Assembly (NCBI RefSeq): GCF_009184905.1
Contig: NZ_WESC01000010.1
Location: 62,001 to 126,000, forward strand
Length of the DNA stretch: 64,000 nt
Reading direction: 5' to 3'
Source: Parvibaculum sedimenti
GTDB taxonomy: Bacteria > Pseudomonadota > Alphaproteobacteria > Parvibaculales > Parvibaculaceae
Below, piece by piece: positions 1 through 64,000 of this stretch. The notes beneath the pieces are model-generated. The model saw only the letters and a program-made list of their open reading frames with translations, did no database searches and was not told the DNA's origin. A program made the translations under genes and the position numbers. Position 1 is the stretch's first letter. Each line of letters begins with the position of its first letter.

Positions 1-203
1 AGACAGAGGCCATAAGCGGCAGTGGCGCCGATCAGCGGCGCACCGCGCACCACCATGTCCTTGATCGCCCGGGCCGCATCATCCGCCGAGCGCAGGCGGA
101 CCGTTTGAAAGGCATGGGGCAGCTTCGTCTGATCGATAACCTCGATGGACCAGCCGTCATCCGCGACCCAGATGGTGCGATAGTGAACGCCGTCGATCTT
201 CAT
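1..203 (-). CDS. mtnA: S-methyl-5-thioribose-1-phosphate isomerase, N-terminal part (runs off the window)
   Basis: Partial gene: only the first 67 or so codons lie in the window. The translation begins [13 protein letters not shown] and carries [15 protein letters not shown] at about residues 50-64, the N-terminal signature of the MtnA/eIF2B-alpha-like isomerase family, which converts methylthioribose-1-phosphate to methylthioribulose-1-phosphate in methionine salvage (family knowledge). The ATG at 203 is 12 nt downstream of the stop of the TerC-type gene on the same strand, so it is probably the last of a co-transcribed set with mtnP and apt. The presence of mtnP upstream strongly supports the call. 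Confidence 0.9.
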
Positions 204-215
204 GCGCGCTTTCCC

Positions 216-1763
216 TCAATGACCGCCATTCGACTGCAGCGCCTCGATCTCGAGTTCGGCAATGCGGCGGCTATCCATCTTCGTCACAGTGAAAACGAGA
301 TCGTCATGCTCAATGCGGTCTCCCGTCTCCGGCACACGCCCGAGATACCAGAGAACATATCCGGCCACTGTCGAATAATTATCGCCTTCCATCGAAAGAT
401 CGCGGCCAATGGCAAAAGCGAGGCGGCGAATATCGGCCATGCCGTCAACCCGCCAATGGCCCTCGCCCAGCCTCTGCAGCCAGGGCGTTTCATCATGCGC
501 ATCGGGGAACTCGCCCGCAATCGCCTCAAGCACATCGAAGGGCGTAACAAGGCCTTCGATACTGCCATATTCATCCGTCACCAGTGCGAGCTGAACATGC
601 GAGCGACGGAACTGTTCCAGCAGTTGCAGAACGCCGAGCCCCTCATGGACGACGAGCGGCTTGCGGACACTCTTCGCCTCATTGATGGCGCCATGCGTGA
701 GCAGGTCTTCCATCAGGTCTTGCGCCCTCGCATAGCCGACGAGTTCCTCATCCGATGAGCGGCAGACCGGATAGAGCCCATGCGGAGAACCGCGCAACAG
801 GTTCAGCAGATCTTCGGCGCTGTCGGCAAGCTTCACCCAGACGATGTCCCGGCGCGGCGTCATGATGGAGCTTACCTGCCGCTCACCGAGCGTCAGCACG
901 CCGCTCACCATGGTGCGCTCCTCCGCGCCGAAACCTTCCGGAACACCCTCTGTACCGGTCGCCTCCGCCCCCTCCTCCGCGGCAGCCGGGCCACCAAGCA
1001 GACGGAAGACCGTCTCGGCGGTGCGCTGGCGGAAGGGCCGAGCGGCGGCGTGGCGCACCCGGTTCCGCTGCGCCCATTGGTTGAAGCTCTCGATCAGAAT
1101 CGAGAAGCCGATTGCCGCGTAGAGATAACCCTTGGGGATATGGAAGCCGAAGCCTTCCGCGACGAGGCTGAAGCCGATCATCATCAGGAAGCCGAGGCAG
1201 AGAACCACGACGGTCGGATGCGCGTTGACGAATTTCGTCAATGGACCCGAGGCCAGCATCATCACGCCCATGGCGACGATCACGGCGGCCATCATCACCG
1301 GCAGATTGTCCACCATGCCGACGGCGGTGACGACGGAGTCGATCGAGAAGACCGCGTCGAGAATGATGATCTGCGCGACGACGATCCAGAATCTGGCATG
1401 CGCCTTCGCTGCCCCGCTCTCTTCGGACGCCGGCTCCAGCCGCTCGTGCAGCTCCATCGTCGCCTTGGTGAGGAGGAAGATGCCGCCACCCAGCATGATG
1501 AGATCGCGGCCCGCGAAGTCGATGCCGTAGATGATAAAAAGCGGCGTCGTCAGCGTCACCAGCCAGGAAATGCTAGCGAGCAGACCGAGGCGCATGAAGA
1601 GCGCGAAACCAAGGCCAGTGAGCCGCGCACGGTTGCGCTCGGAGACCGGAAGCTTGTCAGCCAGGATCGCGACGAAGACCAGATTGTCGATGCCGAGCAC
1701 GATCTCGAGCACGACAAGCGTTGCGAGACCCACCCAGATCGTCGGATCAGCGATCCATTCCAT
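216..1763 (-). CDS. TerC-family membrane protein with CBS pair and CorC/HlyC domain
   Basis: A 515-residue integral membrane protein. About residues 10-225 form a TerC domain of roughly seven hydrophobic segments, with the two acidic signatures LGIDN (D26) and FSIDS (D142) where TerC/MgtC-like proteins are thought to bind metal. A CBS pair follows at about 295-420 ([13 protein letters not shown] is the typical start) and a CorC_HlyC domain closes the protein at about 430-510. The family is linked to metal-ion efflux or membrane homeostasis, but substrate is not established. Unusually it sits between apt and mtnA, with spacing of 8 and 12 nt, which implies co-transcription with purine/methionine salvage genes. 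Confidence 0.88.
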
Positions 1764-1771
1764 TGTTGCTG

Positions 1772-2299
1772 CTAATGCCCTTCATAGGCGCAAAGCGAAA
1801 GGACCTCGATGTCGAGGGCTTCGAGGCGCTGCCGTCCGCCGAGTTCCGACAGCTCGATCACGAAGCTCGCGGCCAGCACATTGCCGCCCGCGCGGGCGAA
1901 GAGCTTGACCGCCGCTTCCGCTGTGCCGCCCGTGGCGATCAGATCGTCGATGAGAAGGATGCGGTCGCCTGCGGAGATGGCGTCGGAGTGAATTTCGACG
2001 GTATCGGTGCCATATTCGAGATCATATTCTTGGCCGATTGTGGTCCAGGGCAGCTTGCCCTTCTTGCGCACGGGAACGAATCCGAGGCCGAGCTGATGCG
2101 CGACAGCGCCGCCGAGAATGAAACCGTGTGCCTCGATGCCCGCAACCTTGTCGAATTTCGCGCCCTTATGCAGCTGCACCAGCGCATCGACGGCGGAACG
2201 GAACCCCTCTGCATCGCCGAGAAGCGTGGTGATGTCGCGGAAGAAGATGCCTTCCTTCGGGTAGTCCGGAATGGTGCGGATGAATTGCTTCACGTCCAT
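1772..2299 (-). CDS. apt: Adenine phosphoribosyltransferase
   Basis: Encodes 175 residues, the usual Apt length. It starts [14 protein letters not shown], typical for the family, and has the PRPP-binding loop [13 protein letters not shown] at 114-126 with the paired acids D118 and D119. Apt joins adenine to PRPP to form AMP in the cytoplasm. It lies 14 nt after mtnP, whose reaction releases adenine, so the pair forms a direct recycling step. No ambiguity about the start: the family begins at this ATG. Confidence 0.96.
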
Positions 2300-2313
2300 T
2301 GTTCTTCAAAACC

Positions 2314-3204
2314 TCAGCTGGAATGCAATACGCGGCCCGCGACCGCATCGAGCTTGCGAACAAGCTCAGGGTCGCGCTTGGCTGGCGCGGTGATCAGCGC
2401 CGTATCGAGAACGCGGTCGAGGCCATGCGGCGACGGCGTGCGCTCCGGTCCGAAGCTCGCCGCGACCGAGCGGATGACGGTTCGCGCATGGCCGGCATTT
2501 TCTTCCAGCACACGCACGACGTCCGACACTTCGACATGGGCGTGGTGCGGATGCCAGCAGTCATAGTCGGTGACCATGGCGACCGTCGCGTAGCAAATCT
2601 CGGCTTCGCGGGCGAGCTTCGCCTCCGGCATGTTGGTCATGCCGATGACCGAACAGCCCCAGGAACGGTAAAGGTTCGACTCCGCCAGCGTGGAGAATTG
2701 CGGACCTTCCATGACAAGATAGGTGCCACCCCGCGCATAGGCGATGCTGTTATTCTTGCACGCCTTTTCGAGATGGTCGCCGAGGCGCGGGCAGACCGGC
2801 TGCGCCATGGAGACATGGGCGACGAAGCCTTCGCCGAAAAAGCTCTTCTCGCGCGCAAAGCTGCGGTCGATGAACTGATCGACGATGACGAAGGTTCCCG
2901 GCGGAAGCTCTTCCTTGAGCGATCCGACCGCCGAGACCGAGATGATGTCGGTCACGCCGACGCGCTTCAGAGCGTCGATATTGGCGCGGTAGTTGATGCT
3001 TGAGGGCGAATGCGGATGGCCGCGGCCGTGGCGCGGCAGAAACACCATTTCGACGGTGCCGCTCTCGGTCGGCAGTTCGCCGAAATGCAGCTCGTCGGAA
3101 GGCTCGCCCCAGGGGCTTGAAACCTTCTCCCAGCGCTCGTTCTTCAAGCCCGGAAATTCGTAGACGCCGCTGCCGCCAATGACGCCCAGAACCGTTTTCG
3201 CCAT
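2314..3204 (-). CDS. mtnP: S-methyl-5'-thioadenosine phosphorylase
   Basis: Encodes 296 residues of the PNP/MTAP family. Motifs include the N-terminal GVIGGSGVY (7-15, phosphate loop), RHGRGHPHSPS (57-67), MEGPQFST (164-171) and TNMPEAKLAREAE (189-201) followed by TDYDCW. The enzyme splits methylthioadenosine with phosphate to adenine and methylthioribose-1-phosphate, the substrate of MtnA. I chose the ATG at 3204 because it gives the family start MAKTVLG and is preceded by a GAGGCG ribosome site; a 23-codon upstream extension is possible but not family-like. First gene of the probable mtnP-apt-terC-mtnA unit. Confidence 0.95.
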   Translation of the reverse strand: MAKTVLGVIGGSGVYEFPGLKNERWEKVSSPWGEPSDELHFGELPTESGTVEMVFLPRHGRGHPHSPSSINYRANIDALKRVGVTDIISVSAVGSLKEELPPGTFVIVDQFIDRSFAREKSFFGEGFVAHVSMAQPVCPRLGDHLEKACKNNSIAYARGGTYLVMEGPQFSTLAESNLYRSWGCSVIGMTNMPEAKLAREAEICYATVAMVTDYDCWHPHHAHVEVSDVVRVLEENAGHARTVIRSVAASFGPERTPSPHGLDRVLDTALITAPAKRDPELVRKLDAVAGRVLHSS

Positions 3205-3294
3205 ATTCGCCTCGCCAAATCCGCCGCCCCGCTCCGAACCGATGCTCACGTCGCGGGCGGCGAAACATAACAAACAAATATGCGATAGACATGA

Positions 3295-3320
3295 AAAAGG
3301 GCCTCGCGAGAGGCCCTTTT
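3295..3320 (-). terminator. Rho-independent terminator after petC
   Basis: A perfect 11-bp stem (AAAAGGGCCTC on the plus strand pairing across a 4-nt loop) with T-rich flank on the minus strand, beginning 24 nt beyond the petC stop at 3345. It reads as the end of petABC transcription. The A tract on the other side makes it potentially bidirectional, but no plus-strand gene ends here. Confidence 0.88.
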
Positions 3321-3344
3321 CCGTTCAAAAACCGCTCCGCCAGC

Positions 3345-4172
3345 TCAATGCTGGTCGGCCCAGATCTTCCGGGTCGCGAAGTAGAGGATGCCAGTAAGCG
3401 CGATCAGGTAGAGCACGACCTGGAGGCCCAGGCGGTGACGCTGCTCGAGCTTGGGCTCTGCCGCCCACATCAGGAACTGGGCCACGTCCTTCGACATCTG
3501 TTCGGCGGTATTGGGCGTACCGTCCGTGTAGTCGACCTGCCCGTCGCTGAGCGGCTTGGGCATCGCGATGATGCCGCTGCCAGCCACGAAGACGGGATTG
3601 TAGTTGCCGCCAGCCGGGACATGAACATTTGCCGGGGCTTCTTCATAGCCGTTCAGCAGCGAGTAGATATAGTCCGCCCCGCCTTCACGCGCCTTGGCGA
3701 TGAGCGAGAGATCCGGCGGCGCGGCGCCGAGCGAAGCGGCAGCCGCTTCGTCGTTCGGATAGGGCGACGGGAACGGGTCCTTGCCCTCGGCGGGACGCTC
3801 GAACATTTCACCCGAGGAGTCCGGGCCGTCCTGCACCTTGTATCCGGCAGCAATCGCCTTCACTTCGGCGGCCGTGAATTCCGGCCCGCCTTTCTCGGCG
3901 AGGTTGCGGAAGTGGACCATGCTCATCGCATGGCAGGTCGAGCAGACTTCCTTGTAGACCTTGTAGCCACGACGCAGCGCGTCGCGGTCATAGGTGCCGA
4001 ACGGGCCGTTGAAGGACCATGCGACATGCTTGAGCGGAGCTTCCGCGCCCTCGGCCTGGGCCGGAGCCGAGGCACCGAGGGACAGGCCCAGCGCGAGGGC
4101 GCCGAAGGCTGCCACGCCAGCGAGTTTCGAAGCGAACCCGATGCGGAAAGTTTTGGTCATTTTCTGCGTCAT
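3345..4172 (-). CDS. petC: Cytochrome c1 of the bc1 complex
   Basis: Encodes 275 residues. A signal sequence covers about residues 1-41 (LALGLSLGASAPAQA), followed by the heme c motif CSTCH at 77-81. The C-terminal membrane anchor is at about 248-268 (LQVVLYLIALTGILYFATRK). The distal methionine ligand is probably in the segment AMPKPLSDG. Cytochrome c1 accepts electrons from the Rieske protein and passes them to soluble or membrane cytochrome c. I chose the ATG at 4172, 17 nt after petB; the longer upstream open frame is an out-of-frame shadow of petB. Separate b and c1 genes here, unlike the fused fbcH of some rhizobia. Confidence 0.95.
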   Translation of the reverse strand: MTQKMTKTFRIGFASKLAGVAAFGALALGLSLGASAPAQAEGAEAPLKHVAWSFNGPFGTYDRDALRRGYKVYKEVCSTCHAMSMVHFRNLAEKGGPEFTAAEVKAIAAGYKVQDGPDSSGEMFERPAEGKDPFPSPYPNDEAAAASLGAAPPDLSLIAKAREGGADYIYSLLNGYEEAPANVHVPAGGNYNPVFVAGSGIIAMPKPLSDGQVDYTDGTPNTAEQMSKDVAQFLMWAAEPKLEQRHRLGLQVVLYLIALTGILYFATRKIWADQH

Positions 4173-4189
4173 TTGCGTCTCGCCCCGTC

Positions 4190-5449
4190 TCAGTTCTTCG
4201 TTCCGAGAACCGACGCCGAGATACTCTCGGGCAGCGGCTTCGTCTTCTCGATCAGGCCGAGGAGAGGGAAGAGAACGATGAAGTGGAGGAAATAGTAGCT
4301 TGCGAGGATGCGCGCGAAATGCGTCACCGTGAAGCCACCATCGCCAACATGGATCAGGATCGTGTCCGGCGACTGGGCACCGCACCAGCCGAGCGCAAGG
4401 CAGACGGCAAGGTGAATCCAGAAGAACTGCTTGTACAGCGGGCGGAACCGCGCCGAACGCACCTTCGAGGTGTCGAGCCAGGGCAGCACGAAGAGCACTG
4501 CGATGGCGCCGAACATCAGGACGACGCCGGCAAGCTTGTCCGGGACGGCGCGCAGGATCGCGTAGAACGGCAGCAGATACCATTCCGGCACGATGTGCGG
4601 GGGCGTCTTGAGCGCGTTCGCCACGACGTAGTTCTCGACGTCGCCGAGACCGTTCGGGTTGAAGAACACGAAGTAGGCAAAGAGGATCACAAAGAGCGAG
4701 AGACCGAAGGCATCCTTCACCGTCGCATAGGGCGTGAAGGGAACCGTGTCCTGATCCTTGTTCTTGACTTCGACGCCCGCCGGATTGTTCTGGCCCGTCA
4801 CATGGAGCGCCCAGATGTGGAGGATGACCACACCGGCGATCAGGAACGGGAACAGGTAGTGCAGCGAGAAGAAGCGGTTCAGCGTCGGATCGCCGACCGC
4901 GAAGCCACCCCAGAGCCAGGTGCGGAGCGACTCGCCCACCAGCGGGATCGCGCCGAAGAGGTTGGTGATGACCGTCGCGCCCCAGAAGCTCATCTGGCCC
5001 CAGGGAAGCACGTAGCCGAAGAAGGCGGTCGCCATCATCAGGAGATAGATGAGGCAGCCGAGGATCCACAGCACTTCGCGGGGCGCCTTGTAGGAGCCGT
5101 AATAGAGACCGCGGAACATGTGGATATAGACGGCGATGAAGAACATCGACGCGCCGTTGGCGTGGATGTAGCGCAGCAGCCAGCCATAATTCACGTCGCG
5201 CATGATGCTTTCGACGGACCTGAAGGCCAGTTCGGTCTGCGGAATGTAGTGCATCGCAAGCACGATGCCGGTAATGATCTGCACGCCAAGGCAGAAGGTC
5301 AGCACGCCGCCAAAGGTCCACCAGTAATTGAGGTTCTTCGGGACGGGATAGCTGACCGCAGTGTCGTGGCCGAGCCGAAGGATCGGCAGGCGCGCATCGA
5401 GCCAGCGGGTAAAGCCGTTGCTCGGGTTGTAGGTGCTATGACCACTCAT
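4190..5449 (-). CDS. petB: Cytochrome b of the bc1 complex
   Basis: Encodes 419 residues, the usual length for bacterial cytochrome b. It starts [16 protein letters not shown] and has the typical eight or so membrane helices, with heme-ligand histidines in helix B ([19 protein letters not shown]) and helix D ([10 protein letters not shown]), plus the Qo-site PEWY motif ([10 protein letters not shown]). The start at 5449 is set by homology and by an AGGGGACC site upstream. It is 14 nt downstream of petA, so petA-petB-petC form one operon. Confidence 0.96.
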
Positions 5450-5463
5450 TTTTTCAGGTCCCC

Positions 5464-6003
5464 TCAGCCGATCAGGATCTTGGAGTCGGATACGAACTTG
5501 TAGGGCGGCACCTCGAGGTTGAGCGGCGCCGGGCCCTTCCGGATGCGGCCGGACGTGTCGTAGACCGAACCATGGCAGGGGCAGAAATAGCCGTTGAACT
5601 CGCCCTTGTAAGCGAGCGGCACGCAACCCAGATGGGTGCAGATGCCGATGAGCACCAGCCACTGCTTTTCGAGCTGACCGTTCGGGCCCTTCACGAGGCG
5701 GACATCATCGGTCTGCGGATCACGCAGCTCGGCAACGTCGACGCTCTCGGCGGCCTTGATCTCGTCTTCGGAGCGGTGGCGGATAAAGACCGGCTTGCCG
5801 CGCCATTTGATGGTGATTTCCTGACCGACGGGGATTTTCGAAATATCCACTTCGATCGAGGCGAGCGCCAGAACCGAGGCGTCCGGGTTCATCTGGTCGA
5901 TGAGCGGCCAGACGGCAGCCGCTGCGCCAACTGCGGCGAAGGCTCCGGTGGCCACGTAGAGGAAATCGCGCCGTGTCGGCTCGGCCGCGTGGATTTCTGC
6001 CAC
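5464..6003 (-). CDS. petA: Rieske iron-sulfur subunit of the bc1 complex
   Basis: Encodes 179 residues. A twin-arginine signal-anchor ([11 protein letters not shown], residues 10-20) leads one membrane helix at about 15-35. The two cluster-binding boxes are CTHLGC (122-127) and CPCHGS (141-146), supplying two Cys and two His to the 2Fe-2S cluster. It moves electrons from quinol at the Qo site to cytochrome c1 on the periplasmic side. First gene of petABC; a 277-nt divergent region separates it from trmL and should hold the promoter, in which I see no clear operator. Confidence 0.97.
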
Positions 6004-6280
6004 GGTTCAGGTCTCCTTGAATAAAAGCCGAACGCCGCCAGCCCGCCATGGGCGGTTACCCCACGCTTTCGACGTGTGGCTGAAGGCGGCGCGGCGCAAA
6101 CCCGCGAGATCGAACGAAAGCGTACGAATCCCCCGCTTTCATCCCATACGCGGCGTTTTGTGGCATTCAATCCCAGGCTTGTCCAGCCCCGCCTGCGCTG
6201 CGGCAGGATGACGCATCGCCGCATCTGCCGGAGCGGGGCAAGGCTCAAGACGCGCCTCGTTCTCAAACCCGGAAAAACCC

Positions 6281-6772
6281 ATGCGATTGGCCCTCTTCGA
6301 GCCCGATATTGCGCAAAACACAGGGACGCTTCTCCGCCTCGGCGCATGCCTCGGTGTTGGGCTCGATATCATCGAACCTTGCGGCTTCCCCTGGGGCGCC
6401 AGCGCCTTCAAGCGGGCGGGCATGGACTATGTGCCCCTTGCCGATGTGGTCCGGCATGACAGCTGGGAGGATTTCCTGAGCGCGCGCCCCTCCACGGGCC
6501 GCCTGATCCTGCTGACCACAAGGAGTGCCGAGCCCTATACCGGCTTCGAATACCGGCGCGACGACACCCTGCTCCTTGGCCGGGAGACGGCGGGCGTCCC
6601 GGCCCATGTCCATGAGCGCGCCGACGCCCGGGTCACGATTCCGATGCTGCCCCCTGCCCGGTCGCTCAATGTGGCCATCGCTGCGGCCATGGTTCTCGGC
6701 GAGGGCTTGAGGCAGACAGCGGGCTTTCCGCCGGTTACAAGTGCCCCGGAAACGGATGGAGGCGGCATATGA
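6281..6772 (+). CDS. trmL: tRNA (cytidine/uridine-34-2'-O)-methyltransferase
   Basis: A short 163-residue SpoU-class methyltransferase, the size of TrmL. It begins [19 protein letters not shown], has the knot motifs [11 protein letters not shown] (about 104-114) and [17 protein letters not shown] (about 124-140), and lacks extra RNA-binding domains. TrmL methylates the ribose at wobble position 34 of certain leucine tRNAs. The stop overlaps the hemF start by ATGA, indicating coupled translation. Confidence 0.92.
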
Positions 6773-7653
6773 GCGACACGGCATTGATCGAAGAGCGCAA
6801 GGTCCGGGCGGCGGCCTGGTTCCGCGGGCTTCGCGACCTGATCTGCGCCGGGTTCGAACGGCTTGAGGACGAGCTGACCGGCACCTATGCCGAGCGAGCG
6901 CCCGGCCGCTTCGAACGTACGCCCTGGAAGCGCGGCGACGGCTCCACCGATCAGGGCGGCGGCGAGATGTCCATCATGCATGGCCGCGTCTTCGAAAAGG
7001 TCGGCGTCCATATCTCGACCGTCCATGGCGAATTCTCGGAAGACTTCCGCAAGCAGATGCAGGGCGCCGAGCAAGACCCGCGCTTCTGGGCGGGCGGCAT
7101 CTCGCTCATCGCCCATATGCAGAACCCGCGCGTGCCGGCCGTGCACATGAATACGCGCTTCGTGGTGACCACGAAGACATGGTTCGGCGGCGGCGGCGAT
7201 CTCACCCCCGTGCTCGACGTGCAGCGGCAGCAGGACCATCCCGACACGATCGACTTTCACGCCGCGATGAAGGGCGCCTGCGACGCGCATGACGCGAGCT
7301 ACTATCCGCGCTTCAAGAAATGGTGCGACGAATATTTCTTCCTGCCGCACCGCAATGAGCCGCGCGGCACAGGCGGCATTTTCTACGACCACCACAATTC
7401 CGGCGACTGGGAGAAGGACTTCGCCTTCACGCAGGATGTGGGCCGCGCCTTCCTCGACATCTATCCGAAGCTGGTGCGACGCCACATGAACGAGGCGTGG
7501 ACGCCGGAGGAACGCGAGGAGCAGTTGATCCGCCGCGGGCGCTATGTCGAGTTCAACCTGCTCTATGACCGCGGCACGACATTCGGATTGAAGACCGGCG
7601 GCAACGTCGCCTCGATCCTGTCGTCCATGCCGCCGGAAGTGAAGTGGCCGTGA
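6769..7653 (+). CDS. hemF: Oxygen-dependent coproporphyrinogen III oxidase
   Basis: Encodes 294 residues. Family motifs are GGGEMSIM (63-70), HMNTRFV (126-132), [11 protein letters not shown] (138-148) and, near the end, the [16 protein letters not shown] stretch. HemF uses O2 to decarboxylate two propionates of coproporphyrinogen III in heme synthesis. The start is coupled to trmL (ATGA at 6769). The oxygen-independent counterpart hemN lies at 9683-11032, so the cell covers both oxygen regimes. Confidence 0.97.
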
Positions 7654-7667
7654 GAGTCTGAGACGCC

Positions 7668-8144
7668 ATGGCGAAAGGCGAAACGGCGGCGCAGCGCTTT
7701 CTGCGTCTCAACGGGCTCAAGGGCACGTTCCGCGAGGTGCCGGTGCCGAAGGACCGCAAGACCTCGGCGCTGGAAATGGCGGAAGCGAGCGGCATAGACC
7801 CTGCCCGGCTATTCAAGACGCTGGTCGTGGAGACGGATGACGGCAAGCTCGCAGTCGCCATCGTCCCCGCCTCACGCGATCTCGACCGCAAGGCGCTCGC
7901 CCGCGAGATCGGCGCGAAACGCATCGACCTCGCGGCGAAGGACAAGGCGGTGAAGATCACCGGCTATCAGATGGGCGCTTGCAGTCCGCTCGGCCAGAAG
8001 AAGAAGCTGCCGACATGGCTCGACGCAAGCGCGGAAGGCTTCGCAACGATCTATGTCAGCGGCGGCGCCTTCGGCCTTGAACTGGAAATCGAGGCAAGCG
8101 AATTGCTGAAGGCGACAGAGGGTAAGCTCGCCTCCATCGCCTGA
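7668..8144 (+). CDS. ybaK: YbaK/EbsC-type Cys-tRNA(Pro) deacylase
   Basis: Encodes 158 residues, the size of stand-alone YbaK. Recognisable segments are LFKTLVVETDD (about 45-55) with the conserved lysine, KITGYQMGACSPLGQKKK (about 96-113) and a C-terminal YVSGG. The family clears cysteine mischarged on tRNA-Pro by ProRS (family knowledge). It starts 14 nt after hemF and probably ends the trmL-hemF-ybaK unit; it converges with the next gene with a 20-nt gap. Confidence 0.9.
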   Translation: MAKGETAAQRFLRLNGLKGTFREVPVPKDRKTSALEMAEASGIDPARLFKTLVVETDDGKLAVAIVPASRDLDRKALAREIGAKRIDLAAKDKAVKITGYQMGACSPLGQKKKLPTWLDASAEGFATIYVSGGAFGLELEIEASELLKATEGKLASIA

Positions 8145-8164
8145 AGCAATTGATCGCGCGGTGC

Positions 8165-9415
8165 TCAGCCTGCGAGCAGGCCCTGGTTTTCTTCCAGAAC
8201 GCCAGCAAGACGCCCGATCTGCTCGCGCGTGTGGCCCGCATTGAGCATCACCCGGAGCCGCGCCTTGCGAATGCCGACCGCCGGAAACTTCACGGCGTCG
8301 ACATGGATGCCCGCATCCTTGAGCAGGCCGGCGAAGCGATCGCAGAGCCTTTCGTCGCCGATGAACACCGGGACGATGGGCGTGGTGCGCGACAGGACGC
8401 GGTAGGGAAGCTTGTCCATCAACGAGAGGAAATATTGCTGATTCGCCCACATGCGCGCCCGACGTTCCGGCTCGTCGCGGACCATGTCGATGGCTTCGAT
8501 GCAAGCGAGCGCCTGATCGGGCGGGAGCGTCGAGGTGAAGGAATAGGCCGAGCAGCTCAGGCGGAGGATGTCTCCGATATAGCTTTCCGTTGCGATGAAG
8601 CCGCCGATCGCACCATAGGCCTTGCTCAGCGTGCCCATCTGGATGAGCCGCGGGCTCGTCACGCCGAAATGTTCCGACGTGCCGCTGCCATGGGCCCCGA
8701 GCACGCCTGTGCCATGCGCATCGTCGATATAGACCATCGCATCGTAGCGATCGGCGAGGTCCAGCAATTCCGGCAACGGTGCTATGTCGCCATCCTGGCT
8801 GAAGACACCATCGCTGACGATGATCTTGCCCTCGGCGTCGGATTTGCCGAGCAACGATTCCAGATGGTTCATGTCGCGGTGGCGATAGTTGAACTTCTGG
8901 ACTTCGGAAAGCCGGATGCCCTCGCGAATGCTCAGGTGATTGTATTCGTCGGAGAAATAGGCGTAGTTGAATTTGCACTGCGGCCGGAAGCCATAGATGC
9001 GCGCGGATTGCGCGGGCTTCACGAGCGAGGAGAGCACGCCGAGATTCGTGAGGTAGCCCGTCGCGAAGATCAGCGACGTTTCCTTCTTCTTCAGCGCCGC
9101 GAGCTTCGCTTCCAGTTCGACATAGACATCGAGATTTCCACCGAGCAACCGTGACTCGCAATTGCCGACGCCGTAGAGATCGAGGCCTTTGCGCGCTGCC
9201 GCGACGAGGCGCGGACTGTCGGCCAGACCCAGATAGTTGTTGGTGCTGAAGGACACATAGGTCTTGCCCTTTTCGCGGAAGGTGGGTGAAGGGAGGCTTG
9301 CGACAGTCTGCACCTCATGGAGTGCATCGCCGCCACCCATCCAGTCTCCGATGTCGCGATATTCACGCATCGTCGAGACAGCACGAGTCGTTACGTCGCT
9401 TTGCGCGAACGTCAT
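8165..9415 (-). CDS. Alpha-oxoamine synthase family PLP enzyme (BioF/KBL/SPT-like), product unknown
   Basis: Encodes 416 residues of the PLP fold-type I alpha-oxoamine synthase family, which condenses an amino acid with an acyl thioester. Visible signatures are NNYLGLA, the DDAHGTGVLG cofactor-binding segment (about 231-240) and the Schiff-base lysine in LSKAYG (about K265). It is neither typical HemA nor an obvious BioF, and no biotin, kbl/tdh or acyl-carrier gene flanks it. Candidates are a serine palmitoyltransferase-like, CqsA-like or KBL-like enzyme. I took the ATG at 9415, which has GGAAG six nt upstream, over a TTG at 9430. It stands alone behind an AT-rich 250-nt region with repeats. 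Confidence 0.8.
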   Translation of the reverse strand: MTFAQSDVTTRAVSTMREYRDIGDWMGGGDALHEVQTVASLPSPTFREKGKTYVSFSTNNYLGLADSPRLVAAARKGLDLYGVGNCESRLLGGNLDVYVELEAKLAALKKKETSLIFATGYLTNLGVLSSLVKPAQSARIYGFRPQCKFNYAYFSDEYNHLSIREGIRLSEVQKFNYRHRDMNHLESLLGKSDAEGKIIVSDGVFSQDGDIAPLPELLDLADRYDAMVYIDDAHGTGVLGAHGSGTSEHFGVTSPRLIQMGTLSKAYGAIGGFIATESYIGDILRLSCSAYSFTSTLPPDQALACIEAIDMVRDEPERRARMWANQQYFLSLMDKLPYRVLSRTTPIVPVFIGDERLCDRFAGLLKDAGIHVDAVKFPAVGIRKARLRVMLNAGHTREQIGRLAGVLEENQGLLAG

Positions 9416-9628
9416 TGCAGCTTCCGGCAAAATGGATGCTCCTCAGATAAACAACTATCGCGCCCCGGCGCCCTTACATCGCCGATGCGAATAAACCTGT
9501 TCACATAGAACAAGACATCATCGGCGGGGCTAAACTCTTCCGCTTTCTGATAGCTGTCGAATTAAATTTCAGACAGAGGTGCTTTATGTATTTGTGTGTA
9601 CTTATATGTACTTACGCCGAAAGTAACG

Positions 9629-9661
9629 CCGTATGTAAACGGCATTGATCCGTATGGAAAC
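9629..9661. repeat. Paired 12-bp direct repeat, 21 bp apart, in an AT-rich intergenic region
   Basis: The element CCGTATGKAAAC occurs at 9629-9640 and 9650-9661 (11 of 12 identical), with start positions 21 bp apart, two helical turns. It lies about 215 nt upstream of the alpha-oxoamine synthase start and just past the hemN stop. The first copy also forms a small GCCGT/ACGGC inverted repeat. A further short repeat, GTACTTA, lies at about 9599-9615. Such spacing is typical of tandem operators but no regulator can be named. Confidence 0.4.
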
Positions 9662-9682
9662 ATATCGAAATTTGGAAGGCAA

Positions 9683-11032
9683 TCAGACCGCTTTTGAATG
9701 ACGCGCTTCGCCCGCCATGAGATAGCGGTCGAAGACGGCGCAGGCGGCGCGGACGAGCGGCTTACCCTCTTCCGTGACGACAAGGCGATGTCCTTCGCGT
9801 CTGACGATGCCATCGGCTTCGAGGCCGGCCATCGCTTCGAGCTCCGGCTCGAAGCTCGCACCGGTCTTGCCATAAAGGGCAGCGATGTGGTCGAGATCGA
9901 CGCCCATGTCGCACATCAGCCGCTCGATAATCGCGCGGCGAAGTTCATCGTCCGCGTCGATGGCGATGCCGCGCGTGATCGGCAGCTTTCCCGCATGCAC
10001 CATCTCCCTGTAGCGGTCGATGGCGATTTCATTCGCAACATAGCCCTGCGGCAAAGAGCCAATGGCCGACGCGCCGAAGCCGATCAGCGCGGGCGCGCTG
10101 TCGGTCGTGTAGCCCTGAAAATTGCGATGCAGTTCGCCCTTCTTCTGCGCGAGCGTGAGCTCATCGTCAGGCAGGGCGAAATGATCGAGGCCGATGGCGA
10201 CGTAGCCTAGCTCCTGAAGCCGCGCGGACGCCGCCTCATATTGCCGCCAGCGTTCCGCCATGCCGGGCAAAGCCTCTTCGGGGATGAGCTTCTGATGCGT
10301 CTTCATCCATGGCACATGCGCGTAGCCGAAAAGCGCGATGCGCGCGGGGCGCAGCGACGCGCCGCGTTCCACCGTCTCGACCACGCTTTCAACCGTCTGA
10401 TGCGGGAGCCCGTAGCAGAGGTCCATGTTGATCGCATCGACGCCATGCTTGCGCAGCCAGAGGATGACGCGCTCCGTTACCTCGAAGGGCTGAATGCGGT
10501 TGATCGCCTTCTGCACGACGGGGTTGAAGTCCTGCACGCCGATGGAGGCGCGCGTGACACCCGCCCTCGCCATGGCGATCACATAGTTCTCGTCAGCCGT
10601 ACGCGGGTCGAGCTCGACGGCAATCTCGGCACCCGGCAGCATGTCGAAATTCGCGCGCAGCTTCTCGACCATGCGGGTGAAGTCTTCCGGTTTCAGAACC
10701 GTCGGGCTGCCGCCGCCGAAATGGATGTGTCGGAACGCCATTCGGGCGGGGAGTTTCGAGGCGACGAGTTCGATTTCGGCAAGCAGCGCGTCGAGATAGC
10801 TCGCCACCGGCGCATAGCGCTTCGTCGCCTTGGTGTGGCAACCGCAGAACCAGCACATCTCCGCGCAATAGGCGACATGGAGATAGAGCGAGAGAGGCGT
10901 CGCGGGATCGAGTTCGCCGAGCCAGCGCTCATAGCGCGCGCCATCGACGCCGGGGCCGAAATGGGGCGCCGTCGGGTAGGAGGTGTAACGCGGCACCCGG
11001 AGGTCGTATCTTTCAATGAGATCGGCACGCAT
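9683..11032 (-). CDS. hemN: Oxygen-independent coproporphyrinogen III oxidase (radical SAM)
   Basis: Encodes 449 residues, full HemN length. It begins MRADLIERYDLRVPRYTSYPTA and has the radical-SAM cysteines in CAEMCWFCGC (C56, C60, C63, with the extra C65 found in true HemN), followed by the FGGGSPT glycine motif. It performs the HemF step without oxygen using SAM. A near-perfect FNR/FixK box lies 107 nt upstream of the start, consistent with induction at low oxygen. Confidence 0.97.
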   Translation of the reverse strand: MRADLIERYDLRVPRYTSYPTAPHFGPGVDGARYERWLGELDPATPLSLYLHVAYCAEMCWFCGCHTKATKRYAPVASYLDALLAEIELVASKLPARMAFRHIHFGGGSPTVLKPEDFTRMVEKLRANFDMLPGAEIAVELDPRTADENYVIAMARAGVTRASIGVQDFNPVVQKAINRIQPFEVTERVILWLRKHGVDAINMDLCYGLPHQTVESVVETVERGASLRPARIALFGYAHVPWMKTHQKLIPEEALPGMAERWRQYEAASARLQELGYVAIGLDHFALPDDELTLAQKKGELHRNFQGYTTDSAPALIGFGASAIGSLPQGYVANEIAIDRYREMVHAGKLPITRGIAIDADDELRRAIIERLMCDMGVDLDHIAALYGKTGASFEPELEAMAGLEADGIVRREGHRLVVTEEGKPLVRAACAVFDRYLMAGEARHSKAV

Positions 11033-11138
11033 GGCGGGACGCTATCCTGATTTACACGGCGGGCAATCGGTCGCTTTGTCGCGGCTGATCTTCCCGGAAG
11101 TCGATGCAGCAAACTCGCCTTCAGGCGGATTCGCGGCA

Positions 11139-11152
11139 TTGATCGGGGTCAA
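11139..11152 (-). promoter_or_regulatory. FNR/FixK-type operator upstream of hemN
   Basis: TTGATCGGGGTCAA matches the FNR consensus TTGAT-N4-ATCAA at all but one base and the FixK form TTGA-N6-TCAA exactly. Its centre is 113 nt from the hemN ATG; an activating site centred at -41.5 would give a start of transcription near 11104 and a leader of about 72 nt. hemN is a classic target of these regulators. Confidence 0.72.
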
Positions 11153-11203
11153 AATCGCGACTTCCGGCCCAATTCTGCCCTCTGCTCGGGGAAGCCTGCG
11201 ACA

Positions 11204-11217
11204 TTGCGTCAGATCAA
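11204..11217 (+). promoter_or_regulatory. Second FNR/FixK-type operator, upstream of a 36-residue ORF
   Basis: TTGCGTCAGATCAA fits the FixK2-type consensus TTG(A/C)-N6-(T/G)CAA exactly and the FNR form with two mismatches. Centred at 11210.5, it would place a class II start near 11252, about 22 nt before the ATG at 11274, an ideal geometry for the small downstream gene. It is too far from hemN to be its main site. Confidence 0.6.
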
Positions 11218-11273
11218 GGCGTGTAAGAACGACTCGCGCTCTATTGTCCCCGACTCCAGCAAGGGAGAGCACC

Positions 11274-11384
11274 ATGCTCGTTCAAATCGATTCCAATCCG
11301 CGCCTCGCCGCGATCTGGCATTTCGGTGAGGTGATGTGCGTTCCCGTGGCCGTGCTGCTGACGGTGACGGCGTTTATGTTCTAA
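11274..11384 (+). CDS. Small single-span membrane protein, 36 residues, probably oxygen-regulated
   Basis: ATG preceded by a GGGAGAG ribosome site gives MLVQIDSNPRLAAIWHFGEV followed by a strongly hydrophobic run (about residues 19-36, MCVPVAVLLTVTAFMF) up to the stop. It therefore looks like a one-helix inner-membrane peptide. I do not recognise a family. It sits at the expected distance from an FNR/FixK box and divergent from hemN, so a role in low-oxygen respiration (for example an oxidase accessory subunit, as CydX and CcoQ are) is possible but purely inferred. A hairpin 70 nt beyond may end the transcript. Confidence 0.6.
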   Translation: MLVQIDSNPRLAAIWHFGEVMCVPVAVLLTVTAFMF

Positions 11385-11452
11385 GGTGCTTGTTGCCGAA
11401 GTCCCAGGTCGCGCCGGTTTGATATCGCCCCACAAACTGCAATGAGCGGCAA

Positions 11453-11482
11453 AGCCGGCTTTCCCATTCGGAAAAGCCGGCT
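11453..11482. terminator. Hairpin between convergent genes, possible bidirectional terminator
   Basis: AGCCGGCTTTCC at 11453-11464 pairs with 11470-11482 with one bulged A and a 5-nt loop. It lies between the 36-residue gene (plus) and the lipoprotein gene (minus), which face each other. The following plus-strand sequence is only moderately T-rich (CTGTTATTCT), so termination strength is uncertain. Confidence 0.5.
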
Positions 11483-11491
11483 CTGTTATTC

Positions 11492-12040
11492 TCATTTGCT
11501 GACAAGGTTTGAAAATTCCGGGTTCGTGACCGCGTTCTTGATGAGACCCTGTACCGCCGGTGTAAGAGCCTGTGCGGTTTGGGTGCAGGCAGTTGCAGCG
11601 TCGAATCCGCTGGGAAACTCATACCTGCTCTGCGCCGAGAGAGATGCGCCCGTCTTCGGATTCTTGAGCGTTGCCGCTAAGTCCCACCAACCGTTGGTCA
11701 GGCCGGAAGTCGACGAAAATTCAGCGTGATCCAAGCGGGCGTCAAGGGCCACGTTTGTGCCATAGACATCCGCAAACTTGAGCTCATCGTTGAATGAATC
11801 CTGCACGAATTGCGCAATGCTGCGCTTGTTGGATGCCTCAATAGGCCCCATCAACCGGCAGTTCGCACTGAAATTACTTGCATCGACCATGTTTGAGACA
11901 TTGACTCTGGCGCCAGCCAGCTTGCGCAACGCAACATTGTTGTCGGCGTTTACAGCATAGGTTGACGGTGTCATCGTCGAACAGCCAGCAAGAACAAAAC
12001 ACGTAGCAACGATACTCACTACAGAGAGAAGTTTTTTCAT
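11492..12040 (-). CDS. Putative lipoprotein of unknown function
   Basis: Encodes 182 residues. A lipoprotein signal is clear: MKKLLSVVSIVATCF followed by the lipobox VLAGC (cysteine at residue 20). The mature part has no motif I know; two cysteines (in ANCRLMG and ATACTQT) may pair. The ATG at 12040 is preceded by a run of six Gs serving as ribosome site; the 30-codon upstream extension is not credible because it would bury the signal. Its codon usage looks somewhat less GC-biased than neighbours by eye. Stands alone, 94 nt beyond the end of the CCA gene. Confidence 0.8.
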   Translation of the reverse strand: MKKLLSVVSIVATCFVLAGCSTMTPSTYAVNADNNVALRKLAGARVNVSNMVDASNFSANCRLMGPIEASNKRSIAQFVQDSFNDELKFADVYGTNVALDARLDHAEFSSTSGLTNGWWDLAATLKNPKTGASLSAQSRYEFPSGFDAATACTQTAQALTPAVQGLIKNAVTNPEFSNLVSK

Positions 12041-12134
12041 ATTGCCCCCCAAAGGTTGAAAATCAGCCCACGGGACAATTATCACAACTCTCATCACTGA
12101 AGAAACCGTCAGCTCAGGAACTGCTGGCACAAAC

Positions 12135-13385
12135 TCAGTAAATCGTCGCCTGCACCACGGCCTTCAGCCGTTCTATGATCGAGAACTCGTCGTCGGTGAA
12201 ATCGGCGTCGATCCACCACTCCTCGACCTCGCGCCAGACGCGGCCGATTTCCGGCCCTTCGGGTACACCTGCCGCCTTGATCATCGCGCCCGTCAGCGGG
12301 AATTCCGGCTTCGTCCAGCTATCGGCCATGGCGAGCAGCGCGCGCCACTGGAAGGCGTTGTGTCCTTTGCGATCATTTGCCCAGCCGAGCATGACACGGT
12401 CTTTGAAGAGTTCCGACCCCATCAGATAGAGCGCGCGATGGAGTTCGCGCATGGAGAGATAGGAAACGATCTTCGTCTTGTCGTTGAGCGCTTTTGAAAC
12501 GCGATCGCGATCCTTGTTCGACAGACGCAAACGCTCGGCCAGCACCGCAACGCCCGTCTCGTCGAGATCGAGCATGGAGGCAAGGCGCAGGATCGGCGTC
12601 ACCGTGAAGAGCTGGTTCGCCTCGATGTCGACGAGCTTTTCGAAGCGGTCGAGGCGCGAGGCTTCCGGCAGCACGACGGAGAGAATGCCCGCCGCCGCCA
12701 TCTGGCGGAAAGCTGCGCCCGCATTGTCGGCCGCCGCCGTCTTCAGAAGTTCGTCGCGCACGCGCTCGCCGGAAAGCTGGCGCAACCCCTCGCGCAGATC
12801 GGCGCACGCCTTGAGTCCTGTGCTGTCGGGTTCGCCTACGCCATACCAGGCATGAATGCGGAAGAAGCGCAGGATACGCAGATAATCCTCACGGATACGC
12901 GCATCCGCGTCACCGATGAAGCGCACGCGACGCGCCTTGAGGTCCGCGCGGCCCTGCCCCAGCGGATCGTGAACCGTGCCGTCGGCATCGGCATAGAGCG
13001 CGTTCATCGTGAAGTCACGACGCTCGGCATCGGCCTGCCAATCCTCGGTGAAGGCGACGTCCGCATGGCGGCCATGCGACTTCACATCGACGCGCAGCGT
13101 GGTGATCTCGAAATGCCGCGTCGGCGTCACCGCGGTCACCGTGCCATGGGCGATGCCGGTCGGCACAACCTTGATGCCTTTCGCGGTGAGCAGCACGCTG
13201 GCGCGCTCCGGCGTTTCATTGGTGGCAATGTCGATGTCGAGAACCGGCTCGCCCAACAGCGCGTTGCGAACGCAGCCGCCGACGAAGCGTGCCGTACCGC
13301 CATCCGACGCCAATGTCTCCATGACGGCGCGCGTGTCCGCTTCATTCAGCCAGCTGGCGCGGGCAAGCTCCTTCTCGGCACTCAT
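12135..13385 (-). CDS. CCA tRNA nucleotidyltransferase / poly(A) polymerase family protein
   Basis: Encodes 416 residues of the class II nucleotidyltransferase family. The catalytic head has FVGGCVRNALLG (34-45) and the metal acids D50 and D52 in LDIDIATN, then AERRDFTMNAL and the RNA-binding IREDYLRILRFFRI. The short alphaproteobacterial form adds CCA ends to tRNA; a poly(A) role cannot be excluded from sequence alone. The ATG at 13385 gives MSAEKELARASW with GAGGGGA nearby; a TTG five codons earlier is less likely. Follows the NUDIX gene by 18 nt. Confidence 0.9.
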   Translation of the reverse strand: MSAEKELARASWLNEADTRAVMETLASDGGTARFVGGCVRNALLGEPVLDIDIATNETPERASVLLTAKGIKVVPTGIAHGTVTAVTPTRHFEITTLRVDVKSHGRHADVAFTEDWQADAERRDFTMNALYADADGTVHDPLGQGRADLKARRVRFIGDADARIREDYLRILRFFRIHAWYGVGEPDSTGLKACADLREGLRQLSGERVRDELLKTAAADNAGAAFRQMAAAGILSVVLPEASRLDRFEKLVDIEANQLFTVTPILRLASMLDLDETGVAVLAERLRLSNKDRDRVSKALNDKTKIVSYLSMRELHRALYLMGSELFKDRVMLGWANDRKGHNAFQWRALLAMADSWTKPEFPLTGAMIKAAGVPEGPEIGRVWREVEEWWIDADFTDDEFSIIERLKAVVQATIY

Positions 13386-13403
13386 GGCGTATCCCCTCAA
13401 CTC

Positions 13404-14072
13404 TTATTCGCCGGCGAAAATCCGGTCGTACATGTTCTTCAGCATTCCAGCGGTCGCGCCCCATATGTAATGGCCATTATAAGGCATGGCGTAATATTCG
13501 CGCTTCTTTCCCCGCCATGTGGCGCTGTGCCGTTCGTGATTCTCCGGGTTCATCAGAAACGAGAGCGGCACCTCGAAGACTTCCGCCACCTCGGCGTCCT
13601 GCACGGTCAGCGTGAAGCCGGGCCGGACGAATCCGACCACCGGCAGGATGCGGAAGCCGGTGCCCGTCTCATAGCTGTCGAGAAAACCGGCCACCTCGAC
13701 GAATGAGGATTTGAGCCCCACTTCCTCATCCGCCTCGCGCAACGCCGCCTCCCTGGGCGTTTCCCCCGGCTCGATCTTGCCGCCGGGAAAGGCCACCTGA
13801 CCGGCGTGATTGCCCAGATTGTCGGATCGCCGCGTCAGCAGCACAGTCGGCCCGTTTGCATGCTCCACGATGGGCACGAGCACGGCGGCGGCACGAAGCG
13901 TGATGACAGGCGTGTCGTCGTCATCGTCCGGGTTCATGTCATGGTCGCCACGCAGACGCCCATTCGCCGCCAGCGTCATGCGCGGCGCAAGCAGGGTTTC
14001 GAGCGTCGGCGACATCCGGTCCACCCGGGCAATAATGCGGTCGCGGTAATGGTCCATGACGGGCAGCTTCAA
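13404..14072 (-). CDS. NUDIX hydrolase, CoA pyrophosphatase type (NudL-like)
   Basis: Encodes 222 residues. The NUDIX box runs from about 96 to 119 (GGKIEPGE...READEEVGL). Just before it is the NuCoA signature [21 protein letters not shown] pattern at about 78-97 (quoted in part: LLTRRS and QVAFPGG), which marks CoA/acyl-CoA pyrophosphatases. It probably hydrolyses CoA or oxidised CoA to 4'-phosphopantetheine and 3',5'-ADP. Start overlaps the DUF1285 stop (14069-14072), so the two are co-translated. Confidence 0.88.
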
Positions 14073-14683
14073 AAAGCCATCTCCTCTACCGGCATGAAGG
14101 GAAAGAAGACGCCGCCCGACCAGATGCCGAACCAGCGCTTGCCCTCATGCTCCTCTTCCGTCCCAAGCTCCACGAGATCGTAGAAGACCGCGCGGTTGAT
14201 CAGCGCTTCGAGCCTTGCCCTTACGTGCACGTAAGGGGCGGGTTCGCCCGTTTCCGTGTCGACCACGAATCGAATCGGATGTTCCGCCCCCGCCACCGTC
14301 ACATCGCCCACATTGGTGGTGAAGGTCAGTGTCTGGTCGCGGGCCGTCCCCTCCCCCGACATGGCAACGGCGAGGAAAGGCGCGTCATCGACCTTGATGC
14401 CGACCTTCTCGACGGGAGTGACAAGATAATATTTTCCGTCCTCGTCATGGCGCAGGATGGTCGAGAAGAGGCGGACCAGTCTTTCGCGGCCGATGGGTGT
14501 CCCCATGTAGAACCAGGTGCCGTCGCGGGCGATTCGCATGTCGATATCGCCACAAAACTCCGGATTCCAGAGGTGAACGGGCGGTAGGCCGCGCGCCTTC
14601 TTCCCCTCCGACTCGGCGGCGGCTAGCAGCCCTGACGGAGCGGCGGTGCGCTCCCTGGCCCCTTTATCTTCCGGCGAACCCAT
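14069..14683 (-). CDS. DUF1285 family protein
   Basis: Encodes 204 residues. The central block, about 40-190 ([38 protein letters not shown]), is characteristic of DUF1285, a proteobacterial family of unknown biochemical role. No signal peptide or membrane segment. I chose the ATG at 14683 over the adjacent TTG. It is the first gene of a three-gene minus-strand unit with the NUDIX and CCA genes, and is divergent from the MoxR operon 136 nt away. Confidence 0.88.
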
Positions 14684-14819
14684 CAAACAACTATCCCTGA
14701 TGCCAAACTGATCAATCCGGCCATAATATCGTCACGAAACCCACCGCGAATGGTCGGGCTAATGCGGCTTCCGCCCCTTTCACTTCTGAATGGGACCGGC
14801 TCACTCTATACTTAGGTCA

Positions 14820-15815
14820 ATGCAGACACTCAGTGAAGCGGACGGCAGCGCCGTCCAGGAAATCGAAGCCGCCGGCGTCAAGATCGCGGCGGCCCGCGCG
14901 GCCATTGCCGAAGTCATCTACGGCCAGGAACAGGTCATAGACCAAACGCTGGTGACGGTGCTGGCAGGCGGCCACGCGCTGCTTGTCGGTGTGCCGGGCC
15001 TCGCCAAAACCCTGCTGGTCCATACCATGGGCGTGGTTCTGGGGCTCGACGACAAGCGCGTCCAGTTCACGCCGGACCTCATGCCCGCCGATATTCTGGG
15101 TTCCGAGGTGCTGGAAGAGACGGAACGCGGCCATCGCAGCTTCCGCTTCATCAAGGGCCCGGTCTTCTGCCAGCTCCTGATGGCGGACGAAATCAACCGC
15201 GCCTCCCCACGCACCCAGTCCGCGCTCCTGCAGGCCATGCAGGAAAAGCAGGTGACGGTGGCGGGTGTCCGTTACGAACTCCCCTCGCCCTTCCATGTGC
15301 TGGCGACGCAGAACCCGCTGGAGCAGGAAGGCACCTATCCGCTCCCCGAAGCGCAGCTCGACCGCTTCCTCATGCAGATCGATGTGCTTTATCCCGACCT
15401 TGAAGCCGAACGGCGTATGCTGCTGGCGACGACGGGTCTTGAAGACGTGACCGTGCGCCCGGCCATGACGGTGGAAGATCTCCGCGCCGCGCAGCGCCTC
15501 GTGCGTCGAGTGCCCGTGGGGGAGAAGGTCGTCAACGCTATCCTCGAACTCGTTCGCGCGGCGCGGCCCGAGGAAGGCGCGTCGGAGGAAGTCGAGCGCC
15601 ATGTCGCCTGGGGCCCCGGCCCCCGCGCGAGCCAGGCTCTGATGCTGGCCGTACGCGCCCGCGCCCTCATCGACGGGCGCTTCTCGCCCTCGATCGAGGA
15701 TGTGAAGGCGCTCGCTGCGCCGGTTCTCCGCCACCGCATGGCCCTCAACTTCTCGGCCCGCGCGGAAGGCGTCACCGTCAGCGGCGTGATCGACCGCCTC
15801 TGCCGCAACATCTGA
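14820..15815 (+). CDS. MoxR-family AAA+ ATPase
   Basis: Encodes 331 residues. Walker A is GVPGLAKT (57-64), Walker B LLMADEINR (119-127), followed by the sensor segment VLATQNPLEQEGTYPLPEAQLDRF typical of MoxR (quoted: ATQNPLEQEGTYPLPEAQ). These ATPases act as chaperones that mature or activate partner complexes, usually encoded by the next DUF58 and VWA genes. I chose the ATG at 14820; an ATG ten codons earlier has no better ribosome site. Leads a four-gene operon with 13, 6 and 3 nt spacings. Confidence 0.94.
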   Translation: MQTLSEADGSAVQEIEAAGVKIAAARAAIAEVIYGQEQVIDQTLVTVLAGGHALLVGVPGLAKTLLVHTMGVVLGLDDKRVQFTPDLMPADILGSEVLEETERGHRSFRFIKGPVFCQLLMADEINRASPRTQSALLQAMQEKQVTVAGVRYELPSPFHVLATQNPLEQEGTYPLPEAQLDRFLMQIDVLYPDLEAERRMLLATTGLEDVTVRPAMTVEDLRAAQRLVRRVPVGEKVVNAILELVRAARPEEGASEEVERHVAWGPGPRASQALMLAVRARALIDGRFSPSIEDVKALAAPVLRHRMALNFSARAEGVTVSGVIDRLCRNI

Positions 15816-15828
15816 GGGAACCACGCCC

Positions 15829-16767
15829 ATGCGGCTTCCCTTCCCGCTCGCGGCAAACCCGGCGGCGACCGCCCTGCGCGAACAGGCCGAGGCGCTGGCC
15901 GAAGCCTTTCCGCCGCTTGTCGCGGAAGCGGAGCATGTGGCAAGCACCGTGGCACAGGGCGTTCATGGACGCCGCCGCACCGGCATGGGCGAAAGCTTCT
16001 GGCAGTTCCGCCGTTTCCGCGAGGGTGACACCGCCGCCTCGGTGGACTGGCGCCATTCCGCGCGCTCGCGCCACCTCTTCGTGCGCGAGGCCGAATGGTC
16101 GGCGGCCGAAAGCGTCTGGATATGGCGCGATGCCTCGCCCTCCATGGATTATGCCTCCGACAATCAGGTGCCGACGAAGAAAGACCGCGCAACAGTCCTC
16201 GCGCTGGCGCTGACATCGCTCCTCATTCAGGGCGGCGAGAACGTCGCGCCGCTCGGCGGCGGCTTTGCCCCGACGACGGGCCGCACGGCGCAGCGGCGCA
16301 TGGCCCATGCGCTGATCGATAAGCCCGCCGATGGCGCGGCAGCATCGAGCCTTCCGCCCCTCGAGCACCTGCCGCGCTACGCGCAGGTGGTCCTCATCAG
16401 CGATTTTCTCTCGCCGGTCGAAGATATCGTCGCCAGCATCAAGGGCTATGCCGCGGAAGGCATTCGCGGGCACATGATCCAGATACTCGATCCGGCGGAA
16501 GAAGACCTGCCTTTCAATGGGCGAACCGAGTTCGAAGGAATCGAGGAAAATCTGCGGCTGATGACCGGCCGCGCCGAGCGGCTGCGCAAGGCCTATCACG
16601 CGCGGCTCAACCTTCACCGCGACCGCATCATCGAAGCTGCCCGGCGCGTCGACTTCACCTTCGCCACGCATCGCACCGACCGCGCGCCGCATACGGCGCT
16701 CCTCGCGCTCTACGTCGCTTTGTCCGGCGCAAAAGATGCCCGCAAGCCGCCGCGTCCGGGAGCCTGA
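15829..16767 (+). CDS. DUF58 domain protein
   Basis: Encodes 312 residues. The DUF58 core motif is at about 45-85 (RRTGMGESFWQFRRF then GDTAASVDWRHSARS). The domain is related to von Willebrand A folds and is nearly always paired with a MoxR ATPase. No membrane helix is obvious, so it is likely cytoplasmic or peripheral. The next gene follows after 6 nt. Confidence 0.92.
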   Translation: MRLPFPLAANPAATALREQAEALAEAFPPLVAEAEHVASTVAQGVHGRRRTGMGESFWQFRRFREGDTAASVDWRHSARSRHLFVREAEWSAAESVWIWRDASPSMDYASDNQVPTKKDRATVLALALTSLLIQGGENVAPLGGGFAPTTGRTAQRRMAHALIDKPADGAAASSLPPLEHLPRYAQVVLISDFLSPVEDIVASIKGYAAEGIRGHMIQILDPAEEDLPFNGRTEFEGIEENLRLMTGRAERLRKAYHARLNLHRDRIIEAARRVDFTFATHRTDRAPHTALLALYVALSGAKDARKPPRPGA

Positions 16768-16773
16768 GCCCTC

Positions 16774-19563
16774 ATGCTTCAACTCGGCGCTCTCGCTTTT
16801 GCCAGCCCCTGGGTGCTTCTGGGCCTCGCCGCGCTTCCAGCGATCTGGTGGCTGCTCAGGATCAGCCCGCCGCTGCCGAAGCGTGTGCGCTTTCCGGCGA
16901 TCCGCCTGCTCGTCGGTCTCGCGCATGAGGAAGAAACACCGGCCCACACGCCGCTCTGGCTGCTGCTCCTGCGGCTCGTGCTCGCGGCGGTCGTTGTCTT
17001 CGCCATAGCCGATCCAATGTGGAACCCCGCGCCCCGTGTCGCGGGCTCCGGGCCGCTTCTCATCGTCGTCGACAATGGCTGGACCTCCGCGACACGCTGG
17101 CGCGACCGCGTGAATGCGATGGACGCTCTCATCGCCGATGCGCGGCGCAACGACCGGACTGTGCTCGTCGTCGGCACGGCTCCTTCGCCCTCGTCGTCGG
17201 GCATGGTGTTCAAATCGCCCGACGACGCTGCAGCACAGGCCCGAGCGCTGCGGCCGGAACCTTATGCGACCGATCGCATGGCGCTGCTCCAGCGCCTCGA
17301 AGCCGCCGCCCCGATTCCCACAGACGGCGTACAGACGATCTGGCTGTCCGATGGCATCGACAATGGCAAGGCTTCGGACTTCTCCGCCGGGCTTTCGAAA
17401 CTCGCAGGCAATCGTGGCCTTGAAGTCGTGGAGCCGCGCGCCAGTGACCTCGCTCTCGCGCTACTGCCGCCTTCGGTCGAGGGAGACGAATTTGTAGCGA
17501 GCGTCATCCGCGCCGACGCGACGGCGCCCGCAACCGGCGCGGTGCGTGCGCTCGAAGCGGATGGCGGATTGCTGGGCGAAGCGCCTTTCAAATTCGAGAT
17601 TGGCGAGCGCAAGGCCACGGCAAAATTCGATCTGCCCATCGAGCTGCGCAACCGCGTCAGCCGTTTGGAAATTGCAGGCGAAACCTCGGCGGGCGCGGTG
17701 AGCCTCATCGACGAGCGTTGGCGCCGGCGCACTGTCGGCCTCGTCTCGGGGGCACCCATCGAGGAGGCGCAGCCGCTTCTCTCCGACCTCTATTATCTCC
17801 AGCGCGCACTCGACCCCTTCGCCGAAATCCGCCACGCCGCCGCCGATCGTGGCGCGAAAAGCGAAATCGCCGATCTCCTCTCGAAGCCGCTTTCCGTGCT
17901 GGTGCTGTCCGATCTCGGCAATCTCATTGGCTCCGATCACAATGCCATTGCAAGCTGGATCGATCAGGGCGGCGTACTGCTGCGCTTCGCAGGGCCGCAT
18001 CTCGCGGGCGCGAGCGACGATCTCGTTCCCGTTCCACTGAGAACCGGCGGGCGCGCGCTTGGCGGCGCGCTCTCATGGACGAACCCGCAGCACCTCGCGC
18101 CCTTCGAGGCAGGCAGCCCCTTTTACGGTCTTGCGACGCCGGACGATGTCACCGTCTCTCAACAGGTGCTTGCCGAGCCGACGCTCGACCTCGCCGCTCA
18201 CACATGGGCGCGGCTCGCGGATGGCACGCCGCTTGTCACCGCGACGCGGCGCGGCAAGGGCATGATCGTTCTCTTCCATGTGACGGCGAACAGCGAATGG
18301 TCAAACCTGCCGCTTTCAGGCCTGTTCGTCGACATGCTTCGCCGCGTGATCGGCCTGTCGCAGGGTGTCGCGGCGGAAGACAATGACGCCACGGATGTGA
18401 CGCTTGCCCCTGTCCACACGCTGGACGGCTTCGGTCGCCTTGGCATACCGCCCGCAACGGCGACATCTCTTCCCGCCGCCAATGTCGACGATACGCCGGC
18501 AGGTCCGCACCATCCGCCGGGCCTCTACGGACCCGCCGACGCCCCGCGCGCCTTCAATCTCGGGCGCGACGGGCTGAAACTCGAACCCATCGGCTCGCTT
18601 GCAGGCGGCGCCTCGCGCCATCCCTTCGCCGAGACGCGCGAAACGCGGCTTCGTCCTTTGGCTCTCGCCCTCGCCGTTGCGCTTATCATCGCCGACGGCA
18701 TTGCCGCGCTCTATGTGACCGGGCTTTTCGACACGACGCCGATCCGACGGCGCGGGCGGCGCATGATGGCGCCCGCGCTCTTGCTCGCCATCGGCGGGTT
18801 GGCGCTTCTGCATCCCCTGCCCGCCCGCGCGGCCGACGATGCCGACGCCTTCGCGCTCAAGGCGACGACGGACACGCATCTCGCCTATGTCATCACAGGT
18901 GACAGGACGGTGGACGATGTAAGCGAGGCCGGGTTGCGGGGCCTGACCGAGGTCCTGCGTCAGCGCACCTCCTTCGAGCCGGGCGATGCCATGGGCGTCG
19001 ACATCGCGCATGACGAGCTTTCCTTCTTCCCCGTGCTCTACTGGCCGATGACGTCAGGCCAGGAAAACCTCTCCGCCGAAACATTGACGCGCATCGACCT
19101 CTACATGAAGAATGGCGGCACCATTCTCTTCGACACGCGCGATCAGGATCGCTCGGTCGGCGGCCTGCCTGGCCCCGGCACCGAGACGTTGCGCCGCCTC
19201 CTCGGCCGTCTCGACCTGCCGCCCCTGCAACCGGTGCCGGAAAGCCATGTGCTGCGGAAGTCCTTCTACATTCTGCAGAGCTTTCCGGGACGCATGGATG
19301 GCGGCCAGATATGGATCGAGACGAGTAACGGCGGCAGCGCCAATGACGGCGTCTCTCCCATCCTCGTCGGCTCGAACGACTACGCCGCCGCCTGGGCGCG
19401 TGACGCGAACGGCCGTCCGATGTTTCCCTGCCAGCCGGGCGGCGAAATGCAGCGCGAAATGGCCGAGCGTTTCGGCGTCAACCTCGTGATGTATGCGCTG
19501 ACCGGCAACTACAAGTCCGATCAGGTCCATGTGCCTGCCCTTCTCGAACGGATGGGGCGTTAG
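16774..19563 (+). CDS. Large membrane protein with BatA-type N-terminus and C-terminal DUF4159
   Basis: Encodes 929 residues. Two membrane helices at about 6-28 and 62-84 form the BatA/TIGR02226-type N-terminal region; a large middle part (about 90-600) has a degenerate VWA-like and glutamine-amidotransferase-like look; two more helices lie at about 625-650 and 665-688, and a DUF4159 domain at about 700-920 (THLAYVITGDRTVDD). DUF4159 would be periplasmic after the ARA|ADD-like cleavage-type segment. Role unknown beyond partnership with MoxR/DUF58. Alphaproteobacteria commonly keep this arrangement. Confidence 0.88.
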   Translation: MLQLGALAFASPWVLLGLAALPAIWWLLRISPPLPKRVRFPAIRLLVGLAHEEETPAHTPLWLLLLRLVLAAVVVFAIADPMWNPAPRVAGSGPLLIVVDNGWTSATRWRDRVNAMDALIADARRNDRTVLVVGTAPSPSSSGMVFKSPDDAAAQARALRPEPYATDRMALLQRLEAAAPIPTDGVQTIWLSDGIDNGKASDFSAGLSKLAGNRGLEVVEPRASDLALALLPPSVEGDEFVASVIRADATAPATGAVRALEADGGLLGEAPFKFEIGERKATAKFDLPIELRNRVSRLEIAGETSAGAVSLIDERWRRRTVGLVSGAPIEEAQPLLSDLYYLQRALDPFAEIRHAAADRGAKSEIADLLSKPLSVLVLSDLGNLIGSDHNAIASWIDQGGVLLRFAGPHLAGASDDLVPVPLRTGGRALGGALSWTNPQHLAPFEAGSPFYGLATPDDVTVSQQVLAEPTLDLAAHTWARLADGTPLVTATRRGKGMIVLFHVTANSEWSNLPLSGLFVDMLRRVIGLSQGVAAEDNDATDVTLAPVHTLDGFGRLGIPPATATSLPAANVDDTPAGPHHPPGLYGPADAPRAFNLGRDGLKLEPIGSLAGGASRHPFAETRETRLRPLALALAVALIIADGIAALYVTGLFDTTPIRRRGRRMMAPALLLAIGGLALLHPLPARAADDADAFALKATTDTHLAYVITGDRTVDDVSEAGLRGLTEVLRQRTSFEPGDAMGVDIAHDELSFFPVLYWPMTSGQENLSAETLTRIDLYMKNGGTILFDTRDQDRSVGGLPGPGTETLRRLLGRLDLPPLQPVPESHVLRKSFYILQSFPGRMDGGQIWIETSNGGSANDGVSPILVGSNDYAAAWARDANGRPMFPCQPGGEMQREMAERFGVNLVMYALTGNYKSDQVHVPALLERMGR

Positions 19564-19566
19564 CAC

Positions 19567-21654
19567 ATGGCTGGCTGGGACATCATTTTCGAACCCTCCG
19601 TGCCGCCAGCGCTCATTCTGGCGCTCGCCATGACAGGTATTGCCGTCCTTCTCTACTCCGCCTATCGCCGCGCGCGGGGCGCGCCCTGGCGTGCTGCCGC
19701 GCTCGCCATCACACTCATCGCCCTCGTCAACCCGACGATGCGACAGGAAGACCGGCAACCCGTTCCTGATGTGGCGGCCATCGTCGTCGACCGCAGCGAC
19801 AGCATGAATATCGGCGCGCGGCCCCAGGAAGCTCAGGCCGCGCTCGCCCGTGTCGAGGCCGATCTCAAATCGATCAAGGGCATCGACACGCGCGTCGTCT
19901 ATGTCGAAGGCGGCTCCGAGGGCACGGATGAAAGCGGCGAAGGTACGCGCGCCTTCGCAGCGCTGGAGCAGGCGCTTTCCGATGTGCCGCGCGAGCGCGT
20001 CGCGGGCGCAATCATCATTACCGACGGCGAGGTTCATGACGCGCCGAAGAACGCAAAAGCACTTGGCTTCGACGCGCCGGTCCACAGCCTCATCGTCGGA
20101 CGCAAGAACGAGAAAGACCGCCGCCTCACTATTCTCGAAGCGCCGCGCTTCGGAATCGTCGACGAGCCGATGAAGCTCGCCTTCCGCGTCGACGACACGG
20201 GCGCCGAGGGACAGGGCAAGGCCGAAGCGCCCGTCACCATCTCGGTCGATGGCAAGGAAATGATGAGGACAGATGTCGTCATCGGCCAAAAGACAGAAGT
20301 CACCCTGTCGTTGAAACATGGCGGACCGAACGTCATCGAAATTGACGCGGCGCCGGGCACCGACGAGCTGACGCTGCTCAACAACCGCGCAGTCGTCGTC
20401 GCCAACGGCATTCGCGACCGGCTGCGCGTGTTGCTGATCTCGGGCGAGCCGCATCCCGGCGAGCGCACATGGCGCAACCTCCTCAAGGCCGACCCCTCTG
20501 TCGATCTCGTTCACTTCACGATTCTCAGGCCGCCAGAAAAGCAGGACAACACGCCGATCAACGAGCTCTCGCTTATCGCCTTTCCGACGCGCGAGTTGTT
20601 CGTCGACAAGCTCGATGAGTTCGATCTGATTATCTTCGACCGCTTCAAGCGTCAGGGCATTCTGCCGCTCGAATATCTGTCGAACATCGCGCGTTATGTC
20701 GAAGACGGCGGCGCCGTGCTCGACGCGGCAGGCCCTGCCTTCGCGTCGCCCTACTCGCTTTATCGCACACCGCTTGCCGCCGTCCTGCCAGCGCAGCCGA
20801 CGGGCGAGGTGACGCTTGGCGGCTTCAGGCCGGAAGTGACGGAGACGGGGCGCAAGCATCCCGTCACCGCCGATCTTCCCGGCGCGGACGGCCCTTCGCC
20901 GAAATGGGGCCGCTGGTTCCGCGTCATCGACAGCAAGGTCGATCGCGGTGAAGTGCTGATGAGCGCGCCGGGCGGCCGCCCGCTGATGGTGCTCGACCAT
21001 GCGGGCAAGGGCCGCGTCGCGCAGCTTCTCTCCGATCAGATATGGCTATGGTCGCGCGGCTACGAAGGCGGCGGACCGCAGGCGGAACTGTTGCGCCGCC
21101 TCGCCCACTGGCTGATGAAGGAGCCGGACCTCGAGGAGGAAAACCTTGCCGCCTCGATGGAAGGCGCCACGCTCGCCGTCAAGCGCCGCACCATGGCCGA
21201 CGCGACATCGCCTGCGGAAGTGACGCTGCCATCGGGCAAGGTCGTGGAGCTTCCGCTAGAAAAGACAGCGCCGGGCCGCTTCGAAGGCCGGATGCCGGCG
21301 AAGGAACTCGGCCTTTATCGCGTGGCGCAAGAGGGGCTCAATGCGGTGACGGCGGCAGGCCCGCTCAATCCGAAGGAATTCGCAGATGTGCGGGCGACCG
21401 ACGCTATCCTGAAGCCCATCGCAAACGCGACGGGCGGCGGCACCTACTGGGTCGGTGAGAATGCCGCCGACACGCCGCAGGTGCGTGGTGTGCGTCCTGA
21501 TCATGACGCGGCGGGCGACAACTGGATCGGCCTCAAGCGCAACGATCAATATCTCGTCAACGCCGTGCGTCAGGTGCCGCTGCTCTCCGGACCCATCGCG
21601 CTCATTCTGATCCTCGGCGCATTGGCCCTCGCCTGGCGCCGTGAAGGCCGGTAG
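19567..21654 (+). CDS. Membrane-anchored VWA-like protein, fourth gene of the MoxR operon
   Basis: Encodes 695 residues. Two N-terminal helices (about 12-32 and 40-55) precede a VWA-like domain with the MIDAS motif DRSDS (75-79), then ITDGEVHD at about 155-162. The rest (about 290-600) resembles a glutamine-amidotransferase-like fold without an obvious catalytic cysteine. One helix closes the protein at about 670-690. Probably a scaffold or metal-dependent adhesion component working with the MoxR ATPase. It starts 3 nt after the previous stop. Confidence 0.82.
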   Translation: MAGWDIIFEPSVPPALILALAMTGIAVLLYSAYRRARGAPWRAAALAITLIALVNPTMRQEDRQPVPDVAAIVVDRSDSMNIGARPQEAQAALARVEADLKSIKGIDTRVVYVEGGSEGTDESGEGTRAFAALEQALSDVPRERVAGAIIITDGEVHDAPKNAKALGFDAPVHSLIVGRKNEKDRRLTILEAPRFGIVDEPMKLAFRVDDTGAEGQGKAEAPVTISVDGKEMMRTDVVIGQKTEVTLSLKHGGPNVIEIDAAPGTDELTLLNNRAVVVANGIRDRLRVLLISGEPHPGERTWRNLLKADPSVDLVHFTILRPPEKQDNTPINELSLIAFPTRELFVDKLDEFDLIIFDRFKRQGILPLEYLSNIARYVEDGGAVLDAAGPAFASPYSLYRTPLAAVLPAQPTGEVTLGGFRPEVTETGRKHPVTADLPGADGPSPKWGRWFRVIDSKVDRGEVLMSAPGGRPLMVLDHAGKGRVAQLLSDQIWLWSRGYEGGGPQAELLRRLAHWLMKEPDLEEENLAASMEGATLAVKRRTMADATSPAEVTLPSGKVVELPLEKTAPGRFEGRMPAKELGLYRVAQEGLNAVTAAGPLNPKEFADVRATDAILKPIANATGGGTYWVGENAADTPQVRGVRPDHDAAGDNWIGLKRNDQYLVNAVRQVPLLSGPIALILILGALALAWRREGR

Positions 21655-21659
21655 AACCG

Positions 21660-22406
21660 TCAGGCCGCAGCCGTTGCGCTCTCGACTTCCTCGATGATGA
21701 TCCTTGCGACTTCCGCGGGCGCAGAGAGCAAGGGCGCATGGCCCGTTTCGAGCTTTGCGACGCGCGCACCGGGCAAAAGTTCCTGCATCCGGCGCTGCGC
21801 CACCAGCAAAACGGAACGGTCGCCCAGCGCCTCGACGTAAAGACGCGGCACCCGGCCAAAGCGCTCATCCGTCAGGTGCGGCGTCAGAACAAGACCGCCC
21901 AGAGGCTGCGGCACGAGTTGCGTGAAGGCCCAGTCCGCGAGATCGACGGGCGCATCGTGATAGAAGATTTCGCGCGCACCCTGCTTCGACACCGCGCAGA
22001 CCGTGCGCCCCTCGTTCCAGACGAGAAACGGCCAGATGCCGTCGATGCCGCGTTCCTCGCCTAGCTCCGCCGTAATGTCGCTGAAGCTCTTTCCATCCGG
22101 CGGAGTAATGCCCGCGATCAGGATGAGGCCACGCACCCGGTCGGGATCGTTCTCGGCCACCTGACAGGCGACCGTCGCGCCGCCGCTATGGCCGACGACG
22201 AAGGCAGGCGCATCGAGCGAGCGGAGAACGTCGCTGACCTGTGCCGCATAGAGATCGAGCGAAATCCCCTCGGTGGGTGAAGGCGGCACCATGGGCAAGT
22301 CGACCGCATGAACCTCGAAACCCGCGGCTTCAAGATAGGGCCGCACCAGATTCCAGGCCCAGCTACCCTGCCAGGCGCCATGGATCAGGACGAGATGATG
22401 CTCCAT
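21660..22406 (-). CDS. Alpha/beta hydrolase, methylesterase-like
   Basis: Encodes 248 residues. Oxyanion segment HGAWQGSWAW (9-18), nucleophile elbow GHSGG (S74), probable acid D196 in ALGDRS and His223 in ETGHAPLLS. The HGAW start and PLLSAP end resemble the plant MES/pyrethroid-esterase-like subgroup. Substrate unknown. The ATG at 22406 follows the stop of the oxygenase gene by 1 nt on the same strand, so the two are co-transcribed. Converges with the MoxR operon 5 nt away. Confidence 0.85.
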   Translation of the reverse strand: MEHHLVLIHGAWQGSWAWNLVRPYLEAAGFEVHAVDLPMVPPSPTEGISLDLYAAQVSDVLRSLDAPAFVVGHSGGATVACQVAENDPDRVRGLILIAGITPPDGKSFSDITAELGEERGIDGIWPFLVWNEGRTVCAVSKQGAREIFYHDAPVDLADWAFTQLVPQPLGGLVLTPHLTDERFGRVPRLYVEALGDRSVLLVAQRRMQELLPGARVAKLETGHAPLLSAPAEVARIIIEEVESATAAA

Positions 22407-22407
22407 T

Positions 22408-23373
22408 TCAGTAGGTCGCCGCGAAGCAATCGCGCAGATGCTGCTCGACCGTGATGGGAAGATATTTCGAGGGATTCGCCTCGTCGGCGCAGCCTGGCAG
22501 GCAATCGACCACATAATCGGGATGGCCGTCGAAGAAATAGGGCAGCGAATAACGCGCCTTGCCCGACTTGTTGATGACGCGATGCAGGTTCGAGCGATAG
22601 CGGTCATTGGTCCAGCGCGCGATCATGTCGCCGAGGTTCACCACGAAACTTCCGGGGATCGGCGGTGCATCCACCCAGCCGCGCACAGGATCCTTTACCT
22701 GCAAGCCGCCGGAATCATCCTGCATGAGCAGCGTCACGCCGCCGAAATCCGTATGTGCGCCGCAGCCGATTTCCCCCTCGCGCGCCGCAACGGGCTGCGG
22801 CGGGTAATAGAGAAGGCGCTGCACGCTCACGGGATCGCGATTGAAGTCGTCGAAGAAATCTTCGGGCAATCCGAGCGTCTGGGCGATGCCACTCATCAAC
22901 AGACGCGCCAGCCGCTCCATCTCGTCGGCATAGGCGCTTATCGTCTCCTTGAAGCCCGGAAGACCCTCGGGCCACTGGTTCGGCCCGCGATTATACTGTC
23001 CGGCCACGACGCAGGGATGATCCAGCGGATAGTCGACGCCCATCAGGAAGCTTTCCTTGAGGTCGGGAAGCGTGCCGGGATCGAGCGTCTGAAGGCCGGG
23101 CACTTCATAGCCGCGGTTCTGCGTCAGCGAGTGCGCCACGTCGAGCGCCATCTTCTCTTCCATCGGCTTGGCGAAGAACTGCTTCGCATAGTCGAAGGTC
23201 CGGTCGATCAGCTCCTGCGGCACACCGTGGCCGACAAGGTAGAGAAAGCCCTTGTCCACGCATGCCGATTTCAGCTTCGCAATGGCGGCGGCGCGAACCG
23301 CGTCATCCGCCGAAGCGAGTTCGGAAGCGTCAACAATGGGAAGCGCGGGAGCGTCGATTTCGACCGTCAACAT
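22408..23373 (-). CDS. 2-oxoglutarate/Fe(II) oxygenase, isopenicillin N synthase family
   Basis: Encodes 321 residues. An N-terminal DIOX_N region (LPIVDASELA...GFLYLVGHGVP) precedes the iron-binding facial triad H207, D209 (HTDFGG) and H264 (NLHRV), with R274 and S276 in RYSLPYFF to hold 2-oxoglutarate. The family hydroxylates or desaturates small molecules; bacterial members near esterases often act on hormones or amino-acid-like compounds, but substrate here is unknown. I chose the ATG at 23373 (MLTVEIDAPALP). Co-transcribed with the esterase. Confidence 0.88.
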   Translation of the reverse strand: MLTVEIDAPALPIVDASELASADDAVRAAAIAKLKSACVDKGFLYLVGHGVPQELIDRTFDYAKQFFAKPMEEKMALDVAHSLTQNRGYEVPGLQTLDPGTLPDLKESFLMGVDYPLDHPCVVAGQYNRGPNQWPEGLPGFKETISAYADEMERLARLLMSGIAQTLGLPEDFFDDFNRDPVSVQRLLYYPPQPVAAREGEIGCGAHTDFGGVTLLMQDDSGGLQVKDPVRGWVDAPPIPGSFVVNLGDMIARWTNDRYRSNLHRVINKSGKARYSLPYFFDGHPDYVVDCLPGCADEANPSKYLPITVEQHLRDCFAATY

Positions 23374-23472
23374 GGTGGCACTCACGAAAAGACTGGAACC
23401 GGCTATGAGCCTACGTCCGGTCAAGCGATGCCAAAAGCAGAGAAAAAAGGACAGCTTGATGCCAAAACGGCA

Positions 23473-24399
23473 TCAGCGCTTATAGGCGGGGTCCGCCTCG
23501 GCGCGAGCAGCCAGTTCCTCGGCCAGGAGCCGAAGCAAGACATCCGCCGCAACCGGCAACGAGCGCCCGGCGCGCGCATAAATGCCGAGATCGCTCAGCA
23601 CGAACCGCTTGGCATGAACGAGCGGAATGTGCAGGAAGCGTTTGTCGCGCAATTCGCCCTCGATGCCGAAGCGAGTCTGAAAGGCGATGCCGACACCCAA
23701 TTCCGCAAGCCGCTTCGTCAGCGCGATCGAATTCGACACGACCGTCTTTCGCACTGGCGCCGAACGCGCCATCAAGGGTTCGAGGGCGCGGTAGATCGAG
23801 AGGTCGGGCTTTGCCAGAAGCGCCGGATAGGCGCTGCATTCGGAAAAGCTCACCGTCTTGTGTTTTTTAAGCGGGTGGTTGCGCGGCATGACCGCGCCGA
23901 GAACGAAGCGTCCTACCGCTACCTGTCTGAGCGCCCTGTCATGCGGCAGATCGAAGGCGATGCCGATATCCGCCTCGCCCTCGGCCACCGCCTCCGCAAT
24001 GGCGCCCGACCCCATGCTGGTAATGCCGATCGTAATGTTGGGATATTGCTTGTTCAGTTTTTCGATCACGGTGGGCAGAAAGTCCGTGGCGAGCCCTTCG
24101 ACGGCGGCGATTTCCACATGGCCGATGCGAACGCCCTTCAACGCCTCGAGTTCGGAGCGTGTGCGCTCGGCATCCTGAAGCACCTCAATGACGTGGCGGC
24201 TCAACACCTCGCCCGCCGCAGTCAGCTTCAACCCACCGGGCAAGCGCTCGAAGAGCGGCATGCCGATCTCCTCCTCAAGCCGAAGGATCTGCCGGTTCAC
24301 GGCGGAGGAGGCGACATTGAGCTGCCGCGCCGCCTCGCGGATCGAGCGGCAGCGCCGGACAACGTCGAAATAATGGAGAGCGGAAGAATGAAGACGCAA
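23473..24399 (-). CDS. LysR-family transcriptional regulator
   Basis: Encodes 308 residues. HTH at about 17-36 (SIREAARQLNVASSAVNRQI), then a LysR substrate domain from about 90. The start is a TTG at 24399, the only one giving the usual LysR N-terminus (LHSSALHYFDVVRRC); no in-frame ATG lies upstream. It precedes the oxygenase/esterase pair on the same strand with a 99-nt gap and may control it, or act on an unlinked locus. It is divergent from the zinc transporter unit but the Zur box there suggests separate control. Confidence 0.88.
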   Translation of the reverse strand: MRLHSSALHYFDVVRRCRSIREAARQLNVASSAVNRQILRLEEEIGMPLFERLPGGLKLTAAGEVLSRHVIEVLQDAERTRSELEALKGVRIGHVEIAAVEGLATDFLPTVIEKLNKQYPNITIGITSMGSGAIAEAVAEGEADIGIAFDLPHDRALRQVAVGRFVLGAVMPRNHPLKKHKTVSFSECSAYPALLAKPDLSIYRALEPLMARSAPVRKTVVSNSIALTKRLAELGVGIAFQTRFGIEGELRDKRFLHIPLVHAKRFVLSDLGIYARAGRSLPVAADVLLRLLAEELAARAEADPAYKR

Positions 24400-24496
24400 G
24401 GAACACCCGAATGCCGAGAGAGTTTCCGATCATACATCGTCGGCGTGCATGACGGGACGTTCACTTGCACGCCGGATCGTTTCGGCCTAGTTTCGC

Positions 24497-24515
24497 GATG
24501 TTATAATATTACATC
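24497..24515 (+). promoter_or_regulatory. Zur box overlapping a -10 element
   Basis: GATGTTATAATATTACATC is a near-perfect inverted repeat matching the proteobacterial Zur operator ATGTTATA-N-TATAACAT with one internal mismatch. It contains TATAAT at 24502-24507, so bound Zur would block the promoter when zinc is plentiful. The next open frame starts 17 nt after it. This gives independent support that the ABC transporter imports zinc. Confidence 0.82.
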
Positions 24516-24531
24516 GACATGAAGCTCCATC

Positions 24532-24660
24532 ATGCAGAGTCACGACGCGGATATCCCCTCCCCCAGCTTCTCGGCGCTTGGCGCGAGCCTTTGGCTGAGG
24601 CTCATCGTGGCGCTTTGCGCCTCGGGTTTTCTTTGGCTCGCCGTCTGGTGGGCAAACTGA
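24532..24660 (+). CDS. 42-residue membrane protein leading the zinc transporter operon
   Basis: ATG at 24532 opens a 42-residue frame: a polar start (MQSHDADIPSPSFSALGASL) and then one hydrophobic helix ending LWLAVWWAN. Its TGA overlaps the ATG of the ABC ATPase gene (24660), so the two are translationally coupled. It lies immediately behind the Zur box. I know no named family; a small regulatory or assembly subunit of the transporter is an inference. A competing reading, in which the ATPase starts at 24519, would give the ATPase a 47-residue non-homologous N-terminus. Confidence 0.6.
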   Translation: MQSHDADIPSPSFSALGASLWLRLIVALCASGFLWLAVWWAN

Positions 24661-25403
24661 TGGGCGGCATCATCGACGTTATAGACCTGACGGTCGCCTA
24701 TGACCGCCAGCCTGCCGTCCATCACGTAAGTGGCAGTTTCGCGCGCGGAAGCCTCACCGCCGTTGTCGGGCCGAACGGCGCCGGCAAATCAACGCTCATC
24801 AAGACCATCGTCGGGCTGATGAATCCGAGCACCGGCCGCGTCGAACGCCACGGGCTCGGGCGCCGCGCCATCGCCTATTTGCCGCAACAGGCGGAAATCG
24901 ACCGCAGTTTCCCCATCAACGTGGCGGACACAGTGGCGCTCGGCCTCTGGAACGAGATCGGCCTCTGGGGCTCAATCAAGCCGAAGGGCTGGAAGCGCAT
25001 CGCCGACGCACTGGCGCATGTGGGCCTCGAAGGCTTCGGCCACCACCCTATTGCGGCACTTTCCGCCGGGCAGTTCCAGCGCGTGCTCTTCGCGCGGCTC
25101 CTGCTCCAGGACTCAGCCGTCATCCTGCTCGACGAGCCCTTCGCCGCAATTGACGAGCGCACCACCGCCGACCTTCTCGCCATCATCCACCATTGGCATG
25201 AGGAAGGCCGCACTGTCATCGCGGTGCTGCACGACATGGAGCAGGTGCGCCAGCACTTCCCGCAAACGCTGCTCATGGCGCGTGAACTCATCGGCTGGGG
25301 CGCCACATCGCAAGTGCTGACCGACGAAGCGTTGCGCCGCGCCCGTGCCATCGCCCAGGGATGGACAAACAATCACAATCACGCGACGGGGCACGCGGCA
25401 TGA
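24660..25403 (+). CDS. Zinc (metal) ABC transporter ATP-binding protein, ZnuC/AztA-like
   Basis: Encodes 247 residues. Walker A GPNGAGKST (37-45), signature LSAGQ (134-138), Walker B VILLDEP (154-160), H-loop VLHDMEQV. The family powers uptake of Zn or Mn from the periplasm. I chose the ATG at 24660 (MGGIIDVIDLTVAYD) because the ABC domain begins there. It overlaps the tiny upstream ORF and the permease start, both by ATGA-type junctions. Confidence 0.92.
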   Translation: MGGIIDVIDLTVAYDRQPAVHHVSGSFARGSLTAVVGPNGAGKSTLIKTIVGLMNPSTGRVERHGLGRRAIAYLPQQAEIDRSFPINVADTVALGLWNEIGLWGSIKPKGWKRIADALAHVGLEGFGHHPIAALSAGQFQRVLFARLLLQDSAVILLDEPFAAIDERTTADLLAIIHHWHEEGRTVIAVLHDMEQVRQHFPQTLLMARELIGWGATSQVLTDEALRRARAIAQGWTNNHNHATGHAA

Positions 25404-26272
25404 GTATCTACGCCACACTCATCGCGCCCTTCGCCGATTACGGCTTCATGCGCCGCGCCCTTGTTGCCTGCCTCGCGCTGGCGCTCGGATCGGGACCCAT
25501 TGGTACTTTCCTCGTTCTGCGACGCATGAGCCTGATGGGCGACGCGATGAGCCATGCGATCCTCCCCGGCGCGGCGATCGGCTTTCTGGTCGCAGGCCTT
25601 TCGCTCTGGGCCATGTCGGCCGGCGGGCTCATCGTCGGCCTCGCCGTCGCGCTGCTTGCGGGGCTGGTCAGCCGCGCAACGTCGCTGCGCGAGGATGCGA
25701 GCCTCGCAGGCTTCTATCTCATCAGCCTCGCGCTCGGCGTTCTCATCGTCTCGACGCGCGGCTCGAACGTCGACCTGCTGCATGTCCTCTTCGGCAGCAT
25801 TCTTTCGGTAGACGATCAGGCGCTGATGCTCGTCGCCGCCATCTCGACGCTGAGCCTCGTCGTCCTCGCCATCATCTATCGCCCGCTTGTCGTCGAATGT
25901 TTCGATCCGGGTTTCCTGCGCGCGGCAGCGGGCGGCGGCTCGCTCTACCACATCATCTTCCTGGTCCTCGTAGTGCTGAACCTCGTCGCCGGCTTCCAGG
26001 CGCTTGGCACGCTGATGGCCGTCGGCTTGATGATGCTGCCAGCCGCCGCAGCGCGTTTCTGGGCGAGCGCCGTCTGGTCACTCGCGGCGCTCTCGTCGCT
26101 CATCGCCTTCGTATCGGGCTGGGTGGGACTTCTCGTCTCCTACAATTTCAACCTGCCCTCCGGCCCCGCCATCATCCTGACGGCGGGCGCGTTCTACAGC
26201 TTCTCGATCATCCTCGGCCGCCACGGAAGCCTGCGCAATCGCTACTTCCCCGGCGCTCATTTCCACAATTGA
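25400..26272 (+). CDS. Zinc (metal) ABC transporter permease, ZnuB/AztB-like
   Basis: Encodes 290 residues with about eight hydrophobic helices, the ABC-3 family pattern. Typical segments are LRRMSLMGDAMSHAILPG (cytoplasmic coupling region) and ALGTLMAVGLMMLPAAAARF. ATG at 25400 overlaps the ATPase stop. The C-terminus GAHFHN carries two histidines but no metal-binding claim can be made. Confidence 0.92.
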   Translation: MSIYATLIAPFADYGFMRRALVACLALALGSGPIGTFLVLRRMSLMGDAMSHAILPGAAIGFLVAGLSLWAMSAGGLIVGLAVALLAGLVSRATSLREDASLAGFYLISLALGVLIVSTRGSNVDLLHVLFGSILSVDDQALMLVAAISTLSLVVLAIIYRPLVVECFDPGFLRAAAGGGSLYHIIFLVLVVLNLVAGFQALGTLMAVGLMMLPAAAARFWASAVWSLAALSSLIAFVSGWVGLLVSYNFNLPSGPAIILTAGAFYSFSIILGRHGSLRNRYFPGAHFHN

Positions 26273-26286
26273 AGCGGAGGCCCACA

Positions 26287-27171
26287 GTGAAGAAGATTTT
26301 CGCTCTTGCCGCGATCCTGCTCTCGCTCGCTGCCACGCCCGCTACGGCGCACGAGCTGAATGTCGTGGCGAGTTTCAGCGTTCTCGGCGACATCGTCGCC
26401 CGCGTGGGCGGCGACAAGATTTCGCTCACCGTGCTGGTCGGCCCCGATGGCGACGCGCACACATTCGAGCCGAGCCCGAAGGACGCAAAGGCGCTCGCCC
26501 ATGCCGACCTCGTCGTCGTCAACGGGCTGCATTTCGAAACGTGGATGGACAAGCTCGTCGCCGCCTCGGGCTACAAGGGCCCCATCGCAGTCGCGAGCAA
26601 AGGCATCGTTCCCCGCGAAATGGTAGAAGATGGCCACACCATCCCAGATCCCCATGCCTGGCAGGATCTCGCCAACGGCGCGATCTATGTCCACAACGTC
26701 GCCGCCATGCTGAAGGCCGCCTCGCCGGAGAACGCCGCCACATTCGAGGCGAATGCCGCTACGCTCTCCAAGGAAATTGCCGATCTCGACCGCTGGACGC
26801 ATGACGAAATCAGCTCCGTGCCGCAGCAGAAGCGCATGGTCATCACGACGCATGATGCCTTCGGCTATTTCGGCGCGGCCTATGGCGTCACCTTCAGGGC
26901 GCCCGAAGGCCTCAGCACCGAAGCAGAGCCAAGCGCGGGCGCGCTCGCAGGCCTCATCGACCAGATCAAGCGCGAGAAGATCAAGGCGCTCTTCATCGAG
27001 AACATGACCGATCCGCGCCTTATCCAGATGATCGCCCGGGAAACGGGCGCGGTCATGGGCGGAGAACTCTATTCCGATGCGCTGTCGAAGCCAGGCGGCC
27101 CGGCGCCCACTTACCCTGCCATGTTCCGCAACAATGTGCCGAAACTTGTCTCGGCCATGATGAAGAACTGA
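26287..27171 (+). CDS. Zinc ABC transporter substrate-binding protein, ZnuA/AztC-like
   Basis: Encodes 294 residues from a GTG start with signal peptide to about residue 21 (AATPATA|HEL). Likely metal ligands are H58 (DGDAHTFEPS), H123 (DPHAWQD), H189 (TTHDAFGYF) and D264 (LYSDALS), the three-His plus Asp set of cluster A-I binding proteins. There is no long His-rich loop between H58 and H123, so it looks closer to AztC than to E. coli ZnuA. Follows the permease by 14 nt. Confidence 0.9.
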   Translation: MKKIFALAAILLSLAATPATAHELNVVASFSVLGDIVARVGGDKISLTVLVGPDGDAHTFEPSPKDAKALAHADLVVVNGLHFETWMDKLVAASGYKGPIAVASKGIVPREMVEDGHTIPDPHAWQDLANGAIYVHNVAAMLKAASPENAATFEANAATLSKEIADLDRWTHDEISSVPQQKRMVITTHDAFGYFGAAYGVTFRAPEGLSTEAEPSAGALAGLIDQIKREKIKALFIENMTDPRLIQMIARETGAVMGGELYSDALSKPGGPAPTYPAMFRNNVPKLVSAMMKN

Positions 27172-27202
27172 CGGTGCGCCACTCCTGCGACGGTGCGCCA
27201 CT
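27170..27202. repeat. 14-bp direct repeat over the transporter stop codon
   Basis: GACGGTGCGCCACT occurs at 27170-27183 and again at 27189-27202. The first copy covers the stop of the binding-protein gene. Not part of any recognised element; likely a small local duplication. Confidence 0.6.
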
Positions 27203-27258
27203 GGCGATTTTTCATAAACGATGTATAGGTCTGCGCCGTCAGGGGCTTTAGCCCCGGC

Positions 27259-27286
27259 GCATTCACAATCTTGCATTCACAATCTT
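27259..27286. repeat. Perfect 14-bp tandem duplication upstream of a GNAT gene
   Basis: GCATTCACAATCTT is repeated head-to-tail at 27259-27272 and 27273-27286. It lies just before the GTG start of the acetyltransferase gene and creates a second in-frame TTG. A short GGGGC/GCCCC hairpin with TTTA loop sits at 27242-27255. Looks like a recent slippage duplication. Confidence 0.65.
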
Positions 27287-27297
27287 CAGGTCTACCC

Positions 27298-27807
27298 GTG
27301 CTTACGCTGGTTTCAGAGTGGCGCCAGATGACGCCGGACGATGTCCGCGAGGTCCACAGGATCGGCGAAATCGTCCATCCCGCCTATCCCGAGGATATTG
27401 AAACGGTGAAGGAGCGGCTTTCGCTCTTCCCGGCCGGCAGCTTCGTCGCATACGCAAAAGACCGACTCCTCGGCTATGCGATCTCGCATCCTTCGGTGGT
27501 CGGCAAGCCGCCGGCGCTCGACAGCATGCTCGGCAGCCTGCCCGAAGACGCGAATTGTCTGTTCCTGCATGACATCGCGCTCACCGAGGCGTCGCGCGGG
27601 CTCGGCCTCGGCCGTTCGCTGCTCGACCGGCTGAAGACTGCGGCGCAACAGGCCAATCTCGGCCGCATAGCGCTCGTCTCGGTGAACAATTCCCGCGGCT
27701 ACTGGCAGGCGCAGGGCTTCCGCGTCTTCGAGGCCGACGCGGCGCTGGCGGTGAAGCTCGCCACCTATGGAGACGACGCCGCCTATATGGTTCTGGAGAT
27801 CGCCTGA
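27298..27807 (+). CDS. GNAT-family N-acetyltransferase
   Basis: Encodes 169 residues from GTG 27298. The GNAT acetyl-CoA motif is around LHDIALTEASRGLGLGRSLL (about 90-109), with A residues typical of motif A (RGLGLG). Substrate unknown. Start is uncertain: TTG 27271 and ATG 27328 are in frame; the ATG would begin MTPDDVREVHRIGEIVHP, which is also plausible. Converges with another GNAT gene 3 nt away. Confidence 0.82.
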   Translation: MLTLVSEWRQMTPDDVREVHRIGEIVHPAYPEDIETVKERLSLFPAGSFVAYAKDRLLGYAISHPSVVGKPPALDSMLGSLPEDANCLFLHDIALTEASRGLGLGRSLLDRLKTAAQQANLGRIALVSVNNSRGYWQAQGFRVFEADAALAVKLATYGDDAAYMVLEIA

Positions 27808-27810
27808 TCG

Positions 27811-28353
27811 TCAGGCTGCGCCAACCGCCGCAATCTCTTCAGACGGCTTGCCGGGCATAGGCTTCGTGATCGCCCCATGCGCGTGGCCAAAGGCGCCGAT
27901 ATCGAGCTCGCGGTAGAGAAGCCGTGCCGGATCGACCGGGCCCGGCATGGTGAGCCGCCCTGCCGGAACCGGACCGAAACCGACTTTCACATAATAGGGT
28001 TCGTCGCCCACCAGAATGACGAGCTGATAGCCCATCGCCTTGGCATCGGCGAGGCCCCGCCGCATCAGATTGATGCCGACGCCCTGCCCCCGGAGCATGG
28101 GCACAACCGCGAGCGGCCCCAGCATCAGGCCCGGCACGCCGCCGATCACCACCGGCCAGAAACGCAGGCTGCCGATGAGCTTGCGCTCCTCGCCCTCGCC
28201 CATAAAGGCGACGTAGCAAAGCTCGGGGATTGCTTCGTTGCCCTCACGCAGCCGCTGGGCTGTCTTGGCGTAGCGGCCGGGGCCGAAGCTCAGGTCGAGA
28301 AGGGCTTCGATGGCGGGGCCGTGCTCGGGCCGTTCGATCTCGATGTCAAACAT
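27811..28353 (-). CDS. GNAT-family N-acetyltransferase, YhbS-like
   Basis: Encodes 180 residues beginning MFDIEIERPEHGPAIEALL, typical of the YhbS subgroup. The acetyl-CoA motif is LGPLAVVPMLRGQGVGINLM (about 77-96). Later EPYYVKVGFGPVPA matches the subgroup too. Substrate unknown. I chose the ATG at 28353; a TTG 23 codons earlier is not supported. Unrelated in sequence to the neighbouring acetyltransferase apart from the fold. Confidence 0.86.
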   Translation of the reverse strand: MFDIEIERPEHGPAIEALLDLSFGPGRYAKTAQRLREGNEAIPELCYVAFMGEGEERKLIGSLRFWPVVIGGVPGLMLGPLAVVPMLRGQGVGINLMRRGLADAKAMGYQLVILVGDEPYYVKVGFGPVPAGRLTMPGPVDPARLLYRELDIGAFGHAHGAITKPMPGKPSEEIAAVGAA

Positions 28354-28704
28354 GGGATTGGGTCTTTCGGACGGGACATTGCAAAGGCTGAAAAGCGCCC
28401 GCCGCACGGTCAACTCGGGCAATCAGCCCCGGTAGACGCCGTAAACGCGGCAGCACGCCTGGGCGAGAGCCGAGCGGCCCTCGCTACCCATTCGTCGTCG
28501 CTGCGTCGTAAAGCGCGTCATGTCCGATCCCTCTGGGCTCCGCCCTTTTCGGCGAAAAGACCCTATTAGCCGCAGGCGGATAGCATGGGGCCGCCCCGAC
28601 GTAAAGCGAAAGCTCGGGGCGTATCCGGTCAAAAAGGCTGGAATGTCGGGCCTTCCATCGGCTAGCTTGCCCTCCAATTCCAAACGAAAAGCAGGGAGAA
28701 TTCC
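28354..28704. other. Intergenic region of 351 nt between divergent genes
   Basis: Lies between the YhbS-like gene (minus) and the SDR gene (plus) and must hold both promoters. I see no operator, riboswitch or tRNA. It holds one weak minus-strand 32-codon frame listed separately. The SDR ribosome site AGGGAG is at its right end. Confidence 0.5.
28423..28521 (-). CDS. Possible 32-residue Arg/Cys-containing leader ORF
   Basis: ATG preceded by AGAGGGATCGG opens MTRFTTQRRRMGSEGRSALA and ends ACCRVYGVYRG-stop, 69 nt upstream of the YhbS-like gene on the same strand. The paired cysteines and basic ends look like some cis-acting leader peptides, but length and Arg content also fit chance in GC-rich DNA. 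No function assigned. Confidence 0.2.
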   Translation of the reverse strand: MTRFTTQRRRMGSEGRSALAQACCRVYGVYRG

Positions 28705-29619
28705 ATGGGACTTCTTGAGGGCAAGGTCGTTCTGGTCACCGGCGCCGCCGGCGGCATCGGCAAGGAATGCGCGCTGATCGCAGCCCGTGAGGGCGCGAAG
28801 GTCATCGTCAACGACCTCGGCGGCAGCGTGAAGGGCGGCGACGAGGGTAATGCCTCGGCCGCGCAGAAGACGGTCGACGAGATCAAGGCGGCGGGCGGCG
28901 AAGCGGTCGCGAACTCCGACAGCGTGGCACTGAAGTCTGGCGCCGAGAACATGATCGCCCAGGCGCTCGACACCTTCGGCGGCCTCCACTCGATCATCAG
29001 CCCGGCCGGCATCCTGCGCGACGGCATGTTCCACAAGATGCCCGACGAGGACTGGAAGGCCGTCATCGACGTCCATCTCCATGGCAGCTACAACATCACG
29101 CGCGCGGCCATCAATCACTTCCGCGAGCAGCAGGAAGGCAGCTTCGTTCTCTTCACCTCGACCTCGGGCCTCATCGGCAATATCGGCCAGGCGAACTACG
29201 CCGCCGCCAAGATGGGCATCGCCGGTCTCTCGCGCATCATCGCCATGGAAGGCGCGGCGAAGAACGTCCGCTCCAACATCATCGCGCCCTTCGCCTGGAC
29301 GCGCATGATCGCGACCATCCCGGTCAAGGACGAAGTGTCCGCGAAGCGCGTCGAGCGCATGAAGAACGCGATGCGCGCCGAGCAGGTCGGCAATTTCGCC
29401 GTGGCGCTTGCCGCGCCGAGCTGCACGTCGAACGGCCAGATCTATTCGGTCCGCGGCAACGAGCTGGTGCTCTTCTCCCAGCCTCGCCCCGTGAAGTCGG
29501 TCGCCCGCATCGACGGCTGGACGCCCGAGACGATCCTGACCCACGCCTTCCCTGCCATGGAAGGCGGCTATACCGACCTTGGCAATACGGGCTCGGTGTT
29601 CACCTGGGAACCGGTGTAA
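28705..29619 (+). CDS. Short-chain dehydrogenase/reductase, MFE-type hydroxyacyl-CoA dehydrogenase-like
   Basis: Encodes 304 residues. Cofactor loop TGAAGGIG (12-19), catalytic set S152, Y165 and K169 (ANYAAAKMG). The NDLGGSVKGGDEG segment after the second strand is typical of the 3-hydroxyacyl-CoA dehydrogenase part of peroxisomal multifunctional enzymes. The usual NNAG is SPAG (99-102), a substitution of the structural Asn. A C-terminal extension beyond about 250 carries a further GYTDLGNTGS. Likely acts on hydroxyacyl-CoA thioesters, by inference. Two strong hairpins follow the stop. Confidence 0.86.
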   Translation: MGLLEGKVVLVTGAAGGIGKECALIAAREGAKVIVNDLGGSVKGGDEGNASAAQKTVDEIKAAGGEAVANSDSVALKSGAENMIAQALDTFGGLHSIISPAGILRDGMFHKMPDEDWKAVIDVHLHGSYNITRAAINHFREQQEGSFVLFTSTSGLIGNIGQANYAAAKMGIAGLSRIIAMEGAAKNVRSNIIAPFAWTRMIATIPVKDEVSAKRVERMKNAMRAEQVGNFAVALAAPSCTSNGQIYSVRGNELVLFSQPRPVKSVARIDGWTPETILTHAFPAMEGGYTDLGNTGSVFTWEPV

Positions 29620-29633
29620 GCGCTTACCCACAT

Positions 29634-29668
29634 TTCGTCACGGCCCGCATAAAGCGGGCCGTGACGAA
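29634..29668 (+). terminator. Strong 15-bp hairpin after the SDR gene
   Basis: TTCGTCACGGCCCGC pairs perfectly with GCGGGCCGTGACGAA across a 5-nt ATAAA loop, 15 nt after the SDR stop. It lacks a T tract, so it may act as a transcript-stabilising end or an imperfect terminator. Confidence 0.6.
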
Positions 29669-29691
29669 GAAGTGCATATGGACTTTTCAGG

Positions 29692-29717
29692 CGGCGACAC
29701 CCATATAGGTGTCGCCG
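29692..29717 (+). terminator. 10-bp hairpin in the leader of the ArfA-like gene
   Basis: CGGCGACACC pairs with GGTGTCGCCG across CATATA, then TTT. It ends 10 nt before the AGGAGG ribosome site of the ArfA-like gene. It may terminate readthrough from the SDR gene or shape the leader of the next one. Confidence 0.45.
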
Positions 29718-29738
29718 TTTGGCTTTCAGGAGGTTGCG

Positions 29739-29945
29739 ATGGCCCATCGAAAGAAGGCGCCTCCCAAGAGGCGCAATATCGCGGCGAAGGCACTCGCCTC
29801 ACCGCTCCACCGACAGCGAGTCGTGAAAAACCGCTGCAAATACGACCGCAAAAGGCGCGATGCCACCGAAGGCCTCGCGTCTTTTCATTTTGCTGGAAGG
29901 CAGATGAACGACCGATCTTTCTGTTCAATCCCAGCCGGAGCGTAA
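29739..29945 (+). CDS. arfA: ArfA-like alternative ribosome-rescue factor
   Basis: Encodes 68 residues from an ATG with a perfect AGGAGG six nt... upstream (29728-29733). The core NIAAKALASPLHRQRVVKN (13-31) followed by YDRKRR lines up with E. coli ArfA NAIEALLHDPLFRQRVEKN and YMRK, recalled from family knowledge. ArfA enters stalled ribosomes lacking a stop codon and recruits RF2, backing up tmRNA. As in known arfA genes, a terminator-like hairpin lies inside the coding region (29850-29885), so the natural product may be a truncated peptide of about 40-48 residues made from non-stop mRNA. The last codons overlap the opposite-strand gene at 29925. Confidence 0.75.
   Translation: MAHRKKAPPKRRNIAAKALASPLHRQRVVKNRCKYDRKRRDATEGLASFHFAGRQMNDRSFCSIPAGA
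29850..29885 (+). terminator. Terminator-like hairpin inside the arfA coding sequence
   Basis: AAAAGGCGCGA (29850-29860) pairs with TCGCGTCTTTT (29875-29885) with one G-U pair, and GCC/GGC extend the stem inward; the sequence after is T-rich (TCTTTTCATTTTG). It begins at codon 38 of 68. This placement is the regulatory hallmark of proteobacterial arfA: transcription termination or RNase III cutting yields mRNA without a stop codon. Confidence 0.65.
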
Positions 29946-30320
29946 TCTCGAATATGCTCTTTGCCACCAATGCGGCAAACCAGCGTTCATACCATGCGCC
30001 TCAGAGATATTGCATAAGACGCTAATTAATACGTCGTCGGGATAGCGCCCTTCCGGGTTGCCCATTTTCAGAAGATGACCCGAAATCTGGTGGTGCATGT
30101 CGGTCAAGCCGCGGGCAATCTCTATCTTCTCAGCATCCGAATAGCTTCTCTCCCGTATCGCAACGACATTGGATTCGAGCATCGCCGAATTTTCATATGT
30201 CGATCGACCGAACATATCACGTCCCACAAGAGTCAACTCCCAGCTCAGCAGAAGAAGCATTCTTGTCTGTTGCTCTGGTGACATTGCCGTAAATTGCGCG
30301 ACGTAATCTGCCTTTTGCAT
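29925..30320 (-). CDS. Conserved-looking hypothetical protein, 131 residues
   Basis: Starts MQKADYVAQFTAMSPEQQTR and continues as a mostly helical, soluble protein with no signal peptide or membrane span; the end contains HWWQRAYSRLRSGWD. No family recognised. It starts 6 nt after the LysR stop on the same strand, so the two may be co-transcribed. Its 3' end overlaps the ArfA-like ORF by 21 nt on the opposite strand. Coding is supported by uninterrupted length and composition, not by homology. Confidence 0.65.
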   Translation of the reverse strand: MQKADYVAQFTAMSPEQQTRMLLLLSWELTLVGRDMFGRSTYENSAMLESNVVAIRERSYSDAEKIEIARGLTDMHHQISGHLLKMGNPEGRYPDDVLISVLCNISEAHGMNAGLPHWWQRAYSRLRSGWD

Positions 30321-30326
30321 GATTGG

Positions 30327-31271
30327 CTACTTCCGGCCCTTCTTCGCCGCCTGATCGAGCGGCCCGATCCAGGGTGCCTTGCCGGGGCCGAACTCCTCGA
30401 CAGCGAAATCCACGAAGGCGCGGACCTTGGCCGAGAGATGCCGCGTATGCGGATAGATGACGTGCAGCGTCAGCGGCGAAAACTGCCAGTCATCACAGAC
30501 GGAGATGAGTTCTCCAGATCGCAACCTTTCGTAGCAGATGAAATCCGGCGAGAGAGAAAGCGCTTGCCCCGCCATCAGCACTGCACTCGCAGCATCGGCA
30601 TTGTTGCAAAGAAGCGACCCCTTCAACTCCACCTGCAGGCGCTTGCCGGCTGCATCTTGCATTTCCAGAAGCTCGGGCCGCTGCACCTGCGTGTAGAGGA
30701 TGAAAGAGTGATCGGCGAGATCGCGCGGATGCTTCGGAACACCGTGCGTCTTGAAATATTCCGGCGTGCCGACGATGAAGCGGCGAACGGGCGCGAGCTG
30801 CCGCGCAATGAGGCTTGAATCAAGCAGCGCCGAAATGCGCAAAGAGACGTCGAAGCCCTCCTCCATCAGATCGATGCGGCGGTCGTTCAACTCCAGATCG
30901 ACGACGAGTTCGGGATAGCGGGCGAGAAATTTCGGCAGCACCGGCCCAAGTTCGCGGATGCCGAAAGTCATTGGCGCGTTGATACGCAAACGCCCACGCA
31001 CCGCGCCCTCGATGCAGACCGCATCCCTTTCCGCCTCCTCCGCCTCCGCAACGATGCGGCTCGCGCGCTCGAAAACGACCGCGCCTGCCTCGGTGACGCT
31101 GATCTTGCGCGTCGTCCGGTTCAGAAGTCGGACGCCGAGTTCGTCCTCCAGCATTGAGACCTGGCGGCTGACCATGGATTTGGAGAGTTTCAGCGCTTCG
31201 GCGGCGGCGGTGAAGCTGCCGAGTTCGACCACCTTGGCATAGGCGGCAAAGGCATTGAGATCCAGGGCCAT
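30327..31271 (-). CDS. LysR-family regulator next to quinone-defence genes
   Basis: Encodes 314 residues. HTH at about 17-36 (SFTAAAEALKLSKSMVSRQV) and a LysR substrate domain with RINAPMTFG (CrgA/AaeR-like subgroup). It is divergent from wrbA with a 120-nt gap, the classic position of an autoregulated LysR activator. E. coli has a similar set in which YhaJ (LysR) neighbours yhaK (pirin) and yqjG (glutathionyl-hydroquinone reductase), which supports a quinone/electrophile sensor role by inference. Confidence 0.9.
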   Translation of the reverse strand: MALDLNAFAAYAKVVELGSFTAAAEALKLSKSMVSRQVSMLEDELGVRLLNRTTRKISVTEAGAVVFERASRIVAEAEEAERDAVCIEGAVRGRLRINAPMTFGIRELGPVLPKFLARYPELVVDLELNDRRIDLMEEGFDVSLRISALLDSSLIARQLAPVRRFIVGTPEYFKTHGVPKHPRDLADHSFILYTQVQRPELLEMQDAAGKRLQVELKGSLLCNNADAASAVLMAGQALSLSPDFICYERLRSGELISVCDDWQFSPLTLHVIYPHTRHLSAKVRAFVDFAVEEFGPGKAPWIGPLDQAAKKGRK

Positions 31272-31391
31272 TTGTTTCTTCCGGGGAACAATATGTTCTC
31301 AAAAGACTGGATTGTTTCAGTGTTCAAGGCAACCAAATATAGCCCCGAAGACATTGCACAGCCCCTGACCGGGGCGACCAAGGGGTAAAAA

Positions 31392-32000
31392 ATGGCCGAC
31401 AAGACGCGCGTTCTGGTTCTCTATCACAGCTCCTACGGGCATATCGAAAAGATGGCGGAAGCTGTCGCCGCCGGCGCGCGTTCGGAAGCGGACGTCGAAG
31501 TCGATGTGAAGCGCGTTCCGGAGACCATGACCGAAGAGCAGCTCAAAGCCGCGCATATGAAGACCGACCAGATGGCCCCGGTCGTCACGGTGGACGAGCT
31601 TGCCGGCTATGACGCCATCATCCTCGGCACGCCGACCCGCTTCGGCAACATGTCCGGCCAGATGCGCAGCTTCCTCGATCAGACGGGCGGCCTCTGGGCT
31701 AAAGGCGCGCTCATCGGCAAGGTCGGCAGCGTGTTCACGTCGACCGGCATCGGCGTCGGCAATGAGTCCACGATCCTGACGACGCATGTGACGCTGCTCC
31801 ACCACGGCATGGTGGTTGTCGGCGTTCCCTTCGGCGCACCTGGCCTCGGCAACATTTCGGAAGTCCATGGCGGTTCTTTCTATGGCGCTGGTTCCATCGC
31901 GGGGCCCGACGGTTCGCGCAACCCGAGCGCGGTGGAACTCGACATGGCGAAGCATCAAGGCGCGCATGTCGCGCGCATCGCGAAGAAATTGAAGAACTGA
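31392..32000 (+). CDS. wrbA: NAD(P)H:quinone oxidoreductase, WrbA type
   Basis: Encodes 202 residues, normal WrbA length. Flavodoxin-like FMN loop [16 protein letters not shown] (7-22), then [13 protein letters not shown] (about 77-89) and [12 protein letters not shown]. It reduces quinones by two electrons, avoiding semiquinone radicals. First of a probable wrbA-pirin-GST unit divergent from the LysR gene. Confidence 0.95.
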
Positions 32001-32113
32001 AGAACTGAACAACCTACGCGGAGCATGTAAGCGTTCGCTCCGCGCACCCGGTCGGCGTCCCTCCCCCCGCGGCGCTGGCCGGGCGTTATTTTTAGTGAGA
32101 GAGGAGACATATC

Positions 32114-32824
32114 GTGATCGACATCAGACCATTCGAAAGTCTCGGCGGCGCCAACCATGGTTGGCTGAACGCGAAGCATCACTTCTCCTTCAGCAATTAC
32201 TACGACCCTGCCCGCATGGGCTGGGGCGTGCTGCGCGTCTGGAACGATGACCTGATCAAGCCGCGTACAGGCTTCCCGCCCCATCCCCATCGCGACATGG
32301 AGATCATCACCTTCGTGCGCGAAGGCGCGATCACCCATCGCGACCACCTGAACAATCAGGGCCGCACGGCAGCGGGAGACGTTCAGGTCATGTCGGCCGG
32401 ACGTGGAATCCAGCATGAGGAATGGAACCTCGAAGACGCGGACACCACGCTCTTCCAGATATGGATCGAAACGCGCAAGCAGGGCATTCGTCCGCGCTGG
32501 GAGCAGGCGGAATTCCCCAAGGATGATCGCAAGGGCCAGCTTGTGCAGCTCGCGAGCGGCAAGCCCGATGCGCCTGCCGAAGCGCTCTATATCGAGCAGG
32601 ATGCTGCCATCCTCGGCGCCAACCTCGAAAAGGGCCAGGAAGTGACATACGCCCTTCCGGGCGGACGTCTCGGCTATCTGGTCCCGTCAAAGGGCAGTGT
32701 CACTGTCAATGGCGTGCTGGTACCAGAACGCTCGGGCGCGGCGATCCGCGACGTCGAAAACCTCGTCATTCGTGCCGAAGAAGACGCCGAGATCGTTCTC
32801 GCCGATCTTCCGCCCGAAGCTTAA
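32114..32824 (+). CDS. Pirin-family bicupin (YhaK-like)
   Basis: Encodes 236 residues from GTG with GAGGAGA upstream. Metal-binding residues of pirins are present: H57 and H59 (PHPHRDME), H101 and E103 (GIQHEEWN). The bacterial family is linked to quercetin dioxygenase activity and redox sensing. Separated from wrbA by 113 nt that include a CGCGGAGC inverted repeat; 11 nt from the next gene, so clearly paired with it. Confidence 0.93.
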   Translation: MIDIRPFESLGGANHGWLNAKHHFSFSNYYDPARMGWGVLRVWNDDLIKPRTGFPPHPHRDMEIITFVREGAITHRDHLNNQGRTAAGDVQVMSAGRGIQHEEWNLEDADTTLFQIWIETRKQGIRPRWEQAEFPKDDRKGQLVQLASGKPDAPAEALYIEQDAAILGANLEKGQEVTYALPGGRLGYLVPSKGSVTVNGVLVPERSGAAIRDVENLVIRAEEDAEIVLADLPPEA

Positions 32825-32835
32825 GGAGCCGCCAC

Positions 32836-33816
32836 ATGGGATTGCTCGTCGACGGACAATGGCAGGGCCAATGGTACGACACGGGCAAGACCGGCGGCCG
32901 CTTCGTGCGCAGCGATGCAGGCTTTCGCAACTGGGTGACGGCGGACGGGTCCGCCGGCCCCAGCGGCGAAGGCGGCTTCAGGGCGGAAGCCGGCCGCTAC
33001 CATCTCTATGTCTCGCTCGCCTGCCCCTGGGCGCATCGCGCGCTGATCTTCCGCAAGCTGAAGCGGCTCGCCGGCAAGATCTCGCTCACCATTGTCGATC
33101 CGCTGATGCTGGATGAAGGCTGGACGATGAAGGGTGGCCATGCCGGCACGTCCCCGGACAATGTGAACGGCAAGACGCGGCTCTATGAGGTCTACCAACT
33201 TGCAACGCCCGATTACACAGGCCGCGTCACCGTGCCCCTGCTTTGGGATAAGGAACGGGGCACCATCGTTTCAAACGAGTCGTCGGAAATCATCCGGATG
33301 TTCAATTCGGCATTTGACGCACTGCCCGGCGTCGACGCCTCGCTCGATTTCTACCCGCAAGGCTCACGCAGTGAGATCGACGCGATCAACGCCGTCGTCT
33401 ACGACCTCGTGAACAACGGCGTCTACAAGGCCGGCTTCGCGACGAAGCAGGACGCCTATGAAGAAGCCGTGAAAGCCCTTTTTGCCGAACTCGACCGGAT
33501 CGAAGAACGGCTTTCACGTCAACGCTACCTTGCAGGCGCGCAAATCACCGAAGCCGATTGGCGGCTCCTTACGACGCTGATCCGTTTCGACGCGGTCTAT
33601 CACGGCCACTTCAAATGCAACCTGCGCCGCATCGCGGATTATCCGAACATCGCGAATTATACGCGTGAGCTTTATCAGATGCCGGGCGTCGCCGAGACGG
33701 TAAATCTTGATCATATCAAGCTGCACTATTACGGCAGCCACAAGACGATAAATCCCACCGGCATCGTGCCGCTAGGGCCCCTGCTCAATTTCGACGCGCC
33801 GCATGATCGCGGCTGA
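32836..33816 (+). CDS. Glutathionyl-hydroquinone reductase (YqjG/ECM4-like GST)
   Basis: Encodes 326 residues. Catalytic cysteine C63 sits in SLACPWAHRAL, the Xi-class GST signature. A C-terminal helical domain has ITEADWRLLTTLIRFD and HFKCNLRRIADYPN typical of this class. It releases glutathione from glutathionyl-hydroquinones, complementing WrbA. Ends 6 nt before the convergent gene. Confidence 0.94.
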   Translation: MGLLVDGQWQGQWYDTGKTGGRFVRSDAGFRNWVTADGSAGPSGEGGFRAEAGRYHLYVSLACPWAHRALIFRKLKRLAGKISLTIVDPLMLDEGWTMKGGHAGTSPDNVNGKTRLYEVYQLATPDYTGRVTVPLLWDKERGTIVSNESSEIIRMFNSAFDALPGVDASLDFYPQGSRSEIDAINAVVYDLVNNGVYKAGFATKQDAYEEAVKALFAELDRIEERLSRQRYLAGAQITEADWRLLTTLIRFDAVYHGHFKCNLRRIADYPNIANYTRELYQMPGVAETVNLDHIKLHYYGSHKTINPTGIVPLGPLLNFDAPHDRG

Positions 33817-33822
33817 GAGCGT

Positions 33823-34176
33823 CTATTTCTCGGTATGGGAGAAGACGCGCTTCACATCGATCATGGTGCGATATTCATTGTAGCGCATACTGCTCGGCAT
33901 TCTCGCGTTGAACGCCTTGAGTTGCTCATTGTTACTCAATGAGACGGCCTGCTCCACCGACGCAATCACACAAGCGCGCCCCATATTGGGTCCGCGCGGC
34001 ATCGACATGCATTCCCGCGCCGCGGTGTGCACAAGCGTGAGCTGCTGATCGTTGAGGGCGCTCAGCGTCGCATCGTCCGTCGGAAAATCGCTCGCCGAAC
34101 CGGCGAACGCCGGAACGGCCAAAAGAAAAGCGGCGAGTCCGAGCGCCACGGCGACACCGGAAATATTCTTCATCAT
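33823..34176 (-). CDS. Small exported protein of unknown function
   Basis: Encodes 117 residues with a cleavable signal peptide (MMKNISGVAVALGLAAF...VPAFAG, cleavage near residue 23-25). The mature part of about 93 residues has two cysteines (REC, RAC) that could form a disulfide in the periplasm. AAGGAGG precedes tandem ATGs at 34176 and 34173; I took the first. No family recognised. The longer in-frame upstream extension lies opposite the amidase gene and is not credible. Confidence 0.75.
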   Translation of the reverse strand: MMKNISGVAVALGLAAFLLAVPAFAGSASDFPTDDATLSALNDQQLTLVHTAARECMSMPRGPNMGRACVIASVEQAVSLSNNEQLKAFNARMPSSMRYNEYRTMIDVKRVFSHTEK

Positions 34177-34278
34177 CTCTCTTCCTCCTTGCCTGCTTCC
34201 AGTCGCGCGCGCCATAAAATGCTGGCCGCCGCGCTGTGTCTCCTTAAAATGAATGAAGGACAGAATATTGGGGGAATG

Positions 34279-35706
34279 ATGGCGGGATTTTCCGATTACG
34301 ACAAATACGACGCGCTGGGGCTGGCGGAACTGGTGCGGAACGGCGCCATCAAGCCGGAAGAGCTGCTCGACGAGGCCATCGGTCGGGTCGAAAAGACCAA
34401 CCCGAAGATCAATGCGGTCATTTTCAAGCATTATGACGAGGCAAGGCGCCAGATCGAGAGCGGCCTGCCCGAGGGTAGGTTCAAGGGTGTGCCCTTTCTG
34501 CTGAAGGACCTCCACCTGCTCTATAAAGGCACGGTTACGAGCTTCGGCTCCGCCGCCTACAAGGACAACAAGGCCGATCACAACAGCACACTCACGACAC
34601 GCTATCTCGAGGCGGGGCTGGTCATTTTCGGCAAGACCAATTCGCCCGAGTTCGGCCTCTCGGTCACGACCGAGCCGCATCACTATGGCCCGACGCGCAA
34701 CCCCTGGAACACCGAACATTCAGCGGGCGGCTCATCCGGCGGGGCGGCGGCGGCCGTCGCTGCGGGGTTCCTGCCCGTTGCCAATGCGAGCGACGGCGGC
34801 GGCTCGATCCGCATTCCGGCATCGGCCTGTGGCCTCTTCGGAATGAAGCCGACGCGGGCACGCACACCCATGGGCCCCGATCGCGGCGAAGGCTGGGCCG
34901 GCATGTCGTCCGCCCACGCCGTGTCGCGCAGCGTGCGCGACAGCGCCGCCATGCTCGACGTGACGCATGGGCCCGCGGCGGGAGATCCCTATGCCGCACC
35001 CGCCTTCGCCGGCTCCTATCTCGACGAAGTGTCGAAAGCGCCGGGCAAGCTGTGCATCTCATTCACGACGAAGCGTCCGAACGGTACGCAAAGCCATGGC
35101 GATGTCGTGAAGGCGATAGAAGCGACGGCGAAGCTTCTCGCCGATCTCGGCCATCACGTCGAGGAAGACGCGCCCGCGATCGATGTCGAGGAAATGGCAA
35201 AGCATCAAGGAACGCTCATCGGCGCCAATACGCTCTTCGCGCTCAACATGCGCGCTGCTGAACTCGGACGCGGGATCGCGAAGGAGGAGATCGAATTCTT
35301 CACGAGCCTCGTCTCCGAACTCGCCAAGACGCGCAGCGCTGCCGATTATGTGGCGGCGACGCTTTACATTCACCAGATGGGCCGCAAATTCGCCGCTTAT
35401 CACGAGCGTTACGACATCCACCTCTCGCCCACGCTCTCGCTGCCGCCGATCAAGCTCGGCGCGCTCAACACCATGTCGCCCGACGTCGGCGCCTATCTCG
35501 CATTGAGCGCCGAATATGTGCCCAGTATCGGCGTCTACAACATGACCGGTCAGCCCTCCATGTCCGTGCCGCTGCACTGGAACGGGGAAGGCCTCCCCAT
35601 CGGCTCCATGTTCACGGGCCGCTTCGGCGATGAGGCGACGCTGTTCCGCCTTGCCGGGCAGCTTGAGGCGGCGCAGCCCTGGGCGCATCGGCGGCCGACG
35701 ATCTGA
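34279..35706 (+). CDS. Amidase signature family hydrolase
   Basis: Encodes 475 residues. The Ser-cisSer-Lys triad is visible: K76 (LLKDLH), S152 (SAGGSSGG) and S176 (ASDGGGSIRIP). The family hydrolyses amides in the cytoplasm; substrate unknown, and no gatB/gatC partner is present, so it is not GatA. I chose ATG 34279 with GGGGGA upstream; 34276 is equivalent. Converges with the NUDIX gene. Confidence 0.9.
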   Translation: MAGFSDYDKYDALGLAELVRNGAIKPEELLDEAIGRVEKTNPKINAVIFKHYDEARRQIESGLPEGRFKGVPFLLKDLHLLYKGTVTSFGSAAYKDNKADHNSTLTTRYLEAGLVIFGKTNSPEFGLSVTTEPHHYGPTRNPWNTEHSAGGSSGGAAAAVAAGFLPVANASDGGGSIRIPASACGLFGMKPTRARTPMGPDRGEGWAGMSSAHAVSRSVRDSAAMLDVTHGPAAGDPYAAPAFAGSYLDEVSKAPGKLCISFTTKRPNGTQSHGDVVKAIEATAKLLADLGHHVEEDAPAIDVEEMAKHQGTLIGANTLFALNMRAAELGRGIAKEEIEFFTSLVSELAKTRSAADYVAATLYIHQMGRKFAAYHERYDIHLSPTLSLPPIKLGALNTMSPDVGAYLALSAEYVPSIGVYNMTGQPSMSVPLHWNGEGLPIGSMFTGRFGDEATLFRLAGQLEAAQPWAHRRPTI

Positions 35707-35721
35707 AAAGGCGGGCGCGCC

Positions 35722-36198
35722 TCACCAGAGGTCGGGCGCGTCCTCCCCCGCCAGTACTTCGCGGATGCGGGCTCTCGTGCCGGGTGTCGTTCCCTCGGGC
35801 AGCGCATCCGGCGGAAAGAAATCATATTCGGCAATTTCGAAACTGGTCCGCGCCACCCGGTCGTAGCTTCCATGCTCGACCAGAAAGAGCGCGACGTGAT
35901 CGGATTTGAATTCGCGAAAATTCGCATAGAGCCCGACAAATCTGGGCCTGCCTCTCAGCAGGATGCCCGCCTCCTCGTCCAGCTCGCGCGTCAGCGCCGT
36001 CATCACGGTTTCCGAGCGCTCTACCCCGCCGCCCGGCATGTACCAACCACCGACATAGGAATGGCGAACAAGCAGCACATGGCCGCGCTCATCGCGCACC
36101 AACCCGCGGACGCCGAAGGTCAATGGCCGGCTGAGCCGGTAATAGATCCGGGTGAGCGGCCGAATGATTTTCCAGAGGGGAGCAGGGAGATTCGCCAT
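35722..36198 (-). CDS. NUDIX hydrolase
   Basis: Encodes 158 residues. The NUDIX box is at 57-79 (GGVERSETVMTALTRELDEEAG is its core, shown here in part: GGVERSE and RELDEEAG). The N-terminus LPAPLWKIIRPLTRIYYRLSRP is amphipathic and basic, perhaps membrane-associated. Substrate cannot be told. Distinct from the CoA-type NUDIX at 13404. Confidence 0.88.
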   Translation of the reverse strand: MANLPAPLWKIIRPLTRIYYRLSRPLTFGVRGLVRDERGHVLLVRHSYVGGWYMPGGGVERSETVMTALTRELDEEAGILLRGRPRFVGLYANFREFKSDHVALFLVEHGSYDRVARTSFEIAEYDFFPPDALPEGTTPGTRARIREVLAGEDAPDLW

Positions 36199-36312
36199 AA
36201 GGGGACTCTAGCAGATCGGCGGAGGCCGGCCCCGCGTTTAGGTTGCGTCAACGTATTAGAGCATAGGCTTGCCCTGCGCGGATGATGGGCCGCATCCGCC
36301 GAGGGCCAGAAG

Positions 36313-37104
36313 ATGGGCATTGTTTCTCTGCTCTTGGGCAGCAGTAAAAAGAAGAAGCGTAAAAATCCCGCCAGACCGCGCGCCCCGCGGAGCGCGGTCG
36401 CGCGCGCGCTGCGCCACACCGCCGCCGGTGCCGGATCGCGCTCAGCTGCCGAGCTCGGCCAGCGCATCGCCACCGGTCTTTCCACCATAGAAACCGCGGT
36501 CCTTGCCATCGACACGGTGGGCGAGCGCCTGCGTGAAGCCCTCGACCTCGTTCGCGCAGCGAACACGACCGACGATCCGGGCCACCGGGCGCTTTTCGCC
36601 GGCCGCTATGACGATGTGCGCGCCGAAATCGATGCCGCCGTCGGCTCCGCCTCGCATAACCGCATCAACCTCATAAACGGTCGGTTGATCGGCGGGAAAC
36701 ATCCCGCCCTCGACATCGAACTCAATGAGGATGGACGCGCAGGCGTCGCCGTTCACGTCGTCAACCTGACGACCGGCGCGGGCGGGCTCGAACTTTCGCC
36801 GCCGCGTTCGGGCTTCGCCGAAAATGAAGAACTCTCCATGATCGCCGGCGAGATCGCGGCTGCTCAGACGCTCGTTTCCCGCGTCAGCGAACGCTTTCTC
36901 GACCATGCCGCACTGATAGCGGATCGGCTCGCACGGCTCCAGTCGGCGGCAGGCCCCCGCCTTATCGAGCCGGAACTTCCAACCGGCGCCGATGCCGCCC
37001 TGCCAGAGGAGATGGAACTCGGCCCCATCGAACTCGGCATCACCGAGATCGAGCAGCGCCTGCGCCTTCTCGCCGAGCGCGAAGAGGCGATTCCCGCCGA
37101 TTGA
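36313..37104 (+). CDS. Flagellin-like orphan protein
   Basis: Encodes 263 residues. A basic N-terminus (SSKKKKRKNPARPRAPRS) is followed at about 50-120 by a segment laid out like the flagellin/FlgL N-terminal D0-D1 coiled coil: QRIATGLSTIETAVLAID, ALDLVRAANTT, YDDVRAEIDAAV and NRINLINGRL, where flagellins have EIDRIA and FNGxxLL. A C-terminal helix pair at about 180-220 fits the C-terminal half. No flagellar genes are nearby. Either a diverged hook/filament-type structural protein or a convergent coiled coil. Confidence 0.6.
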   Translation: MGIVSLLLGSSKKKKRKNPARPRAPRSAVARALRHTAAGAGSRSAAELGQRIATGLSTIETAVLAIDTVGERLREALDLVRAANTTDDPGHRALFAGRYDDVRAEIDAAVGSASHNRINLINGRLIGGKHPALDIELNEDGRAGVAVHVVNLTTGAGGLELSPPRSGFAENEELSMIAGEIAAAQTLVSRVSERFLDHAALIADRLARLQSAAGPRLIEPELPTGADAALPEEMELGPIELGITEIEQRLRLLAEREEAIPAD

Positions 37105-37157
37105 TCTTGCCCTCTCCCGCTTCGCCTTCCATGCTGGAGCAAAAAGGGAGACCCGAC

Positions 37158-38024
37158 ATGACATCCGGCGAAACCGCGGCGCAGAACAATTCCGAACAGA
37201 TCGAAGCCTGGAACGGCATAGTCGGGACCAAATGGGTCGCGGCGCAGGACCGGCTCGACCGCATGCTCGCGCCTTTCAGCGTGGCATTATTGAAGGCGGC
37301 GAATGTCGCACCCGCCGAACGCGTGCTCGACATCGGCTGCGGATGCGGCGCGACGACGCTCGAATTCGCCCGCGCGACCGGCCCCAAGGGCCGCGTCCTC
37401 GGCGTCGACATCTCGGTACCCATGGTCGGACGCGCCCGGGAACGCGCAGCGGCGGAAGGACTCAGCGCGACATTCGAGATCGCCGATGCATCGGCTCATG
37501 CCTTCGCCCCCGAAAGCTTCGACATCATGGCGTCGCGCTTCGGCGTGATGTTCTTCGCCGATCCGGCATCTGCCTTCGCCAATATCCGGTCTGCGCTGAC
37601 GCGGGAAGGCCGCCTTGCCTTCGTCTGCTGGCGCCCTGTGGCAGAGAATGGCTGGATCACGGTGCCATTTCGGGCAGTGCTCGCCCACATCGCGCCACCC
37701 GAGCCCGGCGTCCCCGGTGCGCCCGGCCCCTTCGCCTTCGCCGATAGCGCCCATGTCACCTCGATCCTGACGCGCGCCGGTTTCCGCGACATCGTCATGA
37801 CGCCACACGATGCCATGATGACACTCGGCGCGGGCCCCAATGCGCTCGAGGAAGCAGTGGCCCAGTCGATCGAGGTTGGGCCGGTCGGACGGATGCTCAA
37901 CGACCAACCGCGTGAAATCATCGCCCGCGTCCGGGAGAGCATGAGGAACGAACTCGCAAAGCACGTGACAGCGGAAGGGCTGGCGCTGGGCGGCGCGGTC
38001 TGGATCGTCACCGCCAGGGCCTGA
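37158..38024 (+). CDS. Class I SAM-dependent methyltransferase
   Basis: Encodes 288 residues. SAM motif I is VLDIGCGCGATT (56-67), then LGVDIS and later ALTREGRLAFVCWRPV. Resembles UbiE/Methyltransf_11-25 type small-molecule methyltransferases; substrate unknown. ATG at 37158 with AAAGGGAG upstream. Follows the flagellin-like gene by 53 nt. Confidence 0.87.
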   Translation: MTSGETAAQNNSEQIEAWNGIVGTKWVAAQDRLDRMLAPFSVALLKAANVAPAERVLDIGCGCGATTLEFARATGPKGRVLGVDISVPMVGRARERAAAEGLSATFEIADASAHAFAPESFDIMASRFGVMFFADPASAFANIRSALTREGRLAFVCWRPVAENGWITVPFRAVLAHIAPPEPGVPGAPGPFAFADSAHVTSILTRAGFRDIVMTPHDAMMTLGAGPNALEEAVAQSIEVGPVGRMLNDQPREIIARVRESMRNELAKHVTAEGLALGGAVWIVTARA

Positions 38025-38147
38025 TTGCGACGGGCTTGGGACTGCCAACTGGCGAATCCCCCCAAATTGCTACCTTTTCTTTAGAACCTCTCCGCTAGGG
38101 TGCCCATGAACGCGTGGGGCGTTCGCTGAGGTTTCGTGGGGGTAAGC

Positions 38148-38642
38148 ATGGCTCGATCTCTTTTCGAGATGCTGACGATACTGGTTGTCGACGATAGCCT
38201 GCACATGCGCAGACTGATCGCGCGGCTGCTCGATGTGCTCGGCGTCGGCCAGGTTATCGTCGCCAGCGATGGCGAGGAAGCCTGGGCGAAGTTTCTCGAG
38301 CACCGCCCCGATGTCGTCATCACCGATGCCGCCATGAAGCCGACAGACGGATTTGTGCTCGCCCAGCGGCTGCGCGCCATCGGCGAGGATGAACTACGCG
38401 CCGTGCCCATCATCATGGTGTCCGCGCATAGCGAACTCTCCGCCGTCGAACGCGCGCGCGATTCCGGCGTCACAGATTTCATCTGCAAGCCGGTCTCGCC
38501 GCGCCTCCTCTATGAACGCCTCGTCGGCGCACTGAACAGGCCCCGCAAGCTCATCGAAACCCCGAACTTCACCGGACCGGACCGCCGGATCGACGCCGAG
38601 GCCATCGACGGCCCCGAGCGCCGTCAAGTGACCTATATCTGA
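38148..38642 (+). CDS. Single-domain response regulator (CheY-like)
   Basis: Encodes 164 residues: one receiver (10-130) with acidic pocket D15-D16, phospho-acceptor D60 (VVITDAAM), S92 and K114 (FICKPVS). No output domain; a 30-residue tail includes FTGPDRRID, the GPxRR tail seen in many alphaproteobacterial stand-alone receivers. First gene of a receiver-HPt-receiver unit, 10 nt before the HPt gene. Confidence 0.93.
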   Translation: MARSLFEMLTILVVDDSLHMRRLIARLLDVLGVGQVIVASDGEEAWAKFLEHRPDVVITDAAMKPTDGFVLAQRLRAIGEDELRAVPIIMVSAHSELSAVERARDSGVTDFICKPVSPRLLYERLVGALNRPRKLIETPNFTGPDRRIDAEAIDGPERRQVTYI

Positions 38643-38652
38643 GGGGCATCGC

Positions 38653-39153
38653 ATGAACGACGCTCAATCACCCGAAGTTCCAGCGCGCTTCCTTCGTCTT
38701 CCCTCGATCGCGGAGCGCAAGCTCGGCGCCGACTTCACCGCGCCTGTGCGCCTCGACCCCCGCGTCCTCGATCAGATGCAGGAGACGATCCGCGAGCTCA
38801 CAGCCAAATACTCCGAGAACCTGAAGGCGCAGGTAGGCTCGCTCTTTTCCTTCGTGGAGCCAACCGGCGCGGGCGAGCCGGACGCGCGCAACCAGCTCTA
38901 TTCCATGGCGCATGAGATTCGCGGGCTCGCGGGCACCTTCGGCTACCCGACCGTCGGACGCTTCGCGCATTCGCTTTGCGCCTATCTCGAAAACTACAAG
39001 CCCGTCGTCTCCACCGTCTTGCGCTTTCATGTCGAAGCCATGTATGACGCGCTGCAGCAGGGCGGCGGCGACGAAATTCTCGCAAGCGAGACGCTGGCCT
39101 CACTCGACAGACTCATCGCCCTCACGCATGACGGCGAAAGATCGGCCGGATGA
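38653..39153 (+). CDS. HPt (histidine phosphotransfer) domain protein
   Basis: Encodes 166 residues. The phosphorylatable histidine is probably H87 in MAHEIRGLAGTFGYP, which matches the HPt helix consensus (H-x-hydrophobic-[KR]-G). The rest is helical. It would shuttle phosphoryl groups between receivers. Overlaps the next receiver gene by ATGA at 39150. Confidence 0.82.
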   Translation: MNDAQSPEVPARFLRLPSIAERKLGADFTAPVRLDPRVLDQMQETIRELTAKYSENLKAQVGSLFSFVEPTGAGEPDARNQLYSMAHEIRGLAGTFGYPTVGRFAHSLCAYLENYKPVVSTVLRFHVEAMYDALQQGGGDEILASETLASLDRLIALTHDGERSAG

Positions 39154-39653
39154 CGGACAGGGAGCTCTTCGCAAAGCTCAAGATCCTCATCGTCGACGAC
39201 AGCGCCGAGATGAGGAGCGTCCTCGCCGCGCTTTGCGAAAGCATGGGCGTGGGCGCGATCCTCAGTGCTTCGAGTGGTGAGCAGGGACTTAAACTCTTCT
39301 GCGCCGAAGCGCCCGACCTCATCATCACCGACGGCAGCATGCGCCCGATGGACGGCTACGAGTTGACGCGCAGCGTTCGCAGCGGCGAATGCCGTGAAGA
39401 CGGCACCGAAAGCTGCGACCGCGACGTGCCGGTGCTGATGATCTCCGGCCATGTCGGCCCGGAAATGGTGCGGCTCGCTCGCGACAATGGCGTCACCGAC
39501 TACATCGGCAAGCCCATCACCGCGGCGGTGCTCTACGAACGCATTCTTGCCGCCGTGTCAAAACCGATCCACATCGTCGAGACGAAAGCCTATCGCGGGC
39601 CCTCGCCGACGCGGCGGCTTGTTCCGCGCATATCGGATACCTTCAGCGAATAA
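39150..39653 (+). CDS. Single-domain response regulator (CheY-like)
   Basis: Encodes 167 residues: receiver with D16-D17, phospho-acceptor D61 (LIITDGSM), S99 and K121 (YIGKPIT). A 12-residue insertion rich in charged and Cys residues (GECREDGTESCDRD, about 79-92) lies before the fourth strand; the two cysteines are unusual in a receiver. The tail has AYRGPSPTRR, a variant of the GPxRR tail of the first receiver. Ends overlapping the convergent hydrolase by 11 nt. Confidence 0.93.
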   Translation: MTDRELFAKLKILIVDDSAEMRSVLAALCESMGVGAILSASSGEQGLKLFCAEAPDLIITDGSMRPMDGYELTRSVRSGECREDGTESCDRDVPVLMISGHVGPEMVRLARDNGVTDYIGKPITAAVLYERILAAVSKPIHIVETKAYRGPSPTRRLVPRISDTFSE

Positions 39654-40461
39654 CCTCGTCGAGGAAGCGCGAGAAGAGCGCATTGAAGCGCGGCGCGTCC
39701 TGCCAGAAAGGCGCGTGGCCGAGCCCGTCGAGCACATGCACCTTTCCGTCCCACAGGTTGCGGTAGGCGACAGTGTTCAGGAACGCATTGTTGACGAAGG
39801 GCTCCGCTCCGCCAGTGACGACGGCTAGCGGCTGCAGCGCCGTCTCCGCAATCTCGCGTCCGTCCATATCCTTGCCTTCGATGATCGACTGCAGCATCAG
39901 CGGGCGGAAGCGGCCATCGGCGCGCAGGGCAACCGCCACCATCCAGTCTTCGAGCGGCACGTCCGCGCCCGCGCCTGCCTGCGCCTGGGAACGCGCCTCC
40001 TCTTCGGTGAACTGATCCTTGAAGGTAAGGCCCATATTTTCCGACGGCAGGAAACCATCCTGCATGTCGGCTCCGCCCGCCGGCGGTGTGCCGGTGATCC
40101 AGGCGGCAACGGTGCCGGGCCAACGCGCCATCAATTCCAGCGCCACATGACCGCCCAGCGACCACCCCATCACGACCGCCTGAGAAATACCGCGAGCCTT
40201 GAGGAAGGCAATGGCGGCATTGGCAAAACCGTGGATGGAATAGGTCGCCCCCGGATCTGGCGCGTCGGAGCTTTCGCCGTGACCGGGCAGATCGAAGGCG
40301 ATCAGCCGGTAGCGTCGGCCGATCTCGCTCTCAAATTGCCGGCCGAACATCTCCTTGGCCGAGGAATTGCCATGGATGAAAAGAACCGCCGGGCCGTCGC
40401 TCTCGGTCTCGACCCATGCGATCCGCCCATGTTCGGTCTCGGTGAAACCTGATTTTTTCAT
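39643..40461 (-). CDS. Alpha/beta hydrolase
   Basis: Encodes 272 residues. HGNSSAKEMF (30-39) forms the oxyanion region, nucleophile S101 in GWSLGG, catalytic His in DGLGHAPFW. The overall pattern is that of haloperoxidase/lactonase-type hydrolases; substrate unknown. I chose ATG 40461 because AAGGGGG lies at the right spacing; an ATG seven codons upstream is possible. Confidence 0.87.
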   Translation of the reverse strand: MKKSGFTETEHGRIAWVETESDGPAVLFIHGNSSAKEMFGRQFESEIGRRYRLIAFDLPGHGESSDAPDPGATYSIHGFANAAIAFLKARGISQAVVMGWSLGGHVALELMARWPGTVAAWITGTPPAGGADMQDGFLPSENMGLTFKDQFTEEEARSQAQAGAGADVPLEDWMVAVALRADGRFRPLMLQSIIEGKDMDGREIAETALQPLAVVTGGAEPFVNNAFLNTVAYRNLWDGKVHVLDGLGHAPFWQDAPRFNALFSRFLDEVIR

Positions 40462-40570
40462 TTTCGCCCCCTTTGTTTTCATCAGGTTAGCACCAGTTCC
40501 GCCCACGCCGCATAGGCCTCGGGACCGGATCGGAAAGCGTGACCAAAAGTGACATGGGCGTCATTATTTT

Positions 40571-40599
40571 TTGCAAGCCTTAACTCTCCGTCCTATATT
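40571..40599 (+). promoter_or_regulatory. Sigma-70-type promoter for the diiron gene
   Basis: TTGCAA (40571-40576), a 17-nt spacer and TATATT (40594-40599) form a good housekeeping promoter, predicting transcription from about 40606 and an 80-nt leader. Confidence 0.55.
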
Positions 40600-40686
40600 G
40601 ATAAGGGGAATGAGGGCGGACGCGAGGGATGACGCGGACTTGCCAGCAAGGGAACGGGCCGGAAAAGGCCGCGCACAGGAGGAGCT

Positions 40687-41820
40687 ATGACGAAGATCGA
40701 AACGAATCTGACCGTGGATCCGGCTTACGAAGCCGTCGCCCCGGATGACTTTCCCGCGATGATGGATGTCGAGCGCTACGGCAAGCGCTCCAACGCTTTC
40801 GACAAGATCATCTCGGCGACCCACGATCATTTCTGGGATCCGATGGACAAGAAGTATGTCGACTTCTCGCAGCCCTTCGACATGGAAAACGAATACCTGA
40901 TCGATCCGACGCAGAACACGGATCTCAAGACCGCCGTCGCCGACAAGCTCGACGAGAAGCAGAAGATCAAGCTCGTCAATCTCGACGTGCAGTGGTCGCT
41001 TTCGTCGATCCTTCACGGCGAAGCTGGCGCGCTGGCGCTTTCGGCTTCGCTCTGCCACATCCTGAAAGATCCGGGCGCGCAGGAATATGCCGCGAACCAG
41101 ACGCGCGAAGAGGCCCGCCACGTCGCCGGCTTCTCGAACTATATCAAGGCCCGCTGGGGCAAGCCTGTTGCGGTCGGTCCGGCGCTCGGCGACGTTCTCA
41201 CCGAACTCGTTCTCTCGCCGCTGGTCTGGAAAAAGATCGTCGGTATGCAAATGCTCGTCGAAGGCCTCGCCATGGGCGCCTTCGCGACCTTCTACAAGGT
41301 GAGCCGCGATCCGCTGCTCGTGAAGCTGATGCAGCTCACCATGACGGACGAGGCGTTCCACCACAAGTTCGGAAAGATCTGGGCGGACCGCACCATCCCC
41401 AACATCAATGTAGACGAGCGCAACCAGATCGAAGACTGGGCGTGGCACGTGTTCGAAATCCTGCTCTACAACCTCGGCAGCCCCGAGCAGAAGAAGCACA
41501 TCTATGCCGCCGTCGGTCTTGACTGGCAGTGGGTGCAGGGCGCTTTCATGGAGGCCCTCACGGATGTCAATATCCGCGAGGAGATGCAGGAGACGACCAA
41601 CATCTTCCGCGTCCTCATCAAGACGCTGCTCAAGGCCGGCATCATCACCAACCGCACCGCCGGCAACTATGCAGCCTTCATCGACATGAAGGAGCTTTAT
41701 GCCGAAGGCGACCGCATGATCGGCGACGACATCGCGGAAGAAGGCATCAAGTACCTCCTTCAGCTGAACGGTCAGGGCACTCGCGCCTATTCGCTCGACA
41801 GCATGTCGGCGGCCGAATAA
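40687..41820 (+). CDS. Ferritin-like diiron-carboxylate protein of unknown substrate
   Basis: Encodes 377 residues. The four-helix diiron ligand set is complete: E112 (HGEAGAL), E142 and H145 (EEARH), E192 (VEGLAMG), E222 and H225 (DEAFHH). This is the arrangement of ribonucleotide reductase R2, acyl-ACP desaturases and AurF-like N-oxygenases, and the residues between ligands differ from canonical R2. A strong AGGAGGAG ribosome site, a good promoter and a terminator mark it as a well-expressed single gene. It precedes an acyl-CoA operon, so a lipid or acyl substrate is possible, but that is inference. Confidence 0.85.
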   Translation: MTKIETNLTVDPAYEAVAPDDFPAMMDVERYGKRSNAFDKIISATHDHFWDPMDKKYVDFSQPFDMENEYLIDPTQNTDLKTAVADKLDEKQKIKLVNLDVQWSLSSILHGEAGALALSASLCHILKDPGAQEYAANQTREEARHVAGFSNYIKARWGKPVAVGPALGDVLTELVLSPLVWKKIVGMQMLVEGLAMGAFATFYKVSRDPLLVKLMQLTMTDEAFHHKFGKIWADRTIPNINVDERNQIEDWAWHVFEILLYNLGSPEQKKHIYAAVGLDWQWVQGAFMEALTDVNIREEMQETTNIFRVLIKTLLKAGIITNRTAGNYAAFIDMKELYAEGDRMIGDDIAEEGIKYLLQLNGQGTRAYSLDSMSAAE

Positions 41821-41843
41821 GCGGCGAAAGCCACCGGAAGTCG

Positions 41844-41874
41844 AGGGGCGGCCCCGAAAAGGCCGCCCCTTTTT
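41844..41874 (+). terminator. Rho-independent terminator after the diiron gene
   Basis: AGGGGCGGCC pairs with GGCCGCCCCT across a 7-nt loop and runs into TTTT. It starts 24 nt after the stop at 41820. Confidence 0.92.
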
Positions 41875-42005
41875 CGTTGGTCCTGCCCCGGCCTGCGCCC
41901 CGTTTCCAGAACGGGTGACGGGCGCGATTTTCCCTGTATCATGCCCCCAAACAGAAATTGGCCCGAAGAGGCCGACACCATATGACTTCTGGGAGGAGTT
42001 CGTTC

Positions 42006-43619
42006 ATGCCTTGGAATTTCGGGGACATTCTCGACGCTATTTCGCCAGTCCTGCCCCAGGACGCCCCGGCCTTCATCCATCAGGACCGCGTCATCACCTG
42101 GGGAGAAAGCACGAAGCGCACCAACAACCTCGCCCGCGCCCTCATCGAACGCGGCGCGAAGCCGGGCGACAAGGTCGCCTTCTATATGCGCAACCGGCCC
42201 GAATACATGGAACTGCTCAATGCCTGCTTCAAGGCGCGGCTGACCCATGTGAACGTCAACTATCGCTACAAGGCCGACGAGGTTTTCTACATCTTCGACA
42301 ACTCGGACGCGCAGACGGTCGTCTACGGTTCGGAATTCCGCGACATCATCGAGGAAATCAGACCGCGCCTTACCAAGGTCCATACCTTCGTCGAAGTGAA
42401 TGACGGCGGCGAGATCGCCTCCTTCGCGGAGCGTTACGAGACGCTGGCAAACACCGGCAGCGGCGAGAAGCTCGATATCAAGCGTTCGCCCGACGATCTT
42501 CTCTTCATCTATACCGGCGGCACCACCGGCATGCCCAAGGGCGTGATGTGGCGTCACGACGATCTGCGCGAAGTCCAGCTTGCGGCGGGCCGCAAGCTAG
42601 GCCCCGTGCCGGAAACGATGGAACAGCTCGTCGAAGCGCTGAAGCTGATGGGCCCGCAGGGCTGCCATCTGCCCGCCTGCCCGCTCATGCATGGCACGGG
42701 TCTTCTGAGCTCGCTCGGCGTCATCATGGCGGGCGGCGCGCTGGTCACGCTGGAAAGCCCGTCGCTCGACGCCGATGAACTCTGGGAAGCCGTCGACCGC
42801 AACAAGGTGCAGAGCATTGCCATTGTCGGCGATGCATTCGCAAAGCCGATGCTGCGCACGCTCGACGAGACGCCGGGGAAATACGACCTCTCCAGCATTG
42901 TCACGATCATTTCCTCGGGCGTCATGTGGTCGACGGAAGTGAAGCGCAGCCTTCTCAAGCACATTCCGCAGGCCATCATGACCGACAGCTTCGGCGCCTC
43001 GGAAGGCATCGGCTTCGGCGCCTCGATGATGACGAAGGACGGCGAGATCGGGACCGCGAAATTCCAGATCGGCGACCGCTGCAAGGTCTTCGACGAAAAG
43101 GAAGAGCAGGTCGAGCCGGGCAGCGGCAAGCCGGGCATCATCGCCATGGCGGCCCCCATCCCCGTCGGCTACTACAAGGACGAGAAAAAGACCGCCGAGA
43201 CCTTCCGCACCATCAAGGGTGAGCGCTACTCGATCCCCGGCGACTGGTGCACGGTCGAAGCAGACGGTACGCTGACGCTGCTCGGACGCGGCTCCGTCTG
43301 CATCAACACCGCAGGCGAAAAGGTCTATCCGGAAGAAGTCGAGGAAGTGCTGAAAACGCACCCCGCCGTCGAAGACGCGCTGGTCGTCGGCCTTCCCGAT
43401 GAGAAATGGGGACAGGCCGTCACCGGCATCATCAAGCTCGCGCATGGTCACTCGTTCGACGAGGCCGCAATCCGCGCCCATGTGCGCGAGAAGCTCGCAG
43501 GCTACAAGACGCCGAAGCGTATCCTGCTCGGCGCCACCATCGCCTTCCGCGCGCCGAACGGCAAGGCGGACTACAAGGGCGTGACGGCCTTCGCCAAGCA
43601 CGAACTCGGCGTAGCTTGA
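42006..43619 (+). CDS. Acyl-CoA synthetase (AMP-binding), FadD17/FadD3-like
   Basis: Encodes 537 residues. AMP-binding P-loop YTGGTTGMPKG (169-179), then SFGASEGIG and the hinge GRGSVCINTAGEKVYPEEVEE in part (GEKVYPEEVEEV), with the catalytic lysine in PNGKADYK near residue 526. The HGTG segment (PLMHGTGLLSSL) is typical of the actinobacterial and alphaproteobacterial FadD3/17/19 group that activates steroid or branched side-chain acids. I chose ATG 42006 with GGGAGGAG upstream. It opens an operon with a SnoaL-like gene and two acyl-CoA dehydrogenases. Confidence 0.9.
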   Translation: MPWNFGDILDAISPVLPQDAPAFIHQDRVITWGESTKRTNNLARALIERGAKPGDKVAFYMRNRPEYMELLNACFKARLTHVNVNYRYKADEVFYIFDNSDAQTVVYGSEFRDIIEEIRPRLTKVHTFVEVNDGGEIASFAERYETLANTGSGEKLDIKRSPDDLLFIYTGGTTGMPKGVMWRHDDLREVQLAAGRKLGPVPETMEQLVEALKLMGPQGCHLPACPLMHGTGLLSSLGVIMAGGALVTLESPSLDADELWEAVDRNKVQSIAIVGDAFAKPMLRTLDETPGKYDLSSIVTIISSGVMWSTEVKRSLLKHIPQAIMTDSFGASEGIGFGASMMTKDGEIGTAKFQIGDRCKVFDEKEEQVEPGSGKPGIIAMAAPIPVGYYKDEKKTAETFRTIKGERYSIPGDWCTVEADGTLTLLGRGSVCINTAGEKVYPEEVEEVLKTHPAVEDALVVGLPDEKWGQAVTGIIKLAHGHSFDEAAIRAHVREKLAGYKTPKRILLGATIAFRAPNGKADYKGVTAFAKHELGVA

Positions 43620-43638
43620 TGCATCGGGGAGAGCGGTG

Positions 43639-44118
43639 ATGACGCAGGACGAATTCGCCGCTCTCCTAGCACGATTCTCCGCCGCCGCTACGGCGGGCGA
43701 CGGCAAGGCATTCGCCGAATGCTTCACCGAGGATGGCGTCTATCACGACTACATCTATGGCGATCACAAGGGCCGCGCCGAAATCGCGCATATGCTCGAA
43801 GAATATTTCCATCGCGATGCGCGCGATTACGACTGGCGTATGCTCGACCCTGTTTGCAACGGCAATCTCGGCTATGCATGGTCGCTGTCGAAATTCGTCT
43901 CGACGGTTCCGGCCTATGAAGGCAAGCAAGTCGTCATCGACGGCATGAGCCGTTTCGAACTGAAGGACGGGCTCATTTCCGACTACCGTGAAAGCGTGAA
44001 TGGCGGTGTCGCGATGGCGCAGCTAGGTGTCGATGAGCCGAGGCTCGTCGGTGTGCTGCGCCGCTGGGCCCGGCAATTGCGCGAGCGGCCCGAAGTCGAG
44101 CGCTATCTCCGCCGATAG
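43639..44118 (+). CDS. SnoaL/NTF2-like protein
   Basis: Encodes 159 residues of the NTF2-like cone fold: FAALLARFSAAATAGDGKAF, FTEDGVYHDYIYGDHKGRAEI (in part) and ELKDGLISDYRE. Such small proteins act as isomerases, hydratases or cyclases, and often lie in acyl-CoA and steroid degradation operons. Catalytic residues cannot be assigned. Starts 19 nt after the synthetase. Confidence 0.85.
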   Translation: MTQDEFAALLARFSAAATAGDGKAFAECFTEDGVYHDYIYGDHKGRAEIAHMLEEYFHRDARDYDWRMLDPVCNGNLGYAWSLSKFVSTVPAYEGKQVVIDGMSRFELKDGLISDYRESVNGGVAMAQLGVDEPRLVGVLRRWARQLRERPEVERYLRR

Positions 44119-44246
44119 ACGCAATTTACCTATGGATTATTGCGGCACAGCTTCCGCACGCACCGTCATTGTCAATTGCCTAAGACTTTCCGGCTGATAT
44201 TCTGCCACCCCGCAATTGAAATCCTGTTCGTATCGAGGAGACATCA

Positions 44247-45434
44247 ATGGAACCCATCGAGAAGTTCCGCCAGGAAACGCGCGAATGGCTGGAGGCGAAT
44301 TGCCCCGCTTCGATGCGCACATCCATGCCCGAGGAAGAAACGCCATGGGGCGGACGCAACGCGACATGGGCCAATCCAGATTCGAAAGTCTGGCTCGATC
44401 GCATGGCGTCGCGCGGCTGGACCGCACCGACATGGCCCAGGGAATATGGCGGTGGCGGCCTGACGAAGGAGGAAAGCCTCGTCCTAGGCCAGGAGATGCG
44501 CCGCATCAAGGCGCGCCAGCCGCTATCGAGCTTCGGCCTCTGGATGCTTGGGCCGGCCCTTCTCGAATTCGCCAATGAAGAGCAGAAGCGCGAGCACCTG
44601 CCGCCGATCGTGCGCGGCGAGATCCGCTGGTGCCAGGGCTATTCGGAACCGGGCGCGGGCTCCGACCTCGCCGGTCTTCAGACCAAGGCCGAGGACAAGG
44701 GCGACTATTACCTCGTCAATGGCCAGAAGATCTGGACCTCCTATGCGGACAAGGCCGACTGGATTTTCTGCCTCGTGCGCACGGACACGGCGAAGAAGCA
44801 TGACGGCATCAGCTTCCTGCTTTTCGACATGACGACGCCGGGCGTCGAAGCGCGGCCGATCACCATGATCTCCGGCGCCTCGCCCTTCTGCGAAACCTTC
44901 TTTACCGATGTGAAGGTGCCGAAAAAGAATCTCGTCGGCGAACTCAACAAAGGCTGGACGATAGCGAAGCGCCTGCTCCAGCACGAGCGCGACATGATCT
45001 CCGGCATGGGCCTCGGCTCGGGCGTCGGCAGCTCCGCGAGCCTCGAAGCGCTGGCGAAGGATTATTTCGGCGAAGCCAATGGCCGCGTCGCTTCGGCCGC
45101 GCTGCGCGAGCACATCGCCAAGCAGAAGATGGACGGAAAGGCCTTCGCGCTGACATTGCAGCGCACGGCGGAAGAAGCGAAGGCGGGCATCGGCACCGGC
45201 GCCGCCTCGTCGATCTTCAAATATTACGGCACCGAGCTCAACAAGCGCCGCTACGAGCTCCTGCTCGAAATTCTCGGCACGCAGGGTCTCGGCTGGGAAG
45301 GCGAAGGCTTCACCGAAGAGGAACTTGGCGTCACACGCTCCTGGCTCCGCTCCAAGGGCAATTCCATCGAAGGCGGCACGTCGGAAGTGCAGCTCAACGT
45401 GGTGGCCAAGCGCGTGCTCGGACTGCCGGACTGA
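44247..45434 (+). CDS. Acyl-CoA dehydrogenase, catalytic subunit of a probable heteromer
   Basis: Encodes 395 residues. FAD-binding pieces include GYSEPGAGSDLA and QKIWTSYA. A glutamate is present at the canonical C-terminal base position (SIEGGTSEVQ, near residue 374) and also at the isovaleryl-CoA-dehydrogenase-type position (LQHERDM). The C-terminal ILGTQGLGWEGEGF block resembles FadE26/FadE29-type subunits. The next gene is a second ACAD lacking both glutamates, so the two probably form a heterotetramer as in mycobacterial FadE pairs. Confidence 0.88.
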   Translation: MEPIEKFRQETREWLEANCPASMRTSMPEEETPWGGRNATWANPDSKVWLDRMASRGWTAPTWPREYGGGGLTKEESLVLGQEMRRIKARQPLSSFGLWMLGPALLEFANEEQKREHLPPIVRGEIRWCQGYSEPGAGSDLAGLQTKAEDKGDYYLVNGQKIWTSYADKADWIFCLVRTDTAKKHDGISFLLFDMTTPGVEARPITMISGASPFCETFFTDVKVPKKNLVGELNKGWTIAKRLLQHERDMISGMGLGSGVGSSASLEALAKDYFGEANGRVASAALREHIAKQKMDGKAFALTLQRTAEEAKAGIGTGAASSIFKYYGTELNKRRYELLLEILGTQGLGWEGEGFTEEELGVTRSWLRSKGNSIEGGTSEVQLNVVAKRVLGLPD

Positions 45435-45494
45435 GGCGCGGCACCGCTTCGACGCCCCCTCTCCGCATCAACGATAACTAAAAGAGTATTTTCG

Positions 45495-46634
45495 ATGGCA
45501 TTGGTACTGACCGAGGAACAACAGCTTCTTCGCGACACGGCAACCCAGTTCTTTCAGGAGCGCGTTCCCGTTGCCAACCTGCGCAGGCTTCGCGATACGA
45601 AAGAGCCCGCCGGCTTCGACCGCGGCGCCTGGAAGGAAATGGCCGATCTCGGCTTCGCGGGCATCCTGATCTCGGAGAAATACGGCGGCACGGATTTCGG
45701 CCCCGTCGGTCTCGGCCTCGTACTCGAACAGGCGGGACGCACGCTCGCCGCGAGCCCGCTCGTCTCGACGGTTCTTCTCTGCGGTTCGGCCGTGCAGCTT
45801 GCGGGCAGCGCGACGCAGCGTCAGGACATTCTTCCCGCCATCGCGGCCGGCGAGCTCATCATGGCGCTCGCGCTGGAAGAAGGCCCGCACCACAATCCGA
45901 CGCATATAGCGACGCGCGCCGTGGCTGAGGGATCCTCCTATCGCATCTCCGGCAAGAAGACTTTCGTGCTCGATGGCCACGTCGCCGACCGCCTGATCGT
46001 TGCCGCGCGTACATCGGGCAAGGACGATGACAAGTCGGGCATCACGCTCTTCCTCGTCGATGCGAAGACCAAGGGTGTTTCGATCGAACGAACCTTGATG
46101 GTCGACAGCCGCAACGCCGCGAACATCTCCTTCGACAACGTCGTCGTCTCCGCCGACAACGTGCTCGGCTCTGTCGATGGTGGCACGGACGTGCTCGATC
46201 AGGTTCTCGACATTGCCCGCATCGGGCTTTCGGCAGAACTTCTCGGCCTTGTGCAGGCGGTGTTCGACCAGACGGTCGACTACCTGAAGGAGCGCAAGCA
46301 GTTCGGCGTCGTGATCGGCTCGTTCCAGGCGCTGAAGCACCGCGCTGCCGACATGTTCGCCGAGATCGAGCTGTGCCGCTCGGTTGTGCTCGACGCGCTT
46401 TCCGCGCTCGAAGCGCGGCGAAACGACGTACCGCAGGCGGCGAGCCTCGCCAAGGCGCGGCTTTCCGATACGGCCCGCGTCGTCACCAATGAGGGCCTCC
46501 AGATGCATGGCGGCATGGGCATGACCGACCAGTTCGATGTCGGCCTTTATATGAAGCGCGCCCGCGTCGCCGCCGCCACCTTCGGCGATGGCAATTTCCA
46601 CCGGGATCGATACGCCACGCTGGAAGGCTTCTGA
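45495..46634 (+). CDS. Acyl-CoA dehydrogenase-like subunit lacking the catalytic glutamate
   Basis: Encodes 379 residues of the ACAD fold (LVLTEEQQLLRDTATQFF, QMHGGMGMTDQFDVGLYM). At the position of the usual YEGT it reads TFGDGNFHRDR, and the alternative IVD-type position has alanine (DIARIGL). It is therefore probably a non-catalytic partner of the preceding ACAD, like FadE27/FadE28 in mycobacterial alpha2beta2 dehydrogenases. Such complexes oxidise bulky side-chain CoA thioesters. A strong terminator follows. Confidence 0.87.
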   Translation: MALVLTEEQQLLRDTATQFFQERVPVANLRRLRDTKEPAGFDRGAWKEMADLGFAGILISEKYGGTDFGPVGLGLVLEQAGRTLAASPLVSTVLLCGSAVQLAGSATQRQDILPAIAAGELIMALALEEGPHHNPTHIATRAVAEGSSYRISGKKTFVLDGHVADRLIVAARTSGKDDDKSGITLFLVDAKTKGVSIERTLMVDSRNAANISFDNVVVSADNVLGSVDGGTDVLDQVLDIARIGLSAELLGLVQAVFDQTVDYLKERKQFGVVIGSFQALKHRAADMFAEIELCRSVVLDALSALEARRNDVPQAASLAKARLSDTARVVTNEGLQMHGGMGMTDQFDVGLYMKRARVAAATFGDGNFHRDRYATLEGF

Positions 46635-46642
46635 ACGGCCTG

Positions 46643-46677
46643 CCGCCCGCCGGAAACACCGGCGGGCGGTCTTGTTT
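46643..46677 (+). terminator. Rho-independent terminator after the FadD-ACAD operon
   Basis: CCGCCCGCCGG pairs with CCGGCGGGCGG across AAACA, 11 bp, followed by TCTTGTTT. Starts 8 nt after the stop of the second ACAD gene. Confidence 0.92.
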
Positions 46678-46792
46678 CCGGTCATTATGGCCGCGAAACG
46701 CAACCGAACACTTGTTTGAGCGGTCTGCCTTCCCAAATTTAATGATGGCTTTCTTGACAGGCCCCGCGCCCCGGTATGTGCTTGGGCGCAGA

Positions 46793-46808
46793 GTTCCCGC
46801 AAGGGAAC
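46793..46808 (+). promoter_or_regulatory. GCAA-tetraloop hairpin in the leader of the small secreted gene
   Basis: GTTCCC-GCAA-GGGAAC lies 24 nt before the ATG at 46832. GNRA-capped hairpins often protect mRNA 5' ends. A possible -35 TTGACA lies at 46754-46759 without a clear -10. Confidence 0.4.
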
Positions 46809-46831
46809 ACCCCAGATTCGGAGTATGAGCC

Positions 46832-47140
46832 ATGCGCAAGATCACTCTTGCAGCTCTCGCCGGCGCCGCGGGCCTCCTGGCCGCCACGCCGTCATTCGCC
46901 TTCACGACCTATCAGGTGCAGACCGACGGCGCCAACGCCGCGCAATACACCGACCAGAGCGTGGGCAATGCGAGCAACAATGGCGGCTTCAACTTCTCCA
47001 TGAAGAGCAGCCAAGACGCGACCGATAACTTCGGTACGCCCGGCTATTACAACAACGTCGACAATACCAATTCCCAGCAGGCCCCCTCGCGTGACATGGG
47101 CTGGCAGGGTACGGGCTATTACCTTCGCCCCAATAACTGA
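46832..47140 (+). CDS. Small Asn/Gln-rich secreted protein, unknown function
   Basis: Encodes 102 residues. A clear signal peptide ends near residue 23 (LLAATPSFA|FTTY). The mature 79 residues are rich in Asn, Gln, Gly, Tyr and Asp and lack cysteine; short segments repeat the theme NNGGFNF, YYNNVDN and GYYLRPNN. No family recognised. Its stop overlaps the start of the DUF1007 gene (TGATG), so it belongs to the nickel/cobalt transporter unit. Confidence 0.78.
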   Translation: MRKITLAALAGAAGLLAATPSFAFTTYQVQTDGANAAQYTDQSVGNASNNGGFNFSMKSSQDATDNFGTPGYYNNVDNTNSQQAPSRDMGWQGTGYYLRPNN

Positions 47141-47805
47141 TGCTCTCGAAATTCCCGGCCAAAGCGCGATGTCTCAGCATCGCGCTTTTTCTTTGGATGA
47201 GCGGACTGACGCCCGCCCTCGCGCATCCGCATGTCTGGATCGACATGAAGACGGACCTCGCCTTCAACGACCAGAGGCAGCTGACCGCACTCACGGTCAC
47301 ATGGACCTTCGACGAATTCTATTCCGCCTTCGCGGTCGAGGATTTCAAAAAGACGTCTGATGGCGGCTATGCAACCTCCGACCTCAACAAGCTTGTCGAC
47401 GTCAATCTGACGAACCTGAAGGACTGGAACTATTTCACCGAGGTGACCGCCAACGGCAAGCAGGTGAAATTCGGCACTGCAAAGAATGCCGGGGCGAGCT
47501 ACGACAAGAAGCTCGGCCGCTTCACGATGATCTTCACCGTACCGCTGGCGACTCCGGTTGCGGCTACGGCTGCGGCGCCCGTCCAGTTCCGCATCTACGA
47601 TCCAAGTTTCTATATCGCGATCGATTATGTGAAGACCGATCCGATCCATATGATTTCGGGCGCGCATGACGGCTGCGCCGTCACGACCAAGATTCCCAAT
47701 GCGGAAAAGATCTGGACCAGCCTGCCTGAAAGCGCCTTCACCGGAACGAAGAATGCCGGACTCGGCAGGAATTTCGCATCCACGGCAACTTTGATCTGCA
47801 AGTAA
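47140..47805 (+). CDS. DUF1007 family periplasmic protein
   Basis: Encodes 221 residues. A signal peptide ends after about residue 28 (SGLTPALA|HPHVWI), and the mature protein begins with the family hallmark HPHVWIDMK. DUF1007 proteins usually pair with NicO-type Ni/Co transporters and are thought to bind the metal in the periplasm. One cysteine pair is visible (DGCAVT, LICK). Follows the small secreted gene with a 1-nt overlap and precedes the transporter by 13 nt. Confidence 0.9.
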   Translation: MLSKFPAKARCLSIALFLWMSGLTPALAHPHVWIDMKTDLAFNDQRQLTALTVTWTFDEFYSAFAVEDFKKTSDGGYATSDLNKLVDVNLTNLKDWNYFTEVTANGKQVKFGTAKNAGASYDKKLGRFTMIFTVPLATPVAATAAAPVQFRIYDPSFYIAIDYVKTDPIHMISGAHDGCAVTTKIPNAEKIWTSLPESAFTGTKNAGLGRNFASTATLICK

Positions 47806-47818
47806 GAGGACTAGACGC

Positions 47819-48895
47819 ATGCGCGTTGGGAGTATCGGACGATCATTCGCCCTTCTCTGCATGCTGTTTCTTTTCGCGCCAGGCGGAACGGCACTCGCCG
47901 CGCAGCCCTTCGCGATGCCCGGCGCGCCCGGTGAGGCAGCACCCGCCGCTTCTTCTGGACAGCCGGAAAACGGGGCAGCGGAAGCGCAACCGAACGGTGT
48001 GTGGCACTTCATCGCCAAGCCGCTCGTCTATGCCATGACCGTGCAGCAACGCTATTACCGCAGCCTTGCCAGCGCGCTACGTGAAGTTTCCAACGAACAT
48101 TCGCTCGCCGCCGCGTGGACGCTCGTCTCACTCTCCTTTGTCTACGGCATTTTTCATGCCGTCGGTCCCGGCCACGGCAAGGTCATCGTCACCTCCTATC
48201 TGCTGGCCGACGAGCGCGAGGTGAAGCGCGGTGTGCTGATCGCCTTCATGTCGTCTTTCACGCAGGCCGTGACCGCCATTGTCGCGGTGGGCGCTCTCTC
48301 CGTCCTTCTTGGCTTCACGCGCCGCAGCGTTGCGGACGCCGTGCCCATGATCGAGCAGGTGAGCTTCGTGCTGGTGACGGGGCTCGGCGCATGGCTTTTC
48401 TGGCGCGCGCTGAAACGCGGCCGCGGACACGGCCATCACCTTCATGCGCATGTGGGACACGCCCACCACGCCCATGACCATGACCATGACCATGAATGCG
48501 ATCACGGATGCGGACACTCCCATCTGCCGGCGCCGCAAGAGCTCGACGCGAATCCCGGCTGGCGAGGCATTGCGGCGATGATCCTCGCCGTCGGCCTTCG
48601 CCCCTGTACGGGTGCGGTCCTTGTTCTCCTCTTTGCGCTTGCGCAAGGGACCTTCGCCATTGGCGCCCTATCGGCCTTTGCCATGTCGGTCGGGACGGCG
48701 ATCACCGTTTCGACGCTGGCCGTCATGACTGTCTTTTCGAAAAACACGGCGCTCCGTATCTCCAGCCGAACCGACAATCCCTGGACTCGACGTATCGAGC
48801 GTGGGCTCGAACTCGGCGGGGGGCTCTTTATCCTGGCCATGGGTCTATTCCTGCTGGCGGGCTCACTTCTCGCCCCAGCGCAACCCCTGCTCTGA
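47819..48895 (+). CDS. NicO-family nickel/cobalt transporter
   Basis: Encodes 358 residues. An N-terminal signal or first helix, a proline/alanine linker, then about six helices with the family motifs FHAVGPGHGKVIV (HxxxGPGHGK) and LRPCTGAVLVLLFA. Between helices lies a His-rich cytoplasmic or periplasmic loop of some 25 residues (HAHVGHAHHAHDHDHDHECD). The family exports or imports Ni2+/Co2+; the direction cannot be told from sequence. Paired with DUF1007. Confidence 0.9.
   Translation: MRVGSIGRSFALLCMLFLFAPGGTALAAQPFAMPGAPGEAAPAASSGQPENGAAEAQPNGVWHFIAKPLVYAMTVQQRYYRSLASALREVSNEHSLAAAWTLVSLSFVYGIFHAVGPGHGKVIVTSYLLADEREVKRGVLIAFMSSFTQAVTAIVAVGALSVLLGFTRRSVADAVPMIEQVSFVLVTGLGAWLFWRALKRGRGHGHHLHAHVGHAHHAHDHDHDHECDHGCGHSHLPAPQELDANPGWRGIAAMILAVGLRPCTGAVLVLLFALAQGTFAIGALSAFAMSVGTAITVSTLAVMTVFSKNTALRISSRTDNPWTRRIERGLELGGGLFILAMGLFLLAGSLLAPAQPLL
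48473..48496 (+). repeat. In-frame hexanucleotide repeat in the His-rich loop
   Basis: Three CATGAC units and one CATGAA in tandem encode alternating His-Asp. Slippage would add or remove HD pairs without a frameshift, changing metal-binding capacity. Confidence 0.7.
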
Positions 48896-49001
48896 GCGAA
48901 CCGGATACTCGACAAGCACGCCCCCCCGCCGCATACTGCGCCCGCGCCGGGCGAGGCCTCGCGCCATCGATCCAGTATTCAGCGAACGACGAGACACCGG
49001 T

Positions 49002-49241
49002 ATGGCCGACGAGACAAAAACCAGCAATCTGCCCGAACGCATCACCGTGCTGGCCCGGGAGTTCACGCCCGCCGCCATGGAGTTCCATCGCCGGAACATG
49101 AGCGAGAAGGGCTATCGCATGGAGGGCCAGATCGTTCAGCGCCGGTTCCAGATGATCGAGGGCCTGGGCGCTCCCAAGGACCTTTTCGACGGCGAGCTTT
49201 TCTACGCCGCCACCTTCGTTCGCAAGGGCGACGAGCAGTAA
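49002..49241 (+). CDS. Small hypothetical protein, 79 residues
   Basis: Starts MADETKTSNLPERITVLARE and continues soluble, mixed helix and strand (EFHRRNMSEKGYRMEGQIVQ, LFYAATFVRKGDEQ). No signal peptide or membrane span. No family recognised. Stands alone 106 nt after the NicO gene, with no clear SD. Confidence 0.65.
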   Translation: MADETKTSNLPERITVLAREFTPAAMEFHRRNMSEKGYRMEGQIVQRRFQMIEGLGAPKDLFDGELFYAATFVRKGDEQ

Positions 49242-49518
49242 TCCCTTCGCGTCTGCAAATGGGACAGGGTCAAATTTCCCCACATAACCAAGGATTTGCG
49301 GGCGTCGCAAAAGACGTCCGTGAGTGCCCCGTCGTGGCCAAACGCTGTTGACTTGGACAAACTAATCTTGTCTGCTTTGTCGGCAATCGACATTTTGGCC
49401 TGCCTTGGCTGATTTGCCCTACGGGCCTTTCAAGACACTTCCAAAAATCAGGTTGTCATCATCAGCCGCGCGATGGGAGCGTGGTTATTACCGCACGCAA
49501 GTGCGCAAGGAGACCCAA

Positions 49519-49722
49519 ATGGCTACTGGTACTGTGAAGTGGTTCAACGCTCAGAAGGGCTACGGCTTCATTCAGCCGTCCGACGGAGGTCGCGATGTGT
49601 TCGTGCACATCAGCGCCGTGGAGCGCGCTGGCCTCAGCACGCTCAACGAAGGTCAGAAGATCAACTATGAGCTCGTGACCGAAAAGGGCAAGACATCGGC
49701 CGCGAACCTCACGGTCGCGTAA
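49519..49722 (+). CDS. Cold-shock-domain protein (CspA family)
   Basis: Encodes 67 residues, one cold-shock domain. RNA-binding motifs KGYGFIQP (RNP1) and DVFVHIS (RNP2) are intact. AAGGAGA precedes the ATG. The 277-nt region upstream (49242-49518) holds no other gene and probably contains a long structured leader, as in many csp genes; I could not fold it. Binds single-stranded RNA as an RNA chaperone. Confidence 0.96.
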
Positions 49723-49748
49723 CTCGCCTTCGGCTTTGCAAAAATCGG

Positions 49749-49780
49749 TGGCCGGGCCTTGTGCCCGGCCATTTTGTTTT
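49749..49780 (+). terminator. Rho-independent terminator after the csp gene
   Basis: TGGCCGGGC pairs with GCCCGGCCA across CTTGT, followed by TTTTGTTTT. Starts 27 nt after the csp stop. Confidence 0.93.
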
Positions 49781-49889
49781 GAGGCCCCTGCCTCATCTGG
49801 CGCTCCTTGACAGGCCGCGCCCAGACCGATTGCATCGGCCCACAAGCATTGCACACCAATAACCGGCGCCAAGCCCCGGGGGGATCCAA

Positions 49890-50813
49890 ATGAGCCTGCA
49901 GCTTCTTCTCATCAATCCGATGATGCGTTTTCAGGTGAAACGCCGCTTCAAGAAAAACCCGGATGTGATGACGCTTCGCCCCGTCATGCAGGCGATGGAG
50001 CCGCAGAACGCGAAGCTTCCCGCCGACGTCACCGCGCAGCAGATAACGCTTGGCGGCGTACCCGTCGAAAAGCTCACTGCGACGGCGGCCGAAAGCAGCG
50101 GCGCCTTCTTCTACATCCATGGTGGCGGCTGGGTTGCCGGATCGCCGCGCACTCATCGTCCGCTCACACACCGGCTCGCAACGCAGACAGGCATGGCCGT
50201 CTACGCCGTTGATTACAGGCTCGCGCCGGAGCATGTCTTCCCGGCGGGTCTCGACGATTGCGTCGCGGCCTATCGTGCCCTTCTCGAAGAAGTGCCTGCG
50301 CATGAGATCGTGGTCGGCGGCGACAGCGCGGGCGGCAATCTCGCCCTCGCCCTTGCGCTTCGCCTCAAGGCCGAAGGCATTCCACTACCCGCTGCACTTG
50401 TCTGCCTTTCTCCCGCGACGGATCTCGCGGCGACAGGCGGGTCACGCATCAGCAATGCCAAGCGCGATGCTCTTTTTGTCGAGGAAATGATGGAAACGGT
50501 GGAAGGCCGTTACTGCCCCGGCGCCGATCCGCTCAATCCCTATATCTCGCCGCTTCATGGTGACGTTGCCAATCTTCCGCCCACGCTCTTCCATGTCGGG
50601 GACACGGAAATGTTACTCGACGACTCCACGCGCATGGCCGACAAGATGCGCGCGGCGGCGGTGTCCGTGACGATCAAGGTCTGGCCCAAGGTGCCACATG
50701 TCTGGCACCTCATGGCGGATCTTCTGCCGGAAGCCCGGCAGGCGATCGACGAGATCGTCGTCTTTGTCCAGATACATCGGCGCGCCGCGTCCGGATTGGA
50801 GAAGGCTTCATGA
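49890..50813 (+). CDS. HSL-family esterase/lipase (alpha/beta hydrolase)
   Basis: Encodes 307 residues. Oxyanion motif HGGGWVAGS (77-85) and nucleophile GDSAGGN (S146) define the hormone-sensitive-lipase family; the acid and His are in GDTEMLLDD and VPHVWHL. Hydrolyses short-chain esters; natural substrate unknown. Its stop overlaps the GST start (ATGA at 50810). Confidence 0.93.
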   Translation: MSLQLLLINPMMRFQVKRRFKKNPDVMTLRPVMQAMEPQNAKLPADVTAQQITLGGVPVEKLTATAAESSGAFFYIHGGGWVAGSPRTHRPLTHRLATQTGMAVYAVDYRLAPEHVFPAGLDDCVAAYRALLEEVPAHEIVVGGDSAGGNLALALALRLKAEGIPLPAALVCLSPATDLAATGGSRISNAKRDALFVEEMMETVEGRYCPGADPLNPYISPLHGDVANLPPTLFHVGDTEMLLDDSTRMADKMRAAAVSVTIKVWPKVPHVWHLMADLLPEARQAIDEIVVFVQIHRRAASGLEKAS

Positions 50814-51433
50814 TCAAGGTTCATCACCTCAACAATTCGCGCTCCCAGCGCATCCTCTGGTTGCTGGAGGAACTGGACCTTCCTTATGAGATCGTCCACT
50901 ACCAACGCGATGCCGTGACCAATCTCGCACCGCCGGAGTTGAAGGCGATCCATCCGCTCGGCAAATCGCCCGTCATCACGGATGGCGACCTCACCGTCGC
51001 GGAGTCGGGCGCCATCGTCGAATATCTGGTGCGCAAATATGGCAAGGGCCGGCTCACGCCTGCCGAGACTTCGCCGGACTATGTGCCCTATCTCCAGTGG
51101 ATGCATTTCGCGGAAGGCTCTGCCATGCTTCCGCTTCTGCTTGCGCTTTATGTCGGCCGCCTCGGCGATGCGGGCGCGCCGCTCCATCCGCGTATCTTTG
51201 GCGAAATCGCGAACCACCTCTCCTACATGAACAATGCCATTGAAAAAGGTGGCTATCTGCTGGGCGACGAATTCAGCGCCGCCGACATTCTCAACTCCTT
51301 CGTGCTAGAGGCGGCAAAGGTGCGCGGCCTTCTCGGCGACTATCCGAACCTCATCAATCTTCTTGCACGCCTTCAGGAGCGGCCCGCCTATCAGCGTGCG
51401 CTGACGCGTGGCGGTCCTTATGCCTTCGCCTGA
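50810..51433 (+). CDS. Glutathione S-transferase
   Basis: Encodes 207 residues. Thioredoxin-like N-domain with HHLNNSRSQRILWLLEEL (the Ser/Asn-rich active-site loop), LGKSPVITDGDLTVAESGAI glutathione-binding region, then a helical C-domain. Related to the plasmid and bacterial GSTs near esterases. Translationally coupled to the esterase gene. Confidence 0.93.
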   Translation: MIKVHHLNNSRSQRILWLLEELDLPYEIVHYQRDAVTNLAPPELKAIHPLGKSPVITDGDLTVAESGAIVEYLVRKYGKGRLTPAETSPDYVPYLQWMHFAEGSAMLPLLLALYVGRLGDAGAPLHPRIFGEIANHLSYMNNAIEKGGYLLGDEFSAADILNSFVLEAAKVRGLLGDYPNLINLLARLQERPAYQRALTRGGPYAFA

Positions 51434-51449
51434 GAAAGGGCTCTGAACG

Positions 51450-52076
51450 GTGGGTGACCATGTCCATGTGCTTGTCGAATTCATCAGGCTGCATGCCGAG
51501 TGGACTGGCCCCATCATCTTTCTCGTCGCATTCGGCGAGTCCTTCGCCTTTGTGAGCCTTTTCGTTCCCGGCACGGCAATCATGGTCGCCGCCGGAACGC
51601 TAGTCCATGACGGCACAGTGCCCATTGTTCCGCTGCTCGTTGGCGGCATTATGGGCGCGACGCTGGGTGACGGCATTTCCTATTGGCTGGGCCTTCGCTT
51701 CGGCCATCTCGTCCCCGACATGTGGCCCTTCAGGACGCGGCCCGAGCTTCTCGCCAACGGGCATCGCTTTTTCGAGAAGCACGGCGGCAAGAGCGTCTTC
51801 ATCGGACGTTTCTTCGGTCCCGTGCGCGCGGTCATTCCACTCATCGCGGGCATGATGGAAATGCCGGCGGGACGCTTCTGGTTGGCGAACATCCTCTCCG
51901 GTCTGATCTGGGCGCCGATCCTTCTCATACCCGGCATCGCGGCGACCTCCATCTGGCAATTGCTGGAGCGAGAGGAAGGCTGGACACCCTATGCGCTCAC
52001 GGGCGCCTTCCTCGTCGTTGCCACCGCGGCCTGGATCGTCTGGACCTGCGGAGGGAAAAACGGCCGGCGGGGCTAG
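51450..52076 (+). CDS. DedA-family membrane protein
   Basis: Encodes 208 residues from GTG. Four to five hydrophobic segments and the family motifs FVSLFVPGTAIMVAAG, GDGISYWLGLRFG and FIGRFFGPVRAVIPLIAGM. DedA proteins are implicated in lipid scrambling and membrane homeostasis. Starts 16 nt after the GST. Its 3' end overlaps the convergent PEBP gene by 4 nt. Confidence 0.93.
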   Translation: MGDHVHVLVEFIRLHAEWTGPIIFLVAFGESFAFVSLFVPGTAIMVAAGTLVHDGTVPIVPLLVGGIMGATLGDGISYWLGLRFGHLVPDMWPFRTRPELLANGHRFFEKHGGKSVFIGRFFGPVRAVIPLIAGMMEMPAGRFWLANILSGLIWAPILLIPGIAATSIWQLLEREEGWTPYALTGAFLVVATAAWIVWTCGGKNGRRG

Positions 52077-52654
52077 GGACGCCCGTACAGAAACACGATC
52101 GATCCTGTTGCAAGCGCATGTTGCCGAAAGAGCACCGCCGCCTTCGCACCCGTCGCCGTGGCGTCGAGGGCGACATTCGCCTCATCGAGCGCGTAAACCG
52201 TCAGCACATAATGATGTGGCGTGTCGCCTTGCGGCGGACACGGCCCCTGATAACCGTTCTCGCCGAAATCGCCTGTGCCTTGCACCACACCGGCGGGCAT
52301 CCCTCCGCTTCGGCTCGCTCCCTCCGGCAAGTTGCCGACGGAGGCCGGAATGCCGAAGACGATCCAGTGCCACCAGCCGCGTCCGCCGCCCGCATCCGGA
52401 TCGAACATCGTCAGGGCGAAGCTCTTCGTCCCCTTCGGAGTGTTTCGCCAGAAAATGTCCGGCGAAACGTTCTCGCCGCCGCATCGACCATCGACGAATC
52501 TGGTCGAGGGCAGTCCTGCGCCCTCCCTCAGCGAGTGGCTTTCGACCCGGAGCGATGTCGATCCGGCCATGACCGTGTGACCGTCGCTCGCAACAAGTGC
52601 CGCGATGGCGGACAGAAGCAAACTCACAAGAACGCGGCGCTTTTTCATGGACAT
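52073..52654 (-). CDS. YbhB/YbcL-family PEBP protein, exported
   Basis: Encodes 193 residues. A signal peptide to about residue 31 precedes the phosphatidylethanolamine-binding fold, with SPDIFWRNTPKGTKSFAL, DPDAGG and the WWHWIVFGIP core, then the GENGYQGPCPPQGDTPHHY segment in part (GPCPPQGDTPHHY). Function of bacterial PEBPs is unclear. Start ATG 52654 or 52648. Confidence 0.92.
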   Translation of the reverse strand: MSMKKRRVLVSLLLSAIAALVASDGHTVMAGSTSLRVESHSLREGAGLPSTRFVDGRCGGENVSPDIFWRNTPKGTKSFALTMFDPDAGGGRGWWHWIVFGIPASVGNLPEGASRSGGMPAGVVQGTGDFGENGYQGPCPPQGDTPHHYVLTVYALDEANVALDATATGAKAAVLFRQHALATGSIVFLYGRP

Positions 52655-53158
52655 TTCTCCCGGTCATCCTCGCACGAACCATGCAAGACCCTACAATGTT
52701 CCCGGTTATGACTGCCGCACTGTTACAAAACCATGATTTGCCCTCACCGTGTCGAAACGGCATTTGTTTAGGTGATGACCGCACCTTCGGACACATGCCC
52801 GACCGAAAACCTTGCCCCCGACCGCGAGGTTTTTGTCGTTGAGCATCGTTCGGGGCGCATAGCGTCGCAAGGGTCAGGTCATTGCGGCATCGGCATTTCC
52901 GCCGTTTCCGGCTCGATGGAGAAGGCTCCGGTGAGACAGGTGCGAATCTGTTCCCCGGTTCAACCGGAACCCGGTTTTCGTCCAGAAACAGCTCTCCTCA
53001 GGGGGGCCCAAACCACTATGGCGAGCAACATGACACGGCGCTTTCAGTGTGAAGCTTTCGCGTCATGGGTCGGATCGCCTCGATACGTCATCAAATCGTC
53101 ACTGAACCGTCGTAGTCAGGGGGGCACTCGCCGCCGGCTCGACAGAGGAAACAACACC
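52655..53158. other. Divergent intergenic region of 504 nt upstream of pstS
   Basis: Lies between the PEBP gene (minus) and pstS (plus). No tRNA or recognised small gene. A plus-strand open frame extends upstream of pstS across part of it but lacks family support. It should contain the phosphate-regulated promoter; only weak Pho-box-like sequences are seen at 52720-52737 and 53085-53102. Confidence 0.5.
53085..53102 (+). promoter_or_regulatory. Weak Pho-box-like direct repeat upstream of pstS
   Basis: ACGTCAT at 53085-53091 and TCGTCAC at 53096-53102 share GTCA at the 11-bp period expected of a Pho box (CTGTCAT-N4-CTGTCAT), but both half-sites are imperfect. About 57 nt upstream of the pstS ATG. 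Confidence 0.3.
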
Positions 53159-54202
53159 ATGCTGAAATCTCTTGCAAAATTGGGCCGGGCGAGTCTCTTC
53201 GCCGTTTCCGCCCTTGTTGTTGCGACTGCGGCGAACGCAGGCGACATTTCCGGCGCTGGCGCCACCTTCCCCTATCCGATCTACGCGAAATGGGCCGATG
53301 CCTACAAAAAGGAAACCGGCATCGGCTTGAACTACCAGTCGATCGGCTCCGGCGGCGGCATCAAGCAGATCAAGGCGAAGACCGTCGACTTCGGCGCCTC
53401 CGATGCGCCGCTCAAGGGCGAAGACCTGAGCTCGATCGGTCTCGCGCAATTCCCGATGGTGATGGGTGCAATCGTCCCCGTCGTCAATCTTCCGGGCGTG
53501 AAGCCGGGCGAGATGAAGCTCACGGGCCACGTCCTCGCTGAAATCTATCTCGGCAACATCACGAAGTGGAACGATCCCCAGATCGTGAAGATCAACAAGG
53601 GCGTCAATCTCCCGGACAGCTCCATTGCGGTCGTTCACCGTTCGGACGGGTCGGGCACGACCTTCAATTTCGCCTACTACCTCAACGCCGTGGATGCCAA
53701 GTGGTCTTCGGTCGGCGTCAACACCTCGCTTGAATGGCCGGTCGGTCTCGGCGGCAAGGGCAATGAAGGCGTGTCGGCTCTCGTCGGGCAGACGCAGGGT
53801 TCGATCGGCTATGTCGAATATGCCTATGCGCTCCAGAACCACCTGACCTACACGGACATGATCAACAAGGCCGGCAAGACCGTTTCGCCGAGCCTCAAGA
53901 CCATCCAGGCCGCTGCCGCCAACGCCAATTGGTCGAGCGTCCCCGGCTTCGGCGTCATCCTCGCCGACCAGCCCGGCGCCGACAGCTGGCCGATGACGGC
54001 CGCGACTTTCATCCTCGTCTACAAGGCGCAGGACAAGCCGGAAAATGCCAAGGCGGTGCTGAACTTCTTCAGCTGGTGCTACGACAAGGGCGACAAGATG
54101 GCCGAAGACCTCATCTACGTCCCGATGCCGGACAATGTCGTCGAGATGGTCAAGAAGAGCTGGTCCGAGGTCAAGGACGCCAGCGGCAAGCCGGTTCTCT
54201 AA
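53159..54202 (+). CDS. pstS: Phosphate ABC transporter substrate-binding protein
   Basis: Encodes 347 residues. Signal peptide to about residue 24 (ATAANA|GDISG), then the family segments GAGATFPYPIYAKW, YQSIGSGGGIKQI and HRSDGSGTTFNF for phosphate binding. It delivers periplasmic phosphate to PstCA. I chose ATG 53159 because it gives the signal peptide at once. The next gene, pstC, follows a hairpin. Confidence 0.97.
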   Translation: MLKSLAKLGRASLFAVSALVVATAANAGDISGAGATFPYPIYAKWADAYKKETGIGLNYQSIGSGGGIKQIKAKTVDFGASDAPLKGEDLSSIGLAQFPMVMGAIVPVVNLPGVKPGEMKLTGHVLAEIYLGNITKWNDPQIVKINKGVNLPDSSIAVVHRSDGSGTTFNFAYYLNAVDAKWSSVGVNTSLEWPVGLGGKGNEGVSALVGQTQGSIGYVEYAYALQNHLTYTDMINKAGKTVSPSLKTIQAAAANANWSSVPGFGVILADQPGADSWPMTAATFILVYKAQDKPENAKAVLNFFSWCYDKGDKMAEDLIYVPMPDNVVEMVKKSWSEVKDASGKPVL

Positions 54203-54240
54203 GGCTCGCTCACTTCTCCGAGGCTTCAATGCAATGAAAG

Positions 54241-54269
54241 TGGGGAGGAAGCGTAAAGCTCCCTCCCCA
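54241..54269 (+). promoter_or_regulatory. Intercistronic hairpin between pstS and pstC
   Basis: TGGGGAGG (54241-54248) pairs with CCTCCCCA (54262-54269); after one mismatch AGC pairs with GCT around a GTAAA loop, 11 pairs in all, with no T tract. Such hairpins protect the upstream mRNA and lower downstream expression, which would keep PstS in excess over the membrane subunits. Confidence 0.55.
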
Positions 54270-54290
54270 TCTCATGGCCGGGAACGTATT

Positions 54291-55274
54291 ATGCTCGAAA
54301 TTGCCACTCTCGACCGGGAAAAGTCCATGCAAAGCAGAAGAAGCCGCTTCGGCATGCGCCTCGGCGACCCAGTCTTCCGCGGTGTCACTTTCGCCTTCAC
54401 CGTGTTTGTGCTGCTTATCCTGGGTGGCGTCATTGCGGTTCTCTTCGACGGTGCATGGCCTGCCCTTCACAAGTTCGGTCCGGCCTTCGTCTGGGCGTCC
54501 GGCTGGAACCCTGTCACCGAGAAATTCGGTGCGCTGGTGCCGCTTGTCGGCACGATCATCACATCGATCATCGCGATGGTGATAGGCGTCCCCTTCAGCT
54601 TCGGCCTCGCCTTCTTCCTCACCGAGATCTGCCCGCACAAGATTCGTCAGCCCATCGCCATCGCGATCGAGTTGCTGGCCGCCGTGCCGAGCATCATCTA
54701 CGGTATCTGGGGTCTCTTCGTTCTCGCCCCGCTCTTCCAGCACTACGTCGAGCCTTTCCTGATTTCCACGCTTGGCTCCGTCCCCGTCCTCGGCATGTTC
54801 TTTCAGGGACCGCCCATCGGCATCGGCATGCTGCTTGCCGGTCTGATTCTCGGTCTGATGGTTCTGCCCTTCATCACGGCGGTCATGCGCGAAGTCTTTC
54901 TCAGCGTTCCGCCCGTCCTGCGCGAATCGGCCTATGGCCTCGGCGCGACGCGGTGGGAGGTCGTCTGGCGCGTGGTTCTGCCCTATTGCCGCACCGGCGT
55001 GGTCGGCGGCGTGATGCTCGGCCTCGGCCGCGCGCTCGGCGAGACCATGGCTGTCACCTTCGTCATCGGCAACGCCCACCGCCTCAGTGCCTCCCTGCTC
55101 GCACCGGGCACAACGATCTCGGCAGCGCTCGCCAATGAATTCACCGAAGCCGACGGCGAAATTTACACTGCCTCTCTGATCGGGCTTGGCCTCGTCCTCT
55201 TCGTGCTGACCTTCTTCGTGCTCGCCATCGGCAAGCGCCTTCTTCTGCGTTCGACGAAAGGAACGCTCGCATGA
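54291..55274 (+). CDS. pstC: Phosphate ABC transporter permease PstC
   Basis: Encodes 327 residues with six or so helices and the EAA loop ([19 protein letters not shown]). ATG 54291 is the first sensible start; ATG 54327 (MQSRRSRFG) is an alternative 12 codons on. Its stop overlaps pstA (ATGA at 55271). Confidence 0.95.
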
Positions 55275-56116
55275 ACCGCGCCGTCGTCAACCGCCGTCAC
55301 CGCAACGACAAGATCATCACCGTTCTCTCTCTCGTGATGACCGGCTTCGTTCTCTTCACGCTCAGCACCATCCTCATCACGCTGTTCTGGAACGGCATCC
55401 AGGCCATCAAGCCCTCGCTCTTTCTCGAAAGCACGCCACCTCCCGGCAGTGAGGGCGGACTCGCCAACGCGATTGTCGGCAGCCTCATGATGACGGGCCT
55501 CGGCATCGCCATCGCAACGCCGGTTGGCGTTCTTGCCGGCACCTTCCTCGCCGAATATGCCCGACATAGCCGACTTGCGGAGATGGTGCGCTTCATCAAC
55601 GACATTCTGCTGAGCGCGCCCTCAATCATTATCGGCCTTTTCGTCTACGGCATCGTCGTTATCGGCATGGGACATTTCTCGGGCTGGGCGGGCGTCGCGG
55701 CGCTGGCGATCATCGCCATCCCGATCATCGTGCGCACGACCGAGGACATGCTGTCGCTCATCCCCGACGCACTCCGGGAGGCGGGCGCCGCGCTCGGCAC
55801 GCCGCGCTGGATGGTCATCACGAGCATTAGCTACCGTGCGGCCTTTCAGGGCATCCTGACAGGCATTCTGCTCGCCGTTGCCCGCGTCAGCGGCGAAACC
55901 GCGCCGCTGCTCTTCACCGCGCTCAACAACCAGTTCTGGAGCACCAATCTCAACGCTCCACTGGCCAATCTTCCCGTCGTTATCTTCCAGTTCGCCATGA
56001 GCCCATATGAGGATTGGCGCAACCTGGCCTGGGGCGGCGCGCTTCTCATCACCACGGCGGTTCTTGCGCTCAATATCGCCGCCCGATTCTCTGCAAAACA
56101 AAAGGCACGCTCATGA
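55271..56116 (+). CDS. pstA: Phosphate ABC transporter permease PstA
   Basis: Encodes 281 residues of six helices. EAA loop at [19 protein letters not shown]-terminus is basic ([14 protein letters not shown]), staying in the cytoplasm. Its stop overlaps pstB (ATGA at 56113), so the three are coupled. Confidence 0.96.
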
Positions 56117-56940
56117 CCAGCGATATAGCCATCGAACGGCCGACCATGCACACGATCACGGCGCCGAATGCGAAGGATGGCCCGCTCCCACCCGAGAAGA
56201 TCGTCGTTAAAGACCTGAACTTCTATTACGGCCATTTTCATGCGCTGAAAAACGTCAACATCTCGATCCATGATCGCCGCGTGACCGCCTTCATCGGCCC
56301 GTCGGGTTGCGGCAAGTCGACCCTGCTGCGCACCATGAACCGCATCTACGAGATGTATCCGGGCCAGCGCGCGGAAGGCGAAATCAATGTCGACGGCGAC
56401 AATATCCTCGCCCAGAAGGACCTCACCGAGCTTCGTTCCAAGATCGGCATGGTTTTCCAGAAGCCGACGCCCTTCCCGATGTCGATCTACGAGAATGTCG
56501 CCTTTGGCATCCGCCTCTATGAGAAGCTCAACAAGGCCGATCTCGACGAACGCGTGTTCTGGGCGCTATCGCGCGTCGCGCTCTGGGATGAGGTGAAGGA
56601 CAAGCTCAACCAGCTCGGCACCGGCCTTTCCGGCGGCCAGCAACAACGTCTTTGCGTCGCCCGCGCGGTTGCCGTGAAGCCTGAAATCCTGCTGATGGAC
56701 GAACCGGCCTCGGCCCTCGATCCGATCTCGACAGCGAAGCTCGAAGAACTGATCGAGGAACTCCGTCAGGATTACTGCATCGTGATCGTCACTCACAACA
56801 TGCAGCAAGCCGCCCGTGCCGCGGACTACACCGCCTTCATGTATCTGGGCGAGCTTGTCGAGTTCGACACGTCGGAAAAAATCTTCACCAATCCGTCCAA
56901 CATCCGCACACGCGACTACGTGACGGGCCGCTTCGGCTAG
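56113..56940 (+). CDS. pstB: Phosphate ABC transporter ATP-binding protein
   Basis: Encodes 275 residues. Walker [10 protein letters not shown] (62-70), PstB-specific [16 protein letters not shown], signature LSGGQQQR and Walker [14 protein letters not shown]. Powers phosphate uptake. No phoU, phoB or phoR follows: the next gene is convergent, 9 nt away, so the operon ends here. Confidence 0.97.
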
Positions 56941-56949
56941 GAGAAGCGG

Positions 56950-58116
56950 TCAGTAAGACTTGGGCTGGCCGAGCACTTTTTCCGCGATGAAGCTGAGGAT
57001 GAGCTGCATGCTTACCGGCGCGATGCGCGGGATCCAGCTTTCGCGCATATAACGCTCGACGTGATATTCCTTCGCATAGCCCATTCCGCCATGCGTCAGG
57101 ATCGCCGTCTCACAAGCATGGAACGCAGCTTCCGCGGCGAGGTATTTGGCGGCATTGGCTTCGGCGCCACACTCCTTGCCGTTGTCATAGAGCGACGCGG
57201 CCTTGAAGGTCATCAGGTTCGCAGCTTCGAGTTCCGCCCAGCATTTCGCCAATGGATGCTGGATGCCCTGGTTCTGGCCGATGGGACGTCCAAAGACGAC
57301 GCGCTCGCGCGCATAGGCAGACGCCTTCCTGAGCGCCGCGCGGCCCAGACCGATCGCTTCCGCCGCGATCAATATGCGCTCGGGATTGAGCCCATGCAGG
57401 ATCTGCTGGAACCCCTTCCCTTCCGCGCCGATGCGGTTCTCGACCGGGATCTCAAGCCCGTCGAAAAAAAGCATGTTCGAGTCGACCGCCGAGCGGCCCA
57501 TTTTCGGGATTTCCCGCACCTCGACCTTGGAGCGATCGAAATCCGTATAGAAAAGGCTGAGCCCATCCGTCTTCTTCGTAAGCTCGTCGTAAGGCGTGGT
57601 GCGGGCGAGCAGCAGCATCTTCGATGCAACCTGCGCGGTCGTGATCCAGATCTTCTGTCCGCGCACGATATAGCGGTCACTCTTCCGCTCGGCAAAGGTC
57701 TTGAGACCCGTCGTGTTGAGGCCAGCATCCGGTTCCGTCACCGCGAAACATGCCTTGTCCTCGCCGCGGATCAGCGGCGGCAGCATGCGCGTCTTCTGAT
57801 CCTCAGTGCCGAAGACGACGACGGGATTAAGGCCGAAGATATTGAGATGGACGGCAGAGGCACCGCTCATGCCGCCGCCTGATTCCGAGATCGCCTGCAT
57901 CATCAGCGCGGCCTCGGTAATGCCGAGGCCCGCGCCGCCGACAGATTCCGGCATTGCGATGCCGAGCCAACCCTGATCGGCCACGGCTTTGTAGAAGTCT
58001 TCGGGGAAGCCGCCCGCCTTGTCCTTCTTCAACCAGTAGTCGTCGTCAAAAGGCTCGCAGAGCTTGAAAATCGCGTCGCGGATCTGTTGCTGGTCGGGCG
58101 TAAGCGAGAAATCCAT
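56950..58116 (-). CDS. Acyl-CoA dehydrogenase, isovaleryl-CoA dehydrogenase-type base
   Basis: Encodes 388 residues, full ACAD fold (MDFSLTPDQQQIRDAIF, VTEPDAGLNTTG, THGGMGYAKEYHVERYM). The usual C-terminal YEGT is replaced by APVS, but a glutamate stands at the IVD/LCAD position (GLNPERIL), so that residue is the likely base. Points to branched or longer acyl-CoA. Last gene of the minus-strand catabolic run, 26 nt after the FAH-family gene. Confidence 0.88.
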   Translation of the reverse strand: MDFSLTPDQQQIRDAIFKLCEPFDDDYWLKKDKAGGFPEDFYKAVADQGWLGIAMPESVGGAGLGITEAALMMQAISESGGGMSGASAVHLNIFGLNPVVVFGTEDQKTRMLPPLIRGEDKACFAVTEPDAGLNTTGLKTFAERKSDRYIVRGQKIWITTAQVASKMLLLARTTPYDELTKKTDGLSLFYTDFDRSKVEVREIPKMGRSAVDSNMLFFDGLEIPVENRIGAEGKGFQQILHGLNPERILIAAEAIGLGRAALRKASAYARERVVFGRPIGQNQGIQHPLAKCWAELEAANLMTFKAASLYDNGKECGAEANAAKYLAAEAAFHACETAILTHGGMGYAKEYHVERYMRESWIPRIAPVSMQLILSFIAEKVLGQPKSY

Positions 58117-58142
58117 GGACCCGGCCTCCCTCGCCGGCTGAT

Positions 58143-58841
58143 TTATTCTGCGGGGCCTATGGAGAGCGTGATGCCGCCCACGCCTTCGACCATGCCCTCA
58201 AGCCTGTCGCCGGGCTTTACCGGCCCGACGCCTTCGGGCGTCCCCGTGTAGATGATATCGCCCGGTTGCAGATGATAGTAGCGTGAAAGATGAGCGATCA
58301 AGGCGGGTACCGGATGGATGAGATCGGAGAGGTCGCCCGCCTGCTTCACCTCGCCATTGAGCTTCAACTGCACCAGGCCTTTTTCGGGATGGCCTGTGAT
58401 GCTTGCGGGCACAACCTCGGAAAGCACGGCAGCATTCTCGAAATCCTTGGCGAGGTCCCAAGGGCGCTGCTTTTCACGCAGCGCGAACTGAATGTCGCGC
58501 CGCGTCATGTCGAGGCCGCAGGCATAGCCGAACACATGATCGAGCGCATCGGCGGCAGCAACGCGGAAGCCACCCCTGCCGATAGCGACGACCATTTCCA
58601 TTTCATACTGAAGGTTGGCTGTCTCCGGCGCATAGGCGATCATGCTGCCGCTCGCGACATAGTGATGCGCGGATTTATTGAAATAAAATGGCGCCTCGCG
58701 ATCCGGCTCAACCCCCATCTCGCGCGCATGCGCCGCATAGTTTCGCCCGACGCAAAAGATGCGATGAATGGGGAACAACTCGTCCCGCCCCCGAATGGGA
58801 ACAGCGACGGTCGCAGGCGGCGTGAAGAGGTAGCGGGACAA
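58143..58841 (-). CDS. Fumarylacetoacetate hydrolase-family protein
   Basis: Encodes 232 residues, the short FAHD1-like form. Metal-binding and core motifs: FCVGRNYAAHAREMG, EMEMVVAIG, GYACGLDMTRRD and GDIIYTGTPEGVGPV. Members include acylpyruvases, oxaloacetate decarboxylases and hydroxyhepta-dienedioate isomerases; which applies is unknown. 13 nt after the acetoacetyl-CoA synthetase gene. Confidence 0.9.
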   Translation of the reverse strand: MSRYLFTPPATVAVPIRGRDELFPIHRIFCVGRNYAAHAREMGVEPDREAPFYFNKSAHHYVASGSMIAYAPETANLQYEMEMVVAIGRGGFRVAAADALDHVFGYACGLDMTRRDIQFALREKQRPWDLAKDFENAAVLSEVVPASITGHPEKGLVQLKLNGEVKQAGDLSDLIHPVPALIAHLSRYYHLQPGDIIYTGTPEGVGPVKPGDRLEGMVEGVGGITLSIGPAE

Positions 58842-58854
58842 CTCAGCCCTCCTG

Positions 58855-60807
58855 TCAGGACTTCAACTCAACTATGTCGATGAAAAGGTCGAGTGCTTCG
58901 GGGTTGGCGAGCGCTTCCTTGTTCTTGATGGGACGTCCATGCACGACATCGCGCACGGCGAGTTCAGTGATTTTGCCGGATTTGGTGCGTGGAATGTCGG
59001 CGACGGCGACGATCTTCGCAGGTACGTGTCGTGGCGAAGCACCGTCTCGGATTTTCTTGCGTATCTTCACCTGAAGGGCATCGTCGAGCATGGTGCCGTG
59101 TTTCATCACGACGAAGAGGATGACGCGGGCATCACCTTCCCAATCCTGACCGATGGCGATCGCTTCCTGAATTTCTGGAAGCTGCTCCACCTGCGCGTAG
59201 ATTTCCGCCGTGCCGATGCGCACGCCGCCCGGATTGAGCGTCGCGTCGGAGCGGCCATGAATGATGAAACCGCCATGCTCGGTGATCTCAGCGAAGTCGC
59301 CGTGACACCAGACGCCGGGGAAACGTTCGAAATAGGCGGCGCGATATTTGGCGCCGTCCGCATCATTCCAGAAACAGACCGGCATGGACGGGAAGGGCTT
59401 CGTGCAAACGAGTTCGCCCTTCACGCCAATGACAGGCTCGCCGTCATCGTTCCAGACGTTGGTTGCCATGCCGAGACCCTTGGCCTGAATCTCGCCGCGC
59501 CAGACCGGGTCCCACGGAGAGCCGCCGACGAAGCAGGAGAGAATGTCGGTGCCGCCCGAAATCGAGGAGAGCTGCACATCCGCCTTCACGTCGCGATAGA
59601 TGAAATCGAAACTCTCAGGCACCAGCGGCGAGCCGGTGGAGAGGATCGTTTCCATGCTGGCAAGTGAATGCGTCTCGCGCGGCTTGAAGCCCGATTTCTT
59701 CACCGCATCGATGAACTTCGCGGATGTGCCGAAAATCCTGATCTTCGCGGCATCAATATAGTCGAAGAGCACGCGCTCGGAGGGATGGAAGGGCGATCCG
59801 TCGTAAAGGGCCAGCGTCGCGCCAGCAGCGAGCCCCGAGACGAGCCAGTTCCACATCATCCAGCCGCAGGTCGTGAAGTAGAAGAGCACGTCGCCCGGCT
59901 TCTCGTCGCAGGAAAGCTTGTGCTCTTTCAGATGCTGAAGAAGCGTGCCACCAGCCGAATGCACGATGCATTTGGGAACGCCAGTCGTGCCACTCGAATA
60001 CATGATGTAGAGCGGATGCGCGAAAGGGAGTCTTGCGAAGCTGAGCGGCGCAACGGGAACATTCGCGACAAGCGTCTCGAAATCCTCCGCCTTGGCTAAA
60101 TCCTTCGGCCCCTCGCCAATGAAGGGCACGATGGCCACATGTTCGAGGCTCGGCAGGCCTTCGATGATTTCGGCAAGCTTCTCATGGCTCGGCAACACCT
60201 TGCCCGCATAGCGATAGCCATCGCGGGCAACGAGCACCTTGGGTGCGATCTGGCCGAAGCGATCGAGCACGCCGCGTACGCCGAAATCGGGCGAGCATGA
60301 CGAGAAGACCGCACCGAGACTCGTGACCGCCAGCATGGCGATGATCGTCTCCGGGCAATTCGGCATGAAAGCTGCGACGCGGTCGCCCGGCTCGACGCCC
60401 CAGCGCCGCAACACGGAAGCAAACCGCGCGACACGCGACTTAAGCTCCGTCCAGGTTGTCGGCGCAGATGCTACGCCTTCATTATTGAAGAGCAGCGCGG
60501 GCCCGTCGCCTTCATGCGCGAGCAGATTCTCCGCGAAGTTGAGTTTCGCGTCGGGGAAGAACTTCGCGCCGGGCATCTGGTCGCCATCGACGATGAAGCG
60601 CGTACCCTTCTCCCCGACCACGCCGCAGAAATCCCAGACCGCATCCCAGAAAGCTTCCGGATGGTCGATCGACCACTGGTGAAGCGCTGCGTAATCCGCG
60701 AACTGCGTCCCGTGCCGCGCGGCGAGATGCGCGGCGAAGGCGGTCAGATTGGTCGCCGCGACGCGGGCCGACGACGGTGTCCAGAGCGGTGCTTCTGTGT
60801 TCGTCAC
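58855..60807 (-). CDS. Acetoacetyl-CoA synthetase
   Basis: Encodes 650 residues, the length of AACS. Features: TNLTAFAAH at the N-terminus, P-loop [18 protein letters not shown] in part ([10 protein letters not shown]), [16 protein letters not shown], and the C-terminal catalytic lysine in [10 protein letters not shown]. Activates acetoacetate with ATP and CoA, feeding ketone bodies or leucine-derived acetoacetate to acetyl-CoA or PHB. Sits in the branched-chain amino acid block. Confidence 0.95.
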
Positions 60808-60828
60808 GTGTCGCCCTTTCCAGGCCGA

Positions 60829-61602
60829 TCAGGAGTGCTTGAAGTTCGGCGCGCGCTTCTCGATGAAGGCCGCCATACCTTCCTTCTGGTCTGCATTGGC
60901 AAAACCCGAATGGAAGACGCGGCGCTCGAAGCGGACGCCCTCTGCGAGCGTCACCTCGAAGCTGCGGTTGACGCTCTCCTTGATCGCCATGGTGGCGGGC
61001 AGAGACATACCCGCAATCGTTTCGGCGAGTTTTGCAGCCTCTTCGAGAAGCTTGTCCGCCGGCACGATACGCGCGACGAGGCCGGACCGCTCGGCTTCTT
61101 CCGCATCCATGAAGCGCCCCGTCAGGCACATTTCCATCGCCTTCGCCTTGCCGACGGCGCGGGTGAGGCGCTGCGAACCGCCCATGCCCGGAATGACGCC
61201 GAGCTTCACTTCCGGTTGGCCGAATTTTGCGCTGTCGGCGGCGAGAATGAAGTCGCACATCATGGCGAGTTCGCAGCCGCCGCCCAGCGCGAAGCCCGCC
61301 ACCGCCGCGATGATCGGCTTGCGTACGCGGGTCAGTTCTTCCCAGGGCGCAAACCAGTCGGCGAGATACATTTCCGTCGCTTCGCGCCCGGCCATCTCCT
61401 TGATGTCCGCGCCGGCGGCGAAGGCCTTGGCCGAACCGGTGATGACGATGCAGCCGATGCCCGCATCCGCATCGAAGCCCTTGGCCGCCGCAATCACCTC
61501 ATTCATCAGCGTCGCGTTGAGCGCGTTGAGCGCCTGCGGCCGGTTGAGCGTGATGGTGGCGACGCGGCCCTGCGTCTCGGTGAGGATGGTTTCGTAAGCC
61601 AT
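60829..61602 (-). CDS. Enoyl-CoA hydratase (crotonase), valine/fatty acid pathway
   Basis: Encodes 257 residues, classic crotonase length. Oxyanion-hole segments [11 protein letters not shown] (A and G at typical places) and [14 protein letters not shown]; catalytic glutamates in [13 protein letters not shown] (position before PGMGG) and the preceding QPEVKLG. Likely hydrates methacrylyl-CoA or short enoyl-CoA. Ends 21 nt before the AACS start. Confidence 0.93.
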
Positions 61603-61627
61603 GTTCGTCGTCTCCCGGAGATCGCGG

Positions 61628-62518
61628 TTAAATCTGGCCCTTGATGAGCTTTATGACGCCGGAGAAGTCTATCGCATCATGCCCCAGAGCTTCCATCAGA
61701 GCGTAAACCTGAGCCGCATGTGCGCCGAGCGGCGTCGGTACCCGCGCCGTTCTGGAAGCGTCCTGGGCGAGGCGAAGGTCCTTCAGCATCATGCCCGCCG
61801 TGAAGCCCGGCTTGTAATCGCGATTGGCCGGCGAGGTCGGCACGGGGCCCGGCACCGGGCAGTAAGACGTCAGCGACCAGCACTGACCGGAGGCGGTCGA
61901 GGAAATATCGAAGAGCTTCTGCGCATCGAGTCCGAGCTTCTCGCCGAGTGCAAAGGCTTCCGACACCGCAATCATCGAGATACCGAGGATCATGTTGTTG
62001 CAGACCTTGGCGACCTGCCCCGTGCCCGCGGCACCTGCGTGGAAGATGTTCTTGCCCATCCTCTCGATGATCGGCAACGCCTTGGCGAAAGCTTCTTCCT
62101 CGCCGCCAACCATGAATGTAAGCGTGCCGGCTTCCGCGCCACCGACACCGCCCGAGACGGGGGCATCGAGCATCGACATGCCTGCTGCGACCGCTGCCGC
62201 GATGACCTCTCTCGCGGTCGGCACGTCGATCGTTGAGCTGTCGATGAATACCGTTCCTTCGTCGGCCGCGGCGAGGAGGCCACCCTCGCCGAGATAGACC
62301 GAGCGCACGTGTTCGCCCGCAGGCAACATCGTCACGACGAATTCGACGCCCTTGGCAGCGTCGGCGGCGGTTGGAACTGCGGTGGCACCTGCTTCAACCA
62401 GACCAGCAACCGCCTCCTTCGAGAGGTCGAATACCTTCAGCGCATGCCCCGCCTTCACGAGGTTGCGCGCCATTGGCCCGCCCATATTGCCGAGGCCGAT
62501 GAATCCGATCTTCGCCAT
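61628..62518 (-). CDS. mmsB: 3-Hydroxyisobutyrate dehydrogenase
   Basis: Encodes 296 residues. NAD-binding [20 protein letters not shown] (4-23), the [16 protein letters not shown] substrate segment, catalytic lysine in [10 protein letters not shown]. Oxidises 3-hydroxyisobutyrate to methylmalonate semialdehyde in valine breakdown. Neighbours the hydrolase that makes its substrate. Confidence 0.95.
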
Positions 62519-62531
62519 TGTTGTTCTTCCC

Positions 62532-63572
62532 TTATTCGAATGTCAGTTCGCCGCTTTCGAGCGGCGCGAAATAAGCGTCGATCTCCGCTGTCGTCACATC
62601 GTCGAGCTTCGCAGGCTTCCATTTCGGTGCCTGATCCTTGTCGATGATGATGGCGCGTACGCCCTCGTAGAAATCATGACCCTTGATGAAGCGATTGGTG
62701 AGCCGGTATTCGAGCTGCATCGCTTCCTCGAAGGAGAGCCTATCGCCCTCCCGGATCTGGCGATAGGCGACGCTACAACTCGTCGGCGATTTGGTTTCAA
62801 TGTTGGCCGCGACCTTCGCCTCCCACTCGCCGCCATCCGCTTTCAGCGAGGCGACGATTTCGGAAACGGAACCCTTGGCAAAATGCCTGTCGATCGACGC
62901 GCGGTGCCGCGCAAGCGGCGCCTCGTCCGCAGGCGCGGAGAGCTCGCGCAGCGCCACATCGATCGACACCCCTTCTGCAAGACGCATCTTCAGTAAGTCG
63001 AGCCTATCGCTCGGTACATAAACGTCTGCAATGCCGGCATAGACCGCATCCGCAACCTTCAACCGCTCGCCGGTGATCCCGAGGAACATGCCGATCTCGC
63101 CAGGGCAGCGCGGCAGAAAATACGTGCCGCCGACATCCGGGAAAAGGCCGACGCCCGTTTCCGGCATGGCGAAGGTCAGCCGCTCCGTCGCGACGCGACG
63201 CGAGCCGTTGACCGAAACGCCGACGCCGCCGCCCATGTCGATGCCGTCCATCAGCGCGACATAGGGCTTTGGATAGCGCTTGATATAGGTGTTGAGCCGA
63301 TATTCCTCGCGCCAGAAAGCAAGCGCGGATGGATCGCCAGTCTTGCCCCAGTCATGCAGCGCGCGAATGTCGCCGCCTGCGCAGAATGCCTTCTCGCCCG
63401 CACCCTCGATGATGACGATCTTCACGCGGTCATCCGCCGCCCAGGCCCTGAGCTGCGGGTGGATCAGGCGAACCATGTTGAGCGTCAGCGCGTTCAGCGC
63501 CTTCGGACGATTGAGCGTGATGATACCCGCGACGCCGTTGCGCGCGAACAGAACCTCGGCTTCTTCAGACAT
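62532..63572 (-). CDS. 3-Hydroxyisobutyryl-CoA hydrolase
   Basis: Encodes 346 residues, longer than enoyl-CoA hydratases and typical of HIBYL-CoA hydrolase. Crotonase motifs: GEKAFCAGGDIRAL, GIDMGGGVGVSVNG and PETGVGLFPDVGGTYFL. Releases free 3-hydroxyisobutyrate for MmsB. Start ATG 63572, 5 nt after the acyl-CoA dehydrogenase stop. Confidence 0.95.
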   Translation of the reverse strand: MSEEAEVLFARNGVAGIITLNRPKALNALTLNMVRLIHPQLRAWAADDRVKIVIIEGAGEKAFCAGGDIRALHDWGKTGDPSALAFWREEYRLNTYIKRYPKPYVALMDGIDMGGGVGVSVNGSRRVATERLTFAMPETGVGLFPDVGGTYFLPRCPGEIGMFLGITGERLKVADAVYAGIADVYVPSDRLDLLKMRLAEGVSIDVALRELSAPADEAPLARHRASIDRHFAKGSVSEIVASLKADGGEWEAKVAANIETKSPTSCSVAYRQIREGDRLSFEEAMQLEYRLTNRFIKGHDFYEGVRAIIIDKDQAPKWKPAKLDDVTTAEIDAYFAPLESGELTFE

Positions 63573-63577
63573 GTCGA

Positions 63578-64000
63578 TCAGTTCTTCAGCAGTTCGCGCG
63601 CAATGATGACGCGCATGATCTCATTCGTGCCTTCGAGGATCTGATGCACGCGCAGATCGCGCACATGACGCTCCAGCGGGAAATCGTTGAGATAGCCATA
63701 GCCGCCGTGAAGCTGCAGCGCCTCATTGGCGACACGGAAGCTGACATCGGTGACGAAGCGCTTCGCCATCGCCGCCTGCATGGTCGCGTCCGGCGTCTTG
63801 GCCTGCACCTTGGTCGCGGCCTGATAGAGCAGCAGACGCGCGGCTTCGAGTTCGGTCGCCATGTCGGCGAGCTTGAACTGAAGCGCCTGAAACGTTGCGA
63901 GCGGCTTGCCAAATTGCTGGCGCTCGTTGAGATAGGCCTTAGCGCGCTCGAAGGCCACGCGCGCGGTACCGATCGCACAGGCCGCGATGTTGAGACGTCC
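63578..64000 (-). CDS. Acyl-CoA dehydrogenase, C-terminal part (probable isobutyryl-CoA dehydrogenase)
   Basis: Partial: the 5' end lies beyond the window. The visible 140 codons include NERQQFGKPLATFQ, LQLHGGYGYLNDFPLER and the catalytic base in ILEGTNEIMR, so unlike the ACADs at 45495 and 56950 this one keeps the canonical glutamate. With HIBYL-CoA hydrolase and MmsB next to it, isobutyryl-CoA is the likely substrate. mmsA is not in the window and may lie beyond the edge. Confidence 0.9.
   Translation of the reverse strand, partial: GRLNIAACAIGTARVAFERAKAYLNERQQFGKPLATFQALQFKLADMATELEAARLLLYQAATKVQAKTPDATMQAAMAKRFVTDVSFRVANEALQLHGGYGYLNDFPLERHVRDLRVHQILEGTNEIMRVIIARELLKN

Follow-up and report, generated by a model that had tools for sequence, protein, structure and literature searches.

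In Escherichia coli, the hairpin within arfA is reported to yield a non-stop mRNA (PMC8012679). ArfA itself is described as occurring in a subset of beta- and gammaproteobacteria (PMC8012679, PMC6881298). One survey reports arfA to be absent from Alphaproteobacteria (PMC10070815), and Table 1 of a second lists 0 of 2,376 alphaproteobacterial genomes with ArfA (PMC11633108). The protein is annotated in phages of Alphaproteobacteria (PMC12753301, PMC8953757), and among the literature matches listed there is no report of ArfA on an alphaproteobacterial chromosome. Here we describe a gene from such a chromosome, within a stretch of 64,000 nucleotides (hereafter the window), whose product is probably a divergent rescue factor of the ArfA type, self-limited by an mRNA that lacks a stop codon, as judged from its sequence and those of its relatives.

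The ArfA-like locus and its neighborhood

The elements of the locus, apart from its internal hairpin, are the following.

29739..29945, + strand: ORF of 68 codons, read in frame as an ArfA-like rescue factor (translation; profile matches via relatives)
29728..29733, + strand: Shine-Dalgarno sequence AGGAGG (sequence; the start in a second genome of the genus, G015, is preceded by AGGAGG too)
29777..29855, + strand: ArfA-like core, NIAAKALASPLHRQRVVKNRCKYDRKR (alignments A1-A3 and PDB alignment)
29692..29717, + strand: leader hairpin just 5′ of the Shine-Dalgarno sequence, candidate terminator of the upstream gene or leader element (terminator score)
29634-29668: perfect hairpin of 15 pairs without a T-run, after the dehydrogenase stop codon
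29925-30320, − strand: ORF of 131 residues between the ArfA-like and LysR genes (ORF call)

Translation and alignments confirm the 68-residue product with an ArfA core that the original prediction had proposed, and the perfect AGGAGG lies five bases before the ATG. A gene for a short-chain dehydrogenase (SDR) lies upstream on the same strand. Downstream, on the opposite strand and beyond the 131-residue ORF, lies a gene for a LysR-type regulator. The 131-residue ORF overlaps the ArfA-like frame by 21 bases and has no Pfam match at E ≤ 0.001. A simple consensus scan of 29400-30400 found no sigma-70-like promoter, and no Rfam family reached its gathering score in the window.

Both of the additional upstream hairpins that had been pointed out are real, but neither belongs to a general pattern, the nearer one being shared by the members of the genus that carry the gene. 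The leader hairpin has a terminator score d of 25, on a scale of the d'Aubenton-Carafa type. All seven members of the genus that carry the gene have a terminator-like hairpin here (−47 to −21 or −49 to −22), with d = 14-50 in the six other than the window. Neither upstream hairpin was found at the same place in the seven loci of other families that were inspected. Near the site matching 29634-29668, G015 has a different hairpin. Because the leader hairpin leaves little room for a promoter before the start, transcripts of the ArfA-like gene may come by read-through out of the dehydrogenase gene or from a more distant upstream promoter.

Among 27 genomes of the genus, seven have an orthologue, counting the genome that holds the window. 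The G015 protein shares 90% identity with the window's over residues 4-51. The remaining five have diverged further and are shorter; by eye, their genes lie between the end of the same SDR gene and the LysR gene, which again has its 3′ end toward them. Five of the seven loci lack the internal hairpin and end in a stop codon.

Homology to ArfA and DUF7230

The assignment to ArfA made in the original prediction fails with public models and succeeds with profiles built from relatives. The window protein scores 12.1 bits (E = 0.14) against Pfam ArfA (PF03889), short of the gathering cut-off of 25.5 bits, and NCBIfam models match neither this protein nor 26 of its relatives. A phmmer search of PDB with the single window protein gave a best E of 1.2, judged to be chance. 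Homology becomes visible because profiles were built from relatives instead of relying on public models alone. With a profile of seven close relatives (rows from the genus and from family f34), PDB chains of ArfA are matched at 2.5e-4 to 4.4e-4 and the next hit is at 0.084, so that at E ≤ 0.001 nothing in the PDB but E. coli ArfA is matched. The larger profile A2, made of 26 alphaproteobacterial rows from among the loci listed and including no known ArfA, reaches PDB ArfA at 3.9e-9 to 7.1e-9, the next hit being at 0.87. Loci L033, L036, and L040 were excluded from A2 as chance matches, and L009 was judged to be another. On the evidence of its core, the window protein is thus to be placed in the ArfA superfamily in the wider sense. 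It lacks the GGQ of the ArfB release domain.

At E ≤ 0.1, 11 of the 26 rows match Pfam ArfA and 9 match DUF7230 (PF23876); in the class as a whole, the cut-off of Pfam ArfA is passed in 8 of 385 genomes. Two small A+T-rich alphaproteobacterial genomes (G136 and G410; loci L074 and L076) encode very short ArfA-like proteins that have KGKGS, pass the Pfam ArfA cut-off, and have a stop codon right after the core. When 12 DUF7230-like rows are made into a profile, PDB ArfA is matched at 4.5e-6 and nothing else at E ≤ 1. From these profile matches, DUF7230 seems to be related to the ArfA superfamily. DUF7230-like loci include L023, L057, L062, and L070. The window protein does not match the DUF7230 Pfam model up to E = 10; a short orthologue from the genus does at E = 3.2e-5, with 24.4 bits, under the cut-off of 27. 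No paper mentioning DUF7230 was found among the literature matches listed. BrfA, the rescue factor of Bacillus subtilis, is described as unrelated in sequence to ArfA (PMC6881298), and no BrfA chain occurs among the PDB matches of the ArfA-like and DUF7230-like profiles.

Two functional positions of E. coli ArfA can be placed on the alignment. Pro23, a contact to the decoding center, corresponds to Pro22 of the window protein. Lys17 occupies the position of Ala18, where a small residue is absent, and in an ungapped placement of A2 most rows (23 of 26) have K, R, E, or Q in this column, two have Tyr, and one has Ala. Replacement of Ala18 by Thr in E. coli ArfA abolishes activity and blocks RF2 activation (PMC8012679). 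Since Lys17 and the charged or polar residues of most other rows take this position, the N-terminal contact with RF2 may differ. The KGKGS motif is also missing, falling in a three-residue gap of the alignment with E. coli ArfA, and the N-terminus is a basic stretch. These features, together with the weak Pfam scores, would suit a small basic peptide that has the ArfA core, binds the ribosome or RNA, and acts without RF2. Such a peptide is nevertheless very unlikely: the PDB matches at E ≤ 0.001 are to ArfA only, a non-stop mRNA best suits a rescue factor, and ArfB, nearly constant in the genus, was not found in the window's genome (see below).

The hairpin within the coding sequence

Two further elements of the locus are the following.

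29850..29885, + strand: terminator-like hairpin inside the coding sequence (folding, terminator score, background scan, synonymous recoding)
29882..29891, + strand: T-rich 3′ flank of the hairpin, TTTTCATTTT, where the mRNA is expected to end (sequence; nT score 4.7)

Eleven outer pairs (29850-29860 with 29875-29885) are followed by one mismatch and three inner pairs, and the G+C-rich stem is accompanied by an A-tract and a T-rich run. Hairpin and flank (29850-29891) lie in frame at codons 38-49. Sequence, folding, and score all bear out the 11-pair hairpin and T-rich flank originally proposed for these codons. The folding z of the ORF is −2.98, and equally good folding is found in 2 of 200 shuffles. 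The terminator score is d = 24; in 56,640 nt of the window's other genes, only one hairpin reaches d ≥ 20. When the peptide is recoded at random with synonymous codons, none of 400 recodings reaches 24 and six exceed 0. The window hairpin therefore exceeds chance expectation. A simple consensus scan for terminators did not list it, probably because of the mismatch in the stem.

Homologous loci were drawn from 385 genomes of the class, the genomes of the genus, and named contigs. The search of the 385 genomes matched 34 at E ≤ 0.001, of which 30 yielded loci; the four others (G094, G264, G401, and G053) gave no locus and were left out of the hairpin scoring. L046 and L048 were treated as repeats of G015 and G150 and were not recounted. 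In total, 38 loci were compared, and 13 of them have a convincing terminator-like hairpin, in frame and past the core: those of the window (G000), G015, G072, G297, JABIUG (a Rhodospirillaceae MAG), G370, G259, G155, G161, G107, G398, G321, and G150. The 12 of these that are labelled fall in eight families (f1, f34, f69, f73, f112, f117, f123, and f155). Local G+C ranges from 32 to 72%. Counted from the first base of the Tyr codon in the Y-x-R-K motif, the 13 hairpins begin 5-65 nt downstream. In two loci (G390 and G313) there is a G+C hairpin but its T-run is poor, and in G400 a terminator-like hairpin lies downstream of the stop codon. The other 22 loci, the five of the genus included, lack a hairpin of this kind, and an ordinary stop codon closes the frame shortly past the core; among them, G376 has a strong hairpin without a T-run. 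L078 and L049, also among the 22, show no hairpin and reach a stop codon past the core.

A score of d ≥ 5 no more than 60 nt from the Tyr codon is reached in 12 of the 38 loci, as against 6 of 1305 segments of other genes (5/906 and 1/399). Because the loci are not independent, a binomial test (12/36) overstates the case; the excess over other genes is still large. For each of the 13 loci, the observed score is reached in 0-7 of 400 synonymous recodings. An alternative to termination by RNA polymerase is that RNase III cuts the message at the hairpin, which would leave a non-stop mRNA either way. Both routes have been described for E. coli arfA (PMC8012679), and the homologues with a strong hairpin and a poor T-run (G390, G313) or none (G376) could be read in its favor. 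The combination of A-tract, G+C stem, and T-run in the 13 loci is, however, typical of terminators, and RNase III cutting appears unlikely.

Conservation falls after the T-run

If polymerase termination at the hairpin sets the end of the message, the gene proper would be shorter than its ORF.

29739..29890, + strand: predicted true mRNA part, about 50 codons, without a stop codon (end of conservation and hairpin position; the 3′ limit is an estimate)

In six within-family pairs of loci, identity is 65-87% in the core and 76-97% in the hairpin region, and drops to 17-38% in an ungapped comparison of the 60 bases past the T-run. In gapped alignments past the T-run, four of the six pairs are at chance level; the two others show slightly more similarity than shuffled sequence, the value of G297/JABIUG being reached by 0 and that of G398/G321 by 2 of 40 shuffles. 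These ranges exclude the pair with poor T-runs, G390/G313, which gives 94, 89, and 43% in the core, in the hairpin, and after the T-run. The in-frame tails of the 13 loci have no obvious similarity to each other, and their stop codons occur anywhere from 28 to 283 nt past the stem. Because conservation falls at the T-run and the tails are unalike, the conserved part of the gene seems to stop at the T-run rather than at a stop codon. No stop codon appears to be conserved in the hairpin-bearing form, and of the evidence for a non-stop mRNA this pattern is the strongest. Between G398 and G321 of f73, two double changes keep the pairing. In f1, f34, and f117, a pair is either the same or altered on one side alone, and not every member forms all the inner pairs; two-sided changes were found only in f73.

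The same hairpins might be ordinary, often bidirectional, terminators between convergent genes, the frame being open by chance and full-length protein being made from read-through messages. The convergent LysR gene of G015 has its end next to the hairpin, 6 bases beyond the stem; for the convergent ORF of the window, this distance is 46 bases. In 8 of the 13 loci, the hairpin scores above 0 as a terminator on the opposite strand too. Yet the window hairpin scores −14 on that strand, G155, G370, and G107 have their next gene on the same strand (by simple ORF calls), the position past the Tyr codon is nearly constant in several families, and the tail past the T-run is unconserved in four of the six pairs. 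A convergent-gene terminator may thus cover some loci, though not the whole set, and as a general explanation we consider it quite unlikely.

Ribosome rescue genes in the genome and in the class

The tmRNA (of the alpha type) and SmpB, for which a search of the genome had been proposed along with the original prediction, are both present in the window's genome. There are also two full-length release-factor genes, one for RF1, recognized by its P-A-T motif, and one for RF2, assigned by exclusion. The SPF motif characterizes E. coli RF2 (PMC5378476); L081, read as RF2, has SPY in its place. ArfB (NF006718) was found in 25 of the 27 genomes of the genus. It was not found in the window's genome, which is rated 100% complete in 41 contigs, and the other genome of the genus without it is only 57% complete. 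G015, which bears the same hairpin, has ArfB. The distribution fits a replacement of ArfB by the ArfA-like gene in the window's genome, as a single case. Across the class, avoidance between the two is non-significant: ArfB occurs in 7 of 34 genomes with an ArfA-like match versus 121 of 351 without (p = 0.13). A tblastn search in plasmids gave no match.

Profile homology and the recurrence of the layout in several alphaproteobacterial families support the original reading of an ArfA-type rescue gene with a non-stop layout. Under the mechanism we propose, RNA polymerase would terminate at the hairpin and T-run within the coding sequence, so that most mRNAs would stop short near 29890 with about 50 codons and no stop codon. 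Ribosomes would reach the end of these mRNAs and stall. While tmRNA-SmpB is active, trans-translation would free the stalled ribosomes and the tagged peptide would be degraded. When trans-translation fails, the peptide would escape and act with RF2. Termination at the hairpin, tagging, dependence on RF2, and control by tmRNA are inferred, and the ArfA-like factor would accordingly be expected mainly under tmRNA failure. A truncated E. coli ArfA that ends at Asn47 remains active (PMC5378476), and the window peptide up to the T-run spans the same region but is three residues shorter around KGKGS.

A broader reading can be offered tentatively, and we hold it with clear reservation: the Alphaproteobacteria might own a wide ArfA branch, including DUF7230, that has been missed by surveys, in which terminator and stop codon have repeatedly been interchanged and whose terminator form displaced ArfB in the window's organism. 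If the proposed reading is true, RF2-dependent backup rescue and self-limiting non-stop mRNA extend to a class known for ArfB, and DUF7230, a Pfam family of unknown function, gains a testable one. Related genomes with and without the terminator would then be a natural experiment on how such control is kept or lost.

Comparison with known systems

The closest described system is E. coli ArfA (YhdL, PF03889). The window protein shares with it the core N-x(8)-P-L-x-RQRV-x-KN followed by Y-x-RK, a basic tail, an internal hairpin past the core, and the presence of tmRNA and SmpB in the same genome. It differs in its Pfam score, which is below the cut-off, in having no KGKGS and a Lys at the position of Ala18, in a dissimilar tail, and in belonging to another bacterial class. 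DUF7230 shares with the window protein the core without KGKGS, and many DUF7230-like rows have a stop codon right after the core. ArfB (YaeJ) is also a backup of trans-translation, and the usual one in Alphaproteobacteria, but differs by a GGQ domain of its own. The other parallels are with short basic factors of other bacteria. ArfT of Francisella tularensis is by description likewise a release-factor-dependent backup of trans-translation; it uses RF1 or RF2 and is said not to be regulated by such control (PMC8327144). BrfA of B. subtilis is likewise RF2-dependent, with a terminator in its coding sequence, and repressed by trans-translation (PMC6881298). In conclusion, the type of system is already known, and it is the divergent branch, the host class, and the patchy occurrence of the terminator that appear to be new.
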